Of a DNA stretch of 64,000 nt, positions 1 through 64,000 are shown piece by piece (positions within the stretch are counted from its first letter, which is position 1; each line of letters opens with the position of its first letter). Below the pieces are notes generated by a model, which searched no databases, had not been told where the DNA came from, and saw nothing but the letters and a program-made list of their open reading frames with translations. Origin of the DNA: Desulfurobacterium atlanticum (GTDB lineage: Bacteria > Aquificota > Aquificia > Desulfurobacteriales > Desulfurobacteriaceae). Made by a program: the position numbers and the translations under genes. Location of the stretch: assembly GCF_900188395.1 (NCBI RefSeq), contig NZ_FZOB01000003.1, positions 1 through 64,000 on the forward strand, written 5' to 3'.

Positions 1-90
<90 letters not shown>

Positions 91-114
91 TTTTTATTTT
101 GGTTTTCAATTTGT

Positions 115-687
115 TTAGAAGATGGGGATAATAGTATAAATTATGTTATATGAAAAATGAACGATAATTGGGGGGCATAAAGATTCTGTTTTTTCAAATA
201 AAAACCCAAGTATCAGGGAAGGGAATATAACTTTAAGCATTATTGGGTTTTTATAGGTTATCACATGGGTGATTCCAAACAAAATAGAAATCAATACATT
301 CTCTTTGCTAATTATTGAACTGTTTTTCTTTTTTATACTTCCAAGGAGAATTCCCCTGAAAAATATCTCTTCTGGAATTGCTACGTAAAATGCTTGAAAT
401 AGAGAAAGTTTACCTATACTTTGCGGTATATTAAATTTTCCATCTTTGAAAATGAAAAACACTAATGTGTATGCTCCAAGAGTTGACAGTAAGGTTATAA
501 GTGAAAGTTTTATATCTTTGCATTTAAAATTTAGCTTTATTTGTGTTTTAAACATTTTATCATATATAAATATGGGTAAAATTGTAAGGGAAAGAAAATT
601 GATGATGTAACTGTATCTGGAAAAGCTGCCAATTATTATTAAAAGTAAACTAAACAGATAAATGACAAGTGTCCTTTCATATTTCAT
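115..687 (-). CDS. CPBP family intramembrane metalloprotease
   Basis: A 190-residue, strongly hydrophobic protein with about six membrane segments. It carries the CPBP (CAAX protease, bacteriocin-processing; Abi) signature: EEIFFRG near residue 107, a histidine in the FGITH segment, and HFSYN near the C-terminus, matching the paired Glu and His residues that bind the metal in this family. The substrate cannot be read from sequence; relatives process peptides or maintain bacteriocin immunity. Its start overlaps the end of the CitE-like gene by 11 bases, so it is the last gene of that minus-strand run and converges on the 5S rRNA. Confidence 0.85.
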   Translation of the reverse strand: MKYERTLVIYLFSLLLIIIGSFSRYSYIINFLSLTILPIFIYDKMFKTQIKLNFKCKDIKLSLITLLSTLGAYTLVFFIFKDGKFNIPQSIGKLSLFQAFYVAIPEEIFFRGILLGSIKKKNSSIISKENVLISILFGITHVITYKNPIMLKVIFPSLILGFLFEKTESLCPPIIVHFSYNIIYTIIPIF

Positions 688-1666
688 TTAGAGTTCCTGA
701 TAGTTTCAGGATGTTAAGAGCGTCTTTGTATATTGGCTGGTCTATGAAAAGTCCATTAAAGGTTATGCCGCCTTCTCCTTTCTCTTCTGCTTTTTTGTAA
801 AGTTCAACAATTTTTCTGGCTTTTTCTATCTCTTCTTCTGAGGGAGAAAAAATGAGGTTGGCAATTTCTGTCTGTTTTATGGAGATACAGGATTTTCCAC
901 TAAATCCGATAATTTTATCTTCCATACATTCTTTTTCAAATCCTTCAAGGTCTTTGTAGTTCTGGTATGCTGGCGCTACCGGATAGACGTTATAGCTACG
1001 GCAAGTTGTTACAAAGTTGGCTTTTAAAAATTTGGCTGTGGGGGAAGTTTTGATTGCTGATTGAGGAAGCTTCAGATCGCTGAAAAGATCAAGTATTCCA
1101 AGATACGCTGTTTCAATTCTTTTTGAGGATTGTAAAATTTCTTTTAAGTTTTGAATACTTTTACCTGTTTCAATAGAAAGATGAATTTTGATTGTGTTTT
1201 CTCTAATACCTATCTTTTTCTCAAAAGCTGTGATGATTTTATCAAGAGCGATAACATCTTCAGGTGTTTCAACTTTACTAAGTCTTATTCCGTGTGGAAT
1301 AGCTGGTAAAATTTCGCATATATCATCAAAGAAGAAAGAAGAGTCTATCGGATTAAGTCTTACAACTATCTGTTTATTTTCTGGATTTATGTTTGATAAG
1401 AATATTTTGAGAATTTTTCTTGCAATAGGTTTGTTTTTATCGGAGACCCCGTCTTCAAGATTAAAAATAATTATATCCACATCTCTTTCAACAATTTTTT
1501 TTAGATGTTTTATCTTGTCTCCTGAAACAAGAATGGCTGAACGGATAAATAGTTTCTTTACAGGTTCTCGTAATATCTCCTTTTTAGGTTCAAAAGTGTT
1601 TAAAATTTCAGGATTGCCTGTTTTTAAAGATTCTTCTGCTATTTTGAAAAAATTTTGAAAGTCCAT
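677..1666 (-). CDS. CitE-like HpcH/HpaI-family lyase
   Basis: A 329-residue TIM-barrel protein of the HpcH/HpaI and CitE superfamily. The early R-S-A-I-L-V-S-G-D segment and FNLEDGV (about residue 70) match the family's RSxLxxPG and DLEDgV motifs, the latter supplying a Mg ligand; VVRLNP follows. Members cleave or form C-C bonds in citryl-, malyl- or citramalyl-CoA. No CitF, CitD or ATP-citrate lyase gene adjoins it, so stand-alone citramalyl- or malyl-CoA lyase activity is as likely as citrate cleavage. The N-terminal extension of about 40 residues before the barrel is longer than usual. It follows the B12-type uptake genes in one run, separated from the receptor gene by 14 bases. Confidence 0.75.
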   Translation of the reverse strand: MDFQNFFKIAEESLKTGNPEILNTFEPKKEILREPVKKLFIRSAILVSGDKIKHLKKIVERDVDIIIFNLEDGVSDKNKPIARKILKIFLSNINPENKQIVVRLNPIDSSFFFDDICEILPAIPHGIRLSKVETPEDVIALDKIITAFEKKIGIRENTIKIHLSIETGKSIQNLKEILQSSKRIETAYLGILDLFSDLKLPQSAIKTSPTAKFLKANFVTTCRSYNVYPVAPAYQNYKDLEGFEKECMEDKIIGFSGKSCISIKQTEIANLIFSPSEEEIEKARKIVELYKKAEEKGEGGITFNGLFIDQPIYKDALNILKLSGTLNEI

Positions 1667-1680
1667 ATTTCTCTTCTCCC

Positions 1681-3462
1681 TTAGAAAGCTGCTTCTATAC
1701 TTATAAAATAACTTCTTCCCGGTTGATTGTATCCGTAAGAGAGTTGATACTTTTTGTTTGTGATATTCAATATCTTACCAGATATTGTTATTTTTTCAGA
1801 AGCCTTATATGAAACAGATGTGTTAAATATTGAAAATGCTGGAAGGATACGATTGTTATATTGGTCGTCAAATCTTTTTGAGTAGTATATGTTTTCAACA
1901 TTTAGAGATAAATTTTTAGATGGTTTGAAATTTAAATTGGTTTTTATCATGTTTTCAGGAACCTTAGGGATTTTATAAGTGTTTGTTCCGTTGCTCCATC
2001 TGCCGTTTGTGTAGGTGTATGATGTGTTAATCTGGGTTTTTTCCGTTAGTGATAGTTTAATGGAGGTTTCAATTCCTTCCACTTTTGAGTTGTTAAGATT
2101 TTTGTATGTGTTATAACCAAGTGAAGCATCATAAGTCCACACTATCTGGTTATCTATCTTATTGTAAAAATAACTTACTTCAACAGAATTGTCTTTATTG
2201 AACACCTTTAATAATCCTGCACTTATTCCTTTACTTTTTTCTGGTTCAAGGTCTGGATTTCCGTATGTTGCCGGCCAGCCAAACATCGGTGGATAATAGG
2301 AGTAAAGTTGTTCTATTGTTGGTGCTTTTAGTCCGTTTCCAAGCTGAAACTTTATAAAAGTTTCTTTTTCAACTTTAAAACTTCCAGACAATTTGGCAGT
2401 AGTGTAAGTTCCAAACGATGAGTATTTTTCAGCTCTTATTGATGGAGAAAGGGATAAATTTTCTGTTTTAAAAGAGGTGTTTAGGAATATGGCTTTTGTG
2501 TTTATAGTTTTTTCTCCGGTTGATGGTGAATTAGCTTTTGATTCTTTAAAATCAACCCCTGGAGACATTGTGATGTTTTTAAAGAAGATTTTTTTAAAGA
2601 CTGATAGATAACCGGTTTCTCCTGTATAGGTGCCGTAGCTGTAATCTCTTTTCGTGCTTCCATATCCTGCAACAGTTTCAAGGATTGAACGGTCGGAAGT
2701 CAATATTTTAGAGTTAATGGTGGTTAGAATTTGTTGATAGTTGACTTCTCCGTTATCGTATTCATTTCTTCCTGTTTTAAAAGAGAAGAACTGTTTTATT
2801 TTTACTGAAGGTTTTGGAATTAGTTTTAGGTTAAAATTTATGAGGTGATAACTGCTACTTTCTCTGTCACCGTCTCCTGTGGTGTCGTAGCCGTTTGAAT
2901 GGAAGTTTTCAAAGGTCATACTGAAAGCACTCTTTTTATCTCTTACACCGGTTTTTAGTGTTTCTTTAAGAGTGTCGTAGGAACCACCTTCAATTTTTAA
3001 AGTGGTTTTGTTTTCCGGTTCGGTTATGAAGTTGATCACACCTCCTACAGCTTCAGATCCGTATAAAGCTCCCTGAACACCTTTAAGTACTTCTATTTTT
3101 GTAAAGGAAGAGAAATCAAGGAAGTCTATGTCAGGTGTACCTTCTGGAGTTGATGGGTCGTTTAAGATAGGTGCACCGTTTATTAAAAACAGGATATATT
3201 TACTACCAAGTCCGCGAATATATACGTTTGATATCTGTCCCCAGCCGTTGTTTGATATAGTAATTTGGGGTTCTTCAAAGAAGATATCAGCAATAGTTTT
3301 TATACTGTTTCTTTCTATTTTATCTTTGTCAATTATTATACTTTCAGTGGTTAAAGCTTTTTCTGGAATGCGGGTTGCTGTTACTTCTACAGTAGCATTT
3401 TCTGTTGCAAGAGCTGCAGTTGGAAGAACAAAGGAAAGTGTGGCTAATATAAGCTTTCTCAT
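1681..3462 (-). CDS. BtuB-like TonB-dependent outer-membrane receptor
   Basis: A 593-residue receptor with a signal peptide cut after about residue 19 (TAALA). A plug domain follows, with VTATRIPE near the TonB-box region, then IRGLG, VLKGVQGALYGSEAVGGVINFIT and a 22-strand-type barrel ending in an aromatic-rich strand with terminal Phe (ISIEAAF). The plug wording (IRG, LINGAPI, YGSEAVGGVINFIT) and the length resemble the cobalamin receptor BtuB more than siderophore receptors. It follows a BtuFCD-type importer by 11 bases, so it most likely brings a corrinoid through the outer membrane. The substrate is inferred; a heme or metal chelate remains possible. Confidence 0.82.
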   Translation of the reverse strand: MRKLILATLSFVLPTAALATENATVEVTATRIPEKALTTESIIIDKDKIERNSIKTIADIFFEEPQITISNNGWGQISNVYIRGLGSKYILFLINGAPILNDPSTPEGTPDIDFLDFSSFTKIEVLKGVQGALYGSEAVGGVINFITEPENKTTLKIEGGSYDTLKETLKTGVRDKKSAFSMTFENFHSNGYDTTGDGDRESSSYHLINFNLKLIPKPSVKIKQFFSFKTGRNEYDNGEVNYQQILTTINSKILTSDRSILETVAGYGSTKRDYSYGTYTGETGYLSVFKKIFFKNITMSPGVDFKESKANSPSTGEKTINTKAIFLNTSFKTENLSLSPSIRAEKYSSFGTYTTAKLSGSFKVEKETFIKFQLGNGLKAPTIEQLYSYYPPMFGWPATYGNPDLEPEKSKGISAGLLKVFNKDNSVEVSYFYNKIDNQIVWTYDASLGYNTYKNLNNSKVEGIETSIKLSLTEKTQINTSYTYTNGRWSNGTNTYKIPKVPENMIKTNLNFKPSKNLSLNVENIYYSKRFDDQYNNRILPAFSIFNTSVSYKASEKITISGKILNITNKKYQLSYGYNQPGRSYFISIEAAF

Positions 3463-3473
3463 AAAACCTCCAT

Positions 3474-4172
3474 TTAGAAAACTATAAGCTTCTCATTTAC
3501 TTTTTCAATTTTTGCAGGAACATTGTAAATAAGCTTAATGAAGCTTTCAATATTGTGGTTATAAATAAATATCTTTCCTTCTTTTATTCCAATAAGCTCA
3601 TCTGATATGTTGAGAATGAAATTAAGGTCGTTTGATACTACAAGGACGGTCTTTTTTGTTTTTTTCATGATGGAAATAAACTTTTTTAATGTATAAGTGG
3701 TTTCTATATCAAGAAAGGCACTTGGTTCATCAAGAAGGATAATGGAAGGGTTAATAAGTTCAATTCTTGCAAGAAAAACTCTTACTTTTTCACCACCGCT
3801 TAGTGTATAGAACGGCTGATATTTGAATTTCACTAAAGAGTATTTTTCTAAAATGAGCTTTACTCTTTTTTCGGGGATGTTTTTAAGTTCAGATTCTATC
3901 TTTAGAATATCAAAAGGTGTTAGTTCCGTTGCTGGAAACTCTTGGGGAAGGTAATTGATTACAGATGTTCTATCTTTGACCGATAGGTTTCTAAGGTTTT
4001 TTCCGTCTATATAAATTTCTCCACTGTATTTTAAAAAACCTGATAGACATTTTAATAAAGTGGTTTTGCCGCTACCGTTCTTTCCGATGATTCCTGTTAT
4101 TGTACCTTCTGAAATCTTAAAGGAAACGTTTTTCACTATATTCTTAAATGACAGATTTATAACTTCAAGCAA
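3474..4172 (-). CDS. ABC importer ATPase, BtuD/FecE type
   Basis: A 232-residue ABC ATPase. Walker A is GKNGSGKTT near residue 30, the Q-loop is in YLPQEF, the signature is LSGGEKVRV near residue 124 and Walker B is IILLDEPSAFLD. It overlaps the permease gene upstream by 8 bases. The family energises type II importers for corrinoids, siderophores or heme. The D-loop and a C-terminal extension of about 30 residues after the switch region look normal. Context with the permease, binding protein and BtuB-like receptor favours corrinoid uptake. Confidence 0.88.
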   Translation of the reverse strand: MLEVINLSFKNIVKNVSFKISEGTITGIIGKNGSGKTTLLKCLSGFLKYSGEIYIDGKNLRNLSVKDRTSVINYLPQEFPATELTPFDILKIESELKNIPEKRVKLILEKYSLVKFKYQPFYTLSGGEKVRVFLARIELINPSIILLDEPSAFLDIETTYTLKKFISIMKKTKKTVLVVSNDLNFILNISDELIGIKEGKIFIYNHNIESFIKLIYNVPAKIEKVNEKLIVF

Positions 4173-5067
4173 GTCTGTTGCTCCTTACAAGAATGGTTAT
4201 GAAAAGAGGTGCTCCTGCCAGAGATACTATTACCCCAACCGGCACTTCTAATGTTGGGAAGAGAAACTTTAAAATAGCTTTTGCTATTAAAAGAGCATTT
4301 CCTCCTGTGAAAAATGAAAAGATTAGAAGGGGTTTTGTTCTCAAAATTTTAAGAAATCTCCCTATGTGAGGAATAACAATGCCTATAAAACCTATGATAC
4401 CCGTAAATGAAATGGTAAGAGCAACAAAAAAAGAGGTAATTGTTATAAGGATTACCCTTTCCTTTTCAGGTGTTAATCCTGCAAAATAGGCGAAGCTGTC
4501 TCCGAGAGATAGAGCGTCGGCTTTTTTTGAAAATGGTATCAAAATAAAAAGGAGTAGAGTGGAGCTTAAAAATAGTAGGAAAGCAGTTTTAAGTGATGTG
4601 ATAGGAATAAATCCCATAAGGAAGAAAAGTACAGATGGTAGTTTTTCATTACTTCCAACTGCAGAAAGGAAAACTATAAGAGCTGATAAAAGAGCGTTTA
4701 TTCCTACGCCAAAAAGTATAAGTTTTACTTTGCTGTTTAAAATCTTTGCAGCAAATGTTATTATGCTAATAATCAGGATTCCTCCTATCATCGCAAAAGA
4801 GGAAGGATTTTTATCGGTTAAAAAGGCTATGACGGCTCCCAGTCCACTTCCTGCTGAGATACCAAGGATATAAGGGTCTGCAAGGGGATTTGAGAGAACG
4901 TTTTGATAAATCACTCCTGACACCGCAAGGATACTTCCGGCTGAAAGTGTCAGAAGAGCTTCGGGGATTCTTATGTTTTTTATTATCTCCTCTGAAGGAG
5001 ATCCATATAATATGTAGAAAGCAGCCAAAAGAGAAGTTATAAATATTCCTGATACTATTTTTCGCAA
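4165..5067 (-). CDS. ABC importer permease, FecCD/BtuC family
   Basis: A 300-residue membrane protein with eight to ten hydrophobic segments. It has the FecCD-family hallmarks: an N-terminal R-I-P-E-A-L-L-T segment, the GxxYQ..L.NPLADPYILGIS block (GVIYQNVLSNPLADPYILG, residues about 51-69) and the GFIGIVIPHIGR loop near residue 230 that couples to the ATPase. It is slightly shorter than BtuC (326) through a short N-terminus. It overlaps both neighbours (8 bases with the ATPase, 13 with the binding protein), so the three are translationally coupled. Confidence 0.88.
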   Translation of the reverse strand: MRKIVSGIFITSLLAAFYILYGSPSEEIIKNIRIPEALLTLSAGSILAVSGVIYQNVLSNPLADPYILGISAGSGLGAVIAFLTDKNPSSFAMIGGILIISIITFAAKILNSKVKLILFGVGINALLSALIVFLSAVGSNEKLPSVLFFLMGFIPITSLKTAFLLFLSSTLLLFILIPFSKKADALSLGDSFAYFAGLTPEKERVILITITSFFVALTISFTGIIGFIGIVIPHIGRFLKILRTKPLLIFSFFTGGNALLIAKAILKFLFPTLEVPVGVIVSLAGAPLFITILVRSNRLA

Positions 5068-5834
5068 ACAGCCTTCCTCAATTCTTTTATTCCCTCTATT
5101 ATATAAGGTCCCGGTTTTAAGAGATAGTCCGATTTGATTTTGATAGTTTTTATTTGGAAATTTTTGAAAAGTTTCTCTCTGCCATTTATCATGGATGTGA
5201 ATATTATAAAGTCCGGTTTTTTAGAGATTATGTATTCGGGAGAAACTATTTTATATTTACCGTTTCCTGCAAGATTTATTCCTCCGGCGTCTTTTATTAT
5301 TTCTCCGAGGTATGTTGAGTTCCCAGCTGTATATATTGGATTTGTGGAAAATATGATAAGTGTTTTTTTTCCTTTAAAACAGGTTTTAAGTTTTCTGATC
5401 TCTTCTGTGTAGCTTTTATAGAATTTTTTACCGTATTTTTTTCCATCTTTTCCTAAGAGGTTTCCTATGGAAATGGTAGCGTTCTCTATATCTTTTACCG
5501 TTTCTATTGTGAAAATTTTTACAGGGATTTTGAATTTTTTAATAAGAGAGATTACCTGTTTTGGTGTGAGGGATGTTCCTACCACAATGTCAGGCTTTAG
5601 AGATACTATCTTTTCAACGTTTGGGTTTATTATCCCTCCTATTTTTTCTTTCTCTTTTGCCTTTTCAGGTATTGTGCAGTAGATTGTGTCAGCTATGAGT
5701 TTATCTCCGCTTTCTGTGAAAAAAATTATTTCTGTAGTTGCCGGGGAAAGAGAGATAACTTTTTTTATCTCTGCAGAGGAGTTTTTGATTAAAAAGAAAA
5801 GAAAGAAAATCAACCAAAAAAGTTTTAATTTCAT
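5055..5834 (-). CDS. Periplasmic binding protein, BtuF/FepB type
   Basis: A 259-residue class III periplasmic binding protein. A short signal peptide (WLIFFLFFLIKNSSA) is followed by KKVISLSPATTEIIF, the standard first strand and loop of BtuF-like proteins. GGIINPNVEKIVSLKPDIVVG matches the conserved N-terminal lobe segment of the TroA/BtuF fold, and GGINLAG lies in the second lobe. It overlaps the aminomutase gene upstream by 4 bases (ATGA type) and the permease by 13. Ligand is inferred from context as a corrinoid. No lipobox cysteine is evident, so it is probably soluble in the periplasm. Confidence 0.83.
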   Translation of the reverse strand: MKLKLFWLIFFLFFLIKNSSAEIKKVISLSPATTEIIFFTESGDKLIADTIYCTIPEKAKEKEKIGGIINPNVEKIVSLKPDIVVGTSLTPKQVISLIKKFKIPVKIFTIETVKDIENATISIGNLLGKDGKKYGKKFYKSYTEEIRKLKTCFKGKKTLIIFSTNPIYTAGNSTYLGEIIKDAGGINLAGNGKYKIVSPEYIISKKPDFIIFTSMINGREKLFKNFQIKTIKIKSDYLLKPGPYIIEGIKELRKAVCEK

Positions 5835-6964
5835 TTGAGCGCAGCTTCTACAATTTCGGACTTACTTTTTGCAGGTTCAAGGTCATCAAGCCATCCGGCA
5901 TCAGGAGTAAGTTTCCTTTTAAACAGTTTCCCGACTTTTGATGGCTGTTTTGCTTGATGATATTTAAGATAAATTTCATCTCCTATAATGCCAACGATTT
6001 CTATTTTACCTGTTTTGTGAGACATTATGTATTTGAAACGTTTTGCGTGACCGTCAAGTTTCTGTTTTGCTTTTTCAACTATCTGGTATCCTTTCTTTAA
6101 AGGTACTTGAAAATGTTTTTTTACTCTCTTTACAGGCCTGCACTGGAAAAGATAGTATGGAACAACGCCTGCTGCTGTAAGTTCCTTCATAAGTGTTGTT
6201 ATTGTTTCCGGGTTATCATTAACGCCTTTTAGCAACACAGCCTGATTGCTTACTATTACACCGTGTCTTATCAGACAGTCAACTGCTTTTTTTGCTTCTT
6301 CTGTGATTTCTCTTGGGTGATTAAAGTGGGTTACGAGATATATTCGTTTTTTAGTAGTTGAGTGTTTTGATAAAATATTGAGTAGTTTTTCGTCATTTAT
6401 TATTCTCATAGGGTAGAATACAGGAGTCCTGCTTCCGATACGGATGAATTTAAGATGTTCAATTTTTGAAAGTTCTGATAAGAAGTGTTCTATAATTTCT
6501 GTTGGAAGAACGAGAGGGTCTCCACCTGATATTAGTACATTTGTAATTTCCTTGTGCTCTTTTATGTATTCAACCGCTTTTTCAAAAAGTTTTACAGTTT
6601 CATCTGTTGAAATTCCTACAAGTCTTTTTCTGAAGCAGTGTCTGCAGTAACCTGCGCATCTATTTGTTGCAAGTAGTAGAGCGGTTTCTCCATACTTATG
6701 CTGTAGTCCTGTTAGAACAGTATTATCCTTTTCTCCACTTGTATCATAAGAACCGGTAAGGTCAAGTTCATCTATTGAAGGAAAAATAATCTGTTTTATA
6801 GGGTCTTTAGGGTCGTTCCAGTTTATAAGCTTTGCGTAGTAATCTGGTACGAACATCGGGTGTTTTTTTATCACTTTTTCAAGTTTTATTTTTTCATTTT
6901 CCGGTATGGAAATATTGAAAGCTTTTTCTATTTCTTTTATTGAGGAGTATCCCGGTATTTTCAT
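5831..6964 (-). CDS. KamA-family radical SAM aminomutase
   Basis: A 377-residue radical SAM protein of the lysine 2,3-aminomutase family (KamA/YodO/EpmB). The cluster-binding motif CAGYCRHCFRKR is at about residues 103-114, followed by ISGGDPLVLP (SAM-binding GGDP) and later RIGSRTPVFYP, all family signatures. The PLP lysine of true KamA sits in a glycine-rich PGGGGK; here the corresponding C-terminal stretch reads MSHKTGKIEIVG, so the substrate may differ from free lysine. It starts the minus-strand run that continues into the B12-type importer by a 4-base overlap, with a GGAGTG ribosome site upstream. Whether it is corrinoid-linked is unknown; family enzymes use SAM and PLP. Confidence 0.82.
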   Translation of the reverse strand: MKIPGYSSIKEIEKAFNISIPENEKIKLEKVIKKHPMFVPDYYAKLINWNDPKDPIKQIIFPSIDELDLTGSYDTSGEKDNTVLTGLQHKYGETALLLATNRCAGYCRHCFRKRLVGISTDETVKLFEKAVEYIKEHKEITNVLISGGDPLVLPTEIIEHFLSELSKIEHLKFIRIGSRTPVFYPMRIINDEKLLNILSKHSTTKKRIYLVTHFNHPREITEEAKKAVDCLIRHGVIVSNQAVLLKGVNDNPETITTLMKELTAAGVVPYYLFQCRPVKRVKKHFQVPLKKGYQIVEKAKQKLDGHAKRFKYIMSHKTGKIEIVGIIGDEIYLKYHQAKQPSKVGKLFKRKLTPDAGWLDDLEPAKSKSEIVEAALK

Positions 6965-7025
6965 GATATGTCACTCCTTTCAGGTTTTACATTGAGGTTT
7001 GAAATGTGGGAAGCTTTCTAAAAAT

Positions 7026-7715
7026 TTAGTTTTTACAGCAGGATAAGTCAACTTCAGATTCTTTAAAGATTTTATAGATTCCGGCAGCTATTAATGATCC
7101 AATTATAGGAGCGGTTATGTAAATCCATAAATAGTTGATGTTTCCTGAAATAATTGCCGGACCAATGCTTCTTGCTGGATTCATACTGGCACCGCTGATA
7201 GCTCCTCCAAAAAGAGCATCTATAGCAACGGTAAATCCTATTGCAAATGGTGCCAGATGTTTATTTCCTTTTGGATTAACAGCACTCATATAGATAACTA
7301 TCATAAGAATAAATGTGAGTAGTATTTCCAGAATAAATGATTGCGAACTTGAACCTGAAGGGAGAGTGGCTCCAAGATAAGCAAGCTCTTTTGCATTTTT
7401 GCCAGTTTCTGAAAATAGGAAGGATATTAATAACGCGCCTGTTATGGCACCTAATATTTGAGATATTATGTAAGGTATTACTTTTTTCTTTTCTATGTTT
7501 TTTGAGACAGCAAGAGATATTGTTACTGCCGGATTCATGTGAGCTCCACTTATCTTTCCAAATGCAATTATTAGTAAAGTTACGCTCATTCCAAAAACGA
7601 GAGAGATGCCTAAAGCTCCGAGATTGTTGTAAAGTTTGTCAGTTACAATTGCTGAGCAGCCGGTAAAAACGAGAATAAATGTACTTATAAATTCTGAAAC
7701 GATCTCTTTCTTCAC
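7026..7715 (-). CDS. Aquaporin / MIP-family channel
   Basis: A 229-residue MIP channel with six membrane helices and both half-helix motifs: HMNPAV near residue 61 and SMNPAR near residue 177. The second motif is followed by SIGP. The filter-region residues look like the AqpZ/aquaglyceroporin borderline and do not decide between water and small solutes. The C-terminus ends in an unusual DLSCCKN with two adjacent cysteines. It lies 61 bases upstream of the aminomutase gene on the same strand, possibly with its own promoter in the 184 bases before it, where I see no convincing -35/-10 pair. Confidence 0.88.
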   Translation of the reverse strand: MKKEIVSEFISTFILVFTGCSAIVTDKLYNNLGALGISLVFGMSVTLLIIAFGKISGAHMNPAVTISLAVSKNIEKKKVIPYIISQILGAITGALLISFLFSETGKNAKELAYLGATLPSGSSSQSFILEILLTFILMIVIYMSAVNPKGNKHLAPFAIGFTVAIDALFGGAISGASMNPARSIGPAIISGNINYLWIYITAPIIGSLIAAGIYKIFKESEVDLSCCKN

Positions 7716-7899
7716 TGTTAAAACTCCCGCTTTCTTGAAATTGGAAGTAGCATTATTCCAGAGAGTTTTTAGATATGCAAGTATTAGGTGGTGGATGTTT
7801 TTATAAAAGTGTTGAGGTTTTTAGTGGGGAGTTGCTGTTAAAACTACAAAAGTGGTTCTTATATGTTTAGAGATTTTAAGGGAGAGAGCTGGTGAAAGA

Positions 7900-7993
<94 letters not shown>

Positions 7994-8003
7994 TTTTTCA
8001 AAG

Positions 8004-8079
<76 letters not shown>

Positions 8080-8084
8080 GTGTA

Positions 8085-8179
8085 TGGCGGAGGGGGAGGG
8101 ATTCGAACCCCCGGAGGGCTGGTTAGGCCCTCAGGTGATTTCAAGTCACCCGCCTTCAGCCAGACTCGGCCACCCCTCC
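8085..8179 (-). tRNA. tRNA-Ser(TGA)
   Basis: The complement folds as a class II tRNA with a GGAGGGG acceptor stem, an anticodon loop CTTGAAA (anticodon TGA), a long variable arm (GAGGGC..GCCCTC) and an encoded CCA. It is the first gene of the three-tRNA cluster and sits just behind a strong promoter. Confidence 0.95.
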
Positions 8180-8196
8180 AAAAAGGTGCGAATAGT

Positions 8197-8225
8197 AAAA
8201 TAGGGTTTTGATGTGTAATTGTCAA
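8197..8225 (-). promoter_or_regulatory. Promoter of the Ser-Lys-Ser tRNA cluster
   Basis: On the minus strand a perfect TTGACA (-35, 8225-8220) is followed after 17 bases by TATTTT (-10, 8202-8197), ending 17 bases before the first tRNA. This is a sigma-70-type promoter with consensus -35 and spacing. Confidence 0.75.
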
Positions 8226-8311
8226 CCTTTTGCTCGATTTCAATATATGGTGGTTATCTTAATAATCTTTAAGTCTTATTATCAGAAGCTTTGGTTTTTG
8301 AAATACAAAAT

Positions 8312-9349
8312 TTATAGAACTGTTGCAAATTGCTTTTGATTGTTTTTTTGGGTAACAAACTTTTTTGCGTAATGTTTAACATAGAAACCAAGCAAAGGTA
8401 TTTGAATTATAAATCCTAAAATTACAAATAGAACCATAAGTGTTGCTTTTTCTACAGGAAATGTTATTAAAATAACAGCAAGGGTTATATTTAAATGCCT
8501 TACTGCAGAGGCAAAAGCTACTACTATTGCTTCTTCTGGTTTTAATATGTTCTTTTTGACAAGAAGATTTGCATAAATAGTGCTTATTATTATCATCGTT
8601 GTGTAGTAAATGATTAATGGAAATACTATCAATGGTATAATTTCTGGGTGAGTGAATAAAAGTTTTGTTCTGCTAAGTGATAAAACAAGAAAAGAGAGGA
8701 TAACAATTCCTACACTGCTTATTCCTGAAAGTTCAGGTTTAATTTCTTTGTTAAATTTTTCTATTCCAAAACTTTTGATGAGAAATTTTCTGATTACTAT
8801 TCCAATAATCATTGGGATGAAGAAAACGATAAGGATGCTCTTTATAAATGTTAATGAGCTGATTTCCATTTTGCTGCTTATTAAATGGGGTAGAATGAAA
8901 GGCACTGCTACAAATGCTGAAAATAAAAGATTGGATGGAATGAGAAACATTGCAGTTTCAATTTTTCCACCTGCAAGATTTGTCCATGCTGCTGTCATTG
9001 CGCTTGTGGGGATGAATGATAGGGTCATTAGAGCTATAAACAGTTCTGGATGATTATGGAAAAATAGTTTCCCTAATATATAAGCAATGAAAGGGGATAC
9101 AGTAAAGTTTATTAAAAGGCTTAAAAATAGAACTTTTGGTTCCTTTAAATGTTTTAAAACTTCGTCTATTTTGAGGTTTATCATAACAGGCAGTATTACA
9201 AGGAACATCATTACGGATAAAATGAGAATTTTGGGTATTTTCCATCCTCCTGTTATGTAAACGTTTATAAGACCTGCAACAATTGCGGCAATAATGAAAT
9301 AGGGTACGTTCTCTTTAATGAATTTGAGGTATTTCAATGCCAGTTTCAT
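8312..9349 (-). CDS. ACR3/bile-acid-symporter-type membrane transporter
   Basis: A protein of 345 residues with about ten membrane segments, of the BART superfamily (ACR3 arsenite exporters, BASS symporters). The segment SFIPTSAMTAAWTNLAGG resembles the conserved PCTAM.ivWs.La.G region of ACR3, but the Cys essential in ACR3 arsenite transport is replaced (I-P-T-S), so arsenite export is doubtful. I place the start at 9349, where a GGAGGAAG site precedes ATG, not at the longer in-frame ATG at 9436. No arsR or arsC adjoins it. It is transcribed alone, from the promoter at 9389-9417. Confidence 0.75.
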   Translation of the reverse strand: MKLALKYLKFIKENVPYFIIAAIVAGLINVYITGGWKIPKILILSVMMFLVILPVMINLKIDEVLKHLKEPKVLFLSLLINFTVSPFIAYILGKLFFHNHPELFIALMTLSFIPTSAMTAAWTNLAGGKIETAMFLIPSNLLFSAFVAVPFILPHLISSKMEISSLTFIKSILIVFFIPMIIGIVIRKFLIKSFGIEKFNKEIKPELSGISSVGIVILSFLVLSLSRTKLLFTHPEIIPLIVFPLIIYYTTMIIISTIYANLLVKKNILKPEEAIVVAFASAVRHLNITLAVILITFPVEKATLMVLFVILGFIIQIPLLGFYVKHYAKKFVTQKNNQKQFATVL

Positions 9350-9388
9350 TGTTCTTCCTCCAAAATTATGTAATTCAATCTTGAATTT

Positions 9389-9417
9389 AAATATTGGAAT
9401 TTTACGATGAATGTCAA
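9389..9417 (-). promoter_or_regulatory. Promoter of the ACR3/BASS-type transporter
   Basis: On the minus strand TTGACA (9417-9412) and ATATTT (9394-9389) are separated by 17 bases, about 40 bases before the chosen start at 9349. This placement supports the shorter start, because the longer reading frame would begin upstream of the promoter. Confidence 0.6.
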
Positions 9418-9524
9418 GAAAAAAAAGGAGATGCAATTTCTACTTTGAAGTGGTGTTTAAAAGATTAAAATCCTTGAAAGTCAAGCTTTATTTGCTTTTT
9501 TGAATTTTTGTTGTTTAATTTTTA

Positions 9525-9848
9525 TTAAAATTCATCCCGTTCATCTTTATAAGTTTTATACTCTCTGTCGGAGATTATTGAGTCTATAAATTTATCTATG
9601 TCTTCCTTTTCCAGGAAGCTTCCTGTAAGCAGTCTGCCTGTATATTGGTCGTTTTTTATTTCCCAGAACATGTAGAAATCGGGATAAACTTTTTTAATCT
9701 CTTTATAGGCAACTCCGTACTTACTCTTCTTTTCTGGATTTTGTTCAAGAAAAAAGTGGGATGGAGAGACGCTTATTTTTAAAAGTTCAACTCCTGTTTT
9801 TGTGATTACTTTTTGAATTCTGACTTCTTTTGATTCTATTACTTTCAC
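9525..9848 (-). CDS. Conserved-looking small protein of unknown function
   Basis: A protein of 107 residues that I do not recognise. It is soluble and mixed alpha/beta, with an aromatic patch (SPSHFFLEQNP, FYMFWEIKNDQYTGRLL) in the middle and an acidic, lysine-rich C-terminus. An in-frame ATG at 9875 exists, but an AGGAGGA site at 9854-9860 lies inside that frame and points to the GTG at 9848 as the real start. It follows the FetB-like permease gene by 13 bases and is the last gene of the hypE run. Nothing in it suggests an ATPase. Confidence 0.65.
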   Translation of the reverse strand: MKVIESKEVRIQKVITKTGVELLKISVSPSHFFLEQNPEKKSKYGVAYKEIKKVYPDFYMFWEIKNDQYTGRLLTGSFLEKEDIDKFIDSIISDREYKTYKDERDEF

Positions 9849-9861
9849 TGTTTCCTCCTTT

Positions 9862-10632
9862 TCAATCAAGTTCAAGTTTTAATCCGAAGAGTTTTATCCA
9901 TAGTAGCATAAATATGGTGGTGACAAGAGCATATTCAAAGAGCATTGAAGATAACACGGTGAACTGAATTACTGCCGCTTTTAAAGGGAAAGTTCCTGCC
10001 ATTAAAAGACCTACCATTATTCCCGGAATGTGGACAATACCGGCGGCTTTCATCATATCTCTCATAGGTATGGTGGCGTTTTTTAAAATATCTTTAAATA
10101 TTATGCTGAAAATTTTCATGTCTGATGCACCGATTGCTGCAAGGGATACGATAAAGTCCTCAAGGTCTCTTAATCTGGTTTTGTAAAAGTTAAAGGCAAG
10201 GGATAAGGAACGCATTCCGCCTGCAACGATTATTCCGCACATAGGAATTATCTTTGTGGGTTTGAAGTTTACAAATCCAACAGCAAGCAGCGGTCCTACA
10301 ACAGCAATAGTAACAAAAAGAATGGTTATAAAGATTAGTCCGAGAATCTTTTTTTTGTCGTAGGATTTCAGTTTAAATCTGCTGAGGGCTATCCATGAAG
10401 CGTTAAAAATCATGACTAAAATGATGGAAAGGGTCATCAGTGTGGAGTTAAACTTGAGAAGGAAAATAAGAATTGCTCCGATTCCAACAAGCTGAAGGAG
10501 GGAAAGAACAGAGTTTATTGCAAGTTCCTTCCACAGGCCTATTTCCATTTTCTTATCAAAAATGATAACAATTAAAACAAATATATAGGATAGGACAAGA
10601 TACTTTATAACTTCACTTTCTATCATCAGCAT
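9862..10632 (-). CDS. FetB/UPF0014-family ABC permease
   Basis: A 256-residue membrane protein with about seven helices and the FetB (YbbM) signature, including GGMRSLSLAFNFYKTRL and RDMMKAAGIVHIPGIMVG..AGTFPL near residues 128-212. In Escherichia coli FetB works with the ATPase FetA in iron export or iron-stress resistance. No ATPase gene lies next to it here, so its partner would be elsewhere. It overlaps the end of hypE by 7 bases; a second ATG at 10626 has better spacing to the AAGG site and may be the real start. Confidence 0.8.
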   Translation of the reverse strand: MLMIESEVIKYLVLSYIFVLIVIIFDKKMEIGLWKELAINSVLSLLQLVGIGAILIFLLKFNSTLMTLSIILVMIFNASWIALSRFKLKSYDKKKILGLIFITILFVTIAVVGPLLAVGFVNFKPTKIIPMCGIIVAGGMRSLSLAFNFYKTRLRDLEDFIVSLAAIGASDMKIFSIIFKDILKNATIPMRDMMKAAGIVHIPGIMVGLLMAGTFPLKAAVIQFTVLSSMLFEYALVTTIFMLLWIKLFGLKLELD

Positions 10633-11621
10633 ATCCTTGGTAGAGGGTCATCTTCAAGAAGATCAAGTATCCTTTCTCCACCTATTTTTGTCTTTAGCCT
10701 TACTCCTTTGAATCTATCTGTTATTTCTCCTATGATTGCACTTTCCTTTCCAAGTGGATGTTCTTTCAATTTTTTAAGCACCTTTTCTGCGTCTTTTTTG
10801 TCAACTACTATTAAAGCTTTTCCTTCGTTGGCAAGATAGAGAGGATCATATCCGAGCATATCACATACGAAGTTAACAGACTCTTTTACAGGAATTTTAT
10901 CTTCAAAAAGGGTTATTCCACAATCTGCCATTTCAGATAGCTCCACTGCAACGGTTGCAACCCCTCCTCGTGTTGGATCTCTCATCCACTTTACACCTTC
11001 AATATCAAAGAGAGGAACAAGAAGTGAGTTTAAAGGGGCGCAGTCACTTTCAACAGGGATTTCCATATCAAACTCTTCCCTTGCAAGGGATATAGCTATT
11101 CCGTGGTCTCCTACAGTTCCTGTAACTATAATTAAATCTCCCGGTTTTACTTTTTCTGATGAAAAAGTTCTTTTAATTTCACCGATACCTGCTGTGTTTA
11201 TATATATTCTGTCACATTTTCCCTGTTCCACCACTTTTGTATCTCCAGTTACTACGCTTACACCTGCCGATTTTGCCGTTTCGGCTATGGTTTTAATAAT
11301 CTCTTCAAGCTCTTTTATCGGCAGTCCTTCTTCAACTATAAGTCCAAGGGAAAGGAATTTTGGAACTGCCCCGCTGACTGTAAGGTCGTTTACAGTTCCG
11401 CAGACAGATAATTTACCTGTATTTCCACCTGGAAACTTGTAAGGTTTAACAACGTAGGAGTCTGTTGTCATTGCAATTTTACTGGAGTTTATTCTGATGT
11501 ATGCCGAATCTTGTAAAGATTTCAGCTCTTCAAAGTCCAGATATTTTAAAAAGATGTTTTCTATAAGTTCTTTTGTTAAACTTCCTCCGCTTCCGTGTGC
11601 AATTTCTATCTTTTCCATCAT
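10626..11621 (-). CDS. hypE: Hydrogenase maturation protein HypE
   Basis: A 331-residue protein of the AIR-synthase (PurM-like) fold. N-terminal AHGSGG, the TTDSYVV metal/ATP site, GGNTGKLSV, and D-P-T-R-G-G-V-A-T are HypE features, and the protein ends in PRIC, whose terminal cysteine carries the thiocarbamate that HypE dehydrates to thiocyanate for the Fe-CN ligands of NiFe hydrogenase. The genes hypC, hypA and hypB are more than 50 kb away with the hydrogenase, and hypD and hypF are not in the window. A CCGGAGAAG site precedes two tandem ATG codons (11621 and 11618). Confidence 0.95.
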   Translation of the reverse strand: MMEKIEIAHGSGGSLTKELIENIFLKYLDFEELKSLQDSAYIRINSSKIAMTTDSYVVKPYKFPGGNTGKLSVCGTVNDLTVSGAVPKFLSLGLIVEEGLPIKELEEIIKTIAETAKSAGVSVVTGDTKVVEQGKCDRIYINTAGIGEIKRTFSSEKVKPGDLIIVTGTVGDHGIAISLAREEFDMEIPVESDCAPLNSLLVPLFDIEGVKWMRDPTRGGVATVAVELSEMADCGITLFEDKIPVKESVNFVCDMLGYDPLYLANEGKALIVVDKKDAEKVLKKLKEHPLGKESAIIGEITDRFKGVRLKTKIGGERILDLLEDDPLPRIC

Positions 11622-11660
11622 CTTCTCCGGAAATTTTAATTGTTAGTTTTAGCACTACAT

Positions 11661-12422
11661 TCAAAACAGTAATGAGGAATTGGGAAGAAGCAGAAGAAGG
11701 AAAGGAGCAACAGCTATGGAGCTATCAAGTCTATCAAATACACCACCGTGTCCGGGAATTATATTTCCTGAATCTTTTACTCCAAAAATCCTTTTAATAT
11801 AACTTTCAAGAAGGTCTCCTATCTGACTTACGACTGTCAGGAAGAAAATGAAGATGAAAGTTTTTATTTCAGGATATACTATGTTTAGTTTAACTGCCAC
11901 AAAAGTTGCCACTATTGTTCCGCCGATTGAACCTCCAATTGCACCTTCCACGGTTTTTTTCGGGCTCAGGGATGGAGCAAGTTTATGTTTTCCAAAAAAC
12001 ATTCCGGTAAAGTATGCAAGTGTATCAACAGCCCAAACAATTGATACTAAAAGCAGAAGCAGTTTTTTATTAAAAAGGGTTATACTTGCTATACCTATAA
12101 ATACATAGATAAAGAATAGAGAAAAAGGGAAAAACCTTTCCGGTTCTTTCTTTTCCATCACTATAAAATAGAAAAAGAGAGAGAGAAGAATCATAGGTAT
12201 CAGAAAGACTTTTGTGTGCATATTGTAGAAAAGTACTGCGGATAAGCTGAATACGGTGTAGGGGATAAGTCTGTGTTCGGATAAACCTGTAATTTCAAGA
12301 AGTTCTCCGATTATTTCAAGGCCCAGGGTGAGCACAAGGATAAAATAGATCAATCCCTGAGATTTTAAAAGGAGCAGGGCATAGGCTACGACGAGAATGG
12401 CACCGATAACTCTATCTTTCAA
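11661..12422 (-). CDS. cdsA: Phosphatidate cytidylyltransferase
   Basis: A 253-residue integral membrane enzyme with about eight helices that makes CDP-diacylglycerol from CTP and phosphatidate. The family signature is at the C-terminal half: SPKKTVEGAIGG near residue 151 and PGHGGVFDRLDS near residue 224, matching the S-x(8)-K-R-x(4)-K-D-x(5)-GHGGxxDRxDS pattern with its Asp residues. The start is probably TTG at 12422, which overlaps the uppS stop as TTGA. This cdsA follows uppS directly, as in many bacteria where isoprenoid carrier and phospholipid genes are adjacent. Confidence 0.92.
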   Translation of the reverse strand: MKDRVIGAILVVAYALLLLKSQGLIYFILVLTLGLEIIGELLEITGLSEHRLIPYTVFSLSAVLFYNMHTKVFLIPMILLSLFFYFIVMEKKEPERFFPFSLFFIYVFIGIASITLFNKKLLLLLVSIVWAVDTLAYFTGMFFGKHKLAPSLSPKKTVEGAIGGSIGGTIVATFVAVKLNIVYPEIKTFIFIFFLTVVSQIGDLLESYIKRIFGVKDSGNIIPGHGGVFDRLDSSIAVAPFLLLLLPNSSLLF

Positions 12423-13108
12423 CTACCAAGACCTCCAAATCTTCTTTCCCGACGGGAGTAGTCTTCTATAGCCTTTTTAAACTCTTCCGGTGTAAAGTCA
12501 GGCCATAAGGTGTCTGTAAACCAGAGCTCTGTGTATGCGGATTGCCACAGCAGGAAGTTTGATATTCTCAACTCTCCACTTGTTCTTATTAAAAGGTCAA
12601 GGTCGGGGAGTTCGGGCATATAAAGATAATTTTTAATTGTCTCTTCCGTAATCTCTTTTACTCCTTCTTTTATTGCTCTATTTACTGCATCAACTATCTC
12701 CTGTCTTCCTCCGTAGTTTACAGTAAAAACGGCAGTCATACTTTTGCAGTGAGAGGTTTTTTCCTCTATTTCCGCAAATCCCTTTTTTAGATACTCAGGA
12801 AGCTGCCACAATCTTCCAATAGCTTTGAATTTTACGTCCTCATCAAGGAAAAGCTGCAGTTTGGATTTAACGTATTCATACATAAGATTAAAAAGAAATT
12901 CCACTTCTTCCTTTGGTCTTTTCCAGTTCTCTGTGGAAAAGGCGTACAGGGAAAGATACTTTACTCCTATCCTCTTTGCAGCTTTCACTATCTCTACGGT
13001 TACTTCTGCTCCCACCCTGTGTCCTTCTATCCTTGGCAATCCTTTTCTTACTGCCCATCTGCCGTTGCCGTCCATTATTATTCCAACGTGGACAGGAATG
13101 TTTTTCAT
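12419..13108 (-). CDS. uppS: Undecaprenyl diphosphate synthase
   Basis: A 229-residue cis-prenyltransferase with the IIMDGNGRWA motif near residue 10 (catalytic Asp), GHRVGAE, LSLYAFSTENWKRP near residue 53, and the C-terminal DLLIRTSGELRISNFLLWQSAYTELWF block that binds the diphosphate. It adds isopentenyl units to farnesyl diphosphate to make the peptidoglycan and O-antigen lipid carrier. It overlaps cdsA by 4 bases. The length is slightly below the usual 240-250. Confidence 0.94.
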   Translation of the reverse strand: MKNIPVHVGIIMDGNGRWAVRKGLPRIEGHRVGAEVTVEIVKAAKRIGVKYLSLYAFSTENWKRPKEEVEFLFNLMYEYVKSKLQLFLDEDVKFKAIGRLWQLPEYLKKGFAEIEEKTSHCKSMTAVFTVNYGGRQEIVDAVNRAIKEGVKEITEETIKNYLYMPELPDLDLLIRTSGELRISNFLLWQSAYTELWFTDTLWPDFTPEEFKKAIEDYSRRERRFGGLGS

Positions 13109-13128
13109 ATTCTCAAGTTTCTCCCTGA

Positions 13129-14016
13129 TTAGAATTTGTGGTTATAAGGACTGTCGTTCTTTAAGTAATCTATGAATTTTGCAAGTTCCTGAGTTTTACC
13201 TACTAACATGAAATGAATCCCTTTTCCAAATTCTGCTATTGCGTGGGCAAGTTCAAGAGTGTATTCCCAGCCGTAGGTGTAAGGATCTTTAACTTTTTCA
13301 AGTTTTTCAATAAATGGGGCAGGTACAGATTCCGGGTTAAGTTTTCTTATAAAGTTTGCCATTTTTAGGGATTTTATCGGTAAAAGGCCTATAATAGGCA
13401 CCGCTCCGGTCTCTTCTATGATTTCGTGAGTTCTTTTTGCGGTTTTTATATCATAGACAGGCTGAGTCTGGATGAATTTTGCTCCAAGTTCAACTTTCTT
13501 TTTTAACTTTGCAATCTGTAGATTTTCAGGTCCTGCAAACGGGTTAAATACTGCTCCGACAGTAAATTCAGGCTTTCCGTTTAGTTCTTTTCCGTTTATC
13601 AGAAACCCCTCCTGAAGTGTTTTTACCATCTTTAGCATTTGCAATGAATCTACATCAAATACAGGTTTTGCCCTTTTTTCGTCTCCTAAAGTTGTAAAGT
13701 CTCCCGTCATAATGGAGATGTTTCTTATTCCCAGCATGTATGCACCGAGAAGATCGGATTGAAGAGCTATTTTGTTTCTGTCCCTTGCAGTAAACTGACA
13801 TATCGGCTCAAATCCTCTATCAAGGAGAATCTTTGACATTGCAACAGCAGATGCTCTTACCATTGACCGCTGGTTGTCTGTGACATTAAAGGCATCTATG
13901 TAGCCTTTGAGCGGTTTTATTCCTTTTAGAATCTTTTCCGGGTCTGTTCCGCGGGGAGGAGCTACTTCTGCAGTTATTATGAATTTTCCGTTTTTCAGTT
14001 TCTCGCTAAATTTCAT
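13129..14016 (-). CDS. metF: Methylenetetrahydrofolate reductase, catalytic subunit
   Basis: A 295-residue flavin-dependent TIM barrel of the MetF family: FIITAEVAPPRG (catalytic Glu), NVTDNQR, FTARDRN and MTGDFTTLGD are family segments. The start is at 14016, where ATG follows an AAGGCGG site; an upstream in-frame ATG at 14064 lies inside metV. The gene overlaps the metV-like gene by 11 bases. The pairing with MetV marks the acetogen-type enzyme, which reduces methylene-THF for the methyl branch of C1 metabolism or for methionine. No methyltransferase gene adjoins it. Confidence 0.88.
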   Translation of the reverse strand: MKFSEKLKNGKFIITAEVAPPRGTDPEKILKGIKPLKGYIDAFNVTDNQRSMVRASAVAMSKILLDRGFEPICQFTARDRNKIALQSDLLGAYMLGIRNISIMTGDFTTLGDEKRAKPVFDVDSLQMLKMVKTLQEGFLINGKELNGKPEFTVGAVFNPFAGPENLQIAKLKKKVELGAKFIQTQPVYDIKTAKRTHEIIEETGAVPIIGLLPIKSLKMANFIRKLNPESVPAPFIEKLEKVKDPYTYGWEYTLELAHAIAEFGKGIHFMLVGKTQELAKFIDYLKNDSPYNHKF

Positions 14017-14635
14017 TTTCAAACCGCCTTGGATGGTTTGAAATGGAAAAGTCTGTAAATTCAATATCTTTAAAAAGATGTAATTCTTTGTTTATCTTTT
14101 TTAACTTTCTCTCTATGGTAAACCAGATACATTCAACGTCGTTGTTAACTTCACACATTCCGCCTATTGCTCCTCCGCAGGGGCCGTATTTGAGGGATTT
14201 TGGACATCTTGCCACGGGGCAGATGCTTCCGGTGGTAGAGATTATGCAATCTCCGCAGGCTATACAGTATTCTTTAAAAACTTCCCTGTGGCTGTCAGAA
14301 CCGATAAAAAGAGTTGAAACTCCTGTTACTACAGGGATTTCTGTTTCTTCGGAAAGAACCTGAGTTCCGGCTCCACAGGCAAGGGATACGATTATATCTG
14401 TATTTTTAAACTTTAATTTTCTTACTCTTTCAACTATGCATGTGCCCCCAAGGGTTAAAACTTCTACTATCTCTTTACCATTGTTTTCAAGAAACTGGGC
14501 TACCTCTTTTGCTTCTTTCAGTCCTCCCTGCATACATCTACCAGAACCCAATTCGCATCCCATCAGTGTCACTTTTCTGTAACCGTTGAGAGTTTTCAAA
14601 ATTTCGTTAAACGGTTTAAGCTTTACAACAACCAT
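14006..14635 (-). CDS. metV: MetV-like methylenetetrahydrofolate reductase subunit
   Basis: A 209-residue protein of the MTHFR_C/MetV family, which accompanies MetF in Moorella and related organisms. Cysteines are frequent: CELGSGRC near residue 27, CIVERVRK, CGAG, then CIACGDC, CPVARCPK and YGPCGGA..GMCE in the C-terminal half, consistent with zinc and iron-sulfur binding. The family binds metals and is thought to connect the flavin enzyme to a ferredoxin-type or other electron donor. It overlaps metF by 11 bases, so the two are surely made together. Start at 14635 with a CCGGAG site. Confidence 0.82.
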   Translation of the reverse strand: MVVVKLKPFNEILKTLNGYRKVTLMGCELGSGRCMQGGLKEAKEVAQFLENNGKEIVEVLTLGGTCIVERVRKLKFKNTDIIVSLACGAGTQVLSEETEIPVVTGVSTLFIGSDSHREVFKEYCIACGDCIISTTGSICPVARCPKSLKYGPCGGAIGGMCEVNNDVECIWFTIERKLKKINKELHLFKDIEFTDFSISNHPRRFENEI

Positions 14636-14652
14636 TTTGAATGCTCCGGAGT

Positions 14653-15504
14653 TTAGAGGTTGAATTTTTCTATGATTGCAGTTTTCTTTAGCTTTTCAAG
14701 ATACTCTTTAAGTGCTTCTTTGTATTTCGTTGCAAGGAGACGATTTTCTATCTTTTTTCTGTCACAGTTTTTATATTTTTCACTTGTCACGTATAGAATG
14801 TAGGTGCTGTTGTTCAATTCTATTCTGACAGGTTCTTTTATTTTTGCCTGCCATATCGCTTTATCAATCTTTTCAAGAAGAGAACCTTTCTTTACGTTTC
14901 CGAGAAATCCTTTTTCACATTCTTGTTCCTGTGTGCATATCTTTGTTGCATTTTCAAAAGCTTCTCCTTTCTCAAGGAGATGGAATATCCTGTTGGCGAT
15001 GGTAGTGTTTTCTGTTTTAACATAGTAAACTTCTCTTGTAGGTTCTGACTTCTTGCTGCACACACGGTCAATTTCAACGGGAGATATAGATAGTTTTCTT
15101 TTTACTTCAATATCTATGAGTCTCTGAATTATCAATTGTTCTTTTATCTTCCTTTTTATTTCTCTGAAAGGAATACCTGCTTTTTCCACGGCTTTTTTGA
15201 ACTCTTCAACGGATTTATAACCGTTTGCTTTTGCAAGGTTTTCAAGGGCGGCGTTTAAAGCAGTTTCCGGGATGGTAATCCTTTTTTTCTTAGCTTCGGA
15301 TAGAAGAAGCGCTTTCTGGGTAAGTTCTTCAAGAGCGATTTTTTCATCCACTTTGTTCTCAGTTTGATACCTTTTTACATCGCTGTAGAGGATAGGAATG
15401 CCGTTGACAGTTTCAATGATATAGTCAACGACTTTTCCGGTGGTTTTAGCTAAGGCTGTTCCTATAAAAAAGAAGGGGAGGAGAAACGGGATTAACCGCT
15501 TCAT
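14653..15504 (-). CDS. SurA-like periplasmic chaperone/foldase
   Basis: A 283-residue secreted protein with a signal peptide cut after ALA (about residue 19). The N-terminal domain (VVDYIIETVNGIPILYSDV.., residues 25-140) matches the SurA N-terminal chaperone fold. The region from about residue 155 (REVYYVKTENT.. GFLGNVKKGSL) resembles a reduced parvulin domain with the G-F-L-G segment kept, but it is short and the other catalytic residues are not obvious. It contains two cysteines in a T-Q-E-Q-E-C segment. It overlaps the next gene upstream by 4 bases. Likely role: escorting outer-membrane proteins through the periplasm. Confidence 0.72.
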   Translation of the reverse strand: MKRLIPFLLPFFFIGTALAKTTGKVVDYIIETVNGIPILYSDVKRYQTENKVDEKIALEELTQKALLLSEAKKKRITIPETALNAALENLAKANGYKSVEEFKKAVEKAGIPFREIKRKIKEQLIIQRLIDIEVKRKLSISPVEIDRVCSKKSEPTREVYYVKTENTTIANRIFHLLEKGEAFENATKICTQEQECEKGFLGNVKKGSLLEKIDKAIWQAKIKEPVRIELNNSTYILYVTSEKYKNCDRKKIENRLLATKYKEALKEYLEKLKKTAIIEKFNL

Positions 15505-16040
15505 TTTATATCTCCTGTTATTTCAACTTTATGGTTCTTCTTTATAGAGTTTATATACTTTTCAACAGCTTTTTGCTGTTTTTCTTTTATTAATTGTGCT
15601 TTAAGAAATGCTTTTATCTGGTCAAAAGGAACAGGTTTTCCATCCATCCCTTTCAGCTCATTTTTTCTCTTCTCGTAATATCCCTTAAGCTCTTTATCTG
15701 TCACTTCAAACTCTTTCTGGGAGATGTTCTTGTTTAAAAGAGCGGTAGCAAGAATCTGTTTTACAGCATTGTCTATCTGTCTTTTAACTTCTGGGTCTTT
15801 ATCTATTCCCCTTTTTTTAGCTTCTTGAACAAGAATTTCCTGTTCTATAAGGTAATTGAGCAATTCCTTTTTGATTTTCGGGTCATTTTTGTCGTATTGG
15901 GGAGGTAGCGTTTCAAGAAGAGCATTTAGATCTTCCGATGTGATAACGACGTTGTCAACTTTTGCAAGCACTTTAGGTTTGGCTATAGCAGGTGCAGTTG
16001 TAACTGCTATAATTGCTGCAGCGGTTAAGAGCTTTTTCAT
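15501..16040 (-). CDS. Short SurA-N/PpiC-like periplasmic protein
   Basis: A protein of 179 residues with a signal peptide (cut near AIA, residue 20). VLAKVDNVVITSEDLNALL..LPPQY followed by LLNYLIEQEILVQEAKKRGI is the SurA N-terminal helical chaperone pattern. No parvulin domain follows, so it would be a chaperone without isomerase activity. The ATG at 16040 is preferred over the TTG codon just before it because of the GGAGG site. It is the first gene of a two-gene SurA-like operon. Confidence 0.72.
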   Translation of the reverse strand: MKKLLTAAAIIAVTTAPAIAKPKVLAKVDNVVITSEDLNALLETLPPQYDKNDPKIKKELLNYLIEQEILVQEAKKRGIDKDPEVKRQIDNAVKQILATALLNKNISQKEFEVTDKELKGYYEKRKNELKGMDGKPVPFDQIKAFLKAQLIKEKQQKAVEKYINSIKKNHKVEITGDIK

Positions 16041-16185
16041 CAAATCCTCCAGCTTAAGTTTGGTTTTCTTAAAGGTATTAAAAAATTTTTTCAGGTCAAT
16101 TGCAATGTAAAGAGAAAATGCATAACTTTACCCGTTGTAATTTTGCTATCATACCACAGACCAGTTCAGTTTAAAGAGAGAAGTC
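16041..16185. promoter_or_regulatory. Divergent promoter region between surA-like genes and yceD
   Basis: This 145-base AT-rich spacer must hold promoters for both directions. On the plus strand TTGCAA near 16099 and TAACTT 17 bases downstream make a weak possible pair for the yceD-lpxI operon. I see no strong consensus pair and no hairpin. Confidence 0.35.
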
Positions 16186-16698
16186 ATGAAGAAGCGATTT
16201 ATAAATTTGAGAGAAATAACGGTTAAAGAACCTTTAAAGGTAGATACAGAGTTTAGCGAAAAGGTGCTTGACCTTCCTGAAGAGGAGGTTGTTAAAAGTT
16301 CACCTTTTAAGCTCCATATTGAGATAAGCAAAAGGGCTGTCGGATATAGTGTTAAAGGTAATATAAAGGGTACATTAACTTTGAAATGCAGTAGATGTGA
16401 TAGGGACTTTGAAGAGAAGCTTAATGTTGATTTTTCCTATGATCTTATGCCAACTTCTGAAATTACGGAAGGGCAGATAAAGCAGGGGGAACTTGACGTT
16501 AAGTTTTCAGATGAAGATGTGCTTGACCTTTCAGATGTTGTAAGAGAACAGATTTTTTTGAATCTTCCACTTAAGCCTCTGTGTGATGAGAAGTGTGAGG
16601 TTGTAGAGTATAAAGAGATAGAGGAAGTGGAGGAAAAGGACGATAGGTGGAGTAAGCTTAAAAGTTTAAAAGAAAAACTTGAAAGAAAGGAGAAGTGA
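16186..16698 (+). CDS. yceD: DUF177/YceD family protein
   Basis: A 170-residue protein of the YceD (DUF177) family. It shows [11 protein letters not shown] near residue 68, the family's C-x-R-C element, and [13 protein letters not shown] near residue 126, the conserved P-L-K-P-x-C segment. YceD proteins are linked to 23S rRNA accumulation and almost always precede rpmF, as here (1 base apart). The C-terminus is a lysine/glutamate-rich tail. Cysteines may bind zinc. It opens the lipid and housekeeping operon that runs to lpxI. Confidence 0.85.
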
Positions 16699-16699
16699 G

Positions 16700-16879
16700 A
16701 TGGCGGTTCCAAAGAGAAGAGTTTCAAGCACAAGAAGAGATAAAAGAAGAACCCACTGGAAGGCTAAAAAACCGGCAATATCTGTTTGCCCAAGCTGTTA
16801 TCAGCCAAAGCTTCCCCACAGGGTCTGCAAGCATTGTGGGTATTACAACGGAAAGCAGGTTATTGAGGTAGAAGAGTAA
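16700..16879 (+). CDS. rpmF: 50S ribosomal protein L32
   Basis: A 59-residue L32 starting with MAVPKRRVS and holding a zinc ribbon CPSC..CKHC (residues about 30-46). The basic N-terminus ([13 protein letters not shown]) is typical. The start at 16700 follows an AAGGAG site inside the end of yceD; an upstream in-frame ATG at 16679 would add seven residues not found in L32. It sits in the usual yceD-rpmF-plsX order. Confidence 0.97.
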
Positions 16880-16881
16880 TC

Positions 16882-17898
16882 ATGAGAATAATCCTTGATG
16901 CCATGGGGGGTGATAACGCTCCCCATGTTCCTGTTTTAGGAGCTGTTCAGGCGGTAAAGGAGTTTGGGTTGTCTGTTCTTCTTGTGGGGCAGGAATCGGT
17001 TTTAAAAAGAGAGCTTGATAAGTATTCCTACCCCGCAGGAAGGATAGAGATTGTCAACGCTGATGATGTTGTAACCATGGAAGACCAGCCTTCCGATGTT
17101 GTGAAAAAAAAGAAAGGTTCTTCCATTCATGTTGGTGCAAAGCTTTTGAAAGAAGGTGAAGGAGACGCTTTTGTAAGCGCTGGAAACACTGGAGCGGTAA
17201 TGGCCGTTTCTCTTTTTACTTTAGGAAGAATTAAAGGGGTTGATAGACCTGCCATTTCAGCAATTCTTCCCAATCTAAAAGCGCAGACCTTTCTTCTTGA
17301 TGTTGGAGCAAACGTTGACTGTAAACCGATCCATTTGTTGCAGTTTGCTATTATGGGTGAGGCTTATGCAAGGTATGTTCTTAAAGAGGAAAATCCGAGA
17401 GTTGGCCTTTTAAGTATCGGAGAGGAAGACACGAAAGGTAATGAGTTAACAAAGGAAGCTTTTAAGCTTCTTAAGAAAGCGAAAGAGAAAGGTTTGAATT
17501 TTATCGGTAATGCTGAAGGAAGAGATATTTACACAGGTGATTTTGATGTTATTGTGTGTGATGGATTTGTCGGAAATGTTTGTTTAAAGCTCAGTGAAAG
17601 TGTTGCCAAAATTCTTGCAAAGATTTTAAAAGAAGAGATAGAGAAACACTTTATTTCACGGATTGGAGCGGTAACCCTTATACCTGCTATAAAAGGGTTT
17701 AAAAAACGGATAGACTATGCTGAGTGGGGTGGTGCTCCGCTTCTTGGAGTTAAGAAGCCTGTTATAATAGCCCATGGAAGTTCCAACGCAAAGGCGATGA
17801 AAAATGCTATTAGAGTTGGTGCTGAATTTGCTGATACTCATGTGGTTGAGCATATAGAGGAAAACATTCAAAAGTATGGGAAGATAAATGGGGATTAA
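16882..17898 (+). CDS. plsX: Phosphate acyltransferase PlsX
   Basis: A 338-residue soluble enzyme that turns acyl-ACP into acyl-phosphate for phospholipid synthesis. IILDAMGGDNAP at residues 3-14 is the diagnostic start. SAGNTGAVMA, LLDVGANVDCKP, GLLSIGEEDTKGNE and DGFVGNV follow in the usual order. It starts 3 bases after rpmF and overlaps fabH by 11 bases. Confidence 0.96.
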   Translation: MRIILDAMGGDNAPHVPVLGAVQAVKEFGLSVLLVGQESVLKRELDKYSYPAGRIEIVNADDVVTMEDQPSDVVKKKKGSSIHVGAKLLKEGEGDAFVSAGNTGAVMAVSLFTLGRIKGVDRPAISAILPNLKAQTFLLDVGANVDCKPIHLLQFAIMGEAYARYVLKEENPRVGLLSIGEEDTKGNELTKEAFKLLKKAKEKGLNFIGNAEGRDIYTGDFDVIVCDGFVGNVCLKLSESVAKILAKILKEEIEKHFISRIGAVTLIPAIKGFKKRIDYAEWGGAPLLGVKKPVIIAHGSSNAKAMKNAIRVGAEFADTHVVEHIEENIQKYGKINGD

Positions 17899-18829
17899 AA
17901 TAGTTTCTACCGGGTCTTATGTTCCTGAAAAGGTTCTTACCAACTTTGACCTTGAAAAGATGGTTGAAACTTCAGATGAGTGGATAACCACTCGCACAGG
18001 TATAAAAGAGAGAAGAATTGCTGAAAGTGAAACAACTTCAGAACTTGCCACAAAGGCGGTTATTTCTGCTCTCGGAAGAGAAACCGGAGAAGATATTGAC
18101 CTTTTTATAACCGCTACAGCAACTCCTGATATGTTTTTCCCTTCAACTGCCTGTCTTGTTCAGAGTAATTTAAAAAATAAAAGAGCAGTTGCATTTGATG
18201 TGTCAGCTGCCTGTACAGGGTTTATATACGCCCTTTATGTTGCAGATTCAATAATGAGAACAAAAGAGATAGAAAAAGCTGTTGTTATCGGGGCGGAGAG
18301 ATTTTCAAAAATAATAGACTGGAAGGATAGAAGTACATGTATCCTTTTCGGTGATGGTGCTGGAGCAGTTGTTCTTGAAAAGGGAGAAGAAGAGGGGATT
18401 TTAGGATTTGATATAGGAGCTGATGGTTCTTATAAGGATTTACTTAAGGTTGAAAGTGTAGGTTCAAATGGTGAGTATCCCTGGTATCTTTTTATGAAAG
18501 GTAACGAGGTTTTTAAAATCGCTGTTAGAACTATGGCTGAATCTGCAAAAAATGTCCTTGAAAAAACTGGAATTTCTCCTGATGAGATAAAACTACTTGT
18601 TCCTCACCAGGCAAACTACAGAATTATAGATGCGGTAGCAAAAAGACTTGGAATTAAAAATGATAAAATATTCATTAACCTTGATAAATACGGTAATACA
18701 AGTGCAGCTTCTATTCCGATAGCTCTTGATGAAGCTGTTAGAGAAGGTAGAGTTGGTAAGGGAGACCTTGTGCTTATGGTTGCCTTTGGCGGAGGTTTCA
18801 CCTGGGGTTCCTGTATAGTTAGACTTTAG
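17888..18829 (+). CDS. fabH: 3-oxoacyl-ACP synthase III
   Basis: A 313-residue thiolase-fold enzyme that condenses acetyl-CoA with malonyl-ACP to begin fatty acid synthesis. The catalytic triad is visible: Cys in SAACTGF (about residue 110), His in VPHQANYRI (about residue 239) and Asn in KYGNTSAASIP (about residue 269). TRTGIKERR and the C-terminal GGGFTWGS are also family features. It overlaps plsX by 11 bases. Confidence 0.96.
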   Translation: MGIKIVSTGSYVPEKVLTNFDLEKMVETSDEWITTRTGIKERRIAESETTSELATKAVISALGRETGEDIDLFITATATPDMFFPSTACLVQSNLKNKRAVAFDVSAACTGFIYALYVADSIMRTKEIEKAVVIGAERFSKIIDWKDRSTCILFGDGAGAVVLEKGEEEGILGFDIGADGSYKDLLKVESVGSNGEYPWYLFMKGNEVFKIAVRTMAESAKNVLEKTGISPDEIKLLVPHQANYRIIDAVAKRLGIKNDKIFINLDKYGNTSAASIPIALDEAVREGRVGKGDLVLMVAFGGGFTWGSCIVRL

Positions 18830-18838
18830 GAGGGTGGC

Positions 18839-19786
18839 ATGATAAATACGAGAATTTGTGAACTTCTTGGCATTAAATATCCTGTTCTTCAGGGTGGAAT
18901 GGCGTGGATAGCTGATGGTGAACTTGCCGCTGCCGTTTCAAATGCTGGAGGACTCGGGATTATAGCCGGGGGGAATAGGACAGCAGATGAGTTAAGAGAA
19001 GAGATAAGGAAGTGTAAAGAGCTTACAGATAAGCCTTTTGGTGTTAATATAATGCTTATGATGCCAAATGCTGAAGAGATTATAGATGTTTGTCTTGATG
19101 AGGAAGTGCCTGTTGTTACGACAGGAGCGGGGAATCCCGGTAAATATATTCCTGCATTTAAAGAAAAAGGGATAAAAGTTATTCCTGTTGTAGCAAGTGA
19201 TGCTCTTGCAAAAAGGATGGAAAGAATAGGGTGTGATGCTGTTATTGCAGAGGGGATGGAAGCAGGCGGACATATAGGGAAGTTAACAACTATGGTTTTG
19301 ATACCTGCAATAGTAAAGGCGGTTTCAATTCCTGTTATAGCGGCTGGTGGTATTGCTCTTGGTGAGCAGGCGGCTGCTGCATTTGCCCTTGGTGCTGAAG
19401 GTATCCAGATGGGAACAAGATTCTTGGCTGCTAAAGAGTGTAATGTACATCCAAAATATAAAGAAAAAATCTTTAAAGCCAGATTTAATCAGGTTACTGT
19501 TACGGGTATTACAACAGGTCATCCTGTTAGACTGATAGAGAATAAGCTTACCAAAAAATTTGAAGAGCTTGAGTTTTCCGGTGCTCCGAAAGAAGAGCTT
19601 GAAGAGCTTGGAAGAGGTAGATTAAGGCTTGCCGCAGAGCAGGGTGATATTGAATGGGGTTCTGTAATGGCAGGTCAGGTTGTCGGCTATGTGAATAAAG
19701 AGGAAACTGTGGAAGAGATAATAAAAGATGTTATGGAAGGCGCACAAAAGGTTATTTCTACTTTGTGTGAGAGATTTAACGGTTAG
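18839..19786 (+). CDS. fabK: Enoyl-ACP reductase II (FMN), FabK
   Basis: A 315-residue FMN TIM barrel of the nitronate monooxygenase/FabK group. Features are [31 protein letters not shown] at the N-terminus, [13 protein letters not shown] (FMN and catalytic region) and [10 protein letters not shown]. Its place directly after fabH and the length fit FabK, the triclosan-insensitive enoyl reductase, better than a nitronate monooxygenase. It would finish each fatty-acid elongation cycle; no fabI is seen in the window. AGGAGGGTGGC before the ATG is a strong ribosome site. Confidence 0.88.
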
Positions 19787-19798
19787 AGGATAAAAAAG

Positions 19799-20254
19799 AT
19801 GAAAGTTTTTGAAGGAAAACTTAAAGCTGATGGTTTAAAGTTTGCGATAGTTGTTAGCAGGTTTAACTCATTTATTACAGATAGACTTGTTGAGGGAGCG
19901 GTTGATTGTATAGTGAGGCATGGTGGGGATGAATCCCTGATAGATATTTATAAGGTTCCCGGTTCTTTTGAGCTTCCACTTGCTGTGAAAAGGGTTGCAA
20001 AAAAGGATTATGATGCAGTTATTGCCCTTGGGGCTGTTATAAGGGGAGAAACTCCTCACTTTGATTATGTCGCTGCTGAAGTGAGTAAAGGGATAGCAAA
20101 GGTTATGCTTGATATTGAAAAACCTATAGCTTTTGGTGTTTTAACTACCGATACCGTTGAGCAGGCGATAGATAGAGCTGGAACAAAAGCAGGAAATAAG
20201 GGATGGGAAGCGGCTCTGTCTGCCATAGAGATGGTTAATCTCTTTAAAGCTTAG
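19799..20254 (+). CDS. ribH: 6,7-dimethyl-8-ribityllumazine synthase
   Basis: A 151-residue enzyme of riboflavin synthesis. [17 protein letters not shown] at residues 18-34, [10 protein letters not shown] near residue 53, [17 protein letters not shown] (catalytic His region) and [23 protein letters not shown] are the full set of lumazine synthase motifs. It usually assembles as a 60-subunit capsid or pentamer. nusB follows 8 bases later, the common ribH-nusB order. Confidence 0.97.
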
Positions 20255-20262
20255 GGGATTTC

Positions 20263-20691
20263 ATGGATTTGACAAACAAACAGAAAAGGGAAGCAAGAAC
20301 ACATGCTGTTTTGATGCTTTATCAGTATGATATAGGGAATTTTTCTCCAGAAGAAGTAAAAGAGCTTTACAGAGAAGAGGCTGAAGTTTCATCCTTAGAA
20401 GTTTTTAAAGCGGCGCAGGAGCTTTTTGAAAGAACATTGAGAAATCTTGAAAACATAGATAAGACTATAGCTAAATACTTAAAGAAAGGATGGAAAGTTG
20501 AGAGGCTTCTTCCTCTTGATAGAGCTATTTTAAGAGTTGCAACAGAAGAGCTTTTGAACGGTTCATTTTCTCCGCAGGCTGCAATTATAAACGATGCTGT
20601 AGAGATAGCCAAAGATTACGGTGAGGATGAGAGATCTCCAAAATTTATAAACGCCATTCTTGACAGGATCTCAAAGGAAAGATGCGAATAG
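20263..20691 (+). CDS. nusB: Transcription antitermination factor NusB
   Basis: A 142-residue all-helical RNA-binding protein. ARTHAVLMLYQYDIG at the start and PLDRAILRVATEELL with INDAVEIAKDYG..SPKFINAILD near the end are NusB signatures. It acts with NusE on boxA RNA in rRNA antitermination. It overlaps lpxI by 10 bases. Confidence 0.96.
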   Translation: MDLTNKQKREARTHAVLMLYQYDIGNFSPEEVKELYREEAEVSSLEVFKAAQELFERTLRNLENIDKTIAKYLKKGWKVERLLPLDRAILRVATEELLNGSFSPQAAIINDAVEIAKDYGEDERSPKFINAILDRISKERCE

Positions 20692-21476
20692 GCCTTCTTG
20701 CAGGGAGCGGAAAGCTTCCTGCCGAATTTCTAAAAAGTGCCAGAAGTAAAGGTTATCAAACTGTTCTTTTTGCAATTCAGGGTATTACCGATAAAGATAT
20801 TTATTCTGTTGCTGATAAAGTTTATGAAATAAAACCTTTTAAATTGGGAAAATTTTTATCTTTTCTTAAAAAGGAGAGACTTTCTGAAATTGCCATTTTA
20901 GGAAAAGTAGAGCATAAAGAGGCACTTTCTTTCAAAAATCTTGATTTTAAAGCGGTTACTTTTATGCTTAAACTGAAAGATAAAAGGGCGGAAGGGATTA
21001 TCGGCGGAATAATAGAAGAGATAGAAAATGTTGGTGTTGAAGTTATAAATCCTGAACGATTTCTATCCCATATACTGCCTGAAAAAGGTGTTATCTGCGG
21101 TAAAATAACTTCAGATATTGAAAAGGATATAACTTTCGGGTTTAAAATGGCTAAAGAGATTGCTACCCTTGATATAGGACAGACTGTTGTGGTGAAAAAT
21201 GGAATAGTTATTGCAGTTGAGGGGATAGAGGGAACAGATAAATGTATTGAAAGAGCCGGAGAATTGGCAGGTGAGGGTTTTGTTGTTTGTAAGGCGGCAA
21301 GAAAAAAACAGGATATGAGAATAGATGTTCCAACTGTTGGCATCAATACGCTTGAGACAATAGCAAGGTATGGCGGAAAAGCTCTCTGCATAGAAGCCGG
21401 GAAAACTTACATTCCAGAGATAGAAAACTTTAAAGAAGTTGCTCGTAAAAAAGGACTGACGGTAATTGCGGTTTAG
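20682..21476 (+). CDS. lpxI: UDP-2,3-diacylglucosamine pyrophosphatase LpxI
   Basis: A 264-residue LpxI (former DUF1009) protein. LLAGSGKLPAEFLKSARSKG at the start, the GKVEHKEA segment, the C-terminal core with VAVEGIEGTD, AARKKQDMRIDVPTVG and AIEAGKT-type ending match the family. It cleaves UDP-2,3-diacylglucosamine to lipid X, a lipid A step done by LpxH in other bacteria, and so shows that the cell makes lipid A. It is the last gene of the operon; its TAG stop lies in a short tandem repeat. Confidence 0.92.
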   Translation: MRIGLLAGSGKLPAEFLKSARSKGYQTVLFAIQGITDKDIYSVADKVYEIKPFKLGKFLSFLKKERLSEIAILGKVEHKEALSFKNLDFKAVTFMLKLKDKRAEGIIGGIIEEIENVGVEVINPERFLSHILPEKGVICGKITSDIEKDITFGFKMAKEIATLDIGQTVVVKNGIVIAVEGIEGTDKCIERAGELAGEGFVVCKAARKKQDMRIDVPTVGINTLETIARYGGKALCIEAGKTYIPEIENFKEVARKKGLTVIAV

Positions 21477-21498
21477 CAATTGAAATTAGCAATTGAAA
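21473..21498 (+). repeat. Perfect tandem duplication of 13 bases
   Basis: TTAGCAATTGAAA occurs twice head to tail (21473-21485 and 21486-21498), covering the lpxI stop codon and the start of the spacer to the next gene. It looks like a small slippage duplication. Confidence 0.85.
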
Positions 21499-21570
21499 AT
21501 AGTTGAAGAAATTTTTTGGGGTGATAAAATAAATTTAAACCAAATTTTATTAAAAAGTGAGGGAAAAGAT

Positions 21571-22218
21571 ATGCAAGAGAATTTAATGGCTTCTAAAATT
21601 CTTGAAAAACTTGAAGAATTTTCAGTTAGGCTTGATAGAATAGAATCGGAGTTATCTAAATTCCGTTCTGAAAAGGTTGCTTCTAAGAGGGATTCTGAGT
21701 CTAAAAGTTCAGAGCAACTTGATAAAACTTCTTCTAGTGCTTTGCTTAAAGAATCAGATAAAGGCAGTTTTAAGGAAGTTTTACAAAAAGTTGCACGGAA
21801 ACATAATCTTTCAACGGAAGTTGTTGAAGATATCGAAAGGGAAATTGTGCCGAGGATAGAAAAAATTATACGAGAGCAACTTTCTGAGATTCTTTCCGAC
21901 CCCGACAAGGTAAAAGAATTCATTTTCCAGCAGATACACGAAGAGATAGACAGAGTGCTAAAACAGATGGAAAAAGACAGAGAAAAGATAATAGAGGAAG
22001 TGATAGACGCAAGAAATGTAACTGTTGAAGGGCTTGATGAAATTATAAGGGGACTTAATGTTCTTGGAAAAAGGCAAGACCATATATATACTGCTATCAT
22101 AGACGAAGCAAGAGAAACAAGAGACAAGGTGGACTACAACTCAAAACTGCTTGATGGAATAGATACAAGGCTTAGAGGGATAGAGTATGAATTTGAACTA
22201 AAATCAAGAGGTTATTAA
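21571..22218 (+). CDS. Coiled-coil protein of unknown function
   Basis: A protein of 215 residues, highly charged (Glu, Lys, Arg), with no signal peptide. Heptad-like stretches run at residues 5-35 (ILEKLEEFSVRLDRIESEL), 100-150 and 170-205 (NSKLLDGIDTRLRGIEYEF), so a long coiled coil is likely. A Ser-rich link separates the first helix from the rest. The start at 21571 follows GTGAGGG; an in-frame ATG at 21493 lies in the tandem repeat and has no ribosome site. It is followed after 1 base by the small proline-rich gene. I do not recognise the family. Confidence 0.7.
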   Translation: MQENLMASKILEKLEEFSVRLDRIESELSKFRSEKVASKRDSESKSSEQLDKTSSSALLKESDKGSFKEVLQKVARKHNLSTEVVEDIEREIVPRIEKIIREQLSEILSDPDKVKEFIFQQIHEEIDRVLKQMEKDREKIIEEVIDARNVTVEGLDEIIRGLNVLGKRQDHIYTAIIDEARETRDKVDYNSKLLDGIDTRLRGIEYEFELKSRGY

Positions 22219-22219
22219 G

Positions 22220-22486
22220 ATGGCAGAGAGAAAAGGACTTGGTGAAAATTTTGGTGTTAATTCACCGCAACCCAAATACGACCCAACCATAATAAGGGAC
22301 GACGGGACAAGGACTGTGCTTGACGCACTCAAGCACCACTTTGACCTGTATTACCTTACACATACACCCCTTGAAGAAATGCAGCCGCCTACAGAGGAAG
22401 AACTCAAAAAACTCACCGAAATAGAAAAACTCCCCATTGCCCCGCCGATACCCAGCAGAAGCAGTCAAACTGCAATTTTGTTTTAA
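22220..22486 (+). CDS. Small proline-rich protein of unknown function
   Basis: An 88-residue acidic protein, probably disordered at both ends: an N-terminal glycine-rich part (GLGENFGVNSPQPKYDP), a short helix (TVLDALKHHFDLYYL), and a C-terminal run rich in Pro and Glu (PIAPPIPSRS). It begins 1 base after the coiled-coil gene and is surely co-translated with it. No known domain is recognised. The pair may form a complex with a scaffold or tether role; this is only inference from composition and coupling. Confidence 0.6.
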   Translation: MAERKGLGENFGVNSPQPKYDPTIIRDDGTRTVLDALKHHFDLYYLTHTPLEEMQPPTEEELKKLTEIEKLPIAPPIPSRSSQTAILF

Positions 22487-22513
22487 ACAATTTAAGATAA
22501 CGATGGTTTTTTG

Positions 22514-23146
22514 ATGAACAAGCGGATGGCTTTAGGAGTTTTACCTTTCCTTTTGTTCAATAATGCGGTTCTTCAAATTGGAACGTCTCACTGGTTTTGT
22601 CAAAAACAGGAGTGTGAAAAGGTTAAAAATCAGTATTTTTATAAACAGAAACAAAGTTATGTGTTTTTTATGTGTGGGTTTCATAAAAGGACTGAGGTTA
22701 GATTTTTAGATGAATGGAAAGTTTCAACCAAGAAAACGAAAATTCTTGAAGCTGATGTCAGGTTATTTCCATTAGATTCTGAAAAAGAATTTACATTCAT
22801 GCAGATTCATGTGGATGGCCGAAAGGATAGGATAAATAAACCTCTTTTAAGATTGGTCTGGATGAAAGACTATGGTGGAGTTAAAGATCACATATGGGCT
22901 GTTATCCTTGATGATTCCTGCGGTAAAACTTATGAAAAGATAAATATTGCCAGGAGACCTGATGGATTTTTTAAAATAAAAATAGAAGTTTTAAAAAATA
23001 AGATTAAAATTTGGTTTAATGGGAAATTGGAAATCGTAAAGGATGTTAGCTATTTTGAAAAATATGAGAATTATTTTAAACTTGGTGTTTACTTACAGCA
23101 GAAAAATTGTGCAAAAGTTGTTTTTAGAAATATAAAGGAGTTTTAA
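22514..23146 (+). CDS. PL7 alginate-lyase-like secreted protein
   Basis: A protein of 210 residues with a hydrophobic N-terminus that can act as a signal peptide. Three motifs that define polysaccharide lyase family 7 appear in the right order: RTEVR at residues 59-63 (family R-S/T-E-L/V-R), QIH at 97-99 and YFKLGVY at 187-193 (family YFKAGxY). These supply the Arg, Gln, His and Tyr of the PL7 active site in a jelly-roll fold. The length fits a single catalytic domain. Substrate would be alginate or another polyuronate, but a non-catalytic or different polymer role is possible. Four cysteines lie within residues 20-60. No strong ribosome site precedes the ATG. Confidence 0.65.
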   Translation: MNKRMALGVLPFLLFNNAVLQIGTSHWFCQKQECEKVKNQYFYKQKQSYVFFMCGFHKRTEVRFLDEWKVSTKKTKILEADVRLFPLDSEKEFTFMQIHVDGRKDRINKPLLRLVWMKDYGGVKDHIWAVILDDSCGKTYEKINIARRPDGFFKIKIEVLKNKIKIWFNGKLEIVKDVSYFEKYENYFKLGVYLQQKNCAKVVFRNIKEF

Positions 23147-23189
23147 ACCTAAAATTTTGCTTTTTCTCAAGGCTTTTCATTTTTGTTTT

Positions 23190-23209
23190 TTCTTAACATT
23201 TTCTTAATG
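23190..23209 (+). promoter_or_regulatory. Possible Pho-type direct repeat
   Basis: TTCTTAA occurs at 23190-23196 and again at 23201-23207, an 11-base period, giving TTAACA-N5-TTAATG. Direct repeats at this period and with this wording resemble PhoP/PhoB boxes. It lies about 55 bases before a Ugp-like importer operon, where phosphate control would make sense. AT-rich sequence makes chance matches common. Confidence 0.4.
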
Positions 23210-23260
23210 ACTAACTTTCTAAAATTCAATCTGTGTTTATTTTAAATTTTGGAGGAGATC

Positions 23261-24640
23261 ATGAGGAGATTTTTGTTGTTAGCACTTTCAGCCGGGTTGG
23301 TTTTCAATGTTAAAGCTTTTGCAAAAACAAAAATTGTAGAAATTACTGTATGGGCAGAGGGAAATAAACTTGAACATATGAGGGCTGATGCAGCTTATGA
23401 GGCTGCTAAAAAGCTAAATGAAGAGCTTAGAAGAGAAGGGAAAGATGTAAAGGTTGTTGTAAAGGCTTATCTTGATAGTAGTTCATGGGGAAATTACAAG
23501 AAAAAATTTACTCTTGCTGCAGCAGCAGGAAAAGCTCCTGATATAGTCCTTTCAGGGCATGAGGATATAGCTGTATGGGCCCATAGTGGCTACATAATGC
23601 CTGTAGCAAATAGTGTTTATCAGGTTAAAAGTCTTGCTCCTGAGTTTGCAGATGTTATAGATAGTCTCTGGAAACCGTGTCAGTGGCACGGAAAGGTGTG
23701 GGCTGTACCTCAGGATACTGAAGCAAGACCTTTATTTTTCAGTAAAACAAAACTTAAAGAGCTTGGCTGGACTGACAAAGAGATTGCTGAACTTCCTGAA
23801 AAGATAAAAAATGGAGAGTTTACCCTTGATGATATGATAAAAGTTGCTGAGGAAGCTATTAGAAAAGGTGTTGTTAAGAAAGGGTACGGATACTGGCACA
23901 GACCTCGTAAGGGGGGCGATTTCATTCAGTACTATTTCTCTTACGGTGGGTATCTTTATGATCCGAAAACGGACAAGCTTGTTGTTGTTAAGGATGCCCT
24001 TGAGAAATGGTATGCTTTTCAGCGTAGATGTGTAACTTCAGGGATTACTCCCAGGAACTACATAGGAACGCCGTGGAAAGTATGGCATGATACGGTTTCT
24101 CACGATAAGGTGCTTTTCTGGAACGGTGGTATCTGGCAGTGGGCAGATTGGGCCAAGAACTATGTTAAAGACCTTGGGGGAGAAAAATATCTTTTTGCTC
24201 ATGTTGGTTATGCCCTTCAACCATCTGGTGTTAGAGGTAAGCATGGTGGAACGCTTTCTCATCCGCTTGTTTATATGATTACTTCCCATAAAGCTTCAAA
24301 GAGACCGAGAGAGAACGATAAGTATGTTCTGATGCTTCTGGAGAAAATGACAACAAAGGAGATTAATACAAAGCATGCTATAAGCAGTACTCACCTCGGA
24401 ATTTTAAAATCCCAGCTTAATTATCCTCCTTATAAAAACAACAAGTTTCTTTCAAGTGTGAGTTATATGCTTAACTACAACTACTATCAGCCAAATCATC
24501 CTATGTACGGTGCTCTCTTTGATATTCTCTGGAACGGGATGGTTGCGGCTGAGAACGGTAGAATGACCCCTGAAGAGGCTGCCAAAAGTGCTATTCAGCA
24601 GATAAAGTTTGAACTTGGTGACGCTGTTGAAATTAAATAA
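23261..24640 (+). CDS. ABC importer solute-binding protein, family 1
   Basis: A protein of 459 residues with a signal peptide (cut after VKAFA) and the MalE/UgpB fold: VEITVWAEGNKLEHM, KKFTLAAAAGKAPDIV near residue 85, and WHGKVWAVPQDTEARPLFFSK near residue 145. Many Trp and Tyr residues could stack on a sugar or polyol. A GGAGGAG site precedes the ATG at 23261. The next genes encode two permeases, an ATPase and a glycerophosphodiesterase, an order close to ugpBAEC-ugpQ, so glycerol-3-phosphate or a glycerophosphodiester is my preferred ligand; a trehalose- or maltose-type sugar is the alternative. Confidence 0.8.
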   Translation: MRRFLLLALSAGLVFNVKAFAKTKIVEITVWAEGNKLEHMRADAAYEAAKKLNEELRREGKDVKVVVKAYLDSSSWGNYKKKFTLAAAAGKAPDIVLSGHEDIAVWAHSGYIMPVANSVYQVKSLAPEFADVIDSLWKPCQWHGKVWAVPQDTEARPLFFSKTKLKELGWTDKEIAELPEKIKNGEFTLDDMIKVAEEAIRKGVVKKGYGYWHRPRKGGDFIQYYFSYGGYLYDPKTDKLVVVKDALEKWYAFQRRCVTSGITPRNYIGTPWKVWHDTVSHDKVLFWNGGIWQWADWAKNYVKDLGGEKYLFAHVGYALQPSGVRGKHGGTLSHPLVYMITSHKASKRPRENDKYVLMLLEKMTTKEINTKHAISSTHLGILKSQLNYPPYKNNKFLSSVSYMLNYNYYQPNHPMYGALFDILWNGMVAAENGRMTPEEAAKSAIQQIKFELGDAVEIK

Positions 24641-24662
24641 GTTTTTACATAGAGGAAGAGAA

Positions 24663-25586
24663 ATGGGCGGGTTGGTGAATAGAGTGAGAGCTATACTAAA
24701 ACTTCACTTTATCGTTCCGTTTCTTTTCCTTGTTGTTGTTTTCTATTTTATCCCTGTGATAATAACCTTTTTGATCTCTTTCACCAATATGAGTTCCTAT
24801 ACCGGTTTTTCTAACTGGCACTGGGTGGAATTTAAAAATTATGAGTTTATCTTTAAAAATCCTGAAACTGTACAGCATTTCTGGATTACTGTGAAATATG
24901 TTGTTTGTACTCTTCTTTTCTTTAATGTTGGTCTTGCTTTTATCCTTGCCCTTGCTACTACTCACATTTCGCGGAAATGGGGTTACTTTTTCCGGTCTTT
25001 ATGGCTTCTTCCAAGGATAACACCGGTAGTTGTTTACATAATGATGTGGCAGTTTCTTGTGGCCGATGCTCCTTATGGTGTTATAAACCAGCTCTTTATA
25101 AAGCCTCTCGGTTTACAACCTCAAAACTGGCTTGCTGTGGTTCCTTTTCTGATGATTGTTCTGGTAAATGGTTTTGTTGGGGCATCATTTGGAATGATAA
25201 TTTTCACCTCGGCTATAGAGTCAATTCCGAAAGATATAATGAATGCTTCTTTAATTGATGGAGCTACGATTTTTCAACGGATTCGTTATGTGATAGTTCC
25301 ATATCTTAAGTGGCCTTTACTTTTTGTTTTAACCTATCAGACTCTTTCTCTTTTAACATCATTTGAGCAGATTTTAATTCTGACAAATGGGGAGTTTGGA
25401 ACAGAAGTTTGGGCCCTGTGGGCTTACCATAAAGCTCTCAGTAATTACTGGGGAAACTTCCAGTGGGGTTTTGGAATGGCACTTTCAGCGGTTCTTGTTA
25501 TTGTTGGTGTTATTTTCAGCATTATTTATATGCGGTTTTTCAAGTTTAAAGAGCTTGTTAAACGGCCAAAAATAGAGACTCTTTAA
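24663..25586 (+). CDS. ABC importer permease, MalF/UgpA type
   Basis: A protein of 307 residues with six membrane helices. The cytoplasmic EAA loop is recognisable as DIMNASLIDGATIFQRIRYVIVPYLK near residue 195 (family EAA---G---------I-LP). The ATG at 24663 follows AGAGGAAG and lies 22 bases after the binding-protein stop; an earlier in-frame ATG at 24609 is inside that gene. It pairs with the second permease to form the channel. Confidence 0.85.
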   Translation: MGGLVNRVRAILKLHFIVPFLFLVVVFYFIPVIITFLISFTNMSSYTGFSNWHWVEFKNYEFIFKNPETVQHFWITVKYVVCTLLFFNVGLAFILALATTHISRKWGYFFRSLWLLPRITPVVVYIMMWQFLVADAPYGVINQLFIKPLGLQPQNWLAVVPFLMIVLVNGFVGASFGMIIFTSAIESIPKDIMNASLIDGATIFQRIRYVIVPYLKWPLLFVLTYQTLSLLTSFEQILILTNGEFGTEVWALWAYHKALSNYWGNFQWGFGMALSAVLVIVGVIFSIIYMRFFKFKELVKRPKIETL

Positions 25587-25602
25587 ATATAAGGATGAAT
25601 TG

Positions 25603-26484
25603 ATGGTAGGTTCAAGAATTTTTAAATTTTTAACAGTTGTTTTTCTGTTTCTTATTTCACTGCCGATAATTTTAGGATTTATCTGGCTTTTTATTTCAAC
25701 CTTTTCTATAAGGACGTTTGGACTGATTCCTGTTGATTCACAGGGACACATTGGAGGATTAACCCTTTCAAACTGGAAATTTCTTGCTGATAAAACGATT
25801 TGGCTTGTAACTTTAAATACACTTATTCTTGCTATAGGGCTTACTGCTGGAGTTATTATTGTTTCAGCACTTGCTGGCTATGCTCTTTCAAGAATGAATT
25901 TTTCCGGTAGAAGAACTATTCTTTCCCTTTCTTTGATGCTTCACGCTTTTCCGAGTGTTACTCTTTTGATAGCTATCTATTTCGTTTTAAGATGGATATC
26001 AAAAATACCTATCATCGGAAATGGTCTGCCTGTTATCGGGGGATTTGGGTATGATACTCTCGGTGGTGTGATTCTTGTTAGTATAGCTCTTCAGCTTCCT
26101 CTGGGCGTCTGGCTTATGAAAGGTTTTTTTGACAATGTTTCCTGGGATATGGAGATGGCTGCCCTTATAGATGGATGTTCAAGGTTCAGGATTTTATGGC
26201 AGATAATTCTTCCGCAGATAAAGCCGGGCATAGCTGCCCTTGCGATTTTCTCTTTTATCGAAGGCTGGAGCTCTTTTTTGATTCCGTACTCTTTTATGAC
26301 TTCAGCATCCACGGCAACAGTAGCAACCTATCTTAACTCTCTTCTTTCAGATAGTGCACCGGTTAATTATGGAACGCTTGCTGCTGTTGGTCTTTTTCAG
26401 CTTCTCCCTGTTTTAATCTTTTTTATTTTTACTCAGAAATATATGCTTAATATTTTTTCAGGTGGAGTGAAGGGCTCTTCCTGA
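25603..26484 (+). CDS. ABC importer permease, MalG/UgpE type
   Basis: A protein of 293 residues with six membrane helices. The EAA loop reads MEMAALIDGCSRFRILWQIILPQIKPG near residue 185, a textbook MalG-type loop. ALAGYALSRMNFSGR near residue 85 is also conserved in this family. An ATG at 25603 with AAGGA upstream is the likely start. The last residues (YMLNIFSGGVKGS) match the conserved end of carbohydrate permeases of this class, close to F--G---GAVKG. Confidence 0.86.
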   Translation: MVGSRIFKFLTVVFLFLISLPIILGFIWLFISTFSIRTFGLIPVDSQGHIGGLTLSNWKFLADKTIWLVTLNTLILAIGLTAGVIIVSALAGYALSRMNFSGRRTILSLSLMLHAFPSVTLLIAIYFVLRWISKIPIIGNGLPVIGGFGYDTLGGVILVSIALQLPLGVWLMKGFFDNVSWDMEMAALIDGCSRFRILWQIILPQIKPGIAALAIFSFIEGWSSFLIPYSFMTSASTATVATYLNSLLSDSAPVNYGTLAAVGLFQLLPVLIFFIFTQKYMLNIFSGGVKGSS

Positions 26485-26519
26485 TTTATTTGAAAACTAT
26501 TTGAAGCCGGAGTTTTAAT

Positions 26520-27596
26520 ATGAAAATTGCCCTTGAACATTTAACAAAAAAGTTTGGAGATGTTTATGCTGTGAAAGACCTAAATTTCCATATTGGTGAT
26601 GGAGAGTTCGTTGCGCTGCTTGGGCCTTCAGGCTGTGGAAAGACAACCACAATGTTGATGATAGCCGGGATTTATAAACCTACAGAGGGTTTTATTAAAT
26701 TTGACGGAAAAGTTGTTAATGACCTTGAACCCAGGGATAGGAATACAGGGATGGTGTTTCAAAGTTATGCTCTCTATCCTCATATGACGGTTTATGAGAA
26801 TATAACTTTTCCTTTAAAGCTTAAAAAAGTGCCTAAATCTGAAATGGAAGAAGAGTGTAAAAAAATAGCGAAACTGCTCCAGATAGAGCATCTCTTGAAC
26901 AGGAAGCCCGGTGAGCTTTCCGGTGGCCAGCAGCAGAGAGTTGCTCTTGGTAGAGCTTTGATTAAAAAACCGAAAGTCCTTCTGTTTGATGAGCCTCTTT
27001 CCAATCTTGATGCAAGGCTCAGAATAAGTATGAGAAGGTTTATAAAAGAGATACAAAGAGAGTTCGGAATAACAAGTATTTATGTAACTCATGATCAGGA
27101 AGAAGCGATGACTATGGCTGACAGAATAGCTGTGATGAAGGATGGAGTTTTACAAACCTTTACAACTCCTAATAAGCTTCACGATGAGCCGGAGAATATT
27201 TTTGTTGCCAATTTTATAGGTAATCCTCCTATGAATATTATTGATGCGGAGTTATTTGAGGATAAAGGTGAATTGTATCTTTGTCTTTCGGAAGGATTTT
27301 CTGTTGAAGTTCCGGAAATCAGAAAGCCTCGGGTAAAAAAAAGAAAGGTGAAATTTGGGATTCGTCCTTATGATGTAAAAATAGTTAAAGATGGAAAAAT
27401 ACCGGCAAAGGTTGTTTTTGTTGAGTTTTTCGGGAAAGAGCTTTTGGTTCTTTGTAAGATTGGAGATAAAGAGATTCAGGTTCTTGTTCCTGCTGAGTTA
27501 AATGTTAAAGAAGGAGATGGCCTTTTCCTGGAATTTAAAGAGAGCGGTTTCCATTTCTTTGACCCTGATACTGGAGTTTCTCTTTTAAAGAGGTGA
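26520..27596 (+). CDS. ABC importer ATPase, MalK/UgpC type
   Basis: A 358-residue ATPase. Walker A GPSGCGKTT near residue 38, Q-loop in MVFQSYALYPHMTVYEN, signature LSGGQQQRVALGRAL near residue 132, Walker B VLLFDEPLSNLDA, and the H-loop in YVTHDQEEAM. The C-terminal 110 residues form the OB-type regulatory domain of MalK/UgpC proteins (VKFGIRPYDVKI). It overlaps the next gene's start region by one or more bases depending on start choice. Confidence 0.93.
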   Translation: MKIALEHLTKKFGDVYAVKDLNFHIGDGEFVALLGPSGCGKTTTMLMIAGIYKPTEGFIKFDGKVVNDLEPRDRNTGMVFQSYALYPHMTVYENITFPLKLKKVPKSEMEEECKKIAKLLQIEHLLNRKPGELSGGQQQRVALGRALIKKPKVLLFDEPLSNLDARLRISMRRFIKEIQREFGITSIYVTHDQEEAMTMADRIAVMKDGVLQTFTTPNKLHDEPENIFVANFIGNPPMNIIDAELFEDKGELYLCLSEGFSVEVPEIRKPRVKKRKVKFGIRPYDVKIVKDGKIPAKVVFVEFFGKELLVLCKIGDKEIQVLVPAELNVKEGDGLFLEFKESGFHFFDPDTGVSLLKR

Positions 27597-27598
27597 GG

Positions 27599-28294
27599 AT
27601 GCTTATAACGGCTCATAACGGTTGTGAGAATACTGTTCAAAATAGTTTTGAAGCCATCAAGGTGGCTGTTGAATCAGGAGCAGACGTTGTTGAAGTAGAT
27701 GTTAGGATTACTGGAGATGCTGTTCCGATAGTGTTTCACGATGAAGATATATTGGTAAATGGGGAAAAGAAGAAGATTTCAGAGATTTCTTTTGAAAAGT
27801 TTAGAAAAGGGGGGTTCTTTAATGGGATTTTTCTTGAAGAAGTTTTTGAATTTTTGAAAGACGAAGATGTTATTGTAAACCTTGATGTTAAAACAGATGA
27901 TGCAATTGTTCCCATGGTAGAGATGGTTAGAAGATTTGATTTTTTTGATAGAGTGTTTGCCACGGGCTGTGAGTATGACCGAGTTGTGAAGTTTAAAAAG
28001 CTTTTTCCTGACTTCAGAGTTTTTCTAAATGTTCCGATGTTTAGTTTTTCTGGTAAAGAGTCTTTAAAAGGTCTTTATTCAATACTTATATCCAGTGGGG
28101 CTTGTGGAATAAATATGAATTACAAATATTGTTTCCCTGAGTTTGTTAAATTTTTTCACAAAAGGTTTTTTCCTGTTTCTGTCTGGACTGTGGACGCTGA
28201 AAATGATATGGAAAAAGCTATAAGAATGGAAGTTTTCTCTATAACGACAAACTATCCTGTTAAACTGAGGAAAATTATAGAAAATTCATGTTGA
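27599..28294 (+). CDS. Glycerophosphodiester phosphodiesterase
   Basis: A protein of 231 residues of the GDPD TIM-barrel family. AHNGCENTVQNSFEA (family HRG..EN) at the start gives the first catalytic His and the metal-binding Glu; EVDVRITGD (Glu, Asp) and FHDE (second His) follow; VSVWTVDAENDM near residue 200 is the conserved W-T-V/N. HNG in place of HRG is unusual. GTG at 27593 is an alternative start. It ends the importer operon and likely cleaves imported glycerophosphodiesters in the cytoplasm, as UgpQ does. No signal peptide. Confidence 0.87.
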   Translation: MLITAHNGCENTVQNSFEAIKVAVESGADVVEVDVRITGDAVPIVFHDEDILVNGEKKKISEISFEKFRKGGFFNGIFLEEVFEFLKDEDVIVNLDVKTDDAIVPMVEMVRRFDFFDRVFATGCEYDRVVKFKKLFPDFRVFLNVPMFSFSGKESLKGLYSILISSGACGINMNYKYCFPEFVKFFHKRFFPVSVWTVDAENDMEKAIRMEVFSITTNYPVKLRKIIENSC

Positions 28295-28299
28295 TATTT

Positions 28300-29109
28300 T
28301 TACTTTTGTCTCACAATTTTAAAATTTTCTGTATCAACAATCATGTTATCCCATGCGGCTATTGTGTTTATGTCGGTTTTTTCTGAAAGTTCTTTGGCTA
28401 TTTCCCACGGTTTGTTTGATACCATTGTTCTTCCAAAGTGGGTAAGAATTGCAAGTTCAGGTTTTATCTCTTTTATAAGTTTTTCTGCGTCGGGAACTGA
28501 AAGATGAGGGATGAGGGGCTTTGGATTTTTTAATGTTGTGTTGATTATCAGTATGTTTGAGGTTTTATATGCGTCTATCAATTTATCAAAATACTTTGTG
28601 TCAGCTATGTAGCCGATGGATATGTTCTTTTTGCTGTTTTCAACTACAACGCCGAAAGTATCAACGCCGTGAATGTGTTTTATTGGAAATTTTATTTTTC
28701 CGCTTTCAAATGGAATTTCGAGGCCTTCTTTAATTATGATAGTTTTTTCAAGGTTGTTTCTTGTGTATTCTAAAACTACAGGATCTTCCGATACAGCATC
28801 TTCAGGGCAGAGAAGTATCCCTTTTTTCCTTTTCCCCCCAAGGGTGATTGCTTCTATCATGTGGTTTATGTCGGCACAGTGGTCAAGGTGGCGGTGAGAG
28901 ATTATAAGATAGGATAGCCAGTGAGGGTTTAACCCCTTTTTATGTGAATAGATTAAGGCACCGGGCCCCGGGTCTATATGGATGTTTGTTCCTTCTACAT
29001 CTATCCATATACCGCCCGCCTGTCTGATAAGGCCGAAGGCAGCATATCTTGCTCCTGCTGTTCCAAGAAAAACGATACGATTTTTAACCGTTTCCCTTGA
29101 AAGGATCAC
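28300..29109 (-). CDS. Metallo-beta-lactamase-fold hydrolase
   Basis: A 269-residue MBL-fold protein related to the RNase Z/PhnP side of the superfamily. VFLGTAGARYAA is the first strand, IDPGPGAL follows, and HRHLDHCAD near residue 74 is the metal motif HxHxDH. A late His occurs in LTHFGR near residue 223. It lacks the tRNA-binding exosite arm of RNase Z, so I do not assign a substrate. It overlaps coaD by 4 bases and converges on the GDPD gene with only 5 bases between stops. Confidence 0.8.
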   Translation of the reverse strand: MILSRETVKNRIVFLGTAGARYAAFGLIRQAGGIWIDVEGTNIHIDPGPGALIYSHKKGLNPHWLSYLIISHRHLDHCADINHMIEAITLGGKRKKGILLCPEDAVSEDPVVLEYTRNNLEKTIIIKEGLEIPFESGKIKFPIKHIHGVDTFGVVVENSKKNISIGYIADTKYFDKLIDAYKTSNILIINTTLKNPKPLIPHLSVPDAEKLIKEIKPELAILTHFGRTMVSNKPWEIAKELSEKTDINTIAAWDNMIVDTENFKIVRQK

Positions 29110-29600
29110 TTTCTACCCATCTTTTCAAGGAGTTTCTCTTTTACGCACTTTGTTACAAACTGGTCAACATCTCCGCCGTAAAAAGCAAGTTCTCTAACAA
29201 CTGAAGAGGAGAGATACGCAAATTCATCTGAAGGCATTAAAAAAACAGTTTCTATTTCAGGATATAGTTTCCTGTTTATGGAAGCCATTGTAAACTCGTG
29301 ATCCATATCAGAGATAATTCTTATACCTCTTATTATCGCGACTGCTCCTTCCTTTTTTGCAAATTCAACAAGGAGAGAGTTGAAAGTTTTTACCTTTACC
29401 CTGCCGTTTAATCCTATCTCTTTAAGGCTTTCTTTAAACATCTCTTTTCTTTCTTCTATTGTAAACATCGGTTTTTTCTTCGGATTTTCCGCTATTCCTA
29501 CAATAAGCTCGGGAAATATTTCAAGTCCTCTTTTTACAATATCAAGATGTCCCAATGTTACAGGGTCAAAAGTTCCGGGATATATGGCTTTTCTTATCAT
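29106..29600 (-). CDS. coaD: Phosphopantetheine adenylyltransferase
   Basis: A 164-residue nucleotidyltransferase of CoA synthesis. AIYPGTFDPVTLGHLDIV at residues 5-22 carries the T/HxGH ATP-binding motif, IIRGIRIISDMDHEFTMA is the phosphopantetheine pocket, and YLSSSVVRELAFYGGDV is the late ISSS-R motif. It sits between gpmI and the MBL-fold gene, 1 base after gpmI. Confidence 0.96.
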   Translation of the reverse strand: MIRKAIYPGTFDPVTLGHLDIVKRGLEIFPELIVGIAENPKKKPMFTIEERKEMFKESLKEIGLNGRVKVKTFNSLLVEFAKKEGAVAIIRGIRIISDMDHEFTMASINRKLYPEIETVFLMPSDEFAYLSSSVVRELAFYGGDVDQFVTKCVKEKLLEKMGRK

Positions 29601-29601
29601 T

Positions 29602-31176
29602 TTATTCCTCTATAACAAGGTTTTCACCTGTCATCTCTTCAGGTTTCTCTTCGCCGAGTAGTGCAAGAATGGTTGGAGCAATATCAGCAAGTATTCCTGC
29701 CACTTTAACTCCTCCAAACTCTTCCGGTATCTCAACCTCTTTACTTTTCCTTCTTTCTATTTTATAAACTCTGCAGGTGTTTCTTACCACCACAAACGGC
29801 ACCGGATTTGTGGTATGTGCAGTTTGCGGTTGGCCTGTTTCTCTGTTTATCATCTGTTCAACATTTCCGTGGTCTGCCGTTATTATACATGCACCGCCTT
29901 TTTTAAGCACCGCTTTTACGACTTTTGAAAGGCATCTATCAACCGTTTCAACGGCTTTTACGGCAGCTTCCATTATACCTGTATGTCCCACCATGTCAGG
30001 ATTTGCAAAGTTTAAGACTAAAAGTCTGTAATCGTTGGTTTCAAGCTTTTCTATAAATTTTTCAGTAACCTCTTCAGCACTCATTTCAGGCTTCAGGTCA
30101 TAAGTGGCAACCTTTGGTGATGGTATTAAAACTCTGTCCTCTTTTGGAAAAGGTTCTTCCCTGCCGCCGTTGAAAAAGTATGTAACATGAGCGTATTTCT
30201 CTGTTTCTGCTATTCTTAGCTGGCTGAATCCCTTACTTGAAATAACTTCACCAAGAACATTTTTAAGCTCCTGCGGTGGAAAGGCTACGTCAAAGGGGAA
30301 AGTTTGTTCATACATTGTCATTGTAGCTATTAGCGGTTTTACGGTCTTTTTCCTCTCAAATCCATTAAAGTCATCAAGTCCCAATGCTGAAACTATCTGT
30401 CTCATTCTGTCTGCTCTGAAATTAAAGAAAAAGACAGAATCTCCGTCTTCAATGATACCGTTTTTATCAACAACATAAGGGGTAACAAATTCATCTGTCT
30501 CTCCCCTTTCATAGGCTTCCTCAAGGGCTTTTAAAGGATCTGATGTAATGTTTCCTTCTCCTAAGACCATTGCGTTGTAGGCTTTTTCTGTTCTATCCCA
30601 CCGTTTGTCTCTATCCATGTAATAATATCTTCCGCCAAATGTTGCAATTTTTCCCGTTCCGGTCTCTTTTAGCTTTTCTATCAGCTGTTTCAGGTATTTT
30701 TCTGCTGATTTTGGGGGCGTGTCTCTTCCGTCAAGAATCGGATGGATATAAACTTCTTTAACACCTTCTTTCTTTGCCATATCAATAAGAGCAAAAAGGT
30801 GTTCAATATGGCTGTGAACTCCTCCGTCAGATAGAAGTCCTACAAGGTGAAGTTTTCTATTTTTAGCGTTTACCATAAGCTTTTTAAGGACAGAATTATC
30901 AAAAAATTCGCCAGATTTTATAGCTTTTGTTATTCTCACAATATCTTGATAAACAATTCTTCCAGCTCCTATATTCATGTGTCCCACTTCTGAATTTCCC
31001 ATCTGACCATCTGGCAATCCTACCGCTTCTCCTGATGCGAGAAGAAGAGCCTTCGGATATGTTGACCAAAGATAATCCCAGAAAGGTGTGTTTGCCTGTG
31101 CTATAGCGTTTCCATCCTTAACGGGGCTGTATCCAAAGCCATCAAGTATTATGAGAGCCACAAATTTTTCGTTCAT
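29602..31176 (-). CDS. gpmI: Cofactor-independent phosphoglycerate mutase
   Basis: A 524-residue alkaline-phosphatase-superfamily enzyme that interconverts 3- and 2-phosphoglycerate. [10 protein letters not shown] has the first metal Asp, [15 protein letters not shown] near residue 58 has the catalytic Ser, [11 protein letters not shown] and [10 protein letters not shown] follow, [12 protein letters not shown] and [11 protein letters not shown] near the end complete the two-Mn site. In an autotroph it would run in the gluconeogenic direction. Start at 31176 with AAGGAG. Confidence 0.96.
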
Positions 31177-31350
31177 TCTCTCTCCTTGTTGAGAATATTT
31201 TGCATTTAGCTTTAAATTTATGCTTTTCTTAGAAGTTTGCAGGATGGATTATCCTACATTATGGGGGAAATGTTCAACAGCTTAAGATATAATGTGAGTG
31301 GTAAAATGGCGATACGATTTAGGAATTTGCTTTTTATTGGGGGAATTGAA

Positions 31351-34300
31351 ATGCCCGAACATAACGATTTGACATTTTTTACTAATGAGGATGGAAGAAA
31401 GCTTATAGACAGATTTAAAACTTTATTTAAAGATACTAAGGAATTGAATATTATTGTGGGATATTTTTACCTGTCCGGCTTATATCAACTTCAAGAAGAG
31501 CTTGAGAATGTAGATAAAATAAGAATTATTGTTGGGATGCAGGCGGGTAAAGAAGTATTTGATCTTGTGGAAAAAGCAAAAAGTATAGAAGAATCAAAGA
31601 ATAGCTATCTTGAAAACGTAGTTGAGGAACTTTCAAACGATGAAAATGATTCCTTTGAAAAAGAGAAAGCTATAAGAAAATTTTTAGAGTGGATACAAAG
31701 TGGTAAGTTGGAAATAAAACAGTATCCACATTCACCTCTTCATGCCAAGCTTTATATTTTTAGAAGTAGAAGTGGGATAGATGTTGGAAGAGTAATTACA
31801 GGGTCTTCAAATTTCACAATTTCAGGTCTTAAAGAGAATCTGGAATTCAATGTGGAACTAAAAAATAGGGCTGATGTTGAATTTGCCATTAGTAGATTTG
31901 AAAAACTGTGGGAAGATTGCAAGGATATTTCAGAAGATATTATAAAAACAGTTAAGGAGAAAACTTATCTTAACGATACCCTTTCTCCTTATGAGCTTTA
32001 TTTAAAATTTCTTTATGAGTTTTTTGGAGAGCAGATCGATTTTGATAAAGAGGATGAATTTTTATTTCTTCCTAAAGGATTTAAAAAACTTAAATATCAG
32101 CTGGAAGCTGTTGTTGATGCAGAATCCAAAATTAAAAAGCATGGCGGTGTATTTCTTTCAGATGTGGTAGGTCTTGGAAAGACCTTTATAGCTTCAATGT
32201 TAGTGGCTAAATTGAGGGAAAAAGTATTGGTGTTTGCTCCTCCTCATTTGACCGAATACTGGGAGGATACGTTAAGAGAGTTTAATGTGGCAGCTAAGGT
32301 GATTTCATCCGGGCGTTTAAGAAATTTAGATGTTGAGTATTTTAAAGACTATTCCATAGTTATTGTAGATGAAGCTCACAGATTCAGAAATGAGGAAACA
32401 AAAAGTTATGAGACTTTGCACAAAATATGTAGAGGAAAAAAGGTAATTCTTTTAACAGCAACACCCTATAACAACAAGCCATCCGATATTAAAAGCCAGT
32501 TGCTTCTTTTCCAGAATAGGTATAAATCCACCATTCCCGGCGTTACAAATCTTGAAGAGTTTTTCAGTGCTCTGGAAACTAAAATAAAGCAAGTTGACAG
32601 GAAAAAAAATCCTGAGAAGTTTAAAGAGGTTCTTAAAGAGTGCGGTCAGGAGATTAGAACCAGAATTTTAAGATACGTTATGGTAAGACGAACAAGAAAG
32701 GAAGTGGAGAAATTTTTTAAAGATGACCTGAACGCTCAGGGTGTTTCCTTCCCAAAATCCAGAGACCCTGTAAAAGTTTACTACGAACTGGATAAAAAAC
32801 TTGATAGTTTATACAATAAAACTATAGAAATAATAAAAAGTCTTTCATACGCAAGGTATCGTCCTGCTCTCTACCTTAAAACCAAACTTAAAGAAAATGA
32901 CCCGATATTTATTTCTCAGATGAATCTGTCCGGTTTAATGAAAACGCTTCTGTTAAAGCGTCTTGAAAGTAGTTTTGAAGCATTTAAGAAAAGTCTTGAT
33001 AGATTTTTAAAATCCCATGAGCAGTTTTTAAATATGTATGAAAAGAAAGGCGAAATTTATATAAGTAAGGAAGTTGATGTTTATGAATTAATTGACGATG
33101 ATAATTTTGATGAAATCTTTAAACTTGTTGAGCAAGGCACTGTCCAGAGTTACAGCAAAGAGGAGCTGCGTCCAGAGTTTTATGAAAATCTCAAGGCTGA
33201 TACAGAAGCAATAAGAGAATTACAAAACGAATGGTATAAAGTAGAAGATGACCCAAAGTTGGAAAAATTTTTAAATCTGCTTGAGTATGAAGATTCCACT
33301 CTATCTAAAGCGAAAAAACTTCTAATATTTACCGAATTTTCCGATACAGCTGAATATCTCGGGAATAGATTAAAAGAAAGCTTTGGAGATTGTGTTTTGG
33401 TTTTCTCTTCTAAGTCAAATCCTTCGGTGAGAAAGAAAATCATTGAAAACTTTGATCCAAATGCAAAAGTTAAAAGGGATGATGTAAAAATTCTTATTAC
33501 AACGGATGTTCTTGCAGAAGGGATAAACCTTCACCGTTCAAACATTATAGTTAATTACGATATTCCGTGGAATCCAACAAAAGTTTTACAGAGGGTAGGA
33601 AGAATTAACAGAGTAGGCACAAGATTTAAAGAGATTTATGTTTATAACTTTTTCCCTATAAGCGTTGCAGAGAAAGAGCTGGGACTTGAAGCGGCAGCAA
33701 TAGCGAAGCTTCAAGCTTTTCATCAGGCTCTCGGGGAGGATGCGAAATATTTAACAGAAGAGGAAGAGGTTGATGCCCATGGTTTGTTTGAAAGGATAAA
33801 CACTATAAAAGAAGATGAAGAAGATGAATCATTCTTCCGGTATATTAAGCTGCTTAGAGAAATCCGGGAAAATAATCCTGAGCTGTTTGAAAAGATAAAA
33901 AGTCTTCCTAAAAAAGCCCGCTCTGGAAGGAGATTTAAAAGAGAATTACTGATAACGCTTTTTAAAAAAGGAAATCTTAAAAAGATTTATGTTGCTTATG
34001 AAGATAAGCAATCTCAGGAAATAGACTTTTTAAAAGCAATTGAGTTGCTGGAAGTTGGACCAGAAGAGAAAAACCTTACAATTCCGCTTGAAAATTATTA
34101 TTCTCTGTTAGAGAAAAATATAAGTGCTTTTAACATTTCCTTAAATGAAGAAAAAAGTAAAGAGAAATCCAGAAAAACAGCGTCAAGAGCTGAGAAGTAT
34201 CTTATAAAAGAACTAAAAGCTCTTAAAAACTATTTCAAAGATAAAGAAACGAAAAAGCAGGTTATAAAAGTGCTTGGCTTTATAGATACAGGAAGCATAC

Positions 34301-34476
34301 CTAAAAGGACTTTAAAGGACTTAAGCAAGAAGTTTAAAGAAAACAGCGAACCTGAGGTAAAAATTGAAATTCTGAGAGAATTTTTAGAAAAAATTTCCTT
34401 TAAAGAAAAACAAACAGAAAATTCTTACGATGATTCAAATGTGGAAGTGATATTGTCTCAATATTTTGGAAGGTGA
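31351..34476 (+). CDS. PLD-nuclease/SNF2-helicase fusion, defence type
   Basis: A protein of 1041 residues. An N-terminal phospholipase D-type domain has HSPLHAKLYIF..(HxK, about residue 129) and GSSNFT. A superfamily 2 SNF2-like helicase follows: GVFLSDVVGLGKT (Walker A, near residue 268), IVDEAHRFRN (DEAH box, near 338), LLTATPYNN, and VLQRVGRINRVG (motif VI, near 745). The C-terminal 250 residues are charged and helical. I choose ATG 31351 (GGGGGAA site) over the in-frame ATG at 31237. Such fusions travel with adenine methylases in restriction and DISARM-like loci; the methylase here is two small genes away. It opens the defence island. Confidence 0.85.
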   Translation: MPEHNDLTFFTNEDGRKLIDRFKTLFKDTKELNIIVGYFYLSGLYQLQEELENVDKIRIIVGMQAGKEVFDLVEKAKSIEESKNSYLENVVEELSNDENDSFEKEKAIRKFLEWIQSGKLEIKQYPHSPLHAKLYIFRSRSGIDVGRVITGSSNFTISGLKENLEFNVELKNRADVEFAISRFEKLWEDCKDISEDIIKTVKEKTYLNDTLSPYELYLKFLYEFFGEQIDFDKEDEFLFLPKGFKKLKYQLEAVVDAESKIKKHGGVFLSDVVGLGKTFIASMLVAKLREKVLVFAPPHLTEYWEDTLREFNVAAKVISSGRLRNLDVEYFKDYSIVIVDEAHRFRNEETKSYETLHKICRGKKVILLTATPYNNKPSDIKSQLLLFQNRYKSTIPGVTNLEEFFSALETKIKQVDRKKNPEKFKEVLKECGQEIRTRILRYVMVRRTRKEVEKFFKDDLNAQGVSFPKSRDPVKVYYELDKKLDSLYNKTIEIIKSLSYARYRPALYLKTKLKENDPIFISQMNLSGLMKTLLLKRLESSFEAFKKSLDRFLKSHEQFLNMYEKKGEIYISKEVDVYELIDDDNFDEIFKLVEQGTVQSYSKEELRPEFYENLKADTEAIRELQNEWYKVEDDPKLEKFLNLLEYEDSTLSKAKKLLIFTEFSDTAEYLGNRLKESFGDCVLVFSSKSNPSVRKKIIENFDPNAKVKRDDVKILITTDVLAEGINLHRSNIIVNYDIPWNPTKVLQRVGRINRVGTRFKEIYVYNFFPISVAEKELGLEAAAIAKLQAFHQALGEDAKYLTEEEEVDAHGLFERINTIKEDEEDESFFRYIKLLREIRENNPELFEKIKSLPKKARSGRRFKRELLITLFKKGNLKKIYVAYEDKQSQEIDFLKAIELLEVGPEEKNLTIPLENYYSLLEKNISAFNISLNEEKSKEKSRKTASRAEKYLIKELKALKNYFKDKETKKQVIKVLGFIDTGSIPKRTLKDLSKKFKENSEPEVKIEILREFLEKISFKEKQTENSYDDSNVEVILSQYFGR

Positions 34477-34561
34477 ATTATATAACTACTTTAAGATTTT
34501 TGCGTTGCAGAAACGGAAAGTGGGATATAAAATTAGATATATCGGATAACAGGGAGGATTT

Positions 34562-34795
34562 ATGGCTATTACCAAAAAGTTGATTAGTATGGACAAAATG
34601 CTTGCTGAAGAGCTTTCTACTGTTTCAAAAATACTTGGAATATCTCAGAAGGAGATTGTAGAAAAAGCTCTTGATTTTTATTTTGACTATTTAGATGTGG
34701 CTGTTGCTGAAAAAATAAGTAAAGAAATAAAAGAAGGTAGAATGAAAGTTTATGAGGCAAAAGAGGTTTTTAGGGGACTTGGGATAGATGTATAA
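34562..34795 (+). CDS. Antitoxin of a RelE-type pair
   Basis: A 77-residue protein with an N-terminal ribbon-helix-helix-like segment (KKLISMDKMLAEELSTVSKILGISQKEIVEKALDFYF) and a C-terminal Glu/Lys-rich tail that would wrap the toxin. Start at 34562 behind GGGAGG. It overlaps the toxin gene by 8 bases, the classic antitoxin-first order. The pair lies between the helicase and the methylase of the restriction-like locus. Confidence 0.75.
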   Translation: MAITKKLISMDKMLAEELSTVSKILGISQKEIVEKALDFYFDYLDVAVAEKISKEIKEGRMKVYEAKEVFRGLGIDV

Positions 34796-35063
34796 ACTTT
34801 TATTCTCCGAAGTTGCTAAAAAAGACCTTGAAAAATTTACCATTGATGAGAGAATTTTTATTGCCGAAAAGTTGAAATACCTCGCAGAAAATTTTGAACT
34901 TCTTAAACAGACAAAGAAAGTTAGAAAACTCAAAGGAAGCGGTAAATTTTACAGGTTTGTAATTGCCAGAAAAATAAGAGCTATTTTTGAAGTTAAAAAC
35001 GAAGAGATTGTTATTCTGATGTTGAGAGTGGGGAAACGGAAAGATGTCTATAGAGATTTATGA
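34788..35063 (+). CDS. RelE/ParE-superfamily toxin
   Basis: A 91-residue basic protein with the RelE/ParE fold pattern: YKLLFSEVAKKDLEKF at the start, then RKLKGSGKFYRFVIARKIRAIFEV and IVILMLRVGKRKDVYRDL at the end. The R-x-G-K-R-x-x-V/I-Y ending is close to RelE members whose Arg and Tyr act on mRNA at the ribosome. It overlaps the antitoxin by 8 bases and the methylase by 20 bases, which couples toxin and methylase translation. Confidence 0.82.
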   Translation: MYKLLFSEVAKKDLEKFTIDERIFIAEKLKYLAENFELLKQTKKVRKLKGSGKFYRFVIARKIRAIFEVKNEEIVILMLRVGKRKDVYRDL

Positions 35064-38000
35064 TACAGCAGTAAAAACGCTAATAGAAAATCCATTCAAT
35101 AAATCAAACTTTGAAAAATTCTTGAGAACTGTTTTTGAATCGGCAGATTTTGAAGAACGATTTGAAATAACAGATTTAGAATGTCCTGAGAGATTTAAGG
35201 AGCTTATTAAAAAAGCAGAAGTTCTCGGAGAATATGAAGATAAAGAAAGTAATAAAGTTCTCTTCCTAACAGTTGAACTTGGCAGAGGGTCAACTCTTGA
35301 AAGAGCAAGGAAAACCCAAAGAGACTTCGTAGCAAGGATTATAGAGGAATACAACGCTGAAGCTGCCATAGTAGCCTTTTACGTTTCCGGGTTTGAGAAC
35401 TGGAGACTTTCCTTTGTTAGAGCGGTTTATCACTTTAATGAAGAAGGAAAACCTGTTCAAAAACTAACATCCTATAAGAGATATTCTTTTCTATTGGGTG
35501 AAGGAGAACCTTCCCATACAGCCTATAAACAGCTTTCTACGTTAAAAGAAAATCCTGACCCTGATATTGATAGTATAGAAAACACATTCAGTGTAGAACC
35601 TGTTACCAAAGAGTTTTACGAAGAGCTAAAAAAAGTCTTTGAAAAAATGTGGAAAAGAATATACGAAAACAATAAGCATATTTTCAGAAGAGATCCTTCA
35701 TACGATCTTCCAGATGAAGAACTAAAAGTAGAAGTTAGAGCTTTTACCAAAAGGCTTATAGGAAGAATTCTATTTCTCTACTTTGTTCAGAAAAAAGGTT
35801 GGTTAGGAGCAGAAAAGGGAAGTTCTGTTAAATCTGGGGATAAAAAGTTCTTAGTAACCAGGTTTTACAAACTTAAAAAAGAAGGGAAGAATTATTATAG
35901 AGATTTATTAGAAATTCTATTTTTTAAAGCTCTTAATACACTACCTCAAAGACCAGGAGATTTTTATAGAGAAGAGTTGGATTGTCAAATACCTTTCTTA
36001 AATGGTGGATTATTTGAAAGAGATTATTCAGAGGATCTCTATATTGTAATAGATAACGACTTATTTGAAGAGTTATTCAATGTCCTTGAACGCTTTAACT
36101 TTACTATTAAAGAGGATGAACCTTACGAAAAAGAAGTTGCAGTTGACCCTGAAATGCTCGGTAAAATCTTTGAAAACCTTTTGGAGGAGAACTATAGGAA
36201 GGGAACCGGAGCTTTTTATACTCCAAGAGAAATTGTTTACTACATGGCAAGAAAGAGCCTGATTTATTATTTGAATAGAAAAATAAAGGTTCCTGCTGAG
36301 TATATTGAAGCTTTGCTTATTCTTGAAGATCTTGATGGGTTAAAAGATAAGTTTCCGAAAGCGGGAGAAGAAATAGTTAACAAGAAAAAAGAAATCGTAT
36401 CGGCAATAAAGAATTTGAAAATTGTTGATCCTGCCGTTGGAAGTGGTGCTTTTCCTATGGGTTTACTCTTAGAAATGGTTAGACTGATTAGAATTTTAGA
36501 AGAGGACATAGATGAGTACAAATTAAAAAAAGAACTTATCCAGAATTGCATTTATGGAGTGGATAAAGATCCTTCTGCCGTTGATATTGCAAGGTTGAGA
36601 TTTTGGTTGTCTCTAATAGTTCACCACGAATTGGAAGAAATAGAGCCATTGCCAAACCTTGACTATAAACTGATGCAGGGGGATTCTCTCGTTGAAGAAA
36701 TAGTTTTGGGAGATGTTTCCATTCCTCTTGACTTTGGAGAGTTGTTAATTAAAAAACAACTCTTGAATCCTGAGCAACAAATACTCTTTAAAGCTGATAA
36801 ACCTGAAAAAATAACACTTTCTCTTCAGATTAAAGTTATTAACGATAAACTAAAAGAGTTAGAAGAACTTCATGAAAGACTTTTCAATACTTGGAATCCA
36901 ACAGCAAAAAGAAAATTAAAAGATGAAATAGAAAGAATAGAAATGGAAATTATAGAGACTAAACTTCTTGATTTAGAAAAGAAGTACAAGAGAGAAGCTG
37001 AAGGTATTCAGCAAAGGTTATCTTTCTCAAACATTAAGAAATTAGAACAGAATAAATTTAAAAAACAACTTGTAAATTGCTATGTAAGGTTAGAAGCCAT
37101 TCAAAACTTCAGAGAAAATTTAAGAAAAAAATATAGAGATTATTTCCTTTGGGAACTTAATTTTCCAGAAGTTTTCTTTGAAAAAGAAGGTTTTGACATT
37201 GTAGTAGCTAATCCTCCATACGTTGGAGAAGCTGGACATAAAGATTTGCTTAAACGGGTGAGATTGACTTCTTTTGGGAAGAAATATGGTCAAGGGAAAA
37301 TGGACTATTTCCATTTCTTTTTGCAGAAAGCTATTCATAGATTATCTAACAGAAACTCCATTATTTCGTTTATTACAACCAACTATTATTTCCAGGGAGC
37401 TGGAGCAAGTAAGCTAAGAGAATCTATAAAGAAAAATACAGATATCCTGGAACTTATAGATTTCAATGAACTTAGACTATTTGAGTCAGCAACTGGACAA
37501 CATAATGCAATAATTTTCCTTGGGAAACCTAAAAAAGGTTGGAATACTCTCTATATAAAGTTCCTATTAAGAGAACCTAACGTTGAAAAATCACTAAAGA
37601 TTATTGAGAAAGTACTTTCAGGAAAAATTGAAGATGATCACGAGAAATTGGTTTTAAAGTTTAAGACAAAATATGTTTTTGATAAAAAAGACTACATAGT
37701 TCCATTAGGGGGATTATTTGAAACAATTTTAAAGGAAATGGAGAAAGGAGCTATTTACCTTAAAGACAAAGATTTAGCTCAAGGAATTGTAATGCCTCAA
37801 GATTTTGTTACTAAAAAGCATTTAAAAATTTTAGGTGATGGTGTTAATTTAGGAGATGGAATATTTGTCCTGTCGCAGGAAGAACTTGAAAGATTAAATC
37901 TAACAGAGAAAGAATTTAAAGAGATTATTAGACCGTACTACACTACAGAAGAATTAGATGTTTACTGTAGAAATTCTAAGAATAGATACTGGATTATTTA

Positions 38001-38739
38001 CACTACAACAGAAAAAATAAAGCAAATCCAGGAATATCCTAATATTAAGAAGCATTTAGACAAATTTAAAAGAGTTATAACTTCTGACTTTAAACCATAC
38101 GGTTTACATAGAGCGAGAGAAGAATACTTTTTCAAAGGTGAAAAAATAATATCCCGTAGGATGACCAAAAGACCTCATTTTACCTATACTGACTTTGACT
38201 GCTATGTATCTCAAACCTTCTTCGTGATCAAGCCTCGCAGTGAAGCTTTAAGAGATGTGAATCTTAAGTATCTTACTTTAATTTTTAACTCTAAGCTTGC
38301 CTACTGGTGGTTTTATCACTTTGGAAAACGGAAGGGAGAACAGCTACAAGTTGACAAAGAACCTCTTATGGCATTTCCAATAAAGATTGTTAAAGAGCAA
38401 GATGAGATTTCAAAATTGTTTGACATTATTTGTTGTATTAAGAAAGCAATAACTGGAACTTTTGAAAAGCATGTTTATGACTTTTTCGTTGAAATAGTGG
38501 ATGCACTAATTTATGAAATATACTTCAGTGATGTTATGAATAATGAGTATCGCATAAGGAATCTTTTGTTTGAAACTTTGAATAGCTTTAAAACTGGATT
38601 TTCACTAGAAGACATCTTGAAATTTTACTATGAATTAAATAGTTCTAAAAGTCCAATAAGAAACAGAATCATTCTAATGAAACTCCATGATCCTATTGTT
38701 TCTACCATGGAGAGGAAGGAGAAGTGGGGTATAGGTTAG
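35044..38739 (+). CDS. Eco57I-type adenine-specific DNA methylase, defence-associated
   Basis: A 1231-residue class I methyltransferase. The N-terminal 200 residues resemble the leading part of Eco57I/type IIG proteins. Motif I is IVDPAVGSGAF near residue 461, preceded by GTGAFYTPREIVYYMA; motif IV is VVANPPYVG near residue 720, the N6-adenine type. The C-terminal 350 residues look like a target-recognition region, ending with VDALIYEIYF and DPIVSTME as in relatives. A PD-(D/E)XK nuclease is not evident, so cutting may come from the PLD helicase. It overlaps the toxin by 20 bases. Either type IIG-like restriction or a DISARM-related system. Confidence 0.85.
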   Translation: MSIEIYDTAVKTLIENPFNKSNFEKFLRTVFESADFEERFEITDLECPERFKELIKKAEVLGEYEDKESNKVLFLTVELGRGSTLERARKTQRDFVARIIEEYNAEAAIVAFYVSGFENWRLSFVRAVYHFNEEGKPVQKLTSYKRYSFLLGEGEPSHTAYKQLSTLKENPDPDIDSIENTFSVEPVTKEFYEELKKVFEKMWKRIYENNKHIFRRDPSYDLPDEELKVEVRAFTKRLIGRILFLYFVQKKGWLGAEKGSSVKSGDKKFLVTRFYKLKKEGKNYYRDLLEILFFKALNTLPQRPGDFYREELDCQIPFLNGGLFERDYSEDLYIVIDNDLFEELFNVLERFNFTIKEDEPYEKEVAVDPEMLGKIFENLLEENYRKGTGAFYTPREIVYYMARKSLIYYLNRKIKVPAEYIEALLILEDLDGLKDKFPKAGEEIVNKKKEIVSAIKNLKIVDPAVGSGAFPMGLLLEMVRLIRILEEDIDEYKLKKELIQNCIYGVDKDPSAVDIARLRFWLSLIVHHELEEIEPLPNLDYKLMQGDSLVEEIVLGDVSIPLDFGELLIKKQLLNPEQQILFKADKPEKITLSLQIKVINDKLKELEELHERLFNTWNPTAKRKLKDEIERIEMEIIETKLLDLEKKYKREAEGIQQRLSFSNIKKLEQNKFKKQLVNCYVRLEAIQNFRENLRKKYRDYFLWELNFPEVFFEKEGFDIVVANPPYVGEAGHKDLLKRVRLTSFGKKYGQGKMDYFHFFLQKAIHRLSNRNSIISFITTNYYFQGAGASKLRESIKKNTDILELIDFNELRLFESATGQHNAIIFLGKPKKGWNTLYIKFLLREPNVEKSLKIIEKVLSGKIEDDHEKLVLKFKTKYVFDKKDYIVPLGGLFETILKEMEKGAIYLKDKDLAQGIVMPQDFVTKKHLKILGDGVNLGDGIFVLSQEELERLNLTEKEFKEIIRPYYTTEELDVYCRNSKNRYWIIYTTTEKIKQIQEYPNIKKHLDKFKRVITSDFKPYGLHRAREEYFFKGEKIISRRMTKRPHFTYTDFDCYVSQTFFVIKPRSEALRDVNLKYLTLIFNSKLAYWWFYHFGKRKGEQLQVDKEPLMAFPIKIVKEQDEISKLFDIICCIKKAITGTFEKHVYDFFVEIVDALIYEIYFSDVMNNEYRIRNLLFETLNSFKTGFSLEDILKFYYELNSSKSPIRNRIILMKLHDPIVSTMERKEKWGIG

Positions 38740-38885
38740 AGAAAGCTGTCATAGAAAAAAAGTTTGCAGGGGAAATTTCAAAAGAAGAGACAGAAAAACT
38801 TCTTTCAGAAATCCAAAAAGAGCTTGATAGAATGGTTTATGAGCTTTATGGGATAGAAATTTCTAATTTGGAGGTGGATAAATGA
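38724..38885 (+). CDS. Small helical ORF overlapping the methylase end
   Basis: In the frame one base behind the methylase, an open stretch of 53 residues runs from GTG 38724 to TGA 38885: charged, helical and ending ELDRMVYELYGIEISNLEV. The D-x-x-V-Y-E-L-Y-G words are the usual C-terminal words of type IIG methylases, so it may be a displaced C-terminus separated by an old frameshift, or a small separate protein translated from within the methylase end. A GGAAGGAG stretch lies just before the GTG but very close. The ATG of the next gene overlaps its stop (ATGA). Confidence 0.45.
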   Translation: MGYRLEKAVIEKKFAGEISKEETEKLLSEIQKELDRMVYELYGIEISNLEVDK

Positions 38886-39348
38886 CTCAAAACACAGAAA
38901 AAGAATATCAAGCAGAAGTTTTTGTTAAAGGGAAATTATTAGGATTTGAAGTTCCTAATGAAGATAGGGGTGAGATATACATAATTGTCAGCTTTCCAAA
39001 AAAAGCTGGATGGAAATTAAGGAAGATAAGGATGTTTATTTTTTTAGAGTAGTTGGAAGGGTCGAAGTTACTAATACTAATAAAAAAGAGCACAATAAAA
39101 AGGAATGGAGATCTGGAGAAATAAAGATCCACAAAAATTTTCTTTTTATGAAAAACAATAGATATGTTTCTTTCAAGATCCCTTTTAAATCTAAAAATAT
39201 CTTTAATATCCCACGCAACAGTAATATTTCTCTAATTTTTTCTTGGAAACCAGAAAATCTTGATAGTCCTGATAGTAGAGTGATAATAAGAATAACCTCT
39301 AAAGATGATTTAGATAAAGATCTTAAAAGTGTACTTTGGATGGGATAA
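38882..39348 (+). CDS. Split beta-rich protein with a -1 slippery heptamer
   Basis: From ATG 38882 an open frame runs to TAG 39052 (56 residues); a second frame, open from before ATG 39010, runs to 39348 (112 residues from that ATG). The two join by a -1 shift at A AAA AAA (38998-39004), in the correct phase for the canonical X-XXY-YYZ heptamer, giving one product of 155 residues. Alternatively the gene is broken, or the base count of the A run is wrong. The sequence is rich in alternating hydrophobic and charged residues (beta strands) with no recognised domain. It ends 1 base before the SIR2 gene, so all three genes form one unit. Confidence 0.55.
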
Positions 39349-39349
39349 T

Positions 39350-41056
39350 ATGAAAACTCTCTTCATCATAGGTTCTGGCTTTTCCGTTAATCTTGGGTTA
39401 TTAACGACAGAAAGAATTGGAGAAGCTATTGATATTATGTGTGATGATTCTCCTTTGGAGGAAAGATTAACAAGACTTCAAGAGAAACTATCCAGAGAAA
39501 GAATCAGTAATCTTGATATATCCCATTTGAAGGATGTCTTCCATATTCTTTTAGATACAGATAAAAAATCTCGTTCCATTAGAGATGTTGAGGATTTACA
39601 AGAGAGAGCAATAAGAAAAATTGTTAGAGCTTATATTGATTCTTTTCCTGATGGAGATGGAAAAGCATTTTTTCATTACTTAAAAATGATGCCTGAAAGG
39701 ATAGACTGGATTGCTTTTAAAAATCTTTATAGCCTCTATAAGAATCAGAAGAAGTTGCATAATGAAAAACCTTCATTAGTTGAATTTCTTACCTTGCTTT
39801 CAAAGGCACAGGCTTATGGTATTGCACTTCCTATACAAGATAACTTCATCCACAGGAATAATAAGAATCTGATAACTTATATGCGTTCTTATAATGTTTC
39901 AGGAGCTTTTAACTTCTATAGGTATTTCTTTTTCAAAATCTTTAAGTTGCTTCTACAGAAACCAGTTGAGGCCAAAGTTGCGAAGAAGTACTACTTCTTT
40001 TTCAAAGATATTTTAAGCGAATATAGAAATATCCCTGACGATTCTTTAGAAAAGTTAACTAACAGAGACTGGTTCACTTTACCTGTTAGGTTTCTCACCT
40101 TTAATTGGGATCCTTTTCTCCCTTTTATTCTGTTCAAAGTTAACAGAAATATCAATTATGAAGAAGAAAATAGAGCACTCGAATACGATTTAATCCTACA
40201 GTTTTATACTGACATTGGTGTTTCTGGTCCAATTATTTATCTTTCTGAATCTAAAAATTCTTCTAAAGGTTATCATTTGGCAACTGATGATATGGCGTCT
40301 CAAGTAAACTATTTAACAAAAAGAAGTTATACTGAGAAAACAAAATTTCTATCCAATGTTGTATATAGGCTAACGAAACTACATGCAGTTCATGGTCTCT
40401 TTAATCTTCGCATGTGTCCTCATTGTCATCAGGCATTTTTTATAATGCCCACACGCATAAGAGATACTGATATTTATACACTAAAAGGTGTTCAAGACAT
40501 ATTCCTGTCCGATTTAATACCTGATCCAAGAGATTTCAAAAAAGTGGTAAGCAAGTACAAAGGGAGATACTTCTATGTACCTTATAAGTCAGGAAAACCC
40601 GATATGCTTTTCTGTCCAATTTGTGAACATCCTACTTATTTTGAAGATATTCCTTTGTCAGTTCAAACTATATTCAAACTTGATGAACCTGACTTTCTAA
40701 AGAAAACGAAATTAAAGGCTTTTACAGAGTTTATAAAAGCTGACCATATAGTAGTAATAGGTTACTCCTTTCCACAAGATGACCTGTTAAATAACTATCT
40801 TTTGCAACTTCTTTCTATTTCTCCTGAAATAAAGGACAGAAAGAAAAAGAAAATCACCGTGATTATTTATAATTCCTCTTTCCAAGATAAAGTGTGGTAT
40901 AAATTTAGTGAGGTAGAAAAGGTAAAAGATAGTTTGGAATTAAATATCGACTTCCTTAAGAACTTTTTTAAAGAAAAGAATATTCGAATTTCTTTTCTTG
41001 GCTTTCCAGATATCTTAAAAAGAGTAAGATATGAAGAAATAATAAACTTTAGTTAA
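39350..41056 (+). CDS. SIR2-like NAD-binding protein with zinc knuckles
   Basis: A protein of 568 residues. FIIGSGFSVNLG at residues 5-16 is the NAD-binding GAGxS loop of SIR2; LTFNWDPF near residue 250 matches the T-x-N-x-D element; KLHAVHG near 344 supplies the H-x-H-G catalytic histidine; CPHCHQ (355) and CPICEH (421) are two Cys pairs of the zinc site; VVIGYSFPQDD near 468 is the final G-Y-S-x-x-D. The middle 200 residues are helical and unlike deacetylase sirtuins. SIR2-like proteins in defence islands destroy NAD on infection; that role is inferred. ATG 39350 is preferred over 39329. The E2-like gene follows at 4 bases. Confidence 0.8.
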   Translation: MKTLFIIGSGFSVNLGLLTTERIGEAIDIMCDDSPLEERLTRLQEKLSRERISNLDISHLKDVFHILLDTDKKSRSIRDVEDLQERAIRKIVRAYIDSFPDGDGKAFFHYLKMMPERIDWIAFKNLYSLYKNQKKLHNEKPSLVEFLTLLSKAQAYGIALPIQDNFIHRNNKNLITYMRSYNVSGAFNFYRYFFFKIFKLLLQKPVEAKVAKKYYFFFKDILSEYRNIPDDSLEKLTNRDWFTLPVRFLTFNWDPFLPFILFKVNRNINYEEENRALEYDLILQFYTDIGVSGPIIYLSESKNSSKGYHLATDDMASQVNYLTKRSYTEKTKFLSNVVYRLTKLHAVHGLFNLRMCPHCHQAFFIMPTRIRDTDIYTLKGVQDIFLSDLIPDPRDFKKVVSKYKGRYFYVPYKSGKPDMLFCPICEHPTYFEDIPLSVQTIFKLDEPDFLKKTKLKAFTEFIKADHIVVIGYSFPQDDLLNNYLLQLLSISPEIKDRKKKKITVIIYNSSFQDKVWYKFSEVEKVKDSLELNIDFLKNFFKEKNIRISFLGFPDILKRVRYEEIINFS

Positions 41057-41060
41057 TGAA

Positions 41061-41582
41061 TTGAAAGGCCTCATTAATATCAATAATATTGACTGTTTCG
41101 AAGTTGAAATTGAATTTAATAGAAATTTCCCGCGAAGTGTGCCTGTTGTAAAAGAGATAGGAGGAGATATCCCCAGAGATATGGATAGACATATAGATAA
41201 AGAGGGACGTTGCTGTTTAACTATCCCTTCCATAATAACAGAAGAATTAATGCGTGTTCCCAGTATATTAAATTTCATGGAAAAATTTGTAGAGCCATTT
41301 TTTGCCAATCGGCTGTATTACGAAAAGACAGGAATGTGGTTATCTGGTGAGTATAGCCATGGGAAAAGAGGAATTCTAGATTTTCTTACAGAAAGACTCT
41401 TTATAAAAAGAAAAATTGCTGCCAAACTTCTGGAATTCGGTTGCAAGTTTAGAAAAAAATCTTATCTGATTAATTGGAACAAACCATGTCCTTGTGGTTC
41501 CGGAAAGGTGCTGAAAAAGTGTCACAAAAAAGAAATTTTGGAGATTATAAAGTTAGTAAAGTTAACAGAAAGAATCTGCTAA
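41061..41582 (+). CDS. Putative E2/UBC-like protein with SEC-C zinc motif
   Basis: A protein of 173 residues, probably starting at TTG 41061, 4 bases after the SIR2 stop. The first 60 residues read like the core of an E2 ubiquitin-conjugating fold: FEVEIEFNRNFPRSVPVV (strand, then F-P-x-x-x-P), followed by DRHIDKEGRCCL, close to the H-x-N-x-x-G-x-x-C-L around the E2 catalytic Cys (here residue 50 or 51). The N-terminal helix of E2 is short or missing. The C-terminus carries a SEC-C knuckle, CPCGSGKVLKKCH near residue 144. No E1 or JAB gene is near. The E2 call is from motif wording only. Confidence 0.5.
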   Translation: MKGLININNIDCFEVEIEFNRNFPRSVPVVKEIGGDIPRDMDRHIDKEGRCCLTIPSIITEELMRVPSILNFMEKFVEPFFANRLYYEKTGMWLSGEYSHGKRGILDFLTERLFIKRKIAAKLLEFGCKFRKKSYLINWNKPCPCGSGKVLKKCHKKEILEIIKLVKLTERIC

Positions 41583-41801
41583 TATATATTGCCCTTTATA
41601 AAATTGTGTCAAAAATTCTTCATAAGCCATTATAAGCAATCCGCAAGATTGCAAAGTTAGGGATTCACCTCACCAAATTTCTGGTTTAAGGAGCACGGAA
41701 CGGTTTTGTAAGGCATAAATTATGATATAGTGGTAGTTCCCTTTTCTGACGAAAGACGTGTCTGTAGGAACGAAATATTTTACCGTTGGAGGAACAAGAA
41801 A

Positions 41802-41978
41802 ATGGGAAAGATAGTCATAGAACTTGACGAAAAGGTAAATTTACAAATAAAAGCTAAAACCTTGGAAGAAGCTATAAGAAAGCTCATCAAACAGGTAAAT
41901 TTAACTGGTAAGTTTAAAAGTGTCAGGCTAAAGACTAAAGATTTCAAGTTTAATAGGGAAGAGGCAGAAAGTAGATGA
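41802..41978 (+). CDS. VapB-type antitoxin
   Basis: A 58-residue protein beginning MGKIVIELDEKVNLQIKA, with a short helical middle (TLEEAIRKLIKQV) and a basic end. I choose ATG 41802 because of the GGAGGAAC site; the in-frame ATG at 41730 is in the leader. It overlaps the PIN toxin gene by 4 bases (ATGA). The DNA-binding fold is not clear. Confidence 0.65.
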   Translation: MGKIVIELDEKVNLQIKAKTLEEAIRKLIKQVNLTGKFKSVRLKTKDFKFNREEAESR

Positions 41979-42397
41979 AAAAAGTTTTTGTTGATACGAA
42001 TGTTCTTATCTACGCTTATTCTGAGGATGAACCAGAAAAAGCGGTCGTATCGCAAAAGATAATTGTTGAAAACAATAGTATTACTTCTGTTCAGGTTTTA
42101 AATGAATTATCAAACGTTTTGTATAAGAAATTCAGGAAGAGTGAAGATGAAGTTGTTTCGGTTATTTTAGAAATTACTGAGCTTCTTGAAGTAGTTCCTG
42201 TAACATTAAGCACAGTTCTAAAAGCTCATGAAGTAAAAAGAAGATACAGGTACAGCTATTATGACAGTCTAATAATTGCATCAGCTCTGGAGAATAATTG
42301 TGAAATACTGTATACAGAAGATATGCAACATAATCAAAAAATTTCGGAAAATTTACATATAGTTAATCCTTTTAGAGGAGAATCAAAATACCTTTAA
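41975..42397 (+). CDS. PIN-domain toxin, VapC family
   Basis: A 140-residue PIN nuclease: KVFVDTNVLIYAYS at the start gives the first Asp, VLNELSNVLYK a Glu, and YSYYDSLIIASALENNCEILYTEDM gives the two late Asp residues. All four acidic residues of the active site are present. VapC toxins cut tRNA or rRNA. Start ATG 41975 overlaps the antitoxin stop. Confidence 0.88.
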   Translation: MKKVFVDTNVLIYAYSEDEPEKAVVSQKIIVENNSITSVQVLNELSNVLYKKFRKSEDEVVSVILEITELLEVVPVTLSTVLKAHEVKRRYRYSYYDSLIIASALENNCEILYTEDMQHNQKISENLHIVNPFRGESKYL

Positions 42398-42439
42398 TAG
42401 TCAGCAATAAACATTTATAAGGCAGAACTTCTCTACAAG

Positions 42440-42613
42440 TTGCACCGGGCTTCTGAATGTGTAAGACTATTTGAAACCAAGTATGGAAAAACTTTTGAGG
42501 AATTTGAAAGAGAGCTAAAGTCATCACCTGAAAATTTTGAGGCTTGGGATGACTATATGGAATGGAAAGCATGCATAAAAACCTTAGACACTATTAAAGA
42601 AGAGGTTACGTAA
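42440..42613 (+). CDS. Small helical protein preceding MNT
   Basis: A stretch of 57 residues from TTG 42440 to TAA 42613: helical and aromatic (ECVRLFETKYGKTFEEFE, ENFEAWDDYMEWKACIKTL). It is too regular to be noise, and ends 2 bases before the nucleotidyltransferase gene. No ATG is present; the same frame is open back to about 42402, so an ATT or ATA start or a lost start is possible. It may be an accessory or second antitoxin piece. Confidence 0.5.
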   Translation: MHRASECVRLFETKYGKTFEEFERELKSSPENFEAWDDYMEWKACIKTLDTIKEEVT

Positions 42614-42615
42614 AG

Positions 42616-42924
42616 TTGAAGGTCAGAAGGACAGGAAAAACTCTTCAAGAGATAATTCAAATTTTAAAGGAACACCAGGAGGAGCTCAGAGAAACGTATA
42701 GGGTTAAACATCTTAAGGTTTTCGGTTCCTACGTTAGGGGTAATCAGAAGGAAGAGAGTGACCTTGACTTAATGGTTTCCTTCGAAGAGACTCCTACCCT
42801 GCTTGAGTTTATTGACCTTAAAGAGTACCTGGAGGGTATAACCGGAGTAAAGGTAGATTTAGTTACAGAAGAGGGTATAAGCCCTTATATAAAGCCGTAT
42901 ATTGAGGAAGTTGAGGTATTGTAG
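42616..42924 (+). CDS. MNT-family nucleotidyltransferase (antitoxin)
   Basis: A 102-residue minimal nucleotidyltransferase. VFGSYVRGNQKEESDLDLMVSF near residue 37 holds the G-S-x-x-R-G and D-x-D motifs, and VDLVTEEG near residue 82 gives the third acidic residue. In HEPN-MNT pairs this protein adds AMP to the HEPN toxin and silences it. The start is probably TTG 42616. Its HEPN partner is reduced to a stub just downstream. Confidence 0.82.
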   Translation: MKVRRTGKTLQEIIQILKEHQEELRETYRVKHLKVFGSYVRGNQKEESDLDLMVSFEETPTLLEFIDLKEYLEGITGVKVDLVTEEGISPYIKPYIEEVEVL

Positions 42925-42990
42925 TTGAAGGAAGCAGAAGCATACCTAAAGCACATTCTTCAGGAATGTGAATTTTTAGTGCTTATGTAG
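42925..42990 (+). pseudogene. HEPN toxin remnant
   Basis: Directly after the MNT stop, a TTG starts 21 codons reading KEAEAYLKHILQECEFL and then a stop. This matches the first helix of HEPN (DUF86-like) toxins, which normally run about 110-140 residues. No continuation is open in any frame before the MazE gene, so the toxin is truncated and the MNT is orphaned. Confidence 0.55.
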
Positions 42991-43056
42991 TTTTCTGAAA
43001 AAAATCCCTTGTTTACTCCATGGTATTTTATACATAAATCAATATGGAGAAAGAAG

Positions 43057-43293
43057 ATGCTTACTAAGGTTCAAAAATGGGGAAACAGTCTGGCTGTAAG
43101 AATTCCCTCAGCGTTTGCTAAAGAAATTGGTCTTTGTCCTGATACGGAAGTGGAGTTAAAACTTGAAGATAACAAGCTGGTAATTATTCCTAACAAAAGG
43201 AGGCAGTTAGAAGAGTTGTTAAAACAGGTAACTCCTGAGAATCTACATAGTGAAATTGATTGGGGTGAAAAGAGTGGAGAAGAAGAGTGGTAA
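43057..43293 (+). CDS. MazE/AbrB-type antitoxin
   Basis: A 78-residue protein with the swapped-hairpin AbrB fold: LTKVQKWGNSLAVRIPSAFAKEIGL at residues 2-26 followed by VELKLEDNKLVIIP, a textbook MazE N-terminus that binds operator DNA. The acidic C-terminus (EIDWGEKSGEEEW) is the toxin-binding tail. Start at ATG 43057 after GGAGAAAGAAG. It overlaps the MazF gene by 20 bases. Confidence 0.9.
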   Translation: MLTKVQKWGNSLAVRIPSAFAKEIGLCPDTEVELKLEDNKLVIIPNKRRQLEELLKQVTPENLHSEIDWGEKSGEEEW

Positions 43294-43597
43294 GTACATT
43301 CCTGAAAGAGGGGATATTTTATGGTTATACTTTTCACCACAAGCAGGGCATGAACAAGCCGGAAAAAGACCTGCTATATGCTTATCTCCCAAACTTTATA
43401 ATGAAAAGACGAACTTAGGTTTATTCTGTCCGATTGAAGTTTCTCTACCGGCTAATTGTCCTGTAAGAGGTGTTATTCTTGCAGATCAGATTCGTAATTT
43501 GGATTGGAATATTAGGAAGGTATCGTTTATAGCAAGGGTTTCTGAAGATACTTTGGAAAGGGTTTTGGAAAAGATTCAATTGCTTTTATTCTATTAG
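43274..43597 (+). CDS. MazF/PemK-type endoribonuclease toxin
   Basis: A protein of 107 residues: YIPERGDILWLYFSPQAGHEQAGKRPAICLSP has the family's G-D-x-x-x-x-x-x-P-x-x-G-x-E-Q-x-G-x-R-P-A block with catalytic Arg, and FIARVSEDTLERVLEKIQLLL the closing helix. It cuts mRNA. Start is uncertain: GTG 43274 lies at the usual distance before the conserved block, while an earlier ATG at 43250 would add eight residues. Confidence 0.9.
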   Translation: MEKKSGKYIPERGDILWLYFSPQAGHEQAGKRPAICLSPKLYNEKTNLGLFCPIEVSLPANCPVRGVILADQIRNLDWNIRKVSFIARVSEDTLERVLEKIQLLLFY

Positions 43598-43629
43598 AGT
43601 AAATTTAGTTGCAAAAACGGCTTTTTCTG

Positions 43630-43666
43630 TCATTCTGAGGGCGCAGCCCGAAGAATCTCTTAAAAT
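43630..43666. repeat. Dispersed repeat copy 1
   Basis: TCATTCTGAGGGC followed by GCAGCCCG and AAGAATCTCTT. A related copy stands at 50741. The core GGGC-GCA-GCCC is a short inverted repeat. It lies in the 107-base gap between mazF and the radical SAM gene. Confidence 0.5.
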
Positions 43667-43704
43667 TTACAGTTCTTTACCTGTTTATAAGCCAAACTTA
43701 AAAT

Positions 43705-45387
43705 TTAAACAGTAATCATATCTTTCACTTTTTCAAGAGCCGGGAAAAGTTTAAGTGCTTCGGCTGTGCTTTTGAACGGTCTTTTCAGGATAATGTCAGA
43801 TGCAGCTTTTTTTGAAATTCCCGGAAGGAAGGAGATAAGCTTTAGTGAAGCAGTGTTAAGGTTAAAGGGAAAGGGCAGCCCTATTAGAGAGCGTTCTCTG
43901 TGGGAAACAACAACGATGTCTATCATCTGTTTTAAGGGTAGTTTATCGGGGATTCTGATAAGCACAGGGTAGGTGGCAAGCTGTCTGCCGAGAGTGTGTC
44001 CGCCGTCATAAGCTTCAAGAAGAACATCTTTTATAACTGTTCCTTTCGGGAATACAGCTTTCATCATCGGAAGGTCTATCTCTTCCCTTACAAACTGCTT
44101 GAATTTTTCAAACTCTTTTTTGAATTTTGTTTTCGGTTTTTTCACCATATCGGCAATATCTGTTCCTTCGAAAACCATCACCTGTCTTATGTTTATACGC
44201 CTTAAAAGAAGGCCGTTGTCAACCACTTTTTTGAGGAAGTCTATATTTTTCCTGAAAGTTTCTTTTGTTTCTCCCGGAAGTCCCACAAGGAAATTTACAC
44301 CGGGTAAAAGTTTGTAAAGGCCGTTTTCTCTCTCTTTAAACCTTCCGATTTCATTAACTATCTTTATCGCTTCAAATATTCCATCAACATCAACTTTGAG
44401 ATTGTTTCTCTTTATAACATCTTCATCGGCACTTTCAAGACCAAAGGCGGCAACATCTCCTTCGGTGTCATAATGTGCTATACATTTTAAAGCTTCTTTT
44501 GATTTTTCAGGAAACCGGTAGATGGTTCCTGCATTAACGTTGTCTATGTGGAGGGTTTTTATCTCTTTTCCTTCTCTTACTCTTTTAAAAAGTGAACATA
44601 TCGCTTCAGGATTTGGCTGTGGGAATTCACCGTCTTCCTTTTTTGACATAAATCCTAAAATGTTTGGCTGTCTGCCTATGCGAAAATACTTTACGCCGTA
44701 GCTGTAAAAAGCTTTAACCTCTTCTTCAACACCTTTAATCGTTCTAAAGTCCGGATTTCCGTAAAATTTTTCGGTACAGTAGGAGCAGTGTTTTTCTCTT
44801 TCGCAGCCCCTGTAAGTTTCTATTTCGCAGATTATATGTGGAAAGTTCGGGTGTTTTTTTACTATAAAAGCACCGCACGGTGCATATCTGTCAATATCTC
44901 TGGCTGTTCTTTTAGCTTTTATCCTTCCGTCAGATAGAGTTTCACCGTTTAAAAGCTTCTTTCCAATAATTTCGGCACACGCTTCAATATCTCCGCTGAC
45001 CACAATATTGTAGTCCGATATATCAAGAGATTTTGCAGCCACCCCTCCTTTCATGGCAAATCCAAACTGTATGGGACCACCGATTATTTTGAATACAGGG
45101 AGTTTCCCGATTTCGGTTATCTCTTTTGCCGTTATAGGTGTTCCTCCGAGGTATCTGCCGGGAACCGTTAAACCTGCAACCACAAACAGTATATCTGCAC
45201 TTTCAACCTTTTCTCTTTCTTTTTCCGATGTTCTGTAAGCGTCAATGGTTGTGTATTCTATGGATTCTTCAGGAATTCCTGCACATACAAGAGCCCCTGC
45301 TATGTATCTTGGATATGTAGCAAGATACGGAGGGACTCCAAGGCAGGTTGGTTCATCAACGTATCCGTCAAGAATGGTTATTCTCAA
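43705..45387 (-). CDS. B12-type radical SAM protein with C-terminal HhH region
   Basis: A 560-residue radical SAM protein. The N-terminal 170 residues resemble a cobalamin-binding-like Rossmann domain ([30 protein letters not shown]) without a clear DxHxxG. The cluster motif is [10 protein letters not shown] near residue 195 (C-x6-C-x2-C rather than C-x3-C-x2-C), so spacing is atypical. [13 protein letters not shown] near residue 368 is the usual late barrel element. The last 60 residues ([24 protein letters not shown]) are a helix-hairpin-helix. Similar architecture is common in archaea. It overlaps the antiporter gene by 20 bases. Substrate unknown. Confidence 0.75.
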
Positions 45388-46540
45388 CCTTGCTTCCTTT
45401 ATTAAGAATGTTAAAAAATACGGGAGAGATGATACCTGTGATTATAGCAAGAAGAATGAGAGCGGCTTCTGTGTGGTGGTCTATAAGGTTAAGAGCTTTG
45501 CCCATTTCAGCTGTAACGATAACGAGAGTCAGCGGTGCAGAAAGGAGAAATCCTGCTGAAACAGCACGCTTGAAACTTATTCCTGTTAAAATCATAAGCA
45601 GAGAAGGGAGTATTTTTGCAAGATAACTGCCAAGTATCAGAAGTCCTAAAAGCATTAGAAGATGGGTATCAAGGCCGGGCATTTTAAATTTAATTCCTAC
45701 ATAGATAAAAAATACAGGAATTAAAAAGCCAAAACTTATTCCTGAGAGCTTTTCCTCTATCTTTTCTGTGTTCGGGAATACTGTTGAAAATATCATTCCA
45801 GCGATAAATGCTCCAAGTATCGGTTCCACATCTATTAAAGTGGCAAGGGCTGAAAGAGCGAACATTATAGCTATACTTATTCTTGCTCCGATTTCAGTTG
45901 GATTTTTTTCAAAGTAGATTTTTATCTCTTCGGGATACCACCACATAAGGCTTTTAAGAATTATAAGAATAACTCTTGCTACTATAAAAAAAGCTATAAG
46001 TTGTCCTATTTTGATAAAAAATGTTACTCCGAATCCAAACTTTACAAGGATGGAGTATATCGTAAGAACAAAGATACTTAAGAATTCTCCTGCTGTGCCT
46101 GTCAGAAAAACAAGTTTTCCGTAAGGAGATGAGAGCTGTCCTATTTCTCTTAAAACAGAAACGATAATGCCGACAGAAACCGCTCCTATCGCTATGGAAA
46201 CTATCGGTTTAAGATGGAAGAAACCTCCGAACGCAAAGGCTACTGTAAATATTAGAATGGGTATTGTAAAAACGACAAACTTTTCTCTTCCAGAAAGCTC
46301 CCTTATTTCTGAAAGTTTAACTTCAAGTCCTGCCATAAACATAAGCACAAGAAAGCCAAAATTTGATAAAAAATCAAGCCACTGGGATTGGTGAATTAGC
46401 TGGAGGAAGGAATTTCCTAATATAATACCGTATATAACCTCTCCAACAGCTACAGGAATTCTTAAAAGGTTACTTATAAAAGGTGCAAGAAATATACCTG
46501 TTGTTAAAAGCACAATTGAAACTACCAGACTTTTATCCAT
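45368..46540 (-). CDS. CPA2-family cation:proton antiporter
   Basis: A 390-residue membrane protein with about 12 helices. The KefB/NapA-like core is visible: FGFLVLMFMAGLEVKL near residue 62, then LTGTAGEFLSIF and AFIAGMIFSTVFP near residue 250. It probably exchanges Na+ or K+ for protons. Its start overlaps the stop of the KTN-USP gene by 1 base, and that protein is the likely gate of the transport. Confidence 0.88.
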   Translation of the reverse strand: MDKSLVVSIVLLTTGIFLAPFISNLLRIPVAVGEVIYGIILGNSFLQLIHQSQWLDFLSNFGFLVLMFMAGLEVKLSEIRELSGREKFVVFTIPILIFTVAFAFGGFFHLKPIVSIAIGAVSVGIIVSVLREIGQLSSPYGKLVFLTGTAGEFLSIFVLTIYSILVKFGFGVTFFIKIGQLIAFFIVARVILIILKSLMWWYPEEIKIYFEKNPTEIGARISIAIMFALSALATLIDVEPILGAFIAGMIFSTVFPNTEKIEEKLSGISFGFLIPVFFIYVGIKFKMPGLDTHLLMLLGLLILGSYLAKILPSLLMILTGISFKRAVSAGFLLSAPLTLVIVTAEMGKALNLIDHHTEAALILLAIITGIISPVFFNILNKGSKVENNHS

Positions 46541-47967
46541 TATTCACCTACACATGTTAGTAGTGTTGAACATTTTGTTCTGTGAACCATATGATAAGGG
46601 GGATAAGGATTGAACCAGTTTGTTTTTTTACCTTTTCTTGCTCCTATGATAGCAAGATCAAACTTTTTACTGAGTTTAGCAACTTCTGTAACAGGATTTC
46701 CCTCTTTGAGAATGAACTTTATGTCCTGCTTATAAAGGTTTGCAAACTTTATTATTTTATCACTTATGATTCTTATCTTCTCTTCATCAGCGCTTTTATC
46801 GGATGTTACGTAAACAACAGAAATTTTTGCTTCTATCTGGAGAGAGATTTCTATTCCTATTTCAAGAGCTCGGTATCCGTTAAATGAACCTGAAACAGGG
46901 ACGAGAATGTTTTTATATGGAGCAGTTCCTCTTCCTATAAGAACTGGAGTAACTGTTTCTTCAGCAACTTCAATAGGAAAACTTCTTTTACCAAAGAATA
47001 GAGGAAATTCCTTATAAATATCAGGAAGAACTATTATTCCCACATCTTCGTCTTTTGCTTTCTCTATGAACTCTTTTTCACAAAACTGTAAAGTTTCTAT
47101 TTTAAGTGTCTGGTCTGGTGCTTCTGTTGAGAATATCTGTTTAAGATGCTCTTTCTCTTCATTAAAGCATGTATATACAGCAATTAGGTTTATCTTTGTA
47201 TTTTTCCCCATAAATGTAGCATCTTTTACAGCCACCATATTTTGGTGGTTGTTTTCTTTTAGAAGAATTATCTCTTCTGAACCAAATTGAGCGGGAAACT
47301 GAGCTTCACCTGAGCGGATAAGTCCAACTATATGTTTCAGAATTTTTGGTTCTCCGATGATTAAAACTTTGTCACCGGGTTTTATTACGGTCTTTTTGCT
47401 TGGGAGGAGTAATTTATTGTCTCTGTAAATGGCTGCGATTTTCCATCTTCTTGAGCTGAATTTTGTAACGGGATATCCTACAAGCATTGATGTTGGCAAT
47501 ATGGTTACTTCTACTATTTCACCTTTTCCAAGACCTATGTTGGTTGCTGCTACGACTCCTGATGATATTCTTCTTTCAAGTTGAGAAGCTGTAGCAACCG
47601 CTTTATTTATACATTCTATTTCTTCTTTTTCAAACCATTTATCGTGGTCTACATGGTTTGATACTGCAAAGATTGAAGGGACGTTTTCCTCTTTTGCTAT
47701 TCTGCACGCTTCAAGGTTTGCTTCATCATCTCCTGTACAGGCAACAAAAACCTTCGCATCCTCTAATCCTGCCCTTTTTAAAATTAATTTGCTTGTTCCA
47801 TCCCCCTGTATTAGGGTGGTTCTGTTCAAAGCCCCACTGTCAAGAAGTTCAATGATTTGCTTAAGCTTATTTTCGTCGTTATCAATTATGGTTATCTCCC
47901 ACTCTTTTTTTACTCTTTTTACCAACTCTTTCCCGACCTGGCCGGCACCAACGATTACTATTTTCAC
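46540..47967 (-). CDS. KTN (TrkA-N) and universal-stress-protein fusion regulator
   Basis: A protein of 475 residues. A TrkA-N Rossmann domain begins IVIVGAGQVGKELV (G-x-G-x-x-G) and includes LIQGDGTSKLIL and ACTGDDEANLEA; a TrkA-C-like part follows (VEVTILPTSMLVG, residues about 150-225). After a linker, residues about 340-475 form a USP-like alpha/beta domain (NILVPVSGSFNGYRALEIGI, LAIIGARKGKK). GTG 47967 after GGGAGATATT is the likely start; ATG 47991 is earlier. KTN domains sense NAD(H) or ATP and gate ion transporters, fitting the antiporter it overlaps. Confidence 0.82.
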   Translation of the reverse strand: MKIVIVGAGQVGKELVKRVKKEWEITIIDNDENKLKQIIELLDSGALNRTTLIQGDGTSKLILKRAGLEDAKVFVACTGDDEANLEACRIAKEENVPSIFAVSNHVDHDKWFEKEEIECINKAVATASQLERRISSGVVAATNIGLGKGEIVEVTILPTSMLVGYPVTKFSSRRWKIAAIYRDNKLLLPSKKTVIKPGDKVLIIGEPKILKHIVGLIRSGEAQFPAQFGSEEIILLKENNHQNMVAVKDATFMGKNTKINLIAVYTCFNEEKEHLKQIFSTEAPDQTLKIETLQFCEKEFIEKAKDEDVGIIVLPDIYKEFPLFFGKRSFPIEVAEETVTPVLIGRGTAPYKNILVPVSGSFNGYRALEIGIEISLQIEAKISVVYVTSDKSADEEKIRIISDKIIKFANLYKQDIKFILKEGNPVTEVAKLSKKFDLAIIGARKGKKTNWFNPYPPYHMVHRTKCSTLLTCVGE

Positions 47968-48098
47968 AATATCTCCCTGATTTTTGCACACCTATATAAG
48001 TTTCCATAATTTTATAAAAAATATTTGATCTTGTCCTTAAGGTAGGATATAAAGGTTTTTAAAAATAGAAATCATTTTTAATAATATCTAAATGGTGC

Positions 48099-48126
48099 TT
48101 GACATGCAATGCTTGATTCATAAATT
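48099..48126 (+). promoter_or_regulatory. Promoter of the sufCB operon
   Basis: TTGACA at 48099-48104 and TAAATT at 48121-48126 are separated by 16 bases, 32 bases before the sufC start. An AGGAGG site lies at 48147-48152. No clear IscR-type site is seen. Confidence 0.6.
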
Positions 48127-48158
48127 ACAATATCAGAAAGGTAATCAGGAGGTTAAAT

Positions 48159-48908
48159 ATGGAGATACCGGTACTTGCGTTAAATGATGTAAAGTTGAAA
48201 GTGGAGGATAAGGAAATTTTAAGGGGTGTTAATCTTACAATCAACAAAGGTGAGCTTCATGCTATTCTCGGCCCAAATGGTGCAGGTAAATCTACACTGG
48301 CATCTTTGATTATGGGAATTAACGGTCTTTCAGAGCCGACTTCCGGAGAGATTATTTTTAAAGATAAACTGATAAATGGACTTTCCATATATGAAAGGGC
48401 AAGGCTGGGTTTAACTCTTGCATGGCAGGAACCTGCAAGATTTGAAGGATTGACGATAGAGGATTATCTAAAAATTTCAGGCAAAAATAATCCGGATCTT
48501 GATATAGATAAGTGCCTTGAAGCTGTTGGTCTTGACCCAAAAGTATATCTTAAAAGGTTTGTTGATGAATCACTTTCTGGAGGTGAAAGAAAGAGAGTTG
48601 AGCTTGCCAGTATTCTTGCAATGAAACCGGATTTTGCAGTGCTTGATGAGATAGATTCCGGAATAGATTTTACGTCTATAGAGGATTTTCAGGGTGTTCT
48701 TCAGGAGATGAAAAATGATGGAATTACGATTTTGATGATAACACACAACGAAAAACTTCTCTCTTCTGCCGATAGAGCCTCTCTTCTCTGTAATGGAAAA
48801 GTTATAAAAACATCAGATCCTGAAACGATAAAAAAGCAGTTTGAAGAGTGTAAAGTGTGTGAAGTTCTTGATTTTGAACAGAAAGAAACCCATAAGGAGG
48901 AAGGATAA
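48159..48908 (+). CDS. sufC: SufC-type Fe-S assembly ATPase
   Basis: A 249-residue ABC ATPase. Walker A GPNGAGKST near residue 38, LSGGERKRVELASIL near residue 140 (the SufC signature with G-G-E-R-K-R), and Walker B FAVLDEIDSGIDF. SufC works with SufB and SufD in building Fe-S clusters and lacks membrane partners. Only one further suf gene, the sufB-like one, follows it; no sufS, sufU or separate sufD is here. Its stop overlaps the next start by 1 base. Confidence 0.93.
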   Translation: MEIPVLALNDVKLKVEDKEILRGVNLTINKGELHAILGPNGAGKSTLASLIMGINGLSEPTSGEIIFKDKLINGLSIYERARLGLTLAWQEPARFEGLTIEDYLKISGKNNPDLDIDKCLEAVGLDPKVYLKRFVDESLSGGERKRVELASILAMKPDFAVLDEIDSGIDFTSIEDFQGVLQEMKNDGITILMITHNEKLLSSADRASLLCNGKVIKTSDPETIKKQFEECKVCEVLDFEQKETHKEEG

Positions 48909-49834
48909 TGAAAGGGACAAAAAACGGTATTTTAGATAATCTTTTTGGTCTGGGGCTTCCAAAGGATATTCTCAAAAATCCTTCTGTAATAATAGAAGGG
49001 CATGATGTTATTAGAGAAGTTCCCTATCCGGGTATAGTTCTTGAAAAACAGCTTTTTGATGATAGAGTTGATGTAACTCTTACAGTTTTACCCGGGGTAA
49101 AGGTTGACAAACCGGTTCATTTCTGCCTTTCAAAACTTGGAACCGGTGACCAGCTTGTTAATATAGAAGTTAACGTCGGTAAGGATGCGGATATAAAACT
49201 TATTTCTCATTGCGCTTTTAAAGGTGGAAAAATAAACCATAGAAGTAAGACGAAATTTAAAGTGGCAAAAAATGCTTCTCTTGATGTTACAGAAATTCAT
49301 TACCACTCTGAAGATACCGATATTTTAATTGATGCGTATGCTGAAGGTGTTGTTGAGGAAAGAGGATTTTATAAAAGTCTTTTCAAGATAAACACTGTGA
49401 AGGCTGGTAAAGTTAACATTAAATATAAAGTGGATGTTATGGATTATGCGAATGTTGATATTGAGGCAAAGATTGCCGGAAAAGATGGTGATGAAATCTA
49501 TGTAACAGATGTTATCTATCTTAAAGGGAAATATTCCCGTGCTATAGCAAAAAGCAGGCTTATGGCTCTTGGGAATACAGTTGCAGAGTTTTACGGTGAA
49601 ACTTATGGTTTAGGTGATTATTCAAGAGGGCATATAGACTGTTCTGAGGTTATAAGAAGTAATGATGCAAAACTGAAAGCTGTCCCTATTGTGGTTGTGA
49701 ATAATGAGACTGCTAAGGTCACCCATGAAGCTGCGATAGGTAGTCTTGACAAGAAACAGCTTGAGACTCTTATGGCAAGAGGATTAACAGAAGATGAAGC
49801 TGTTGAAGTTATAGTTCAGGGAATGTTAAGATAA
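48908..49834 (+). CDS. SufB/SufD-family Fe-S assembly protein, short form
   Basis: A 308-residue protein with the beta-helix core of SufB/SufD: FKVAKNASLDVTEIHYHSED, then VDVMDYANVDIEAKIAGKDG, RAIAKSRLMALGNTVAEFYGETYGLGDYSRGHIDCSEVIRSND and TAKVTHEAAIGSLDKKQLETLMARGLTEDEAVEVIVQGML, where the H-E-A..G-x-x-x-x-x-q-l-x-L-x-x-R-G-l ending is diagnostic. It is much shorter than SufB (about 470) but fits the two-gene SufCB (SMS) systems of anaerobes. Co-transcribed with sufC. Confidence 0.85.
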   Translation: MKGTKNGILDNLFGLGLPKDILKNPSVIIEGHDVIREVPYPGIVLEKQLFDDRVDVTLTVLPGVKVDKPVHFCLSKLGTGDQLVNIEVNVGKDADIKLISHCAFKGGKINHRSKTKFKVAKNASLDVTEIHYHSEDTDILIDAYAEGVVEERGFYKSLFKINTVKAGKVNIKYKVDVMDYANVDIEAKIAGKDGDEIYVTDVIYLKGKYSRAIAKSRLMALGNTVAEFYGETYGLGDYSRGHIDCSEVIRSNDAKLKAVPIVVVNNETAKVTHEAAIGSLDKKQLETLMARGLTEDEAVEVIVQGMLR

Positions 49835-49838
49835 GTTG

Positions 49839-49865
49839 TGGTATAATGAGAATTGTTATTAATAA
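49839..49865 (+). promoter_or_regulatory. Extended -10 promoter and palindrome before superoxide reductase
   Basis: TGGTATAAT at 49839-49847 is an extended -10 element. Ten bases downstream a perfect AT palindrome TTATTAATAA lies at 49856-49865, where a repressor could sit. It starts within 5 bases of the sufB stop. Confidence 0.45.
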
Positions 49866-49890
49866 TCTAAACGATTTAAAGGAGGTAGCA

Positions 49891-50223
49891 ATGAAAGTAT
49901 TTGGACCAGAACCGGAAGGAAAGAGAAAGCATACTCCAGTAGTTGAGGCACCGGCAAAAGTTAAGAAGGGTGAGTGGTTTGATGTGAAAGTTGTTGTTGG
50001 TAAAGACATTCCACATCCAAACACAAAAGAACACTGGATAGAGTTTGTTTCTCTCTGGGCAGGGAACTTTTTAGTTGCAAAAGCATCTTTTGAAGCTGAA
50101 AAGGCAGCTTCTGAAGTTGTGTTTAAGGTGAAGCTTGAGGAAACAGCTACTTTAACAGCACATGCTTACTGTAACCTTCACGGTCTCTGGCACAGCGAAG
50201 AAGTTACAGTTGAGGTTGAGTAA
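49891..50223 (+). CDS. Superoxide reductase (neelaredoxin type)
   Basis: A protein of 110 residues with the class II superoxide reductase fold. The iron ligands are visible: His in KRKHTPVV near residue 14, His in IPHPNTKEHWIEF (two His) and Cys and His in HAYCNLHGLWHS, with the flexible-loop Glu/Lys in GPEPEGKRKH. It reduces superoxide to peroxide without making oxygen, typical of anaerobes. I choose ATG 49891 with AAAGGAGG over the earlier ATG at 49846. It follows sufCB and may be partly read through from there. Confidence 0.93.
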   Translation: MKVFGPEPEGKRKHTPVVEAPAKVKKGEWFDVKVVVGKDIPHPNTKEHWIEFVSLWAGNFLVAKASFEAEKAASEVVFKVKLEETATLTAHAYCNLHGLWHSEEVTVEVE

Positions 50224-50224
50224 T

Positions 50225-50249
50225 AAAAAGGGGGCAAAGCCCCCTTTTT
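50225..50249. terminator. Bidirectional terminator
   Basis: AAAAAGGGGGC-AAA-GCCCCCTTTTT, an 11-base perfect stem with a T run on either strand, between the superoxide reductase gene and the converging NifX-like gene. Confidence 0.9.
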
Positions 50250-50252
50250 ATC

Positions 50253-50606
50253 TTAAAAATGTCTGTATGATATTTTTGCTTTTCCTTCTTTAAAATAACT
50301 TATTGCTTCTTCTGTGTTTTCAATTTCAGCTGGAAGTTTATAAACAGCTATTTTTCTCATAATAAGTTTTAAGAAAGGTGCTTCAGCTATTTCAGCTGTT
50401 AAAAGTGCGTCAATGCTGTTTTCTGCAAGAAGGTCTGCTGCATTTTTCCCTTCACCACATCCACTTTTACATCCACCGCATGCGTAGATATTCTTTAGAA
50501 AATTAATTTCTTCTGTTTCAGTATCATAAATTAGAAACTGTGGAGCGGTGCCAAACACCTTTAATATTTTTTTCCTACTTTCGTCAACAGGTATTGCCAG
50601 TTTCAT
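50253..50606 (-). CDS. NifB/NifX-domain protein
   Basis: A 117-residue protein of the dinitrogenase iron-molybdenum cofactor family. LAIPVDESRKKILKVFGTAPQFLIYD is the usual start, and NIYACGGCKSGCGEGKNAADLLAEN carries a four-cysteine-rich loop (C-G-G-C-x-x-x-C). Stand-alone members exist in many non-fixing anaerobes, where their role is unclear; no nif gene is near. It may bind an Fe-S or metal cofactor. It shares the terminator with the superoxide reductase gene and has an AAGGAGAG site before ATG. Confidence 0.8.
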   Translation of the reverse strand: MKLAIPVDESRKKILKVFGTAPQFLIYDTETEEINFLKNIYACGGCKSGCGEGKNAADLLAENSIDALLTAEIAEAPFLKLIMRKIAVYKLPAEIENTEEAISYFKEGKAKISYRHF

Positions 50607-50740
50607 TCCACTCTCCTTATCTGTAAGTTTTGGAAAAATTTAGTTAATTCTTAAGGACAATCTTTGACCTTCCTCAAATTTGAGGCTATTTTCAAATTTT
50701 GTCTTTCGGCTTCAAAAAAACCATAGAATAATTTTATGGG

Positions 50741-50774
50741 TCATCCTGAGGGCTAAGTCTGGAGAATCTTTTAG
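50741..50774. repeat. Dispersed repeat copy 2
   Basis: TCATCCTGAGGGC, a variable centre, then GAGAATCTTTTAG. It resembles the copy at 43630 in both ends but has a different middle. It sits in the gap before the CsoR-family gene. Confidence 0.45.
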
Positions 50775-50834
50775 AATACATAGTTGTTTTTTTGATTTGT
50801 CTATTCTTGACATTTTATCTTTCAGGTCATATAC

Positions 50835-50852
50835 TATACCCCGTAGGGTATA
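50835..50852. promoter_or_regulatory. CsoR-family operator
   Basis: TATACCC-CGTA-GGGTATA is an 18-base inverted repeat with perfect 7-base arms, just before the ribosome site of the CsoR-family gene. CsoR and CstR operators are GC-centred palindromes of this kind (ATACCC...GGGTAT), so this is almost certainly an autoregulatory site that also governs the next gene. Confidence 0.8.
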
Positions 50853-50865
50853 TATGGAGGGAATG

Positions 50866-51141
50866 ATGGTTGATGTGAACAAAGAGGAAAAAAGAAAAAT
50901 TATTCAAAGACTGAAGAGGATAGAGGGACAGATAAGAGGACTGCAGAGAATGATAGAAGAGGGAAATAATTGTGAGGATGTTCTTATTCAGCTTTCTGCA
51001 GTCAAAAATGCGATGGAGAACCTTGGGATAGTTATTTTGGAAAGTTATCTGAAACATTGTGTTTTTAAAGATGAAAGCCTTTCTCCTGAAAAGGAGAGGG
51101 AGCTTGAAGCAGCCTTAAAACTTTTGAAACGACTTAAATAA
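50866..51141 (+). CDS. CsoR/CstR-family repressor
   Basis: A protein of 91 residues, all helical. KRKIIQRLKRIEGQIRGLQRMIEEGNNCEDVLIQLSA is the family core. The first ligand Cys is present (N-N-C-E-D) and the second in ESYLKHCV, 29 residues later as in CsoR. The copper ligand His that stands four residues before the second Cys is Tyr here (E-S-Y-L-K-H-C), so the C-H-C copper site is incomplete and a CstR-like persulfide sensor is more likely. ATG 50866 (spacing to GGAGGG) is preferred; ATG 50863 precedes it. The oxidoreductase gene follows at 21 bases. Confidence 0.85.
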   Translation: MVDVNKEEKRKIIQRLKRIEGQIRGLQRMIEEGNNCEDVLIQLSAVKNAMENLGIVILESYLKHCVFKDESLSPEKERELEAALKLLKRLK

Positions 51142-51162
51142 GATTAATTAATGGAGGATGGT

Positions 51163-54100
51163 ATGAGCTACATAGAAGCTTTGAAAGAAACTTTTAAGGA
51201 AAATTTTACCGATGATAAACTTAATAAAATCGCTTACGGGCATGACCTTGGAGAGTTTCCTCCGCCTGTTAAGAAAATGATGGGAATAAGAGAACCTGAT
51301 GGAATTGTCAGAGTTTTATCTGAAGATGATGCTAAAAAGCTGTTAGAACTTTCAAGGAAATACGGGTTTCGGGTGGTTCCCCGTGCAAAGGCTTCTTCTG
51401 GTTACGGTGGTGTTTTACCTGTTGCTGAGGATACTGTTGTTGCTGACCTTGCGTGGATGAAGGAGATTATTTCCATTGATAAAGAAAATTTGACTGCTAC
51501 CGTTCAACCTGCTGTTGTGTGGAAGGAGCTTGATGAGGAACTTCAAGCAAGAGGATTGACTTTGAGACTTTATCCGTCAAGCTATCCTTCTTCAACTGTT
51601 GGAGGATGGCTTGCGCAGGGTGGTGCAGGTATTGGGAGTTATGAGTATGGCTGGTTTAAGGAGAATGTTATTTCGGCAAAGGTTGTTCTTCCAAGTGGTG
51701 AAGTTAAGATTTTTGAAGGTCAGGAACTTCTTGATTATATAGCAGATGCTGAAGGTATTACCGGTATCATTACAGAGATTACTATAAAAGTTAAGCCTCT
51801 TGAGAAAGAAAAGGTTACTGTAATTGCATTTGGCGATGAGGATAGTATAGGTGGAGCGTTAAATTACATTTTTGAAAACAGCATACCTTTCTGGAGTGTT
51901 TCGTTTATAAATCCTGATGCGTGTAAAGTAAAGAATGTTTTTCCACCTCCAGCTCCACACGGTCATCCTGAACCTGTTCACAGACCTAAACTTCCTGAAA
52001 AATACATGTTAATTCTGGCATATCCAGAATCAAGAGAAAATATTGTTAAGGGTGCGATAGATGAACTGGTTAAGAAATTTAACGGAGAAATTCAGCCTGA
52101 GGAGATAGCGGAGCATGAGTGGGAAGAGAGATTTAAGCCTATGAAAGCTAAAAGGCTTGGTCCTTCTGTTGTTCCTGCTGAAGTGGTTCTGCCTGTTAAA
52201 AGTGTAGGAGAGTTTTTAAAAAGAGTAAGGAAGGAGATAAAGCATCCTGTTGTTTTTGAAGGATTTACAGTTAAAGATGGGAAAGTTATTCTTCTTGGTT
52301 TTATTCCACATGATATAAGAAAAAAAGACTTTCAGTTTGTTTCAGCTCTTGGAATTACAGTTTCTAAAATAGGTCATTCTCTTGGCGGTAAGCCGATAAC
52401 TTCCGGGTACTATTTTGCCCATGAGGCTGAGAAGATTTTTGGTAAAGAGAGAGTAGAAAAACTTAAAGAGTTTAAAAAGAAAGTTGATCCTAAATCTTTA
52501 ATGAATCCTTATAAAGTTATTGAGGCGGGTAAACCGGCTAAAATAATGGCTCTTGGAAATATAACAGAACCTTTTATGAAAGCTCTTGCTAACAATGTTG
52601 CCAGCAAGTGTGATTTTAAAGAGCATTTTGAGGATAAAAAAGGATTTCCCGGAGATATTCTCTGGTATGCCTATTCCTGTACTCAATGCGGTTACTGTGT
52701 TGACAACTGCACTCAATATGGTGGATATAAATGGGAAGCAACAACTCCAAGAAGTAAATGGATATTTCTTAGAGAGCTTGTAGAAGGAAGGCTTGAAGAG
52801 AGTCAGGAGCTTGTGGATATATTCCTTGGGTGTACCCTCTGTAATTTCTGTGATATTGAGTGTCAGATAGACCTTCCGATACTACATGCGTGGGACAGGC
52901 TGAGAGAGAAGTTTGTCCTTAAGGATAAGTTTTCCGCCTTTCCTGCCCTTGAGGTTATGGCAGCAGGGTTGAGGCAGCAAAACAATATATGGGCAGGACC
53001 TTCTAAAGATAGAGATAAATGGATTCCTGATGATTTGAAAGAGTATATAGAGGAAAATAAAGGGAAGACTGATGTTTTATACTTTGCAGGTTGTACAGCT
53101 GCGTTTGTTGAAAATGATGTTGGAATAGGTGCCATGCGCCTTATGAAGGATGCTGGCATCAAATTTACAAATTTTGGCAAGCAGGAAGCGTGCTGTGGAA
53201 TTCCTATGGTTGTAGCTGGAAGGACAGATCTTGTTGAGAGGATGTTTGACCATCATACAAAACTTGCAAAAGAGATGGGAATTAAAACTATTGTTACATC
53301 ATGCCCATCCTGTTATAAAACATGGAAGATTTACTACCAGGAGATAGCTGAGAAGAAGGGGGTGGAGTATCCGTTTGAGATAAAACATTTTACAGAGCTT
53401 CTTGCTGATGCTGTTAAAGATGGAAGACTTACATTTGAAAATAAACCGGAAGGAGTTGATACCATTACTTACCATGATACATGTAAACTTGGAAGAAGTG
53501 TTCCTGTAACAGAACCACCGAGAGAACTTCTTAAAGCCGTGCCGGGAATAAAACTTGTTGAGATGAAGCATAACAGGGATAAGACTCTTTGCTGCGGTGG
53601 TGCCGGTACACTTGTTAAAAATCCTGAAGTGGCTCATAAAATAGGTCTCAAAAAGCTTGGCGAGGCGGTTGAGGCTGGTGCTGATACCCTGACAACAATA
53701 TGTCCGTGCTGTGAATTTAAGATGAGGGTTGATAGAGACCATCTTGTTAAAGAGGGTAAACTTCCTGACCTGCAAATAAAAGACCTTGCCTATATTCTTG
53801 CCGAAGCTAAAGGCTATAAGCTGAAAGATCCTGAGCCGTGGGTAAGAGAATTGTGGGGAACATTTGAGGCTATGATAGGGATAATGGATCCGCCGGGTAT
53901 GGCAAGATTTATGGCTGATTATCTTCCTGAGATGATAGATGCGATGCCTGAACCTTACAGGGGAATGATGAAGGTTATGATGTCTGCACCGCAGCCTGTT
54001 AGGAAGGCAATGTTTGCAGCTATGAAGCCGATGATGCCAAAACTTTTCCCTTCAATGCTTGATGAGATGATGCCAAAACTCTTGCCGATATTCCTTAAAG

Positions 54101-54261
54101 GTATGGAAGAGAGAATTCCTATGCCTGATTTTCTAAAAGAACAGATGCCGGATTTAATGCCGGAAGTGATGAAAAACTATATGAGCGGTCATCTTCCACA
54201 GATACTTAAATATTTCATGCCATATATGGAAAAGTACATTATGACAGGTAAGGTTAATTAA
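51163..54261 (+). CDS. FAD-linked oxidase/Fe-S/CCG-domain oxidoreductase with Met-rich tail
   Basis: A protein of 1032 residues. Residues about 20-460 form a GlcD/VAO-type FAD-linked oxidase (VVPRAKASSGYGG, SSYPSSTVGGWLAQGGAGIGS, VDPKSLMNPYK). Residues about 505-590 hold CTQCGYCVDNC and CTLCNFCDIEC, two partial 4Fe-4S sites as in GlpC/LldF. Residues about 640-880 hold two CCG domains (CTAAF..ACCGIP..CPSC and DTCK..CCGGAG..CPCC) like HdrB/GlpC. The last 129 residues contain 26 Met. Likely a 2-hydroxyacid or related dehydrogenase that passes electrons to a membrane or Fe-S partner. Start at 51163 with GGAGG. Confidence 0.85.
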   Translation: MSYIEALKETFKENFTDDKLNKIAYGHDLGEFPPPVKKMMGIREPDGIVRVLSEDDAKKLLELSRKYGFRVVPRAKASSGYGGVLPVAEDTVVADLAWMKEIISIDKENLTATVQPAVVWKELDEELQARGLTLRLYPSSYPSSTVGGWLAQGGAGIGSYEYGWFKENVISAKVVLPSGEVKIFEGQELLDYIADAEGITGIITEITIKVKPLEKEKVTVIAFGDEDSIGGALNYIFENSIPFWSVSFINPDACKVKNVFPPPAPHGHPEPVHRPKLPEKYMLILAYPESRENIVKGAIDELVKKFNGEIQPEEIAEHEWEERFKPMKAKRLGPSVVPAEVVLPVKSVGEFLKRVRKEIKHPVVFEGFTVKDGKVILLGFIPHDIRKKDFQFVSALGITVSKIGHSLGGKPITSGYYFAHEAEKIFGKERVEKLKEFKKKVDPKSLMNPYKVIEAGKPAKIMALGNITEPFMKALANNVASKCDFKEHFEDKKGFPGDILWYAYSCTQCGYCVDNCTQYGGYKWEATTPRSKWIFLRELVEGRLEESQELVDIFLGCTLCNFCDIECQIDLPILHAWDRLREKFVLKDKFSAFPALEVMAAGLRQQNNIWAGPSKDRDKWIPDDLKEYIEENKGKTDVLYFAGCTAAFVENDVGIGAMRLMKDAGIKFTNFGKQEACCGIPMVVAGRTDLVERMFDHHTKLAKEMGIKTIVTSCPSCYKTWKIYYQEIAEKKGVEYPFEIKHFTELLADAVKDGRLTFENKPEGVDTITYHDTCKLGRSVPVTEPPRELLKAVPGIKLVEMKHNRDKTLCCGGAGTLVKNPEVAHKIGLKKLGEAVEAGADTLTTICPCCEFKMRVDRDHLVKEGKLPDLQIKDLAYILAEAKGYKLKDPEPWVRELWGTFEAMIGIMDPPGMARFMADYLPEMIDAMPEPYRGMMKVMMSAPQPVRKAMFAAMKPMMPKLFPSMLDEMMPKLLPIFLKGMEERIPMPDFLKEQMPDLMPEVMKNYMSGHLPQILKYFMPYMEKYIMTGKVN

Positions 54262-54271
54262 CAAAAATCAA

Positions 54272-54306
54272 TTTACGGGTCCCTTTCCCGGGGAGGGACC
54301 CGTAAA
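54272..54306. terminator. Strong hairpin terminator
   Basis: TTTACGGGTCCCT and AGGGACCCGTAAA form a 13-base perfect stem around a 9-base loop, right after the oxidoreductase gene. The T run after it is short (ATTT), so stopping may rely on the stem. Confidence 0.7.
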
Positions 54307-54333
54307 ATTTAACTTGTATTATAGGGGGGTATC

Positions 54334-55548
54334 ATGATAAGGAAGTTGCTTGCCGTGACTTTTACTGTATGTCTTGGAAGTCTTTTTCTTCTTTCATCGC
54401 AGGCTGATGCCACAAACGGTGATGACATGATTGGAGTATCACCAGTATCAAGGGCAATGGGTGGAATAGGTGTTGGGTTGCCGATTGGTTCTACAGATGA
54501 GGTTTATAGAAACCCGGCATGGATGAGTAAATCTTCAGGTTTTGATGTTAGTTTCGGTGCTACTTTGTTCCTTCCAGATGTAAAAGCCTCTGCAACCACT
54601 CCTGCCGGAACTACTGAAGTTTCCAGTAAAGCTGATACTTTTGTAATTCCTGAATTTTCAATAACTCAGCGATTGAATGATAAACTTGTTTTTGGTCTTG
54701 GGGCTTTTGGCGTTTCTGGTATGGGTACCGATTATAGAAATTCCAGTTCTCCTCTGTTTCAAAATATGAATACCAATTTTTCTTTTATGAGAATGATGCC
54801 GGCACTTTCTTACCAACTTAATGAAAATCTTTCTTTAGGTGCTGCTGTTCATATGGCATGGGGTTCTCTTGATATGGGACAGGGTTATTCTCAGGATTTT
54901 GGAATCGGAGGAACTTTCGGAATTGCTTATGATTCTGGATTCTTTACAGCAGGATTTTCTTATATGTCACCTATTTCAATGACCTATGAAAGGGTTTATG
55001 ATTCTAACGGAGATGGAACTTATGAGAATATAAAACTTGAACAGCCTCAAGAAGTGGCAGCGGGATTTGGTGTAAGACCTTCTGAAAGAGTAAAAATTGG
55101 TTTTGATGTTAGATGGATTAACTGGTCTGGTGCTGATGGATATAAACAGTTTGGCTGGGATGATCAGGTTGTTTATTCTGTTGGTGGAGAATTTAAGGCT
55201 ACTGAAAAGCTCTGTTTAAGGGCTGGTTTTAACTATGCCAAAAGTCCTTTAGATGATGTTTCTGCTGCTTCAAATGCCGCTCAAACCATAACAGTTCCTG
55301 ATCTTGCTGCTTCGTCTAATGAATATGGAATTGGTGTTATGAATGCTCTTGGATTTCCGGCTATAACGGAGACACATATTACGCTTGGAGCAGGTTATAA
55401 GGTGAGTGAGCACTTCGCGGTCAATGTAGCTTATGTCCGTGCCTTTGAAGGTGATTTCAAAGTTACAGATACTGCAAACGCATCCCCAACTTATGAAGCT
55501 AAAAATGCCCAGAACAGCATTTCTATGGGATTCCACTGGAACTTTTAA
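54334..55548 (+). CDS. FadL/OmpP1-family outer-membrane protein
   Basis: A 404-residue barrel protein with a signal peptide (cut after ADA, about residue 26) and the FadL opening GVSPVSRAMGGIGVGLP and the NPAWMSK element (family N-P-A-g-l). The rest is beta strands with aromatic ends, closing in HWNF with terminal Phe. FadL-type porins carry hydrophobic compounds through the outer membrane; the cargo here is unknown. The gene is monocistronic, between two strong terminators, with GGGGGG before ATG. Confidence 0.83.
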   Translation: MIRKLLAVTFTVCLGSLFLLSSQADATNGDDMIGVSPVSRAMGGIGVGLPIGSTDEVYRNPAWMSKSSGFDVSFGATLFLPDVKASATTPAGTTEVSSKADTFVIPEFSITQRLNDKLVFGLGAFGVSGMGTDYRNSSSPLFQNMNTNFSFMRMMPALSYQLNENLSLGAAVHMAWGSLDMGQGYSQDFGIGGTFGIAYDSGFFTAGFSYMSPISMTYERVYDSNGDGTYENIKLEQPQEVAAGFGVRPSERVKIGFDVRWINWSGADGYKQFGWDDQVVYSVGGEFKATEKLCLRAGFNYAKSPLDDVSAASNAAQTITVPDLAASSNEYGIGVMNALGFPAITETHITLGAGYKVSEHFAVNVAYVRAFEGDFKVTDTANASPTYEAKNAQNSISMGFHWNF

Positions 55549-55578
55549 TCCTGCGGAACCTTCCTCCTTTTCTTATGG

Positions 55579-55605
55579 AAACCCTCCCCTCGGGAGGGTT
55601 TTTTT
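55579..55605 (+). terminator. Rho-independent terminator
   Basis: AAACCCTCCC-CTC-GGGAGGGTTT followed by more T; a 10-base perfect stem between the FadL-type gene and the converging bcp gene. Confidence 0.9.
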
Positions 55606-55607
55606 AT

Positions 55608-56075
55608 TTAAGACTGGAGTTCTTTCAGTTTTTCAAGAACTTTTTCTGCATGTCCTTTAGCCCTAACGTTCTTCCACACATGTGCAACTTTTCCTTCAGG
55701 ATCTATAAGATAGGTTGTTCTAACAACTCCGTAGTATTCTTTACCAAAGCGTTTTTTCAGTTTCCACGCTCCGTAAGTTTTTATAACCTCTTTTTCAGGG
55801 TCGCTTAAAAGAGTAATAGTTAATCCTTTTTTCTCTTTAAATTTTTTGTGGCTTTCAACAGAATCGGGACTTACACCAAGGATTACGGCGTTCAGTTTTT
55901 CAAACTCCTCTTTCAATTTACTGAACTCTTCTGCTTCTTTGGTGCATCCCGGCGTGTTATCTTTTGGATAAAAATACAAAACTAACCATTTTCCTTTAAA
56001 GTCTTTCAGGCAGTTTTTTTTGCCTTCGTCATCTTTAAGACAAAAATCCGGTGCGTTCTTTCTGACATCAATCAT
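55608..56075 (-). CDS. bcp: Thioredoxin-dependent peroxiredoxin Bcp
   Basis: A protein of 155 residues of the AhpC/TSA superfamily, Bcp/PrxQ group. LVLYFYPKDNTPGCTKEAEEF near residue 33 contains the peroxidatic Cys in P-G-C-T, with VRTTYLIDPEGKV late in the chain. A second Cys is not at the usual +5 position, so a 1-Cys or atypical mechanism is possible. It removes peroxides. ATG 56075 after GGAGGAAAAC is the start; an earlier ATG at 56093 exists. Confidence 0.92.
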   Translation of the reverse strand: MIDVRKNAPDFCLKDDEGKKNCLKDFKGKWLVLYFYPKDNTPGCTKEAEEFSKLKEEFEKLNAVILGVSPDSVESHKKFKEKKGLTITLLSDPEKEVIKTYGAWKLKKRFGKEYYGVVRTTYLIDPEGKVAHVWKNVRAKGHAEKVLEKLKELQS

Positions 56076-56149
56076 TGTTTTCCTCCATATCATTGATTTA
56101 TTTCTGAATTAAATATATGAGATTTTAAGGATAAAAAATTGAGATTTGG

Positions 56150-56173
56150 GAGGGGGGGAAGAGAGCCCCCCTC
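56150..56173 (-). terminator. Terminator hairpin after the octaheme cytochrome gene
   Basis: GAGGGGGG and CCCCCCTC pair around an 8-base loop, just downstream of the octaheme gene on the minus strand, with a T-rich run (AATTTTTT) further on. It also lies before bcp in the same direction. Confidence 0.6.
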
Positions 56174-56185
56174 TAAAGAATTTGA

Positions 56186-57793
56186 TTAGTTCTTTTTCCT
56201 TTTATATATGTAAAATGCTCCACCAATGAGAATAACCGGAGTAAAAATCATTCCAAGGCCAAAAGCTATTCCGGGGAAATGTCCGTATCCAAGCTCTACA
56301 AAAGGTAATCTATGCTCTGACCACCATGGTCCATGACAATCAAGACAGTGAAGTGCTTTTTCCTTTGGAGCCACTCCGTGGTTTAACTGGAAGTATCTTG
56401 AGATTTCCACCCAGCTTTTTCCATCCCATTCAAGTCCAGCAGCTTTGGCTCCCATTTTTATAGCTTTATCTCTATCTCCTGTTGCAAAAATAATTCCAAC
56501 CTTTATAGGAATTGGAACATTACGTTTGGTATCGTATGGAACTATTGCGTAATGGTATTTAAAGGGATATATTTTCCCATCTCCTTTTTTGCCAATAGGT
56601 TGAGTAAACTGGATTTTACCTATAACATTTTCAACACCTTCATCAGGTTCTTCAAGGTTCGCCGGAATTAGTTTACCGTTTAATGCCGGAAGGTATAGTT
56701 TTCTTTTTCCGTTCCACCAGGCATATCTTGGAATGATGTTTTCTTTAATTTCTCTTTCTTCTCCCCATTTTACTCCTTCAAATTCAATTTTACTCCAGTC
56801 TCTGTGAAGTTCACTTTTATGAATAAGCGGAATATGACATGTTTGACATGCTATATGCTCTGTGTGGAAATTTTCTATAAACCATCCTTTTATGCCTTTA
56901 TGAGGCTGTTTATGACAGTCACTGCATGAAACAGCTTTTGCCTCTCTTGAAAATGTGTCAACTCCAACAGTGCCTACTTTATGGTTTTGGAAGGAATGGC
57001 AATCAATACAGTCCATTCCAGAACCCATGTGCACATCAATCTCTCTTGTTATTTTTTTACTCATTAAACCTGAAAATAGATTAGGTCTTTTTACGCCATC
57101 TCCTCCGCCGCTGAAAGCGTGGCATAAAAGACATACATCTTTAGAAGGTCTTTTCTGAATTTTTGAGGCTACTTTCATTAAATCTATTTTTGATTCGTAT
57201 CTCCATCTACCGTTTTCGTTAACAGGCACTTTTAGCCCGCTTTTTACTCCTTTTCCCCCTCCGTATCCTGATATATGACATACCAGACAGTCAATATCGG
57301 TTGCTGCTTCCTCAAATGACATGTTTGGATTTCCAGGTTTCCCCATGCTTACGCCATGGCACATAGAGCATCCGCTCATTAGGAGTTTACCTGTGATTTT
57401 ATTTTCATGGCCAGGAGGGGTTTTTTTCAGGGTAACTTTTCCTATCCAGTTTATAGTATGACCGTTAAAAAAGATGGACATGCAGTAGTCGTTATAGTTA
57501 TGTTTTCCTCCTCCTTTTGCATCGGGAAGGTTAGTTACATCGTTTAACTTACTGCTCATCTGGAAATGGTAGGAATGAAACACGTCTTCAACTTGCTTTT
57601 TGTGGCATGGAAGACAGCTTTTAGCTCCTTCATACTTTGTAATGCCGAGAGCTTTAAAAGCTTCGGTATGGTCTGCAAACCTTTTCTCCGGGTCCATAAG
57701 AATGGTTTTTTTTGTCACAGCTGCATGGCTTAAATTTGATGTAAGCATAAAAACAGATAACCACGCAGAGACTTGTAAGAGCTTCTTTCTCAT
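56186..57793 (-). CDS. Octaheme c-type cytochrome, OTR-like
   Basis: A 535-residue protein with a signal peptide (cut after SHA, residue 24), eight CxxCH heme motifs (CLPCH, CSMCH, CLVCH, CLLCH, CIDCH, CSDCH, CQTCH, CLDCH) and one C-terminal membrane helix followed by KRKKN. Spacing and length resemble octaheme tetrathionate reductase/hydroxylamine oxidoreductase relatives, which reduce tetrathionate, nitrite or hydroxylamine. It would face the periplasm, anchored at its C-terminus. It is divergent from the hydrogenase operon with 265 bases between, so electron passage between the two is plausible. Function beyond multiheme electron transfer is inferred. Confidence 0.85.
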   Translation of the reverse strand: MRKKLLQVSAWLSVFMLTSNLSHAAVTKKTILMDPEKRFADHTEAFKALGITKYEGAKSCLPCHKKQVEDVFHSYHFQMSSKLNDVTNLPDAKGGGKHNYNDYCMSIFFNGHTINWIGKVTLKKTPPGHENKITGKLLMSGCSMCHGVSMGKPGNPNMSFEEAATDIDCLVCHISGYGGGKGVKSGLKVPVNENGRWRYESKIDLMKVASKIQKRPSKDVCLLCHAFSGGGDGVKRPNLFSGLMSKKITREIDVHMGSGMDCIDCHSFQNHKVGTVGVDTFSREAKAVSCSDCHKQPHKGIKGWFIENFHTEHIACQTCHIPLIHKSELHRDWSKIEFEGVKWGEEREIKENIIPRYAWWNGKRKLYLPALNGKLIPANLEEPDEGVENVIGKIQFTQPIGKKGDGKIYPFKYHYAIVPYDTKRNVPIPIKVGIIFATGDRDKAIKMGAKAAGLEWDGKSWVEISRYFQLNHGVAPKEKALHCLDCHGPWWSEHRLPFVELGYGHFPGIAFGLGMIFTPVILIGGAFYIYKRKKN

Positions 57794-57985
57794 ACTTCCC
57801 TCCTCGATTATAGTTTTTTGTTTATACCATATAGTGATTATAATAAATTTTTTATGTAAGTGCTATTCGTAAATTTATAAATTTGACTTAGTAAATATTC
57901 CAAAGTAAAGATAAAACTGATTGTTTTTAAAATTTCATTGTGGTAACACCAAGTGAATATTAAATACTACTTATATAAGAAAGTA

Positions 57986-58014
57986 TTGACTTATCTGAGA
58001 GATGTCTCTATAAT
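57986..58014 (+). promoter_or_regulatory. Promoter of the hydrogenase operon
   Basis: TTGACT (57986-57991), 17 bases, and a perfect TATAAT (58009-58014), 44 bases before the small-subunit start. The spacer holds a 12-base palindrome AGAGA-TG-TCTCT (57998-58009) that touches the -10, a likely repressor or regulator site. Confidence 0.8.
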
Positions 58015-58058
58015 CAAAATACAGTAATGTCCAATCCAAGAAAAGGAGGGTTGAAACT

Positions 58059-59141
58059 ATGGACAGAAACATGTTCACGGGGGGATTACCGGGAACAATC
58101 TCCCGTCGTGGTTTTTTACGTGCTTGTGCTATAGCTACAGCTGCTATGGGACTTCCTATGGAAATGGTTACAAAAGTTGCTGAGGCAGCGGAAAGCCCTG
58201 AAAGACCAAGAGTTGTATGGCTTCATTTTCAGGAGTGTACAGGATGTTCAGAGTCTATCTTAAGGGCTTCCCATCCTGACCTTGCAACTTTGATTCTTGA
58301 CCTTATTGACCTTCAGTATCATGAAACTTTGATGGTTGGTGCTGGACATCAGGCTGAAGCTGCTTTTGAAAAGGCGATAGAAGAGCCTGGTTATGTTCTT
58401 GTTGTTGAAGGTTCAATTCCAACAGGTGAGTATGAAGACTTCTGTATGATAGGTGGTCATTCTGCAGAGCATAACCTTAAGAAAGCTGCGAAGAATGCAG
58501 CTATTATCATCAACATTGGAACATGTTCTGCATGGGGAGGTATTCCAGCTGCAAGACCAAACCCAACAAAAGCTGTCGCTACAGGTGATATTATCAAGGA
58601 TAAGCCGATAATAAATATTGGTGGATGTCCTCCAAACCCACATAACTTTCTTTCTGCGGTTCTCTATTATCTTACATTTAAGAAAGTTCCTCCAACAGAT
58701 ATTTATGGAAGACCACTGTTTGCTTACGGAAGAAGAATTCATGACCATTGTGAAAGAAGACCTCACTTTGATGAAGGAAGATATGCTGAGCAGTTTGGCG
58801 ATGTAGGTCACAGGCTTGGCTACTGTCTTTATAAAGTTGGGTGTAAAGCACCTGAAACCTTTGGTAACTGTTCTATTATAAGGTTTAATGATGTTGAAGT
58901 ATGGCCTGTTTCTGTTGGTAATGGTTGTTACGGATGTACAGAACCAAACTTCTGGGATACTATGAGTCCATTCCATGAAAGACTTCCAGGTGTTCCGCTT
59001 CCAGTAAACGGTGGAACAATTGCAAATGCTACCGATATTGGCAAGAAAGCTCTTGGAATTACAGCTGCAGCTCTTGCAATTCACGCAGGTATCGGTGTAG
59101 CTAAAAGTCTTGCTAAAGGCAAAAAGAAAGAGGAAGAATAA
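58059..59141 (+). CDS. hynA: NiFe hydrogenase small subunit, Tat-exported
   Basis: A 360-residue subunit with a twin-arginine signal SRRGFLRA at residues 15-22 and a hydrophobic stretch. ECTGCSES near residue 60 starts the proximal Fe-S site; CSAWGG, CPPNPHN, and late cysteines (DHCERR, CYGC) give the medial and distal clusters. A C-terminal membrane helix (AIHAGIGVAKSLAKGK region) anchors it. The mature enzyme faces the periplasm and oxidises H2. An AAGGAGG site precedes ATG. The gene is 32 bases before the large subunit; the type is group 1 membrane-bound uptake hydrogenase. Confidence 0.94.
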   Translation: MDRNMFTGGLPGTISRRGFLRACAIATAAMGLPMEMVTKVAEAAESPERPRVVWLHFQECTGCSESILRASHPDLATLILDLIDLQYHETLMVGAGHQAEAAFEKAIEEPGYVLVVEGSIPTGEYEDFCMIGGHSAEHNLKKAAKNAAIIINIGTCSAWGGIPAARPNPTKAVATGDIIKDKPIINIGGCPPNPHNFLSAVLYYLTFKKVPPTDIYGRPLFAYGRRIHDHCERRPHFDEGRYAEQFGDVGHRLGYCLYKVGCKAPETFGNCSIIRFNDVEVWPVSVGNGCYGCTEPNFWDTMSPFHERLPGVPLPVNGGTIANATDIGKKALGITAAALAIHAGIGVAKSLAKGKKKEEE

Positions 59142-59173
59142 TCAATAAATAAACCCCAGATGGAGGTTAAACT

Positions 59174-60898
59174 ATGGCAAAAAGAGTTGTGATTGACCCG
59201 ATTACAAGGATAGAGGGTCACTTGAGAATAGAAGTAGAAGTTAAAGACGGGCGAGTTGTTGATGCTTACTCTTCTGCTCAGATGTGGAGAGGTATTGAAA
59301 ATATTATAAAGGGAAGAAAGGCGGATGATGCGTGGATGTTTGCCCAGAGAACCTGTGGTGTTTGTACAACAGTTCACGCTATGGCTTCTGTAAGGTCTGT
59401 TGAAAATGCACTTAGACTGGAAATTCCTTACAACGCTCAGATGGTTAGAAACCTTATTATCGCTTCCCACTCATTACAGGACCATATAGTTCATTTCTAC
59501 CATCTGACAGCACTTGATTGGGTTGATATAGTTTCAGCTTTAAAAGCTGACCCGAAAAAAGCTGCTGCTATTGCTGAAACCTATCAAGACTGGAAACTTA
59601 ACGGTGCATCTGTATTTAAAGCTGTTCAGGAAAAGCTTAAAAAGTTTGTAGCTTCCGGTCAGCTTGGTCCGTTTGCAAGCGGATACTGGGGACATCCTGC
59701 GATGAAACTTCCTCCAGAAGTTAATCTTATTGCGGTTACTCACTATCTCCAGGCTCTTGATTATCAGAGAAAAGCTTGCCAGGCTGTTGCTATACTTGGT
59801 GGTAAAAACCCACACATTCAGAACCTTGCTGTTGGTGGTGTTTCTACTGCTATCAATCCTGATAACGTTGCCACACTTAACATGGAAAGACTTTACTATA
59901 TCAAGCAACTTCTTGAAGAGATAAGGGACTTTGTTCAAAACTGTTACTTCCCAGACTGTATGGCTATTTCTGCTTTCTATAAAGAGTGGCTTAACTACGG
60001 TAAAACAGGGGAATACTATCTTTCTGTTCCTGAGCTTCCACAGGATACAAAAGGCGAGGTGTTTGATATTCCTGGTGGAACTGTTATTAACGGTCAGGTT
60101 AAACAGATTAAGAGCTTCTATGATCCGTACTTTATTAACAATGTTGCTGAGAATATTACTCATGCGTGGTATGATGGAGATTGGACAAGGCATCCTTGGG
60201 AAGAGGAAACAGTGCCAAAATACACAGGATTTAAAGCTGATGGCACAGTAGATGAGAAAGGTAAATATTCATGGTCAAAGACACCTGTATTTAAGGTTGG
60301 TAACGACTATGTTCCGATGGAAGTAGGTCCTCTCTCAATGATTCTTGTTGGGTACCTTACAGGGCATAAATTAACAAGAAAATGGACTGACAAAGCCCTT
60401 AATATGATAAGCAGCATTGCTAAAACAGAAGTTACTATTGAGAATCTCAAGTCAACAGCAGGTAGAAATATCGCAAGGGCTATCAGGGCTGCAATGATGG
60501 CAGACCTTGCACTTAAGCAGTGGGAGCAGCTTGTTGATAATATTGGAAGGGGAGACCTTGAAATATTCAATCCACCTTCCTATCCAAAAGGTGAAATCAG
60601 AGGTTGCGGATTCCATGAAGCACCTCGTGGTGTTCTTTCTCACTGGTCTGTTGTTCACAACGGTGGCATAATGAAAAACTATCAGGAAGTTGTTCCTTCT
60701 ACCTGGAACGCAGGTCCAAGGGACAGCAAAGGACGCAGATGTCCTTATGAGTCTGCACTTATTGGTAATCCTGTTGCCGAACCTGAGAAACCTCTTGAAG
60801 TTTTAAGAACAGTTCACTCTTTTGACCCATGTATCGCGTGTGCTGTTCACATGATTGACCCTGAAGGTAAAGAGATAGTTAAAGTTAAAGCTCTGTAA
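59174..60898 (+). CDS. hynB: NiFe hydrogenase large subunit
   Basis: A 574-residue catalytic subunit. The L1 motif RTCGVCTTVHA near residue 59 and the L2 motif DPCIACAVH near residue 551 provide the four Cys that hold the Ni-Fe site. A 15-residue tail after the final His (starting MIDPEG) is the peptide that a maturation protease removes after metal insertion; the likely protease gene is at 61737. DPITRIEGHLRIEV opens the protein as in all group 1 enzymes. An operon with hynA and the cytochrome b. Confidence 0.97.
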   Translation: MAKRVVIDPITRIEGHLRIEVEVKDGRVVDAYSSAQMWRGIENIIKGRKADDAWMFAQRTCGVCTTVHAMASVRSVENALRLEIPYNAQMVRNLIIASHSLQDHIVHFYHLTALDWVDIVSALKADPKKAAAIAETYQDWKLNGASVFKAVQEKLKKFVASGQLGPFASGYWGHPAMKLPPEVNLIAVTHYLQALDYQRKACQAVAILGGKNPHIQNLAVGGVSTAINPDNVATLNMERLYYIKQLLEEIRDFVQNCYFPDCMAISAFYKEWLNYGKTGEYYLSVPELPQDTKGEVFDIPGGTVINGQVKQIKSFYDPYFINNVAENITHAWYDGDWTRHPWEEETVPKYTGFKADGTVDEKGKYSWSKTPVFKVGNDYVPMEVGPLSMILVGYLTGHKLTRKWTDKALNMISSIAKTEVTIENLKSTAGRNIARAIRAAMMADLALKQWEQLVDNIGRGDLEIFNPPSYPKGEIRGCGFHEAPRGVLSHWSVVHNGGIMKNYQEVVPSTWNAGPRDSKGRRCPYESALIGNPVAEPEKPLEVLRTVHSFDPCIACAVHMIDPEGKEIVKVKAL

Positions 60899-60903
60899 TT
60901 TTC

Positions 60904-60919
60904 GGGGGCTAATGCCCCC
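60904..60919 (+). other. Hairpin inside the hydrogenase operon
   Basis: GGGGGC-TAAT-GCCCCC follows the large-subunit stop. It lacks a T run, so it may protect the mRNA end or lower downstream expression rather than terminate. Confidence 0.6.
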
Positions 60920-60943
60920 TAACTTCCTCAAGGAGGGAAACCT

Positions 60944-61603
60944 ATGGCAGGTCATGGAAAAGATTATGAAAAAGTTTATGTGTGGAGTGTTCTTTTAAGG
61001 GTTTACCACTGGGTGTTTGCACTTTCTATATTTGTGTTAATTGCTACCGGGCTTTACATTAACTGGCCCTGGACAAATACATGGATGGAAGGAAGCCACC
61101 AGTGGACTATGGCTATTATGAGATATATCCACTACGTTGCCGGTATGCTTTTTACAATGGCTGTGATTGCCAGAATATATCTCTGGTTCTTTGGTAATAA
61201 ATATGAGAAAGTGTGGGACTTTGCTCCTATAACACCAAGAAATATAAAAAATATGATAACAACAGCTTTTTACTATGCTTACCTTACAGATAGCCACGAG
61301 CACAGAACCGGTCACAACGCGATGGCGGGAATGTCATACGTTATGACAATCCTTCTTGCAGTTGTTCAGTTTATTACCGGCTTCTATCTCCTCTATCCTG
61401 AAAGTAGTTTCTTTGTTAGTCTTGGTTCCATCTTCGGGACTCAGCAAACTGCAAGATTTATTCACCACATTCTTAACTGGTACTTTGCTATCTTTGCCGC
61501 TGTTCACATCTATATCGCTTCCTGGAACGATATAAGAAGTCCTGAAGGGTTAATATCTTCTATTTTCTCAGGTTACAAGTTTTTCCCAAAAGACCATCAC
61601 TAA
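60944..61603 (+). CDS. Hydrogenase cytochrome b subunit
   Basis: A 219-residue membrane protein with four helices. Histidines expected to bind two hemes sit in VLLRVYHWVFALSIF, MRYIHYVAG, and FIHHILNWYFAIFAAVHIY. The family (HyaC/HupC/HydC) takes electrons from the small subunit and reduces quinone, feeding respiration. It starts with AAGGAGGG before ATG. A terminator follows, closing the structural operon. Confidence 0.92.
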   Translation: MAGHGKDYEKVYVWSVLLRVYHWVFALSIFVLIATGLYINWPWTNTWMEGSHQWTMAIMRYIHYVAGMLFTMAVIARIYLWFFGNKYEKVWDFAPITPRNIKNMITTAFYYAYLTDSHEHRTGHNAMAGMSYVMTILLAVVQFITGFYLLYPESSFFVSLGSIFGTQQTARFIHHILNWYFAIFAAVHIYIASWNDIRSPEGLISSIFSGYKFFPKDHH

Positions 61604-61632
61604 AATTTCAAAAAGTGGTATATAATAATAAA

Positions 61633-61658
61633 GGGGGAGTTAGCTCCCCCTTATTTTA
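61633..61658 (+). terminator. Terminator of the hydrogenase structural operon
   Basis: GGGGGAG-TTAG-CTCCCCC with flanking AA and a T-rich run TTATTTTATTTT; a strong Rho-independent terminator that separates the structural genes from the maturation genes. Confidence 0.88.
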
Positions 61659-61736
61659 TTTTGGGTGCATTGATAAAGTTCTTTAATCTAAAAGGTACTT
61701 TTTGAATGTATCAATAAAACCGTTAAAGGAGAGCTT

Positions 61737-62267
61737 ATGGAAAAGATTGGAATTATGGGTGTTGGTAATATTCTTCTTGGGGATGAGGGGTTTGGTGTTC
61801 ATTTTATAGAGAGGTTAAGAAAAAAGTACGAGTTTCCTGAAAATGTTGAGCTTATAGATGGGGGAACTGCAGGGATATTTCTATCTCCACTTATAGACTA
61901 CATTAAAAAGATGATAATCATTGATGTTGTTGCTGTTGATGCTGAGCCGGGTTCTATATTTGTTTATGATAAAGAGGATTTTTTTATAGATAGATTACCT
62001 GTAAAACTTTCTCCGCACCAGATAGGACTTCAGGAAGTTTTATTTCTAAACGATATGAAAGGTTCAGCACCGGAATATTTAAAACTTATCGGTATTGTTC
62101 CAAAGTCTCTTGATGCAAAAACTGAACTTTCTCCAGAGCTTGAAAGTAAAATGGATGAGGTGGAGAAGCTTGTTCTTGAAGAGCTTAAAAAGTTAGGTGT
62201 TGAACCGATACCTAAAAAAGAAATTGATGGTGAAAAGATGTGGTGGGAGAAAAAGAAGGAGGTTTAA
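61737..62267 (+). CDS. Hydrogenase maturation endopeptidase
   Basis: A 176-residue protease of the HyaD/HupD family. GVGNILLGDEGFGVHFIERL near residue 8 has the metal-binding Glu/Asp, VELIDGGTAGIFL and IIIDVVAVDAEPGS hold the other Asp, and SPHQIGLQEVLFL holds the His. It removes the tail of the large subunit. A promoter may lie at about 61670-61730, though I see no clear pair. It overlaps nothing: hypC starts 2 bases after its stop. Confidence 0.93.
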   Translation: MEKIGIMGVGNILLGDEGFGVHFIERLRKKYEFPENVELIDGGTAGIFLSPLIDYIKKMIIIDVVAVDAEPGSIFVYDKEDFFIDRLPVKLSPHQIGLQEVLFLNDMKGSAPEYLKLIGIVPKSLDAKTELSPELESKMDEVEKLVLEELKKLGVEPIPKKEIDGEKMWWEKKKEV

Positions 62268-62269
62268 AC

Positions 62270-62521
62270 ATGTGTGTTGGTGTTCCGATGAAAATAGTTG
62301 AGATAAATTATCCGATGGCGGTTGCAGAAGCTAAAGGGGTTAAGAGAAATATAAATCTTATGCTTATACCTGAAGATGAGATAAAGGTTGGTGATTATGT
62401 TATGGTGCATGTGGGAAGTGCTATTGAAGTTATAAGTGAGCAGGCAGCGGCGGAAATATGGGAAGCTCTTGATGAGGTTCTTGCACTGATGGAAGGGGAA
62501 GAGGATTCTAAAGATGCATGA
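62270..62521 (+). CDS. hypC: Hydrogenase maturation chaperone HypC
   Basis: A protein of 83 residues. It begins MCVGVPMKI, giving the essential Cys2 that binds the Fe(CN)2CO precursor with HypD. NLMLIPEDEIKVGDYVMVHVGSAIEVI is the family core. A strong AAGGAGG site selects ATG 62270 over an earlier ATG at 62240, which would bury the required N-terminal Cys. It overlaps hypA by 8 bases. Confidence 0.95.
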   Translation: MCVGVPMKIVEINYPMAVAEAKGVKRNINLMLIPEDEIKVGDYVMVHVGSAIEVISEQAAAEIWEALDEVLALMEGEEDSKDA

Positions 62522-62864
62522 AACATCCCTTGTTATAGGAATGCTTGAAAAGATTACAGAGATTGCAGAGAAAGAAAACGCAAAGAAGGTTTTAAAAGTG
62601 AAAGTGAAAATAGGTAAGCTTTCTGGTGTTGTTATTGATTCGTTTAAGTTTGCATTTGATACAATGAAAAGAGAGTTTCCTTTTACAGAAAATGCAGTTC
62701 TTGAGATAGTTGAAGTTCCTGCAGTTTATAGATGTTTTGATTGCGGTAAGGAGTTTGAAACTGAAACTGCCTATTTTCCGGAGTGTCCTTATTGTAAATC
62801 TTTTAATATTACAATCGTATCTGGCGAGGAACTGCAAATTGTTGACCTTGAAATAGATGTTTAG
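62514..62864 (+). CDS. hypA: Nickel metallochaperone HypA
   Basis: A 116-residue protein with the MHETSLV start (His2 binds Ni) and a zinc site CFDCGKEF...CPYCKS near residues 73-97. KVKIGKLSGVVIDSFKFAFD matches the family middle. It places nickel into the large subunit with HypB. The overlap with hypC is 8 bases. Confidence 0.95.
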   Translation: MHETSLVIGMLEKITEIAEKENAKKVLKVKVKIGKLSGVVIDSFKFAFDTMKREFPFTENAVLEIVEVPAVYRCFDCGKEFETETAYFPECPYCKSFNITIVSGEELQIVDLEIDV

Positions 62865-62873
62865 GAGGAGAAG

Positions 62874-63617
62874 ATGTGTGATGTTTGTGGATGTGGAACA
62901 GATTCACATAACCATAATCATGAGCACACTCATGAGAGTGTTAAAACTGTGAAACTTGAAGAGAGTCTTTTAAAAGAGAATGACAGGATTGCTCAGGAGA
63001 ACAGGAAGCATTTTGATGATAAAAATCTTTTGGCTGTAAACCTTATAAGTTCTCCCGGTTCTGGAAAGACAACGCTTCTTGAGAAAACGATAGAAATGCT
63101 GAAAGGTAAATATACAATAGGTGTGCTTGAAGGAGACATAGAGACAGAGAGAGATGCTGAAAGGGTAAGGGCAAAGGGTGCTTACGCTGTTCAGCTTACA
63201 ACAGGTGGTGCGTGCCATCTTGAAGCTCCGCTTGTTCATAAAGGGTTTCATGCTCTTGAACATCAGCTTAAAGAGGGAGAAGAGCTTGATGTTCTTTTTA
63301 TAGAAAATGTAGGAAATCTTGTTTGTCCTACTTCTTTTGACCTTGGAGAGCATTTAAGGGTTGTTCTTGTTTCTGTGCCAGAAGGTCCTGATAAACCTGC
63401 GAAGTATCCGAAAGCGTTTAGGACGGCTGATGTTTTTATAATTTCAAAGATAGATCTTCTTCCCTACTTTGATTTTGATGTTGAGAAAGTTAAGAAGGAA
63501 GCTCTTTCTCTTAATCCAAAACTTAAGATTTTTACCATCTCAACGGTTACAGGTGAAGGGATGGAGGAGTGGATTAAGTATCTTGAGGAGCTTATAAGGA
63601 ATAAAAAAGGTACCTAA
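62874..63617 (+). CDS. hypB: Nickel GTPase HypB
   Basis: A 247-residue SIMIBI-class GTPase. The N-terminus is CDVCGCG followed by a short His-rich stretch (HNHNHEHTHE), which can bind or store Ni. NLISSPGSGKTTLLEK near residue 57 is the P-loop; ENVGNLVCPTSFDLGEH, SVPEGPDKPAKYP and ISKIDLL follow in the usual order. It is the last gene of the maturation operon, 9 bases after hypA. Confidence 0.96.
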   Translation: MCDVCGCGTDSHNHNHEHTHESVKTVKLEESLLKENDRIAQENRKHFDDKNLLAVNLISSPGSGKTTLLEKTIEMLKGKYTIGVLEGDIETERDAERVRAKGAYAVQLTTGGACHLEAPLVHKGFHALEHQLKEGEELDVLFIENVGNLVCPTSFDLGEHLRVVLVSVPEGPDKPAKYPKAFRTADVFIISKIDLLPYFDFDVEKVKKEALSLNPKLKIFTISTVTGEGMEEWIKYLEELIRNKKGT

Positions 63618-63618
63618 C

Positions 63619-63645
63619 GGTAAGGGATTACCCTTGCCTTTTTAC
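63619..63645 (+). terminator. Terminator of the hyp operon
   Basis: GGTAAGGG-ATTA-CCCTTGCC (8-base stem with one G-T pair) and TTTTTA follow the hypB stop at once. Confidence 0.88.
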
Positions 63646-63678
63646 TTTTTCAATATATATTTTTCATCTGAAATTTCT

Positions 63679-63755
63679 GCCCACGTGGCTCAGGAGGTTA
63701 GAGCGCACCCTTGGTAAGGGTGAGGTCGGCGGTTCAACTCCGCCCGTGGGCACCA
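63679..63755 (+). tRNA. tRNA-Thr(GGT)
   Basis: A standard 77-base tRNA with a GCCCACG/CGTGGGC acceptor stem, anticodon loop TTGGTAA (anticodon GGT), GGTTCAACTCC T-arm and encoded CCA. Confidence 0.95.
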
Positions 63756-63777
63756 CCTAAAAATAAAAGAGGGGATT

Positions 63778-64000
63778 TTGAAAGTAGTTGCTCACAGGGG
63801 AGCTTCCTTTTACGCACCTGAAAATACATTTGCTGCTTTTTTTCTTGCTGTTTCTCAGGGTGCTGATGGTATAGAGATGGATGTTCATATAACAAAGGAT
63901 GGGGAAGTTGTTGTTATTCACGATAAAACTACTGAAAGGGTGGGAGATAGGTATTTTGAAGTTTCTGAAATTAGCTGGAACGAACTTAAAAAGGTTGATG
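63778..64000 (+). CDS. Second glycerophosphodiester phosphodiesterase, 5' part
   Basis: The open frame from TTG 63778 (GAGGGG site before it) runs off the window after 74 codons. [17 protein letters not shown] (HRG..PENT), [21 protein letters not shown] (E-D, His-Asp) and ERVGD are the complete N-terminal GDPD signature. It has the normal HRG, unlike the GDPD at 27599, which has HNG. No signal peptide is visible. The two paralogues may serve different substrates. Confidence 0.9.

Follow-up and report, generated by a model that had tools for sequence, protein, structure and literature searches.

The single E2 of short type II CBASS is reportedly the subject of Yan et al. 2024 (Nat Microbiol, 10.1038/s41564-024-01684-z, cited in PMC12657218). 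For short type II CBASS, one E2 and the conjugation of cyclase to cyclase have been proposed (PMC11153139, on the basis of other work). Cap2 of long type II CBASS is an E1-E2 fusion whose UBC-like E2 conjugates the C terminus of the cyclase (PMC10097602). In intact members of the short type family, the thioester Cys of the E2 would accept the C terminus of the cognate cyclase and pass it to lysines, as operon structure and published work suggest. This conjugation would presumably activate cyclase signalling. The SEC-C motif carried by these proteins is a zinc-binding knuckle.

A gene related to this family lies in a 64,000-nucleotide stretch of Desulfurobacterium atlanticum DNA (the window). 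It belongs to a known E2 family but is truncated, and it amounts to neither a working CBASS nor a new ubiquitin system. Its features are as follows.

41061..41582, plus strand: fragment of an E2 (UBC-like) gene that lacks its 5' part and carries a SEC-C motif; 173 aa from a TTG; PADLOC PDLC00872
41211-41213, plus strand: codon of Cys51, a variable position, Cys in only some of 22 homologues
41214..41216, plus strand: codon of Cys52, putative catalytic Cys, invariant in 22/22 homologues (UBE2W alignment)
41478..41525, plus strand: SEC-C zinc knuckle CPCGSGKVLKKCH, residues 140-155 (Pfam PF02810)

It is clear that this ORF is a genuine E2 homologue, with a match far beyond chance. PADLOC CBASS E2 models match nearly all of it (E = 1.4e-40 to 1.8e-23), the best being E2 model PDLC00872 (1.4e-40, profile positions 31-195 of 216). 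Pfam SEC-C (PF02810) is matched at E 1.7e-5, with 25 bits against a cut-off of 20.4. Pfam UQ_con scores 0.071, under its cut-off, so the E2 part would be overlooked if Pfam were used alone. A profile built from six members of the E2 family finds human UBE2W (2a7l, 2mt6) in the PDB at about 5e-5, matching around the active-site Cys, and many eukaryotic E2s with weaker scores. UBE2W is a remote, eukaryotic homologue that, unlike the window protein, has no SEC-C. An earlier note, made from the letters of the DNA, had proposed an E2/UBC relative fused to a SEC-C knuckle, and the PADLOC, UBE2W and SEC-C matches bear this out. The E2-core words, SEC-C pattern and TTG start that it listed are all present: NFPRSVP, DRHIDKEGRCCL and CPCGSGKVLKKCH, with H44...C52-L53 and SEC-C residues C143/C145/C154/H155.

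Homologues were gathered from plasmids, genomes of the same phylum, a scan of genome contigs and 395 genomes of the phylum of one full-length relative, L028. Five residues are invariant across 22 of them (H44, C52, H100, C143 and C154), and all five are intact in the window copy. In the SEC-C motif, C143 and C154 are each found in 22/22 and C145 in 21/22. The earlier note had suggested checking whether one of a Cys pair is invariant. One is: C52 is present in every homologue and, in the alignment with UBE2W, falls on the active-site Cys (the HICLS cysteine of "SNGHICLS"). The pair as such is not conserved, as Cys51 varies, and the numbers 50 and 51 given to it should be 51 and 52, counting TTG as residue 1. 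The second Cys is thus the active-site candidate and the E2 assignment stands.

The key anomaly is at the N terminus, where the suspicion that the E2 helix is short or missing proved right. The window copy enters its best E2 model only at position 26-31 of 216. Intact relatives start at 2-8, and for ten E2s of other genomes the match spans profile positions 2-8 to 194-214. The first 25-30 or so E2 residues are gone, and the C-terminal tail is about 20 residues short. The ORF starts at the residue aligned with residues 26-27 of L028, and judged by that alignment and the predicted structure of L028 the window copy lacks alpha1, beta1 and half of beta2. It is not a complete E2 domain with alpha1 and beta1. 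Could the N terminus lie in another frame, or beyond a frameshift? An in-frame stop (TAA, 41043-41045) closes the E2 frame just 5' of the TTG, and tblastn with the ten E2s detected nothing of the N terminus in the preceding DNA, whatever the frame, which together rule this out. The DNA there is SIR2 coding sequence shared with another genome, G118 (see below). No Shine-Dalgarno-like sequence precedes the TTG at 41061, the best being 2 of 6 matches. In DNA of 34% GC the reading frame has stayed open over 173 codons, with the five family-invariant residues intact. This points either to recent decay or to persisting selection, with some use for the short form, and it is the chief doubt about the remnant reading given below.

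Structure prediction says little about the fold. The AlphaFold model of the window E2 is poor, with a pTM of 0.26 from only four sequences, which is not proof of misfolding. The model of full-length L028 reaches a moderate pTM of 0.54. It is predicted to run alpha1(3-12)-beta1(16-19)-beta2(24-30)-beta3-beta4, with block confidence of 86-92 over residues 1-30 and weak confidence over the remainder. Its top Foldseek matches are VPS37A, FANCL, Ubc9, a bacterial E1-E2-Ubl complex and Atg10, mostly UBC-like, none of them at E <= 0.001. UEV and RWD folds lead these matches and the SEC-C motif is complete in the window copy. Perhaps, then, the domain is used in the UEV/RWD manner, in an inactive or E2-like binding protein that serves as decoy or regulator by way of its SEC-C knuckle. 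However, the fragment still has its catalytic Cys and the two invariant His, whereas a UEV typically loses the Cys, and the truncation removes core strands. This makes a binding role highly unlikely.

Intact relatives have a characteristic setting. We compared 21 loci in addition to the window (L020 and L027 are close relatives), and PADLOC calls were made for representative cyclases. In 19 of the 21 a nucleotide cyclase gene immediately precedes the E2, in 15 cases a CD-NTase and in 4 a class III Pycsar-type cyclase. Short type II CBASS is built in this order, so a SEC-C E2 is not unusual in bacteria. The earlier note had held that a stand-alone E2 tied to a zinc knuckle would be, but short type II CBASS has just such an E2, and several PADLOC models describe it. 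Patatin-like or SAVED effectors often adjoin these loci. The E2s of short type II CBASS (PDLC00872/865/871) share with the window copy its profile family, catalytic Cys/His, SEC-C and pre-truncation size class. The window copy differs from them in having lost the N-terminal helix and strand and the C-terminal tail, and in having a SIR2-like gene upstream and no cognate CD-NTase. Cap2 also has a UBC-like E2 (PMC10097602), but the window locus has neither an E1 domain nor Cap3, and SEC-C does not figure in the Cap2 description consulted.

The remaining two loci have no cyclase upstream. In L021 (3893-5630, Runella plasmid pRUNSL03) an intact SEC-C E2 lies downstream of an MBL-fold gene. Further downstream in L021 are more MBL-fold genes and a serine protease. 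In L024 (4051-5525, a Carnobacterium maltaromaticum plasmid) the N terminus of the E2 has been lost to an IS30 element, the cut lying close to the residue at which the window copy is cut. L024 is a parallel case for the truncation: both have an E2 body with SEC-C, nearly the same start residue and no cyclase. It differs in that the cut is made by an IS30 transposase gene, with an S-4TM effector gene next.

A further observation concerns the Pycsar-type loci, where a SEC-C E2 comes after a membrane effector-like gene and a class III cyclase gene (L004 6422-8543; L056 3397-5585; L057 3450-5606; L058 4460-6614). These operons suggest that ubiquitin-like control reaches past CBASS. No report of a Pycsar operon carrying an E2 turned up in the open-access literature, an absence that is not proof of novelty.

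Phages are another place where such E2s were sought. Single-protein searches of viral and genome collections gave no close relatives, and none in phage records. A three-member alignment did pick up 11 loci on viral contigs. Those inspected match only the SEC-C motif or chance stretches, in unrelated proteins (a deformylase and small SEC-C ORFs), and were rejected as phage E2s.

The cyclase expected beside such an E2 was not detected in this genome. No CD-NTase was found by tblastn in the window, nor any remnant of one near the E2, and tblastn for SAVED, patatin or related effectors within the window gave chance-level matches only. The genome itself (99.7% complete) has no match to the SMODS family, in a search whose positive controls worked, and none to a CD-NTase protein query, which had no positive control. 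The place directly upstream of the E2, taken by a CD-NTase in type II CBASS, is occupied here by a SIR2-like gene.

39010..39348, plus strand: gene for a small protein, preceding the SIR2-like gene and matching no family above cut-off
39350..41056, plus strand: SIR2-like protein gene with GSGFS, NWD, HG, CxxC...CxxC and GYSFPxDD in sirtuin order; not a CBASS partner
41052..41062, plus strand: junction; SIR2-like stop at 41054-41056, E2 TTG at 41061, homology to G118 ending at 41051

The order of the sirtuin motifs is kept in six SIR2-like homologues. No SIR2 family profile in Pfam, NCBIfam or PADLOC matches 39350..41056, nor is there a relative among solved structures, so the name is a putative one given from motif order. 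The DNA from 39356 to 41051 is 90.7% identical to a gene in G118, which belongs to another genus of the same family, and both flanks are unrelated. This gene is mobile. G118 and four other genomes have it without an E2 behind it, so a recurrent SIR2-E2 pair is ruled out (0/5 relatives carry an E2). Similar-sized small ORFs stand upstream of it in related genomes. The small variable protein and the SIR2-like protein, with its zinc-binding CxxC pairs, form a two-gene module (window 39010-41056; L015, L016, L018 and L019). This module is scattered over the phylum in unrelated places and has no name in Pfam, NCBIfam or PADLOC. At the junction we found only chance-like short repeats when looking for repeats, terminal inverted repeats or an IS scar, and a scan for promoters and terminators gave no excess over shuffles.

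What if the short E2 is functional in an operon with the SIR2-like gene? In this hypothetical scenario it would be co-translated and would conjugate the SIR2-like protein or another host protein, regulating an NAD-linked abortive response without a cyclase. The two genes share a strand, the gap between the SIR2-like stop and the TTG is only 4 nt and could permit translational coupling, the frame is open, and the catalytic and zinc residues are intact. The intact E2 behind the MBL-fold gene of Runella indicates that non-cyclase partners exist. However, none of the five further SIR2-like loci from the phylum carries an E2, alpha1 and beta1 are gone from the window copy and there is no Shine-Dalgarno sequence. 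The SIR2-like protein ends in EIINFS, without the [KR]P[WY] tail of E2 partners (see below), which makes it harder still to see it as a substrate of the E2. We therefore regard such an operon as unlikely.

Another possibility is that the truncation is an artefact of annotation or assembly, the gene starting farther upstream or a contig join being wrong, with a normal CBASS operon present. The TTG start is unusual and the assembly is in 23 contigs, which would fit. However, the TAA at 41043-41045 shuts the frame just upstream, SIR2 homology extends to within 5 nt of the SIR2-like stop, and two queries of the 99.7% complete assembly give no CD-NTase. An artefact of this kind is very improbable.

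The surroundings of the fragment are those of a defence island, with a GC content of about 0.32 compared with 0.38-0.40 in the flanking genes.

31237..34476, plus strand: PLD(HKD)+SNF2 helicase (PADLOC C3a139 HKD+Snf2 6.2e-51; Pfam Helicase_C, PLDc_2)
35044..38739, plus strand: Type IIG-like restriction-methyltransferase (Pfam Eco57I 6.2e-34; PADLOC REase_MTase_IIG 2.9e-95)

Beside the island (41975-43597) are toxin-antitoxin-like genes, named by eye.

41975-42397: PIN-domain-like ORF
42616-42924: MNT-like small nucleotidyltransferase ORF
43250-43597: MazF-like ORF

The ORF at 41061..41582 is probably what remains, without its 5' part, of a SEC-C-type E2 that belonged to a short type II CBASS operon, and it lies at a recombination junction in the defence island. 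Most likely, recombination set the SIR2-like gene beside the body of the E2, and the cyclase and the 5' end of the E2 were lost. The fragment retains the catalytic Cys, the His and the zinc ligands, and it probably neither folds nor acts like the original enzyme. The window gene serves mainly as a warning that an isolated E2-SEC-C call is neither a working CBASS nor a new ubiquitin system when it lacks the N terminus and the cyclase.

The comparison of E2 partners yielded a second result. The protein directly upstream of an intact SEC-C E2 has [KR]P[WY] in its last 14 or so residues in 18 of 20 cases (L004, L005, L006, L007, L020, L021, L022, L023, L025, L027, L028 and L051-L059). Examples are ...VKPWCRS and ...DPKPWFKQ in CD-NTases, ...LNRPWLKRS and ...LSKPYFY in Pycsar cyclases and ...NAKPWQRG in the MBL-fold protein of Runella (L021). 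The two that miss are L023 (ISPWSR) and L059 (PRQY). In a separate search, none of 12 related cyclases without a SEC-C E2 has the motif. The difference (18/20 vs 0/12) has a Fisher p of about 4e-7, a figure that ignores the relatedness of the cyclases and was computed after the motif had been seen on the first set. Five of the 12 comparison cyclases (L060, L070, L071, L073 and L074) have a shorter E2 without SEC-C (PADLOC PDLC00862/863/864). The cyclases before this shorter E2, CD-NTases and a Pycsar cyclase, have HxxxG tails, one of them with an extra residue.

The identical type of tail on unrelated folds argues for a tag that is read by the E2. It seems fairly likely that this C-terminal tag is portable and is what stand-alone SEC-C E2s read. 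In that case conjugation by E2s would be a control module that can be transferred and is found outside CBASS too, and the shorter E2 subfamily seems to be paired with HxxxG. This comparison of tails matters more than the window gene and is the part worth following. If it is true, the substrates of SEC-C E2s would be predictable from sequence across unrelated folds, and ubiquitin-like control would include Pycsar cyclases and perhaps MBL-fold proteins as well.
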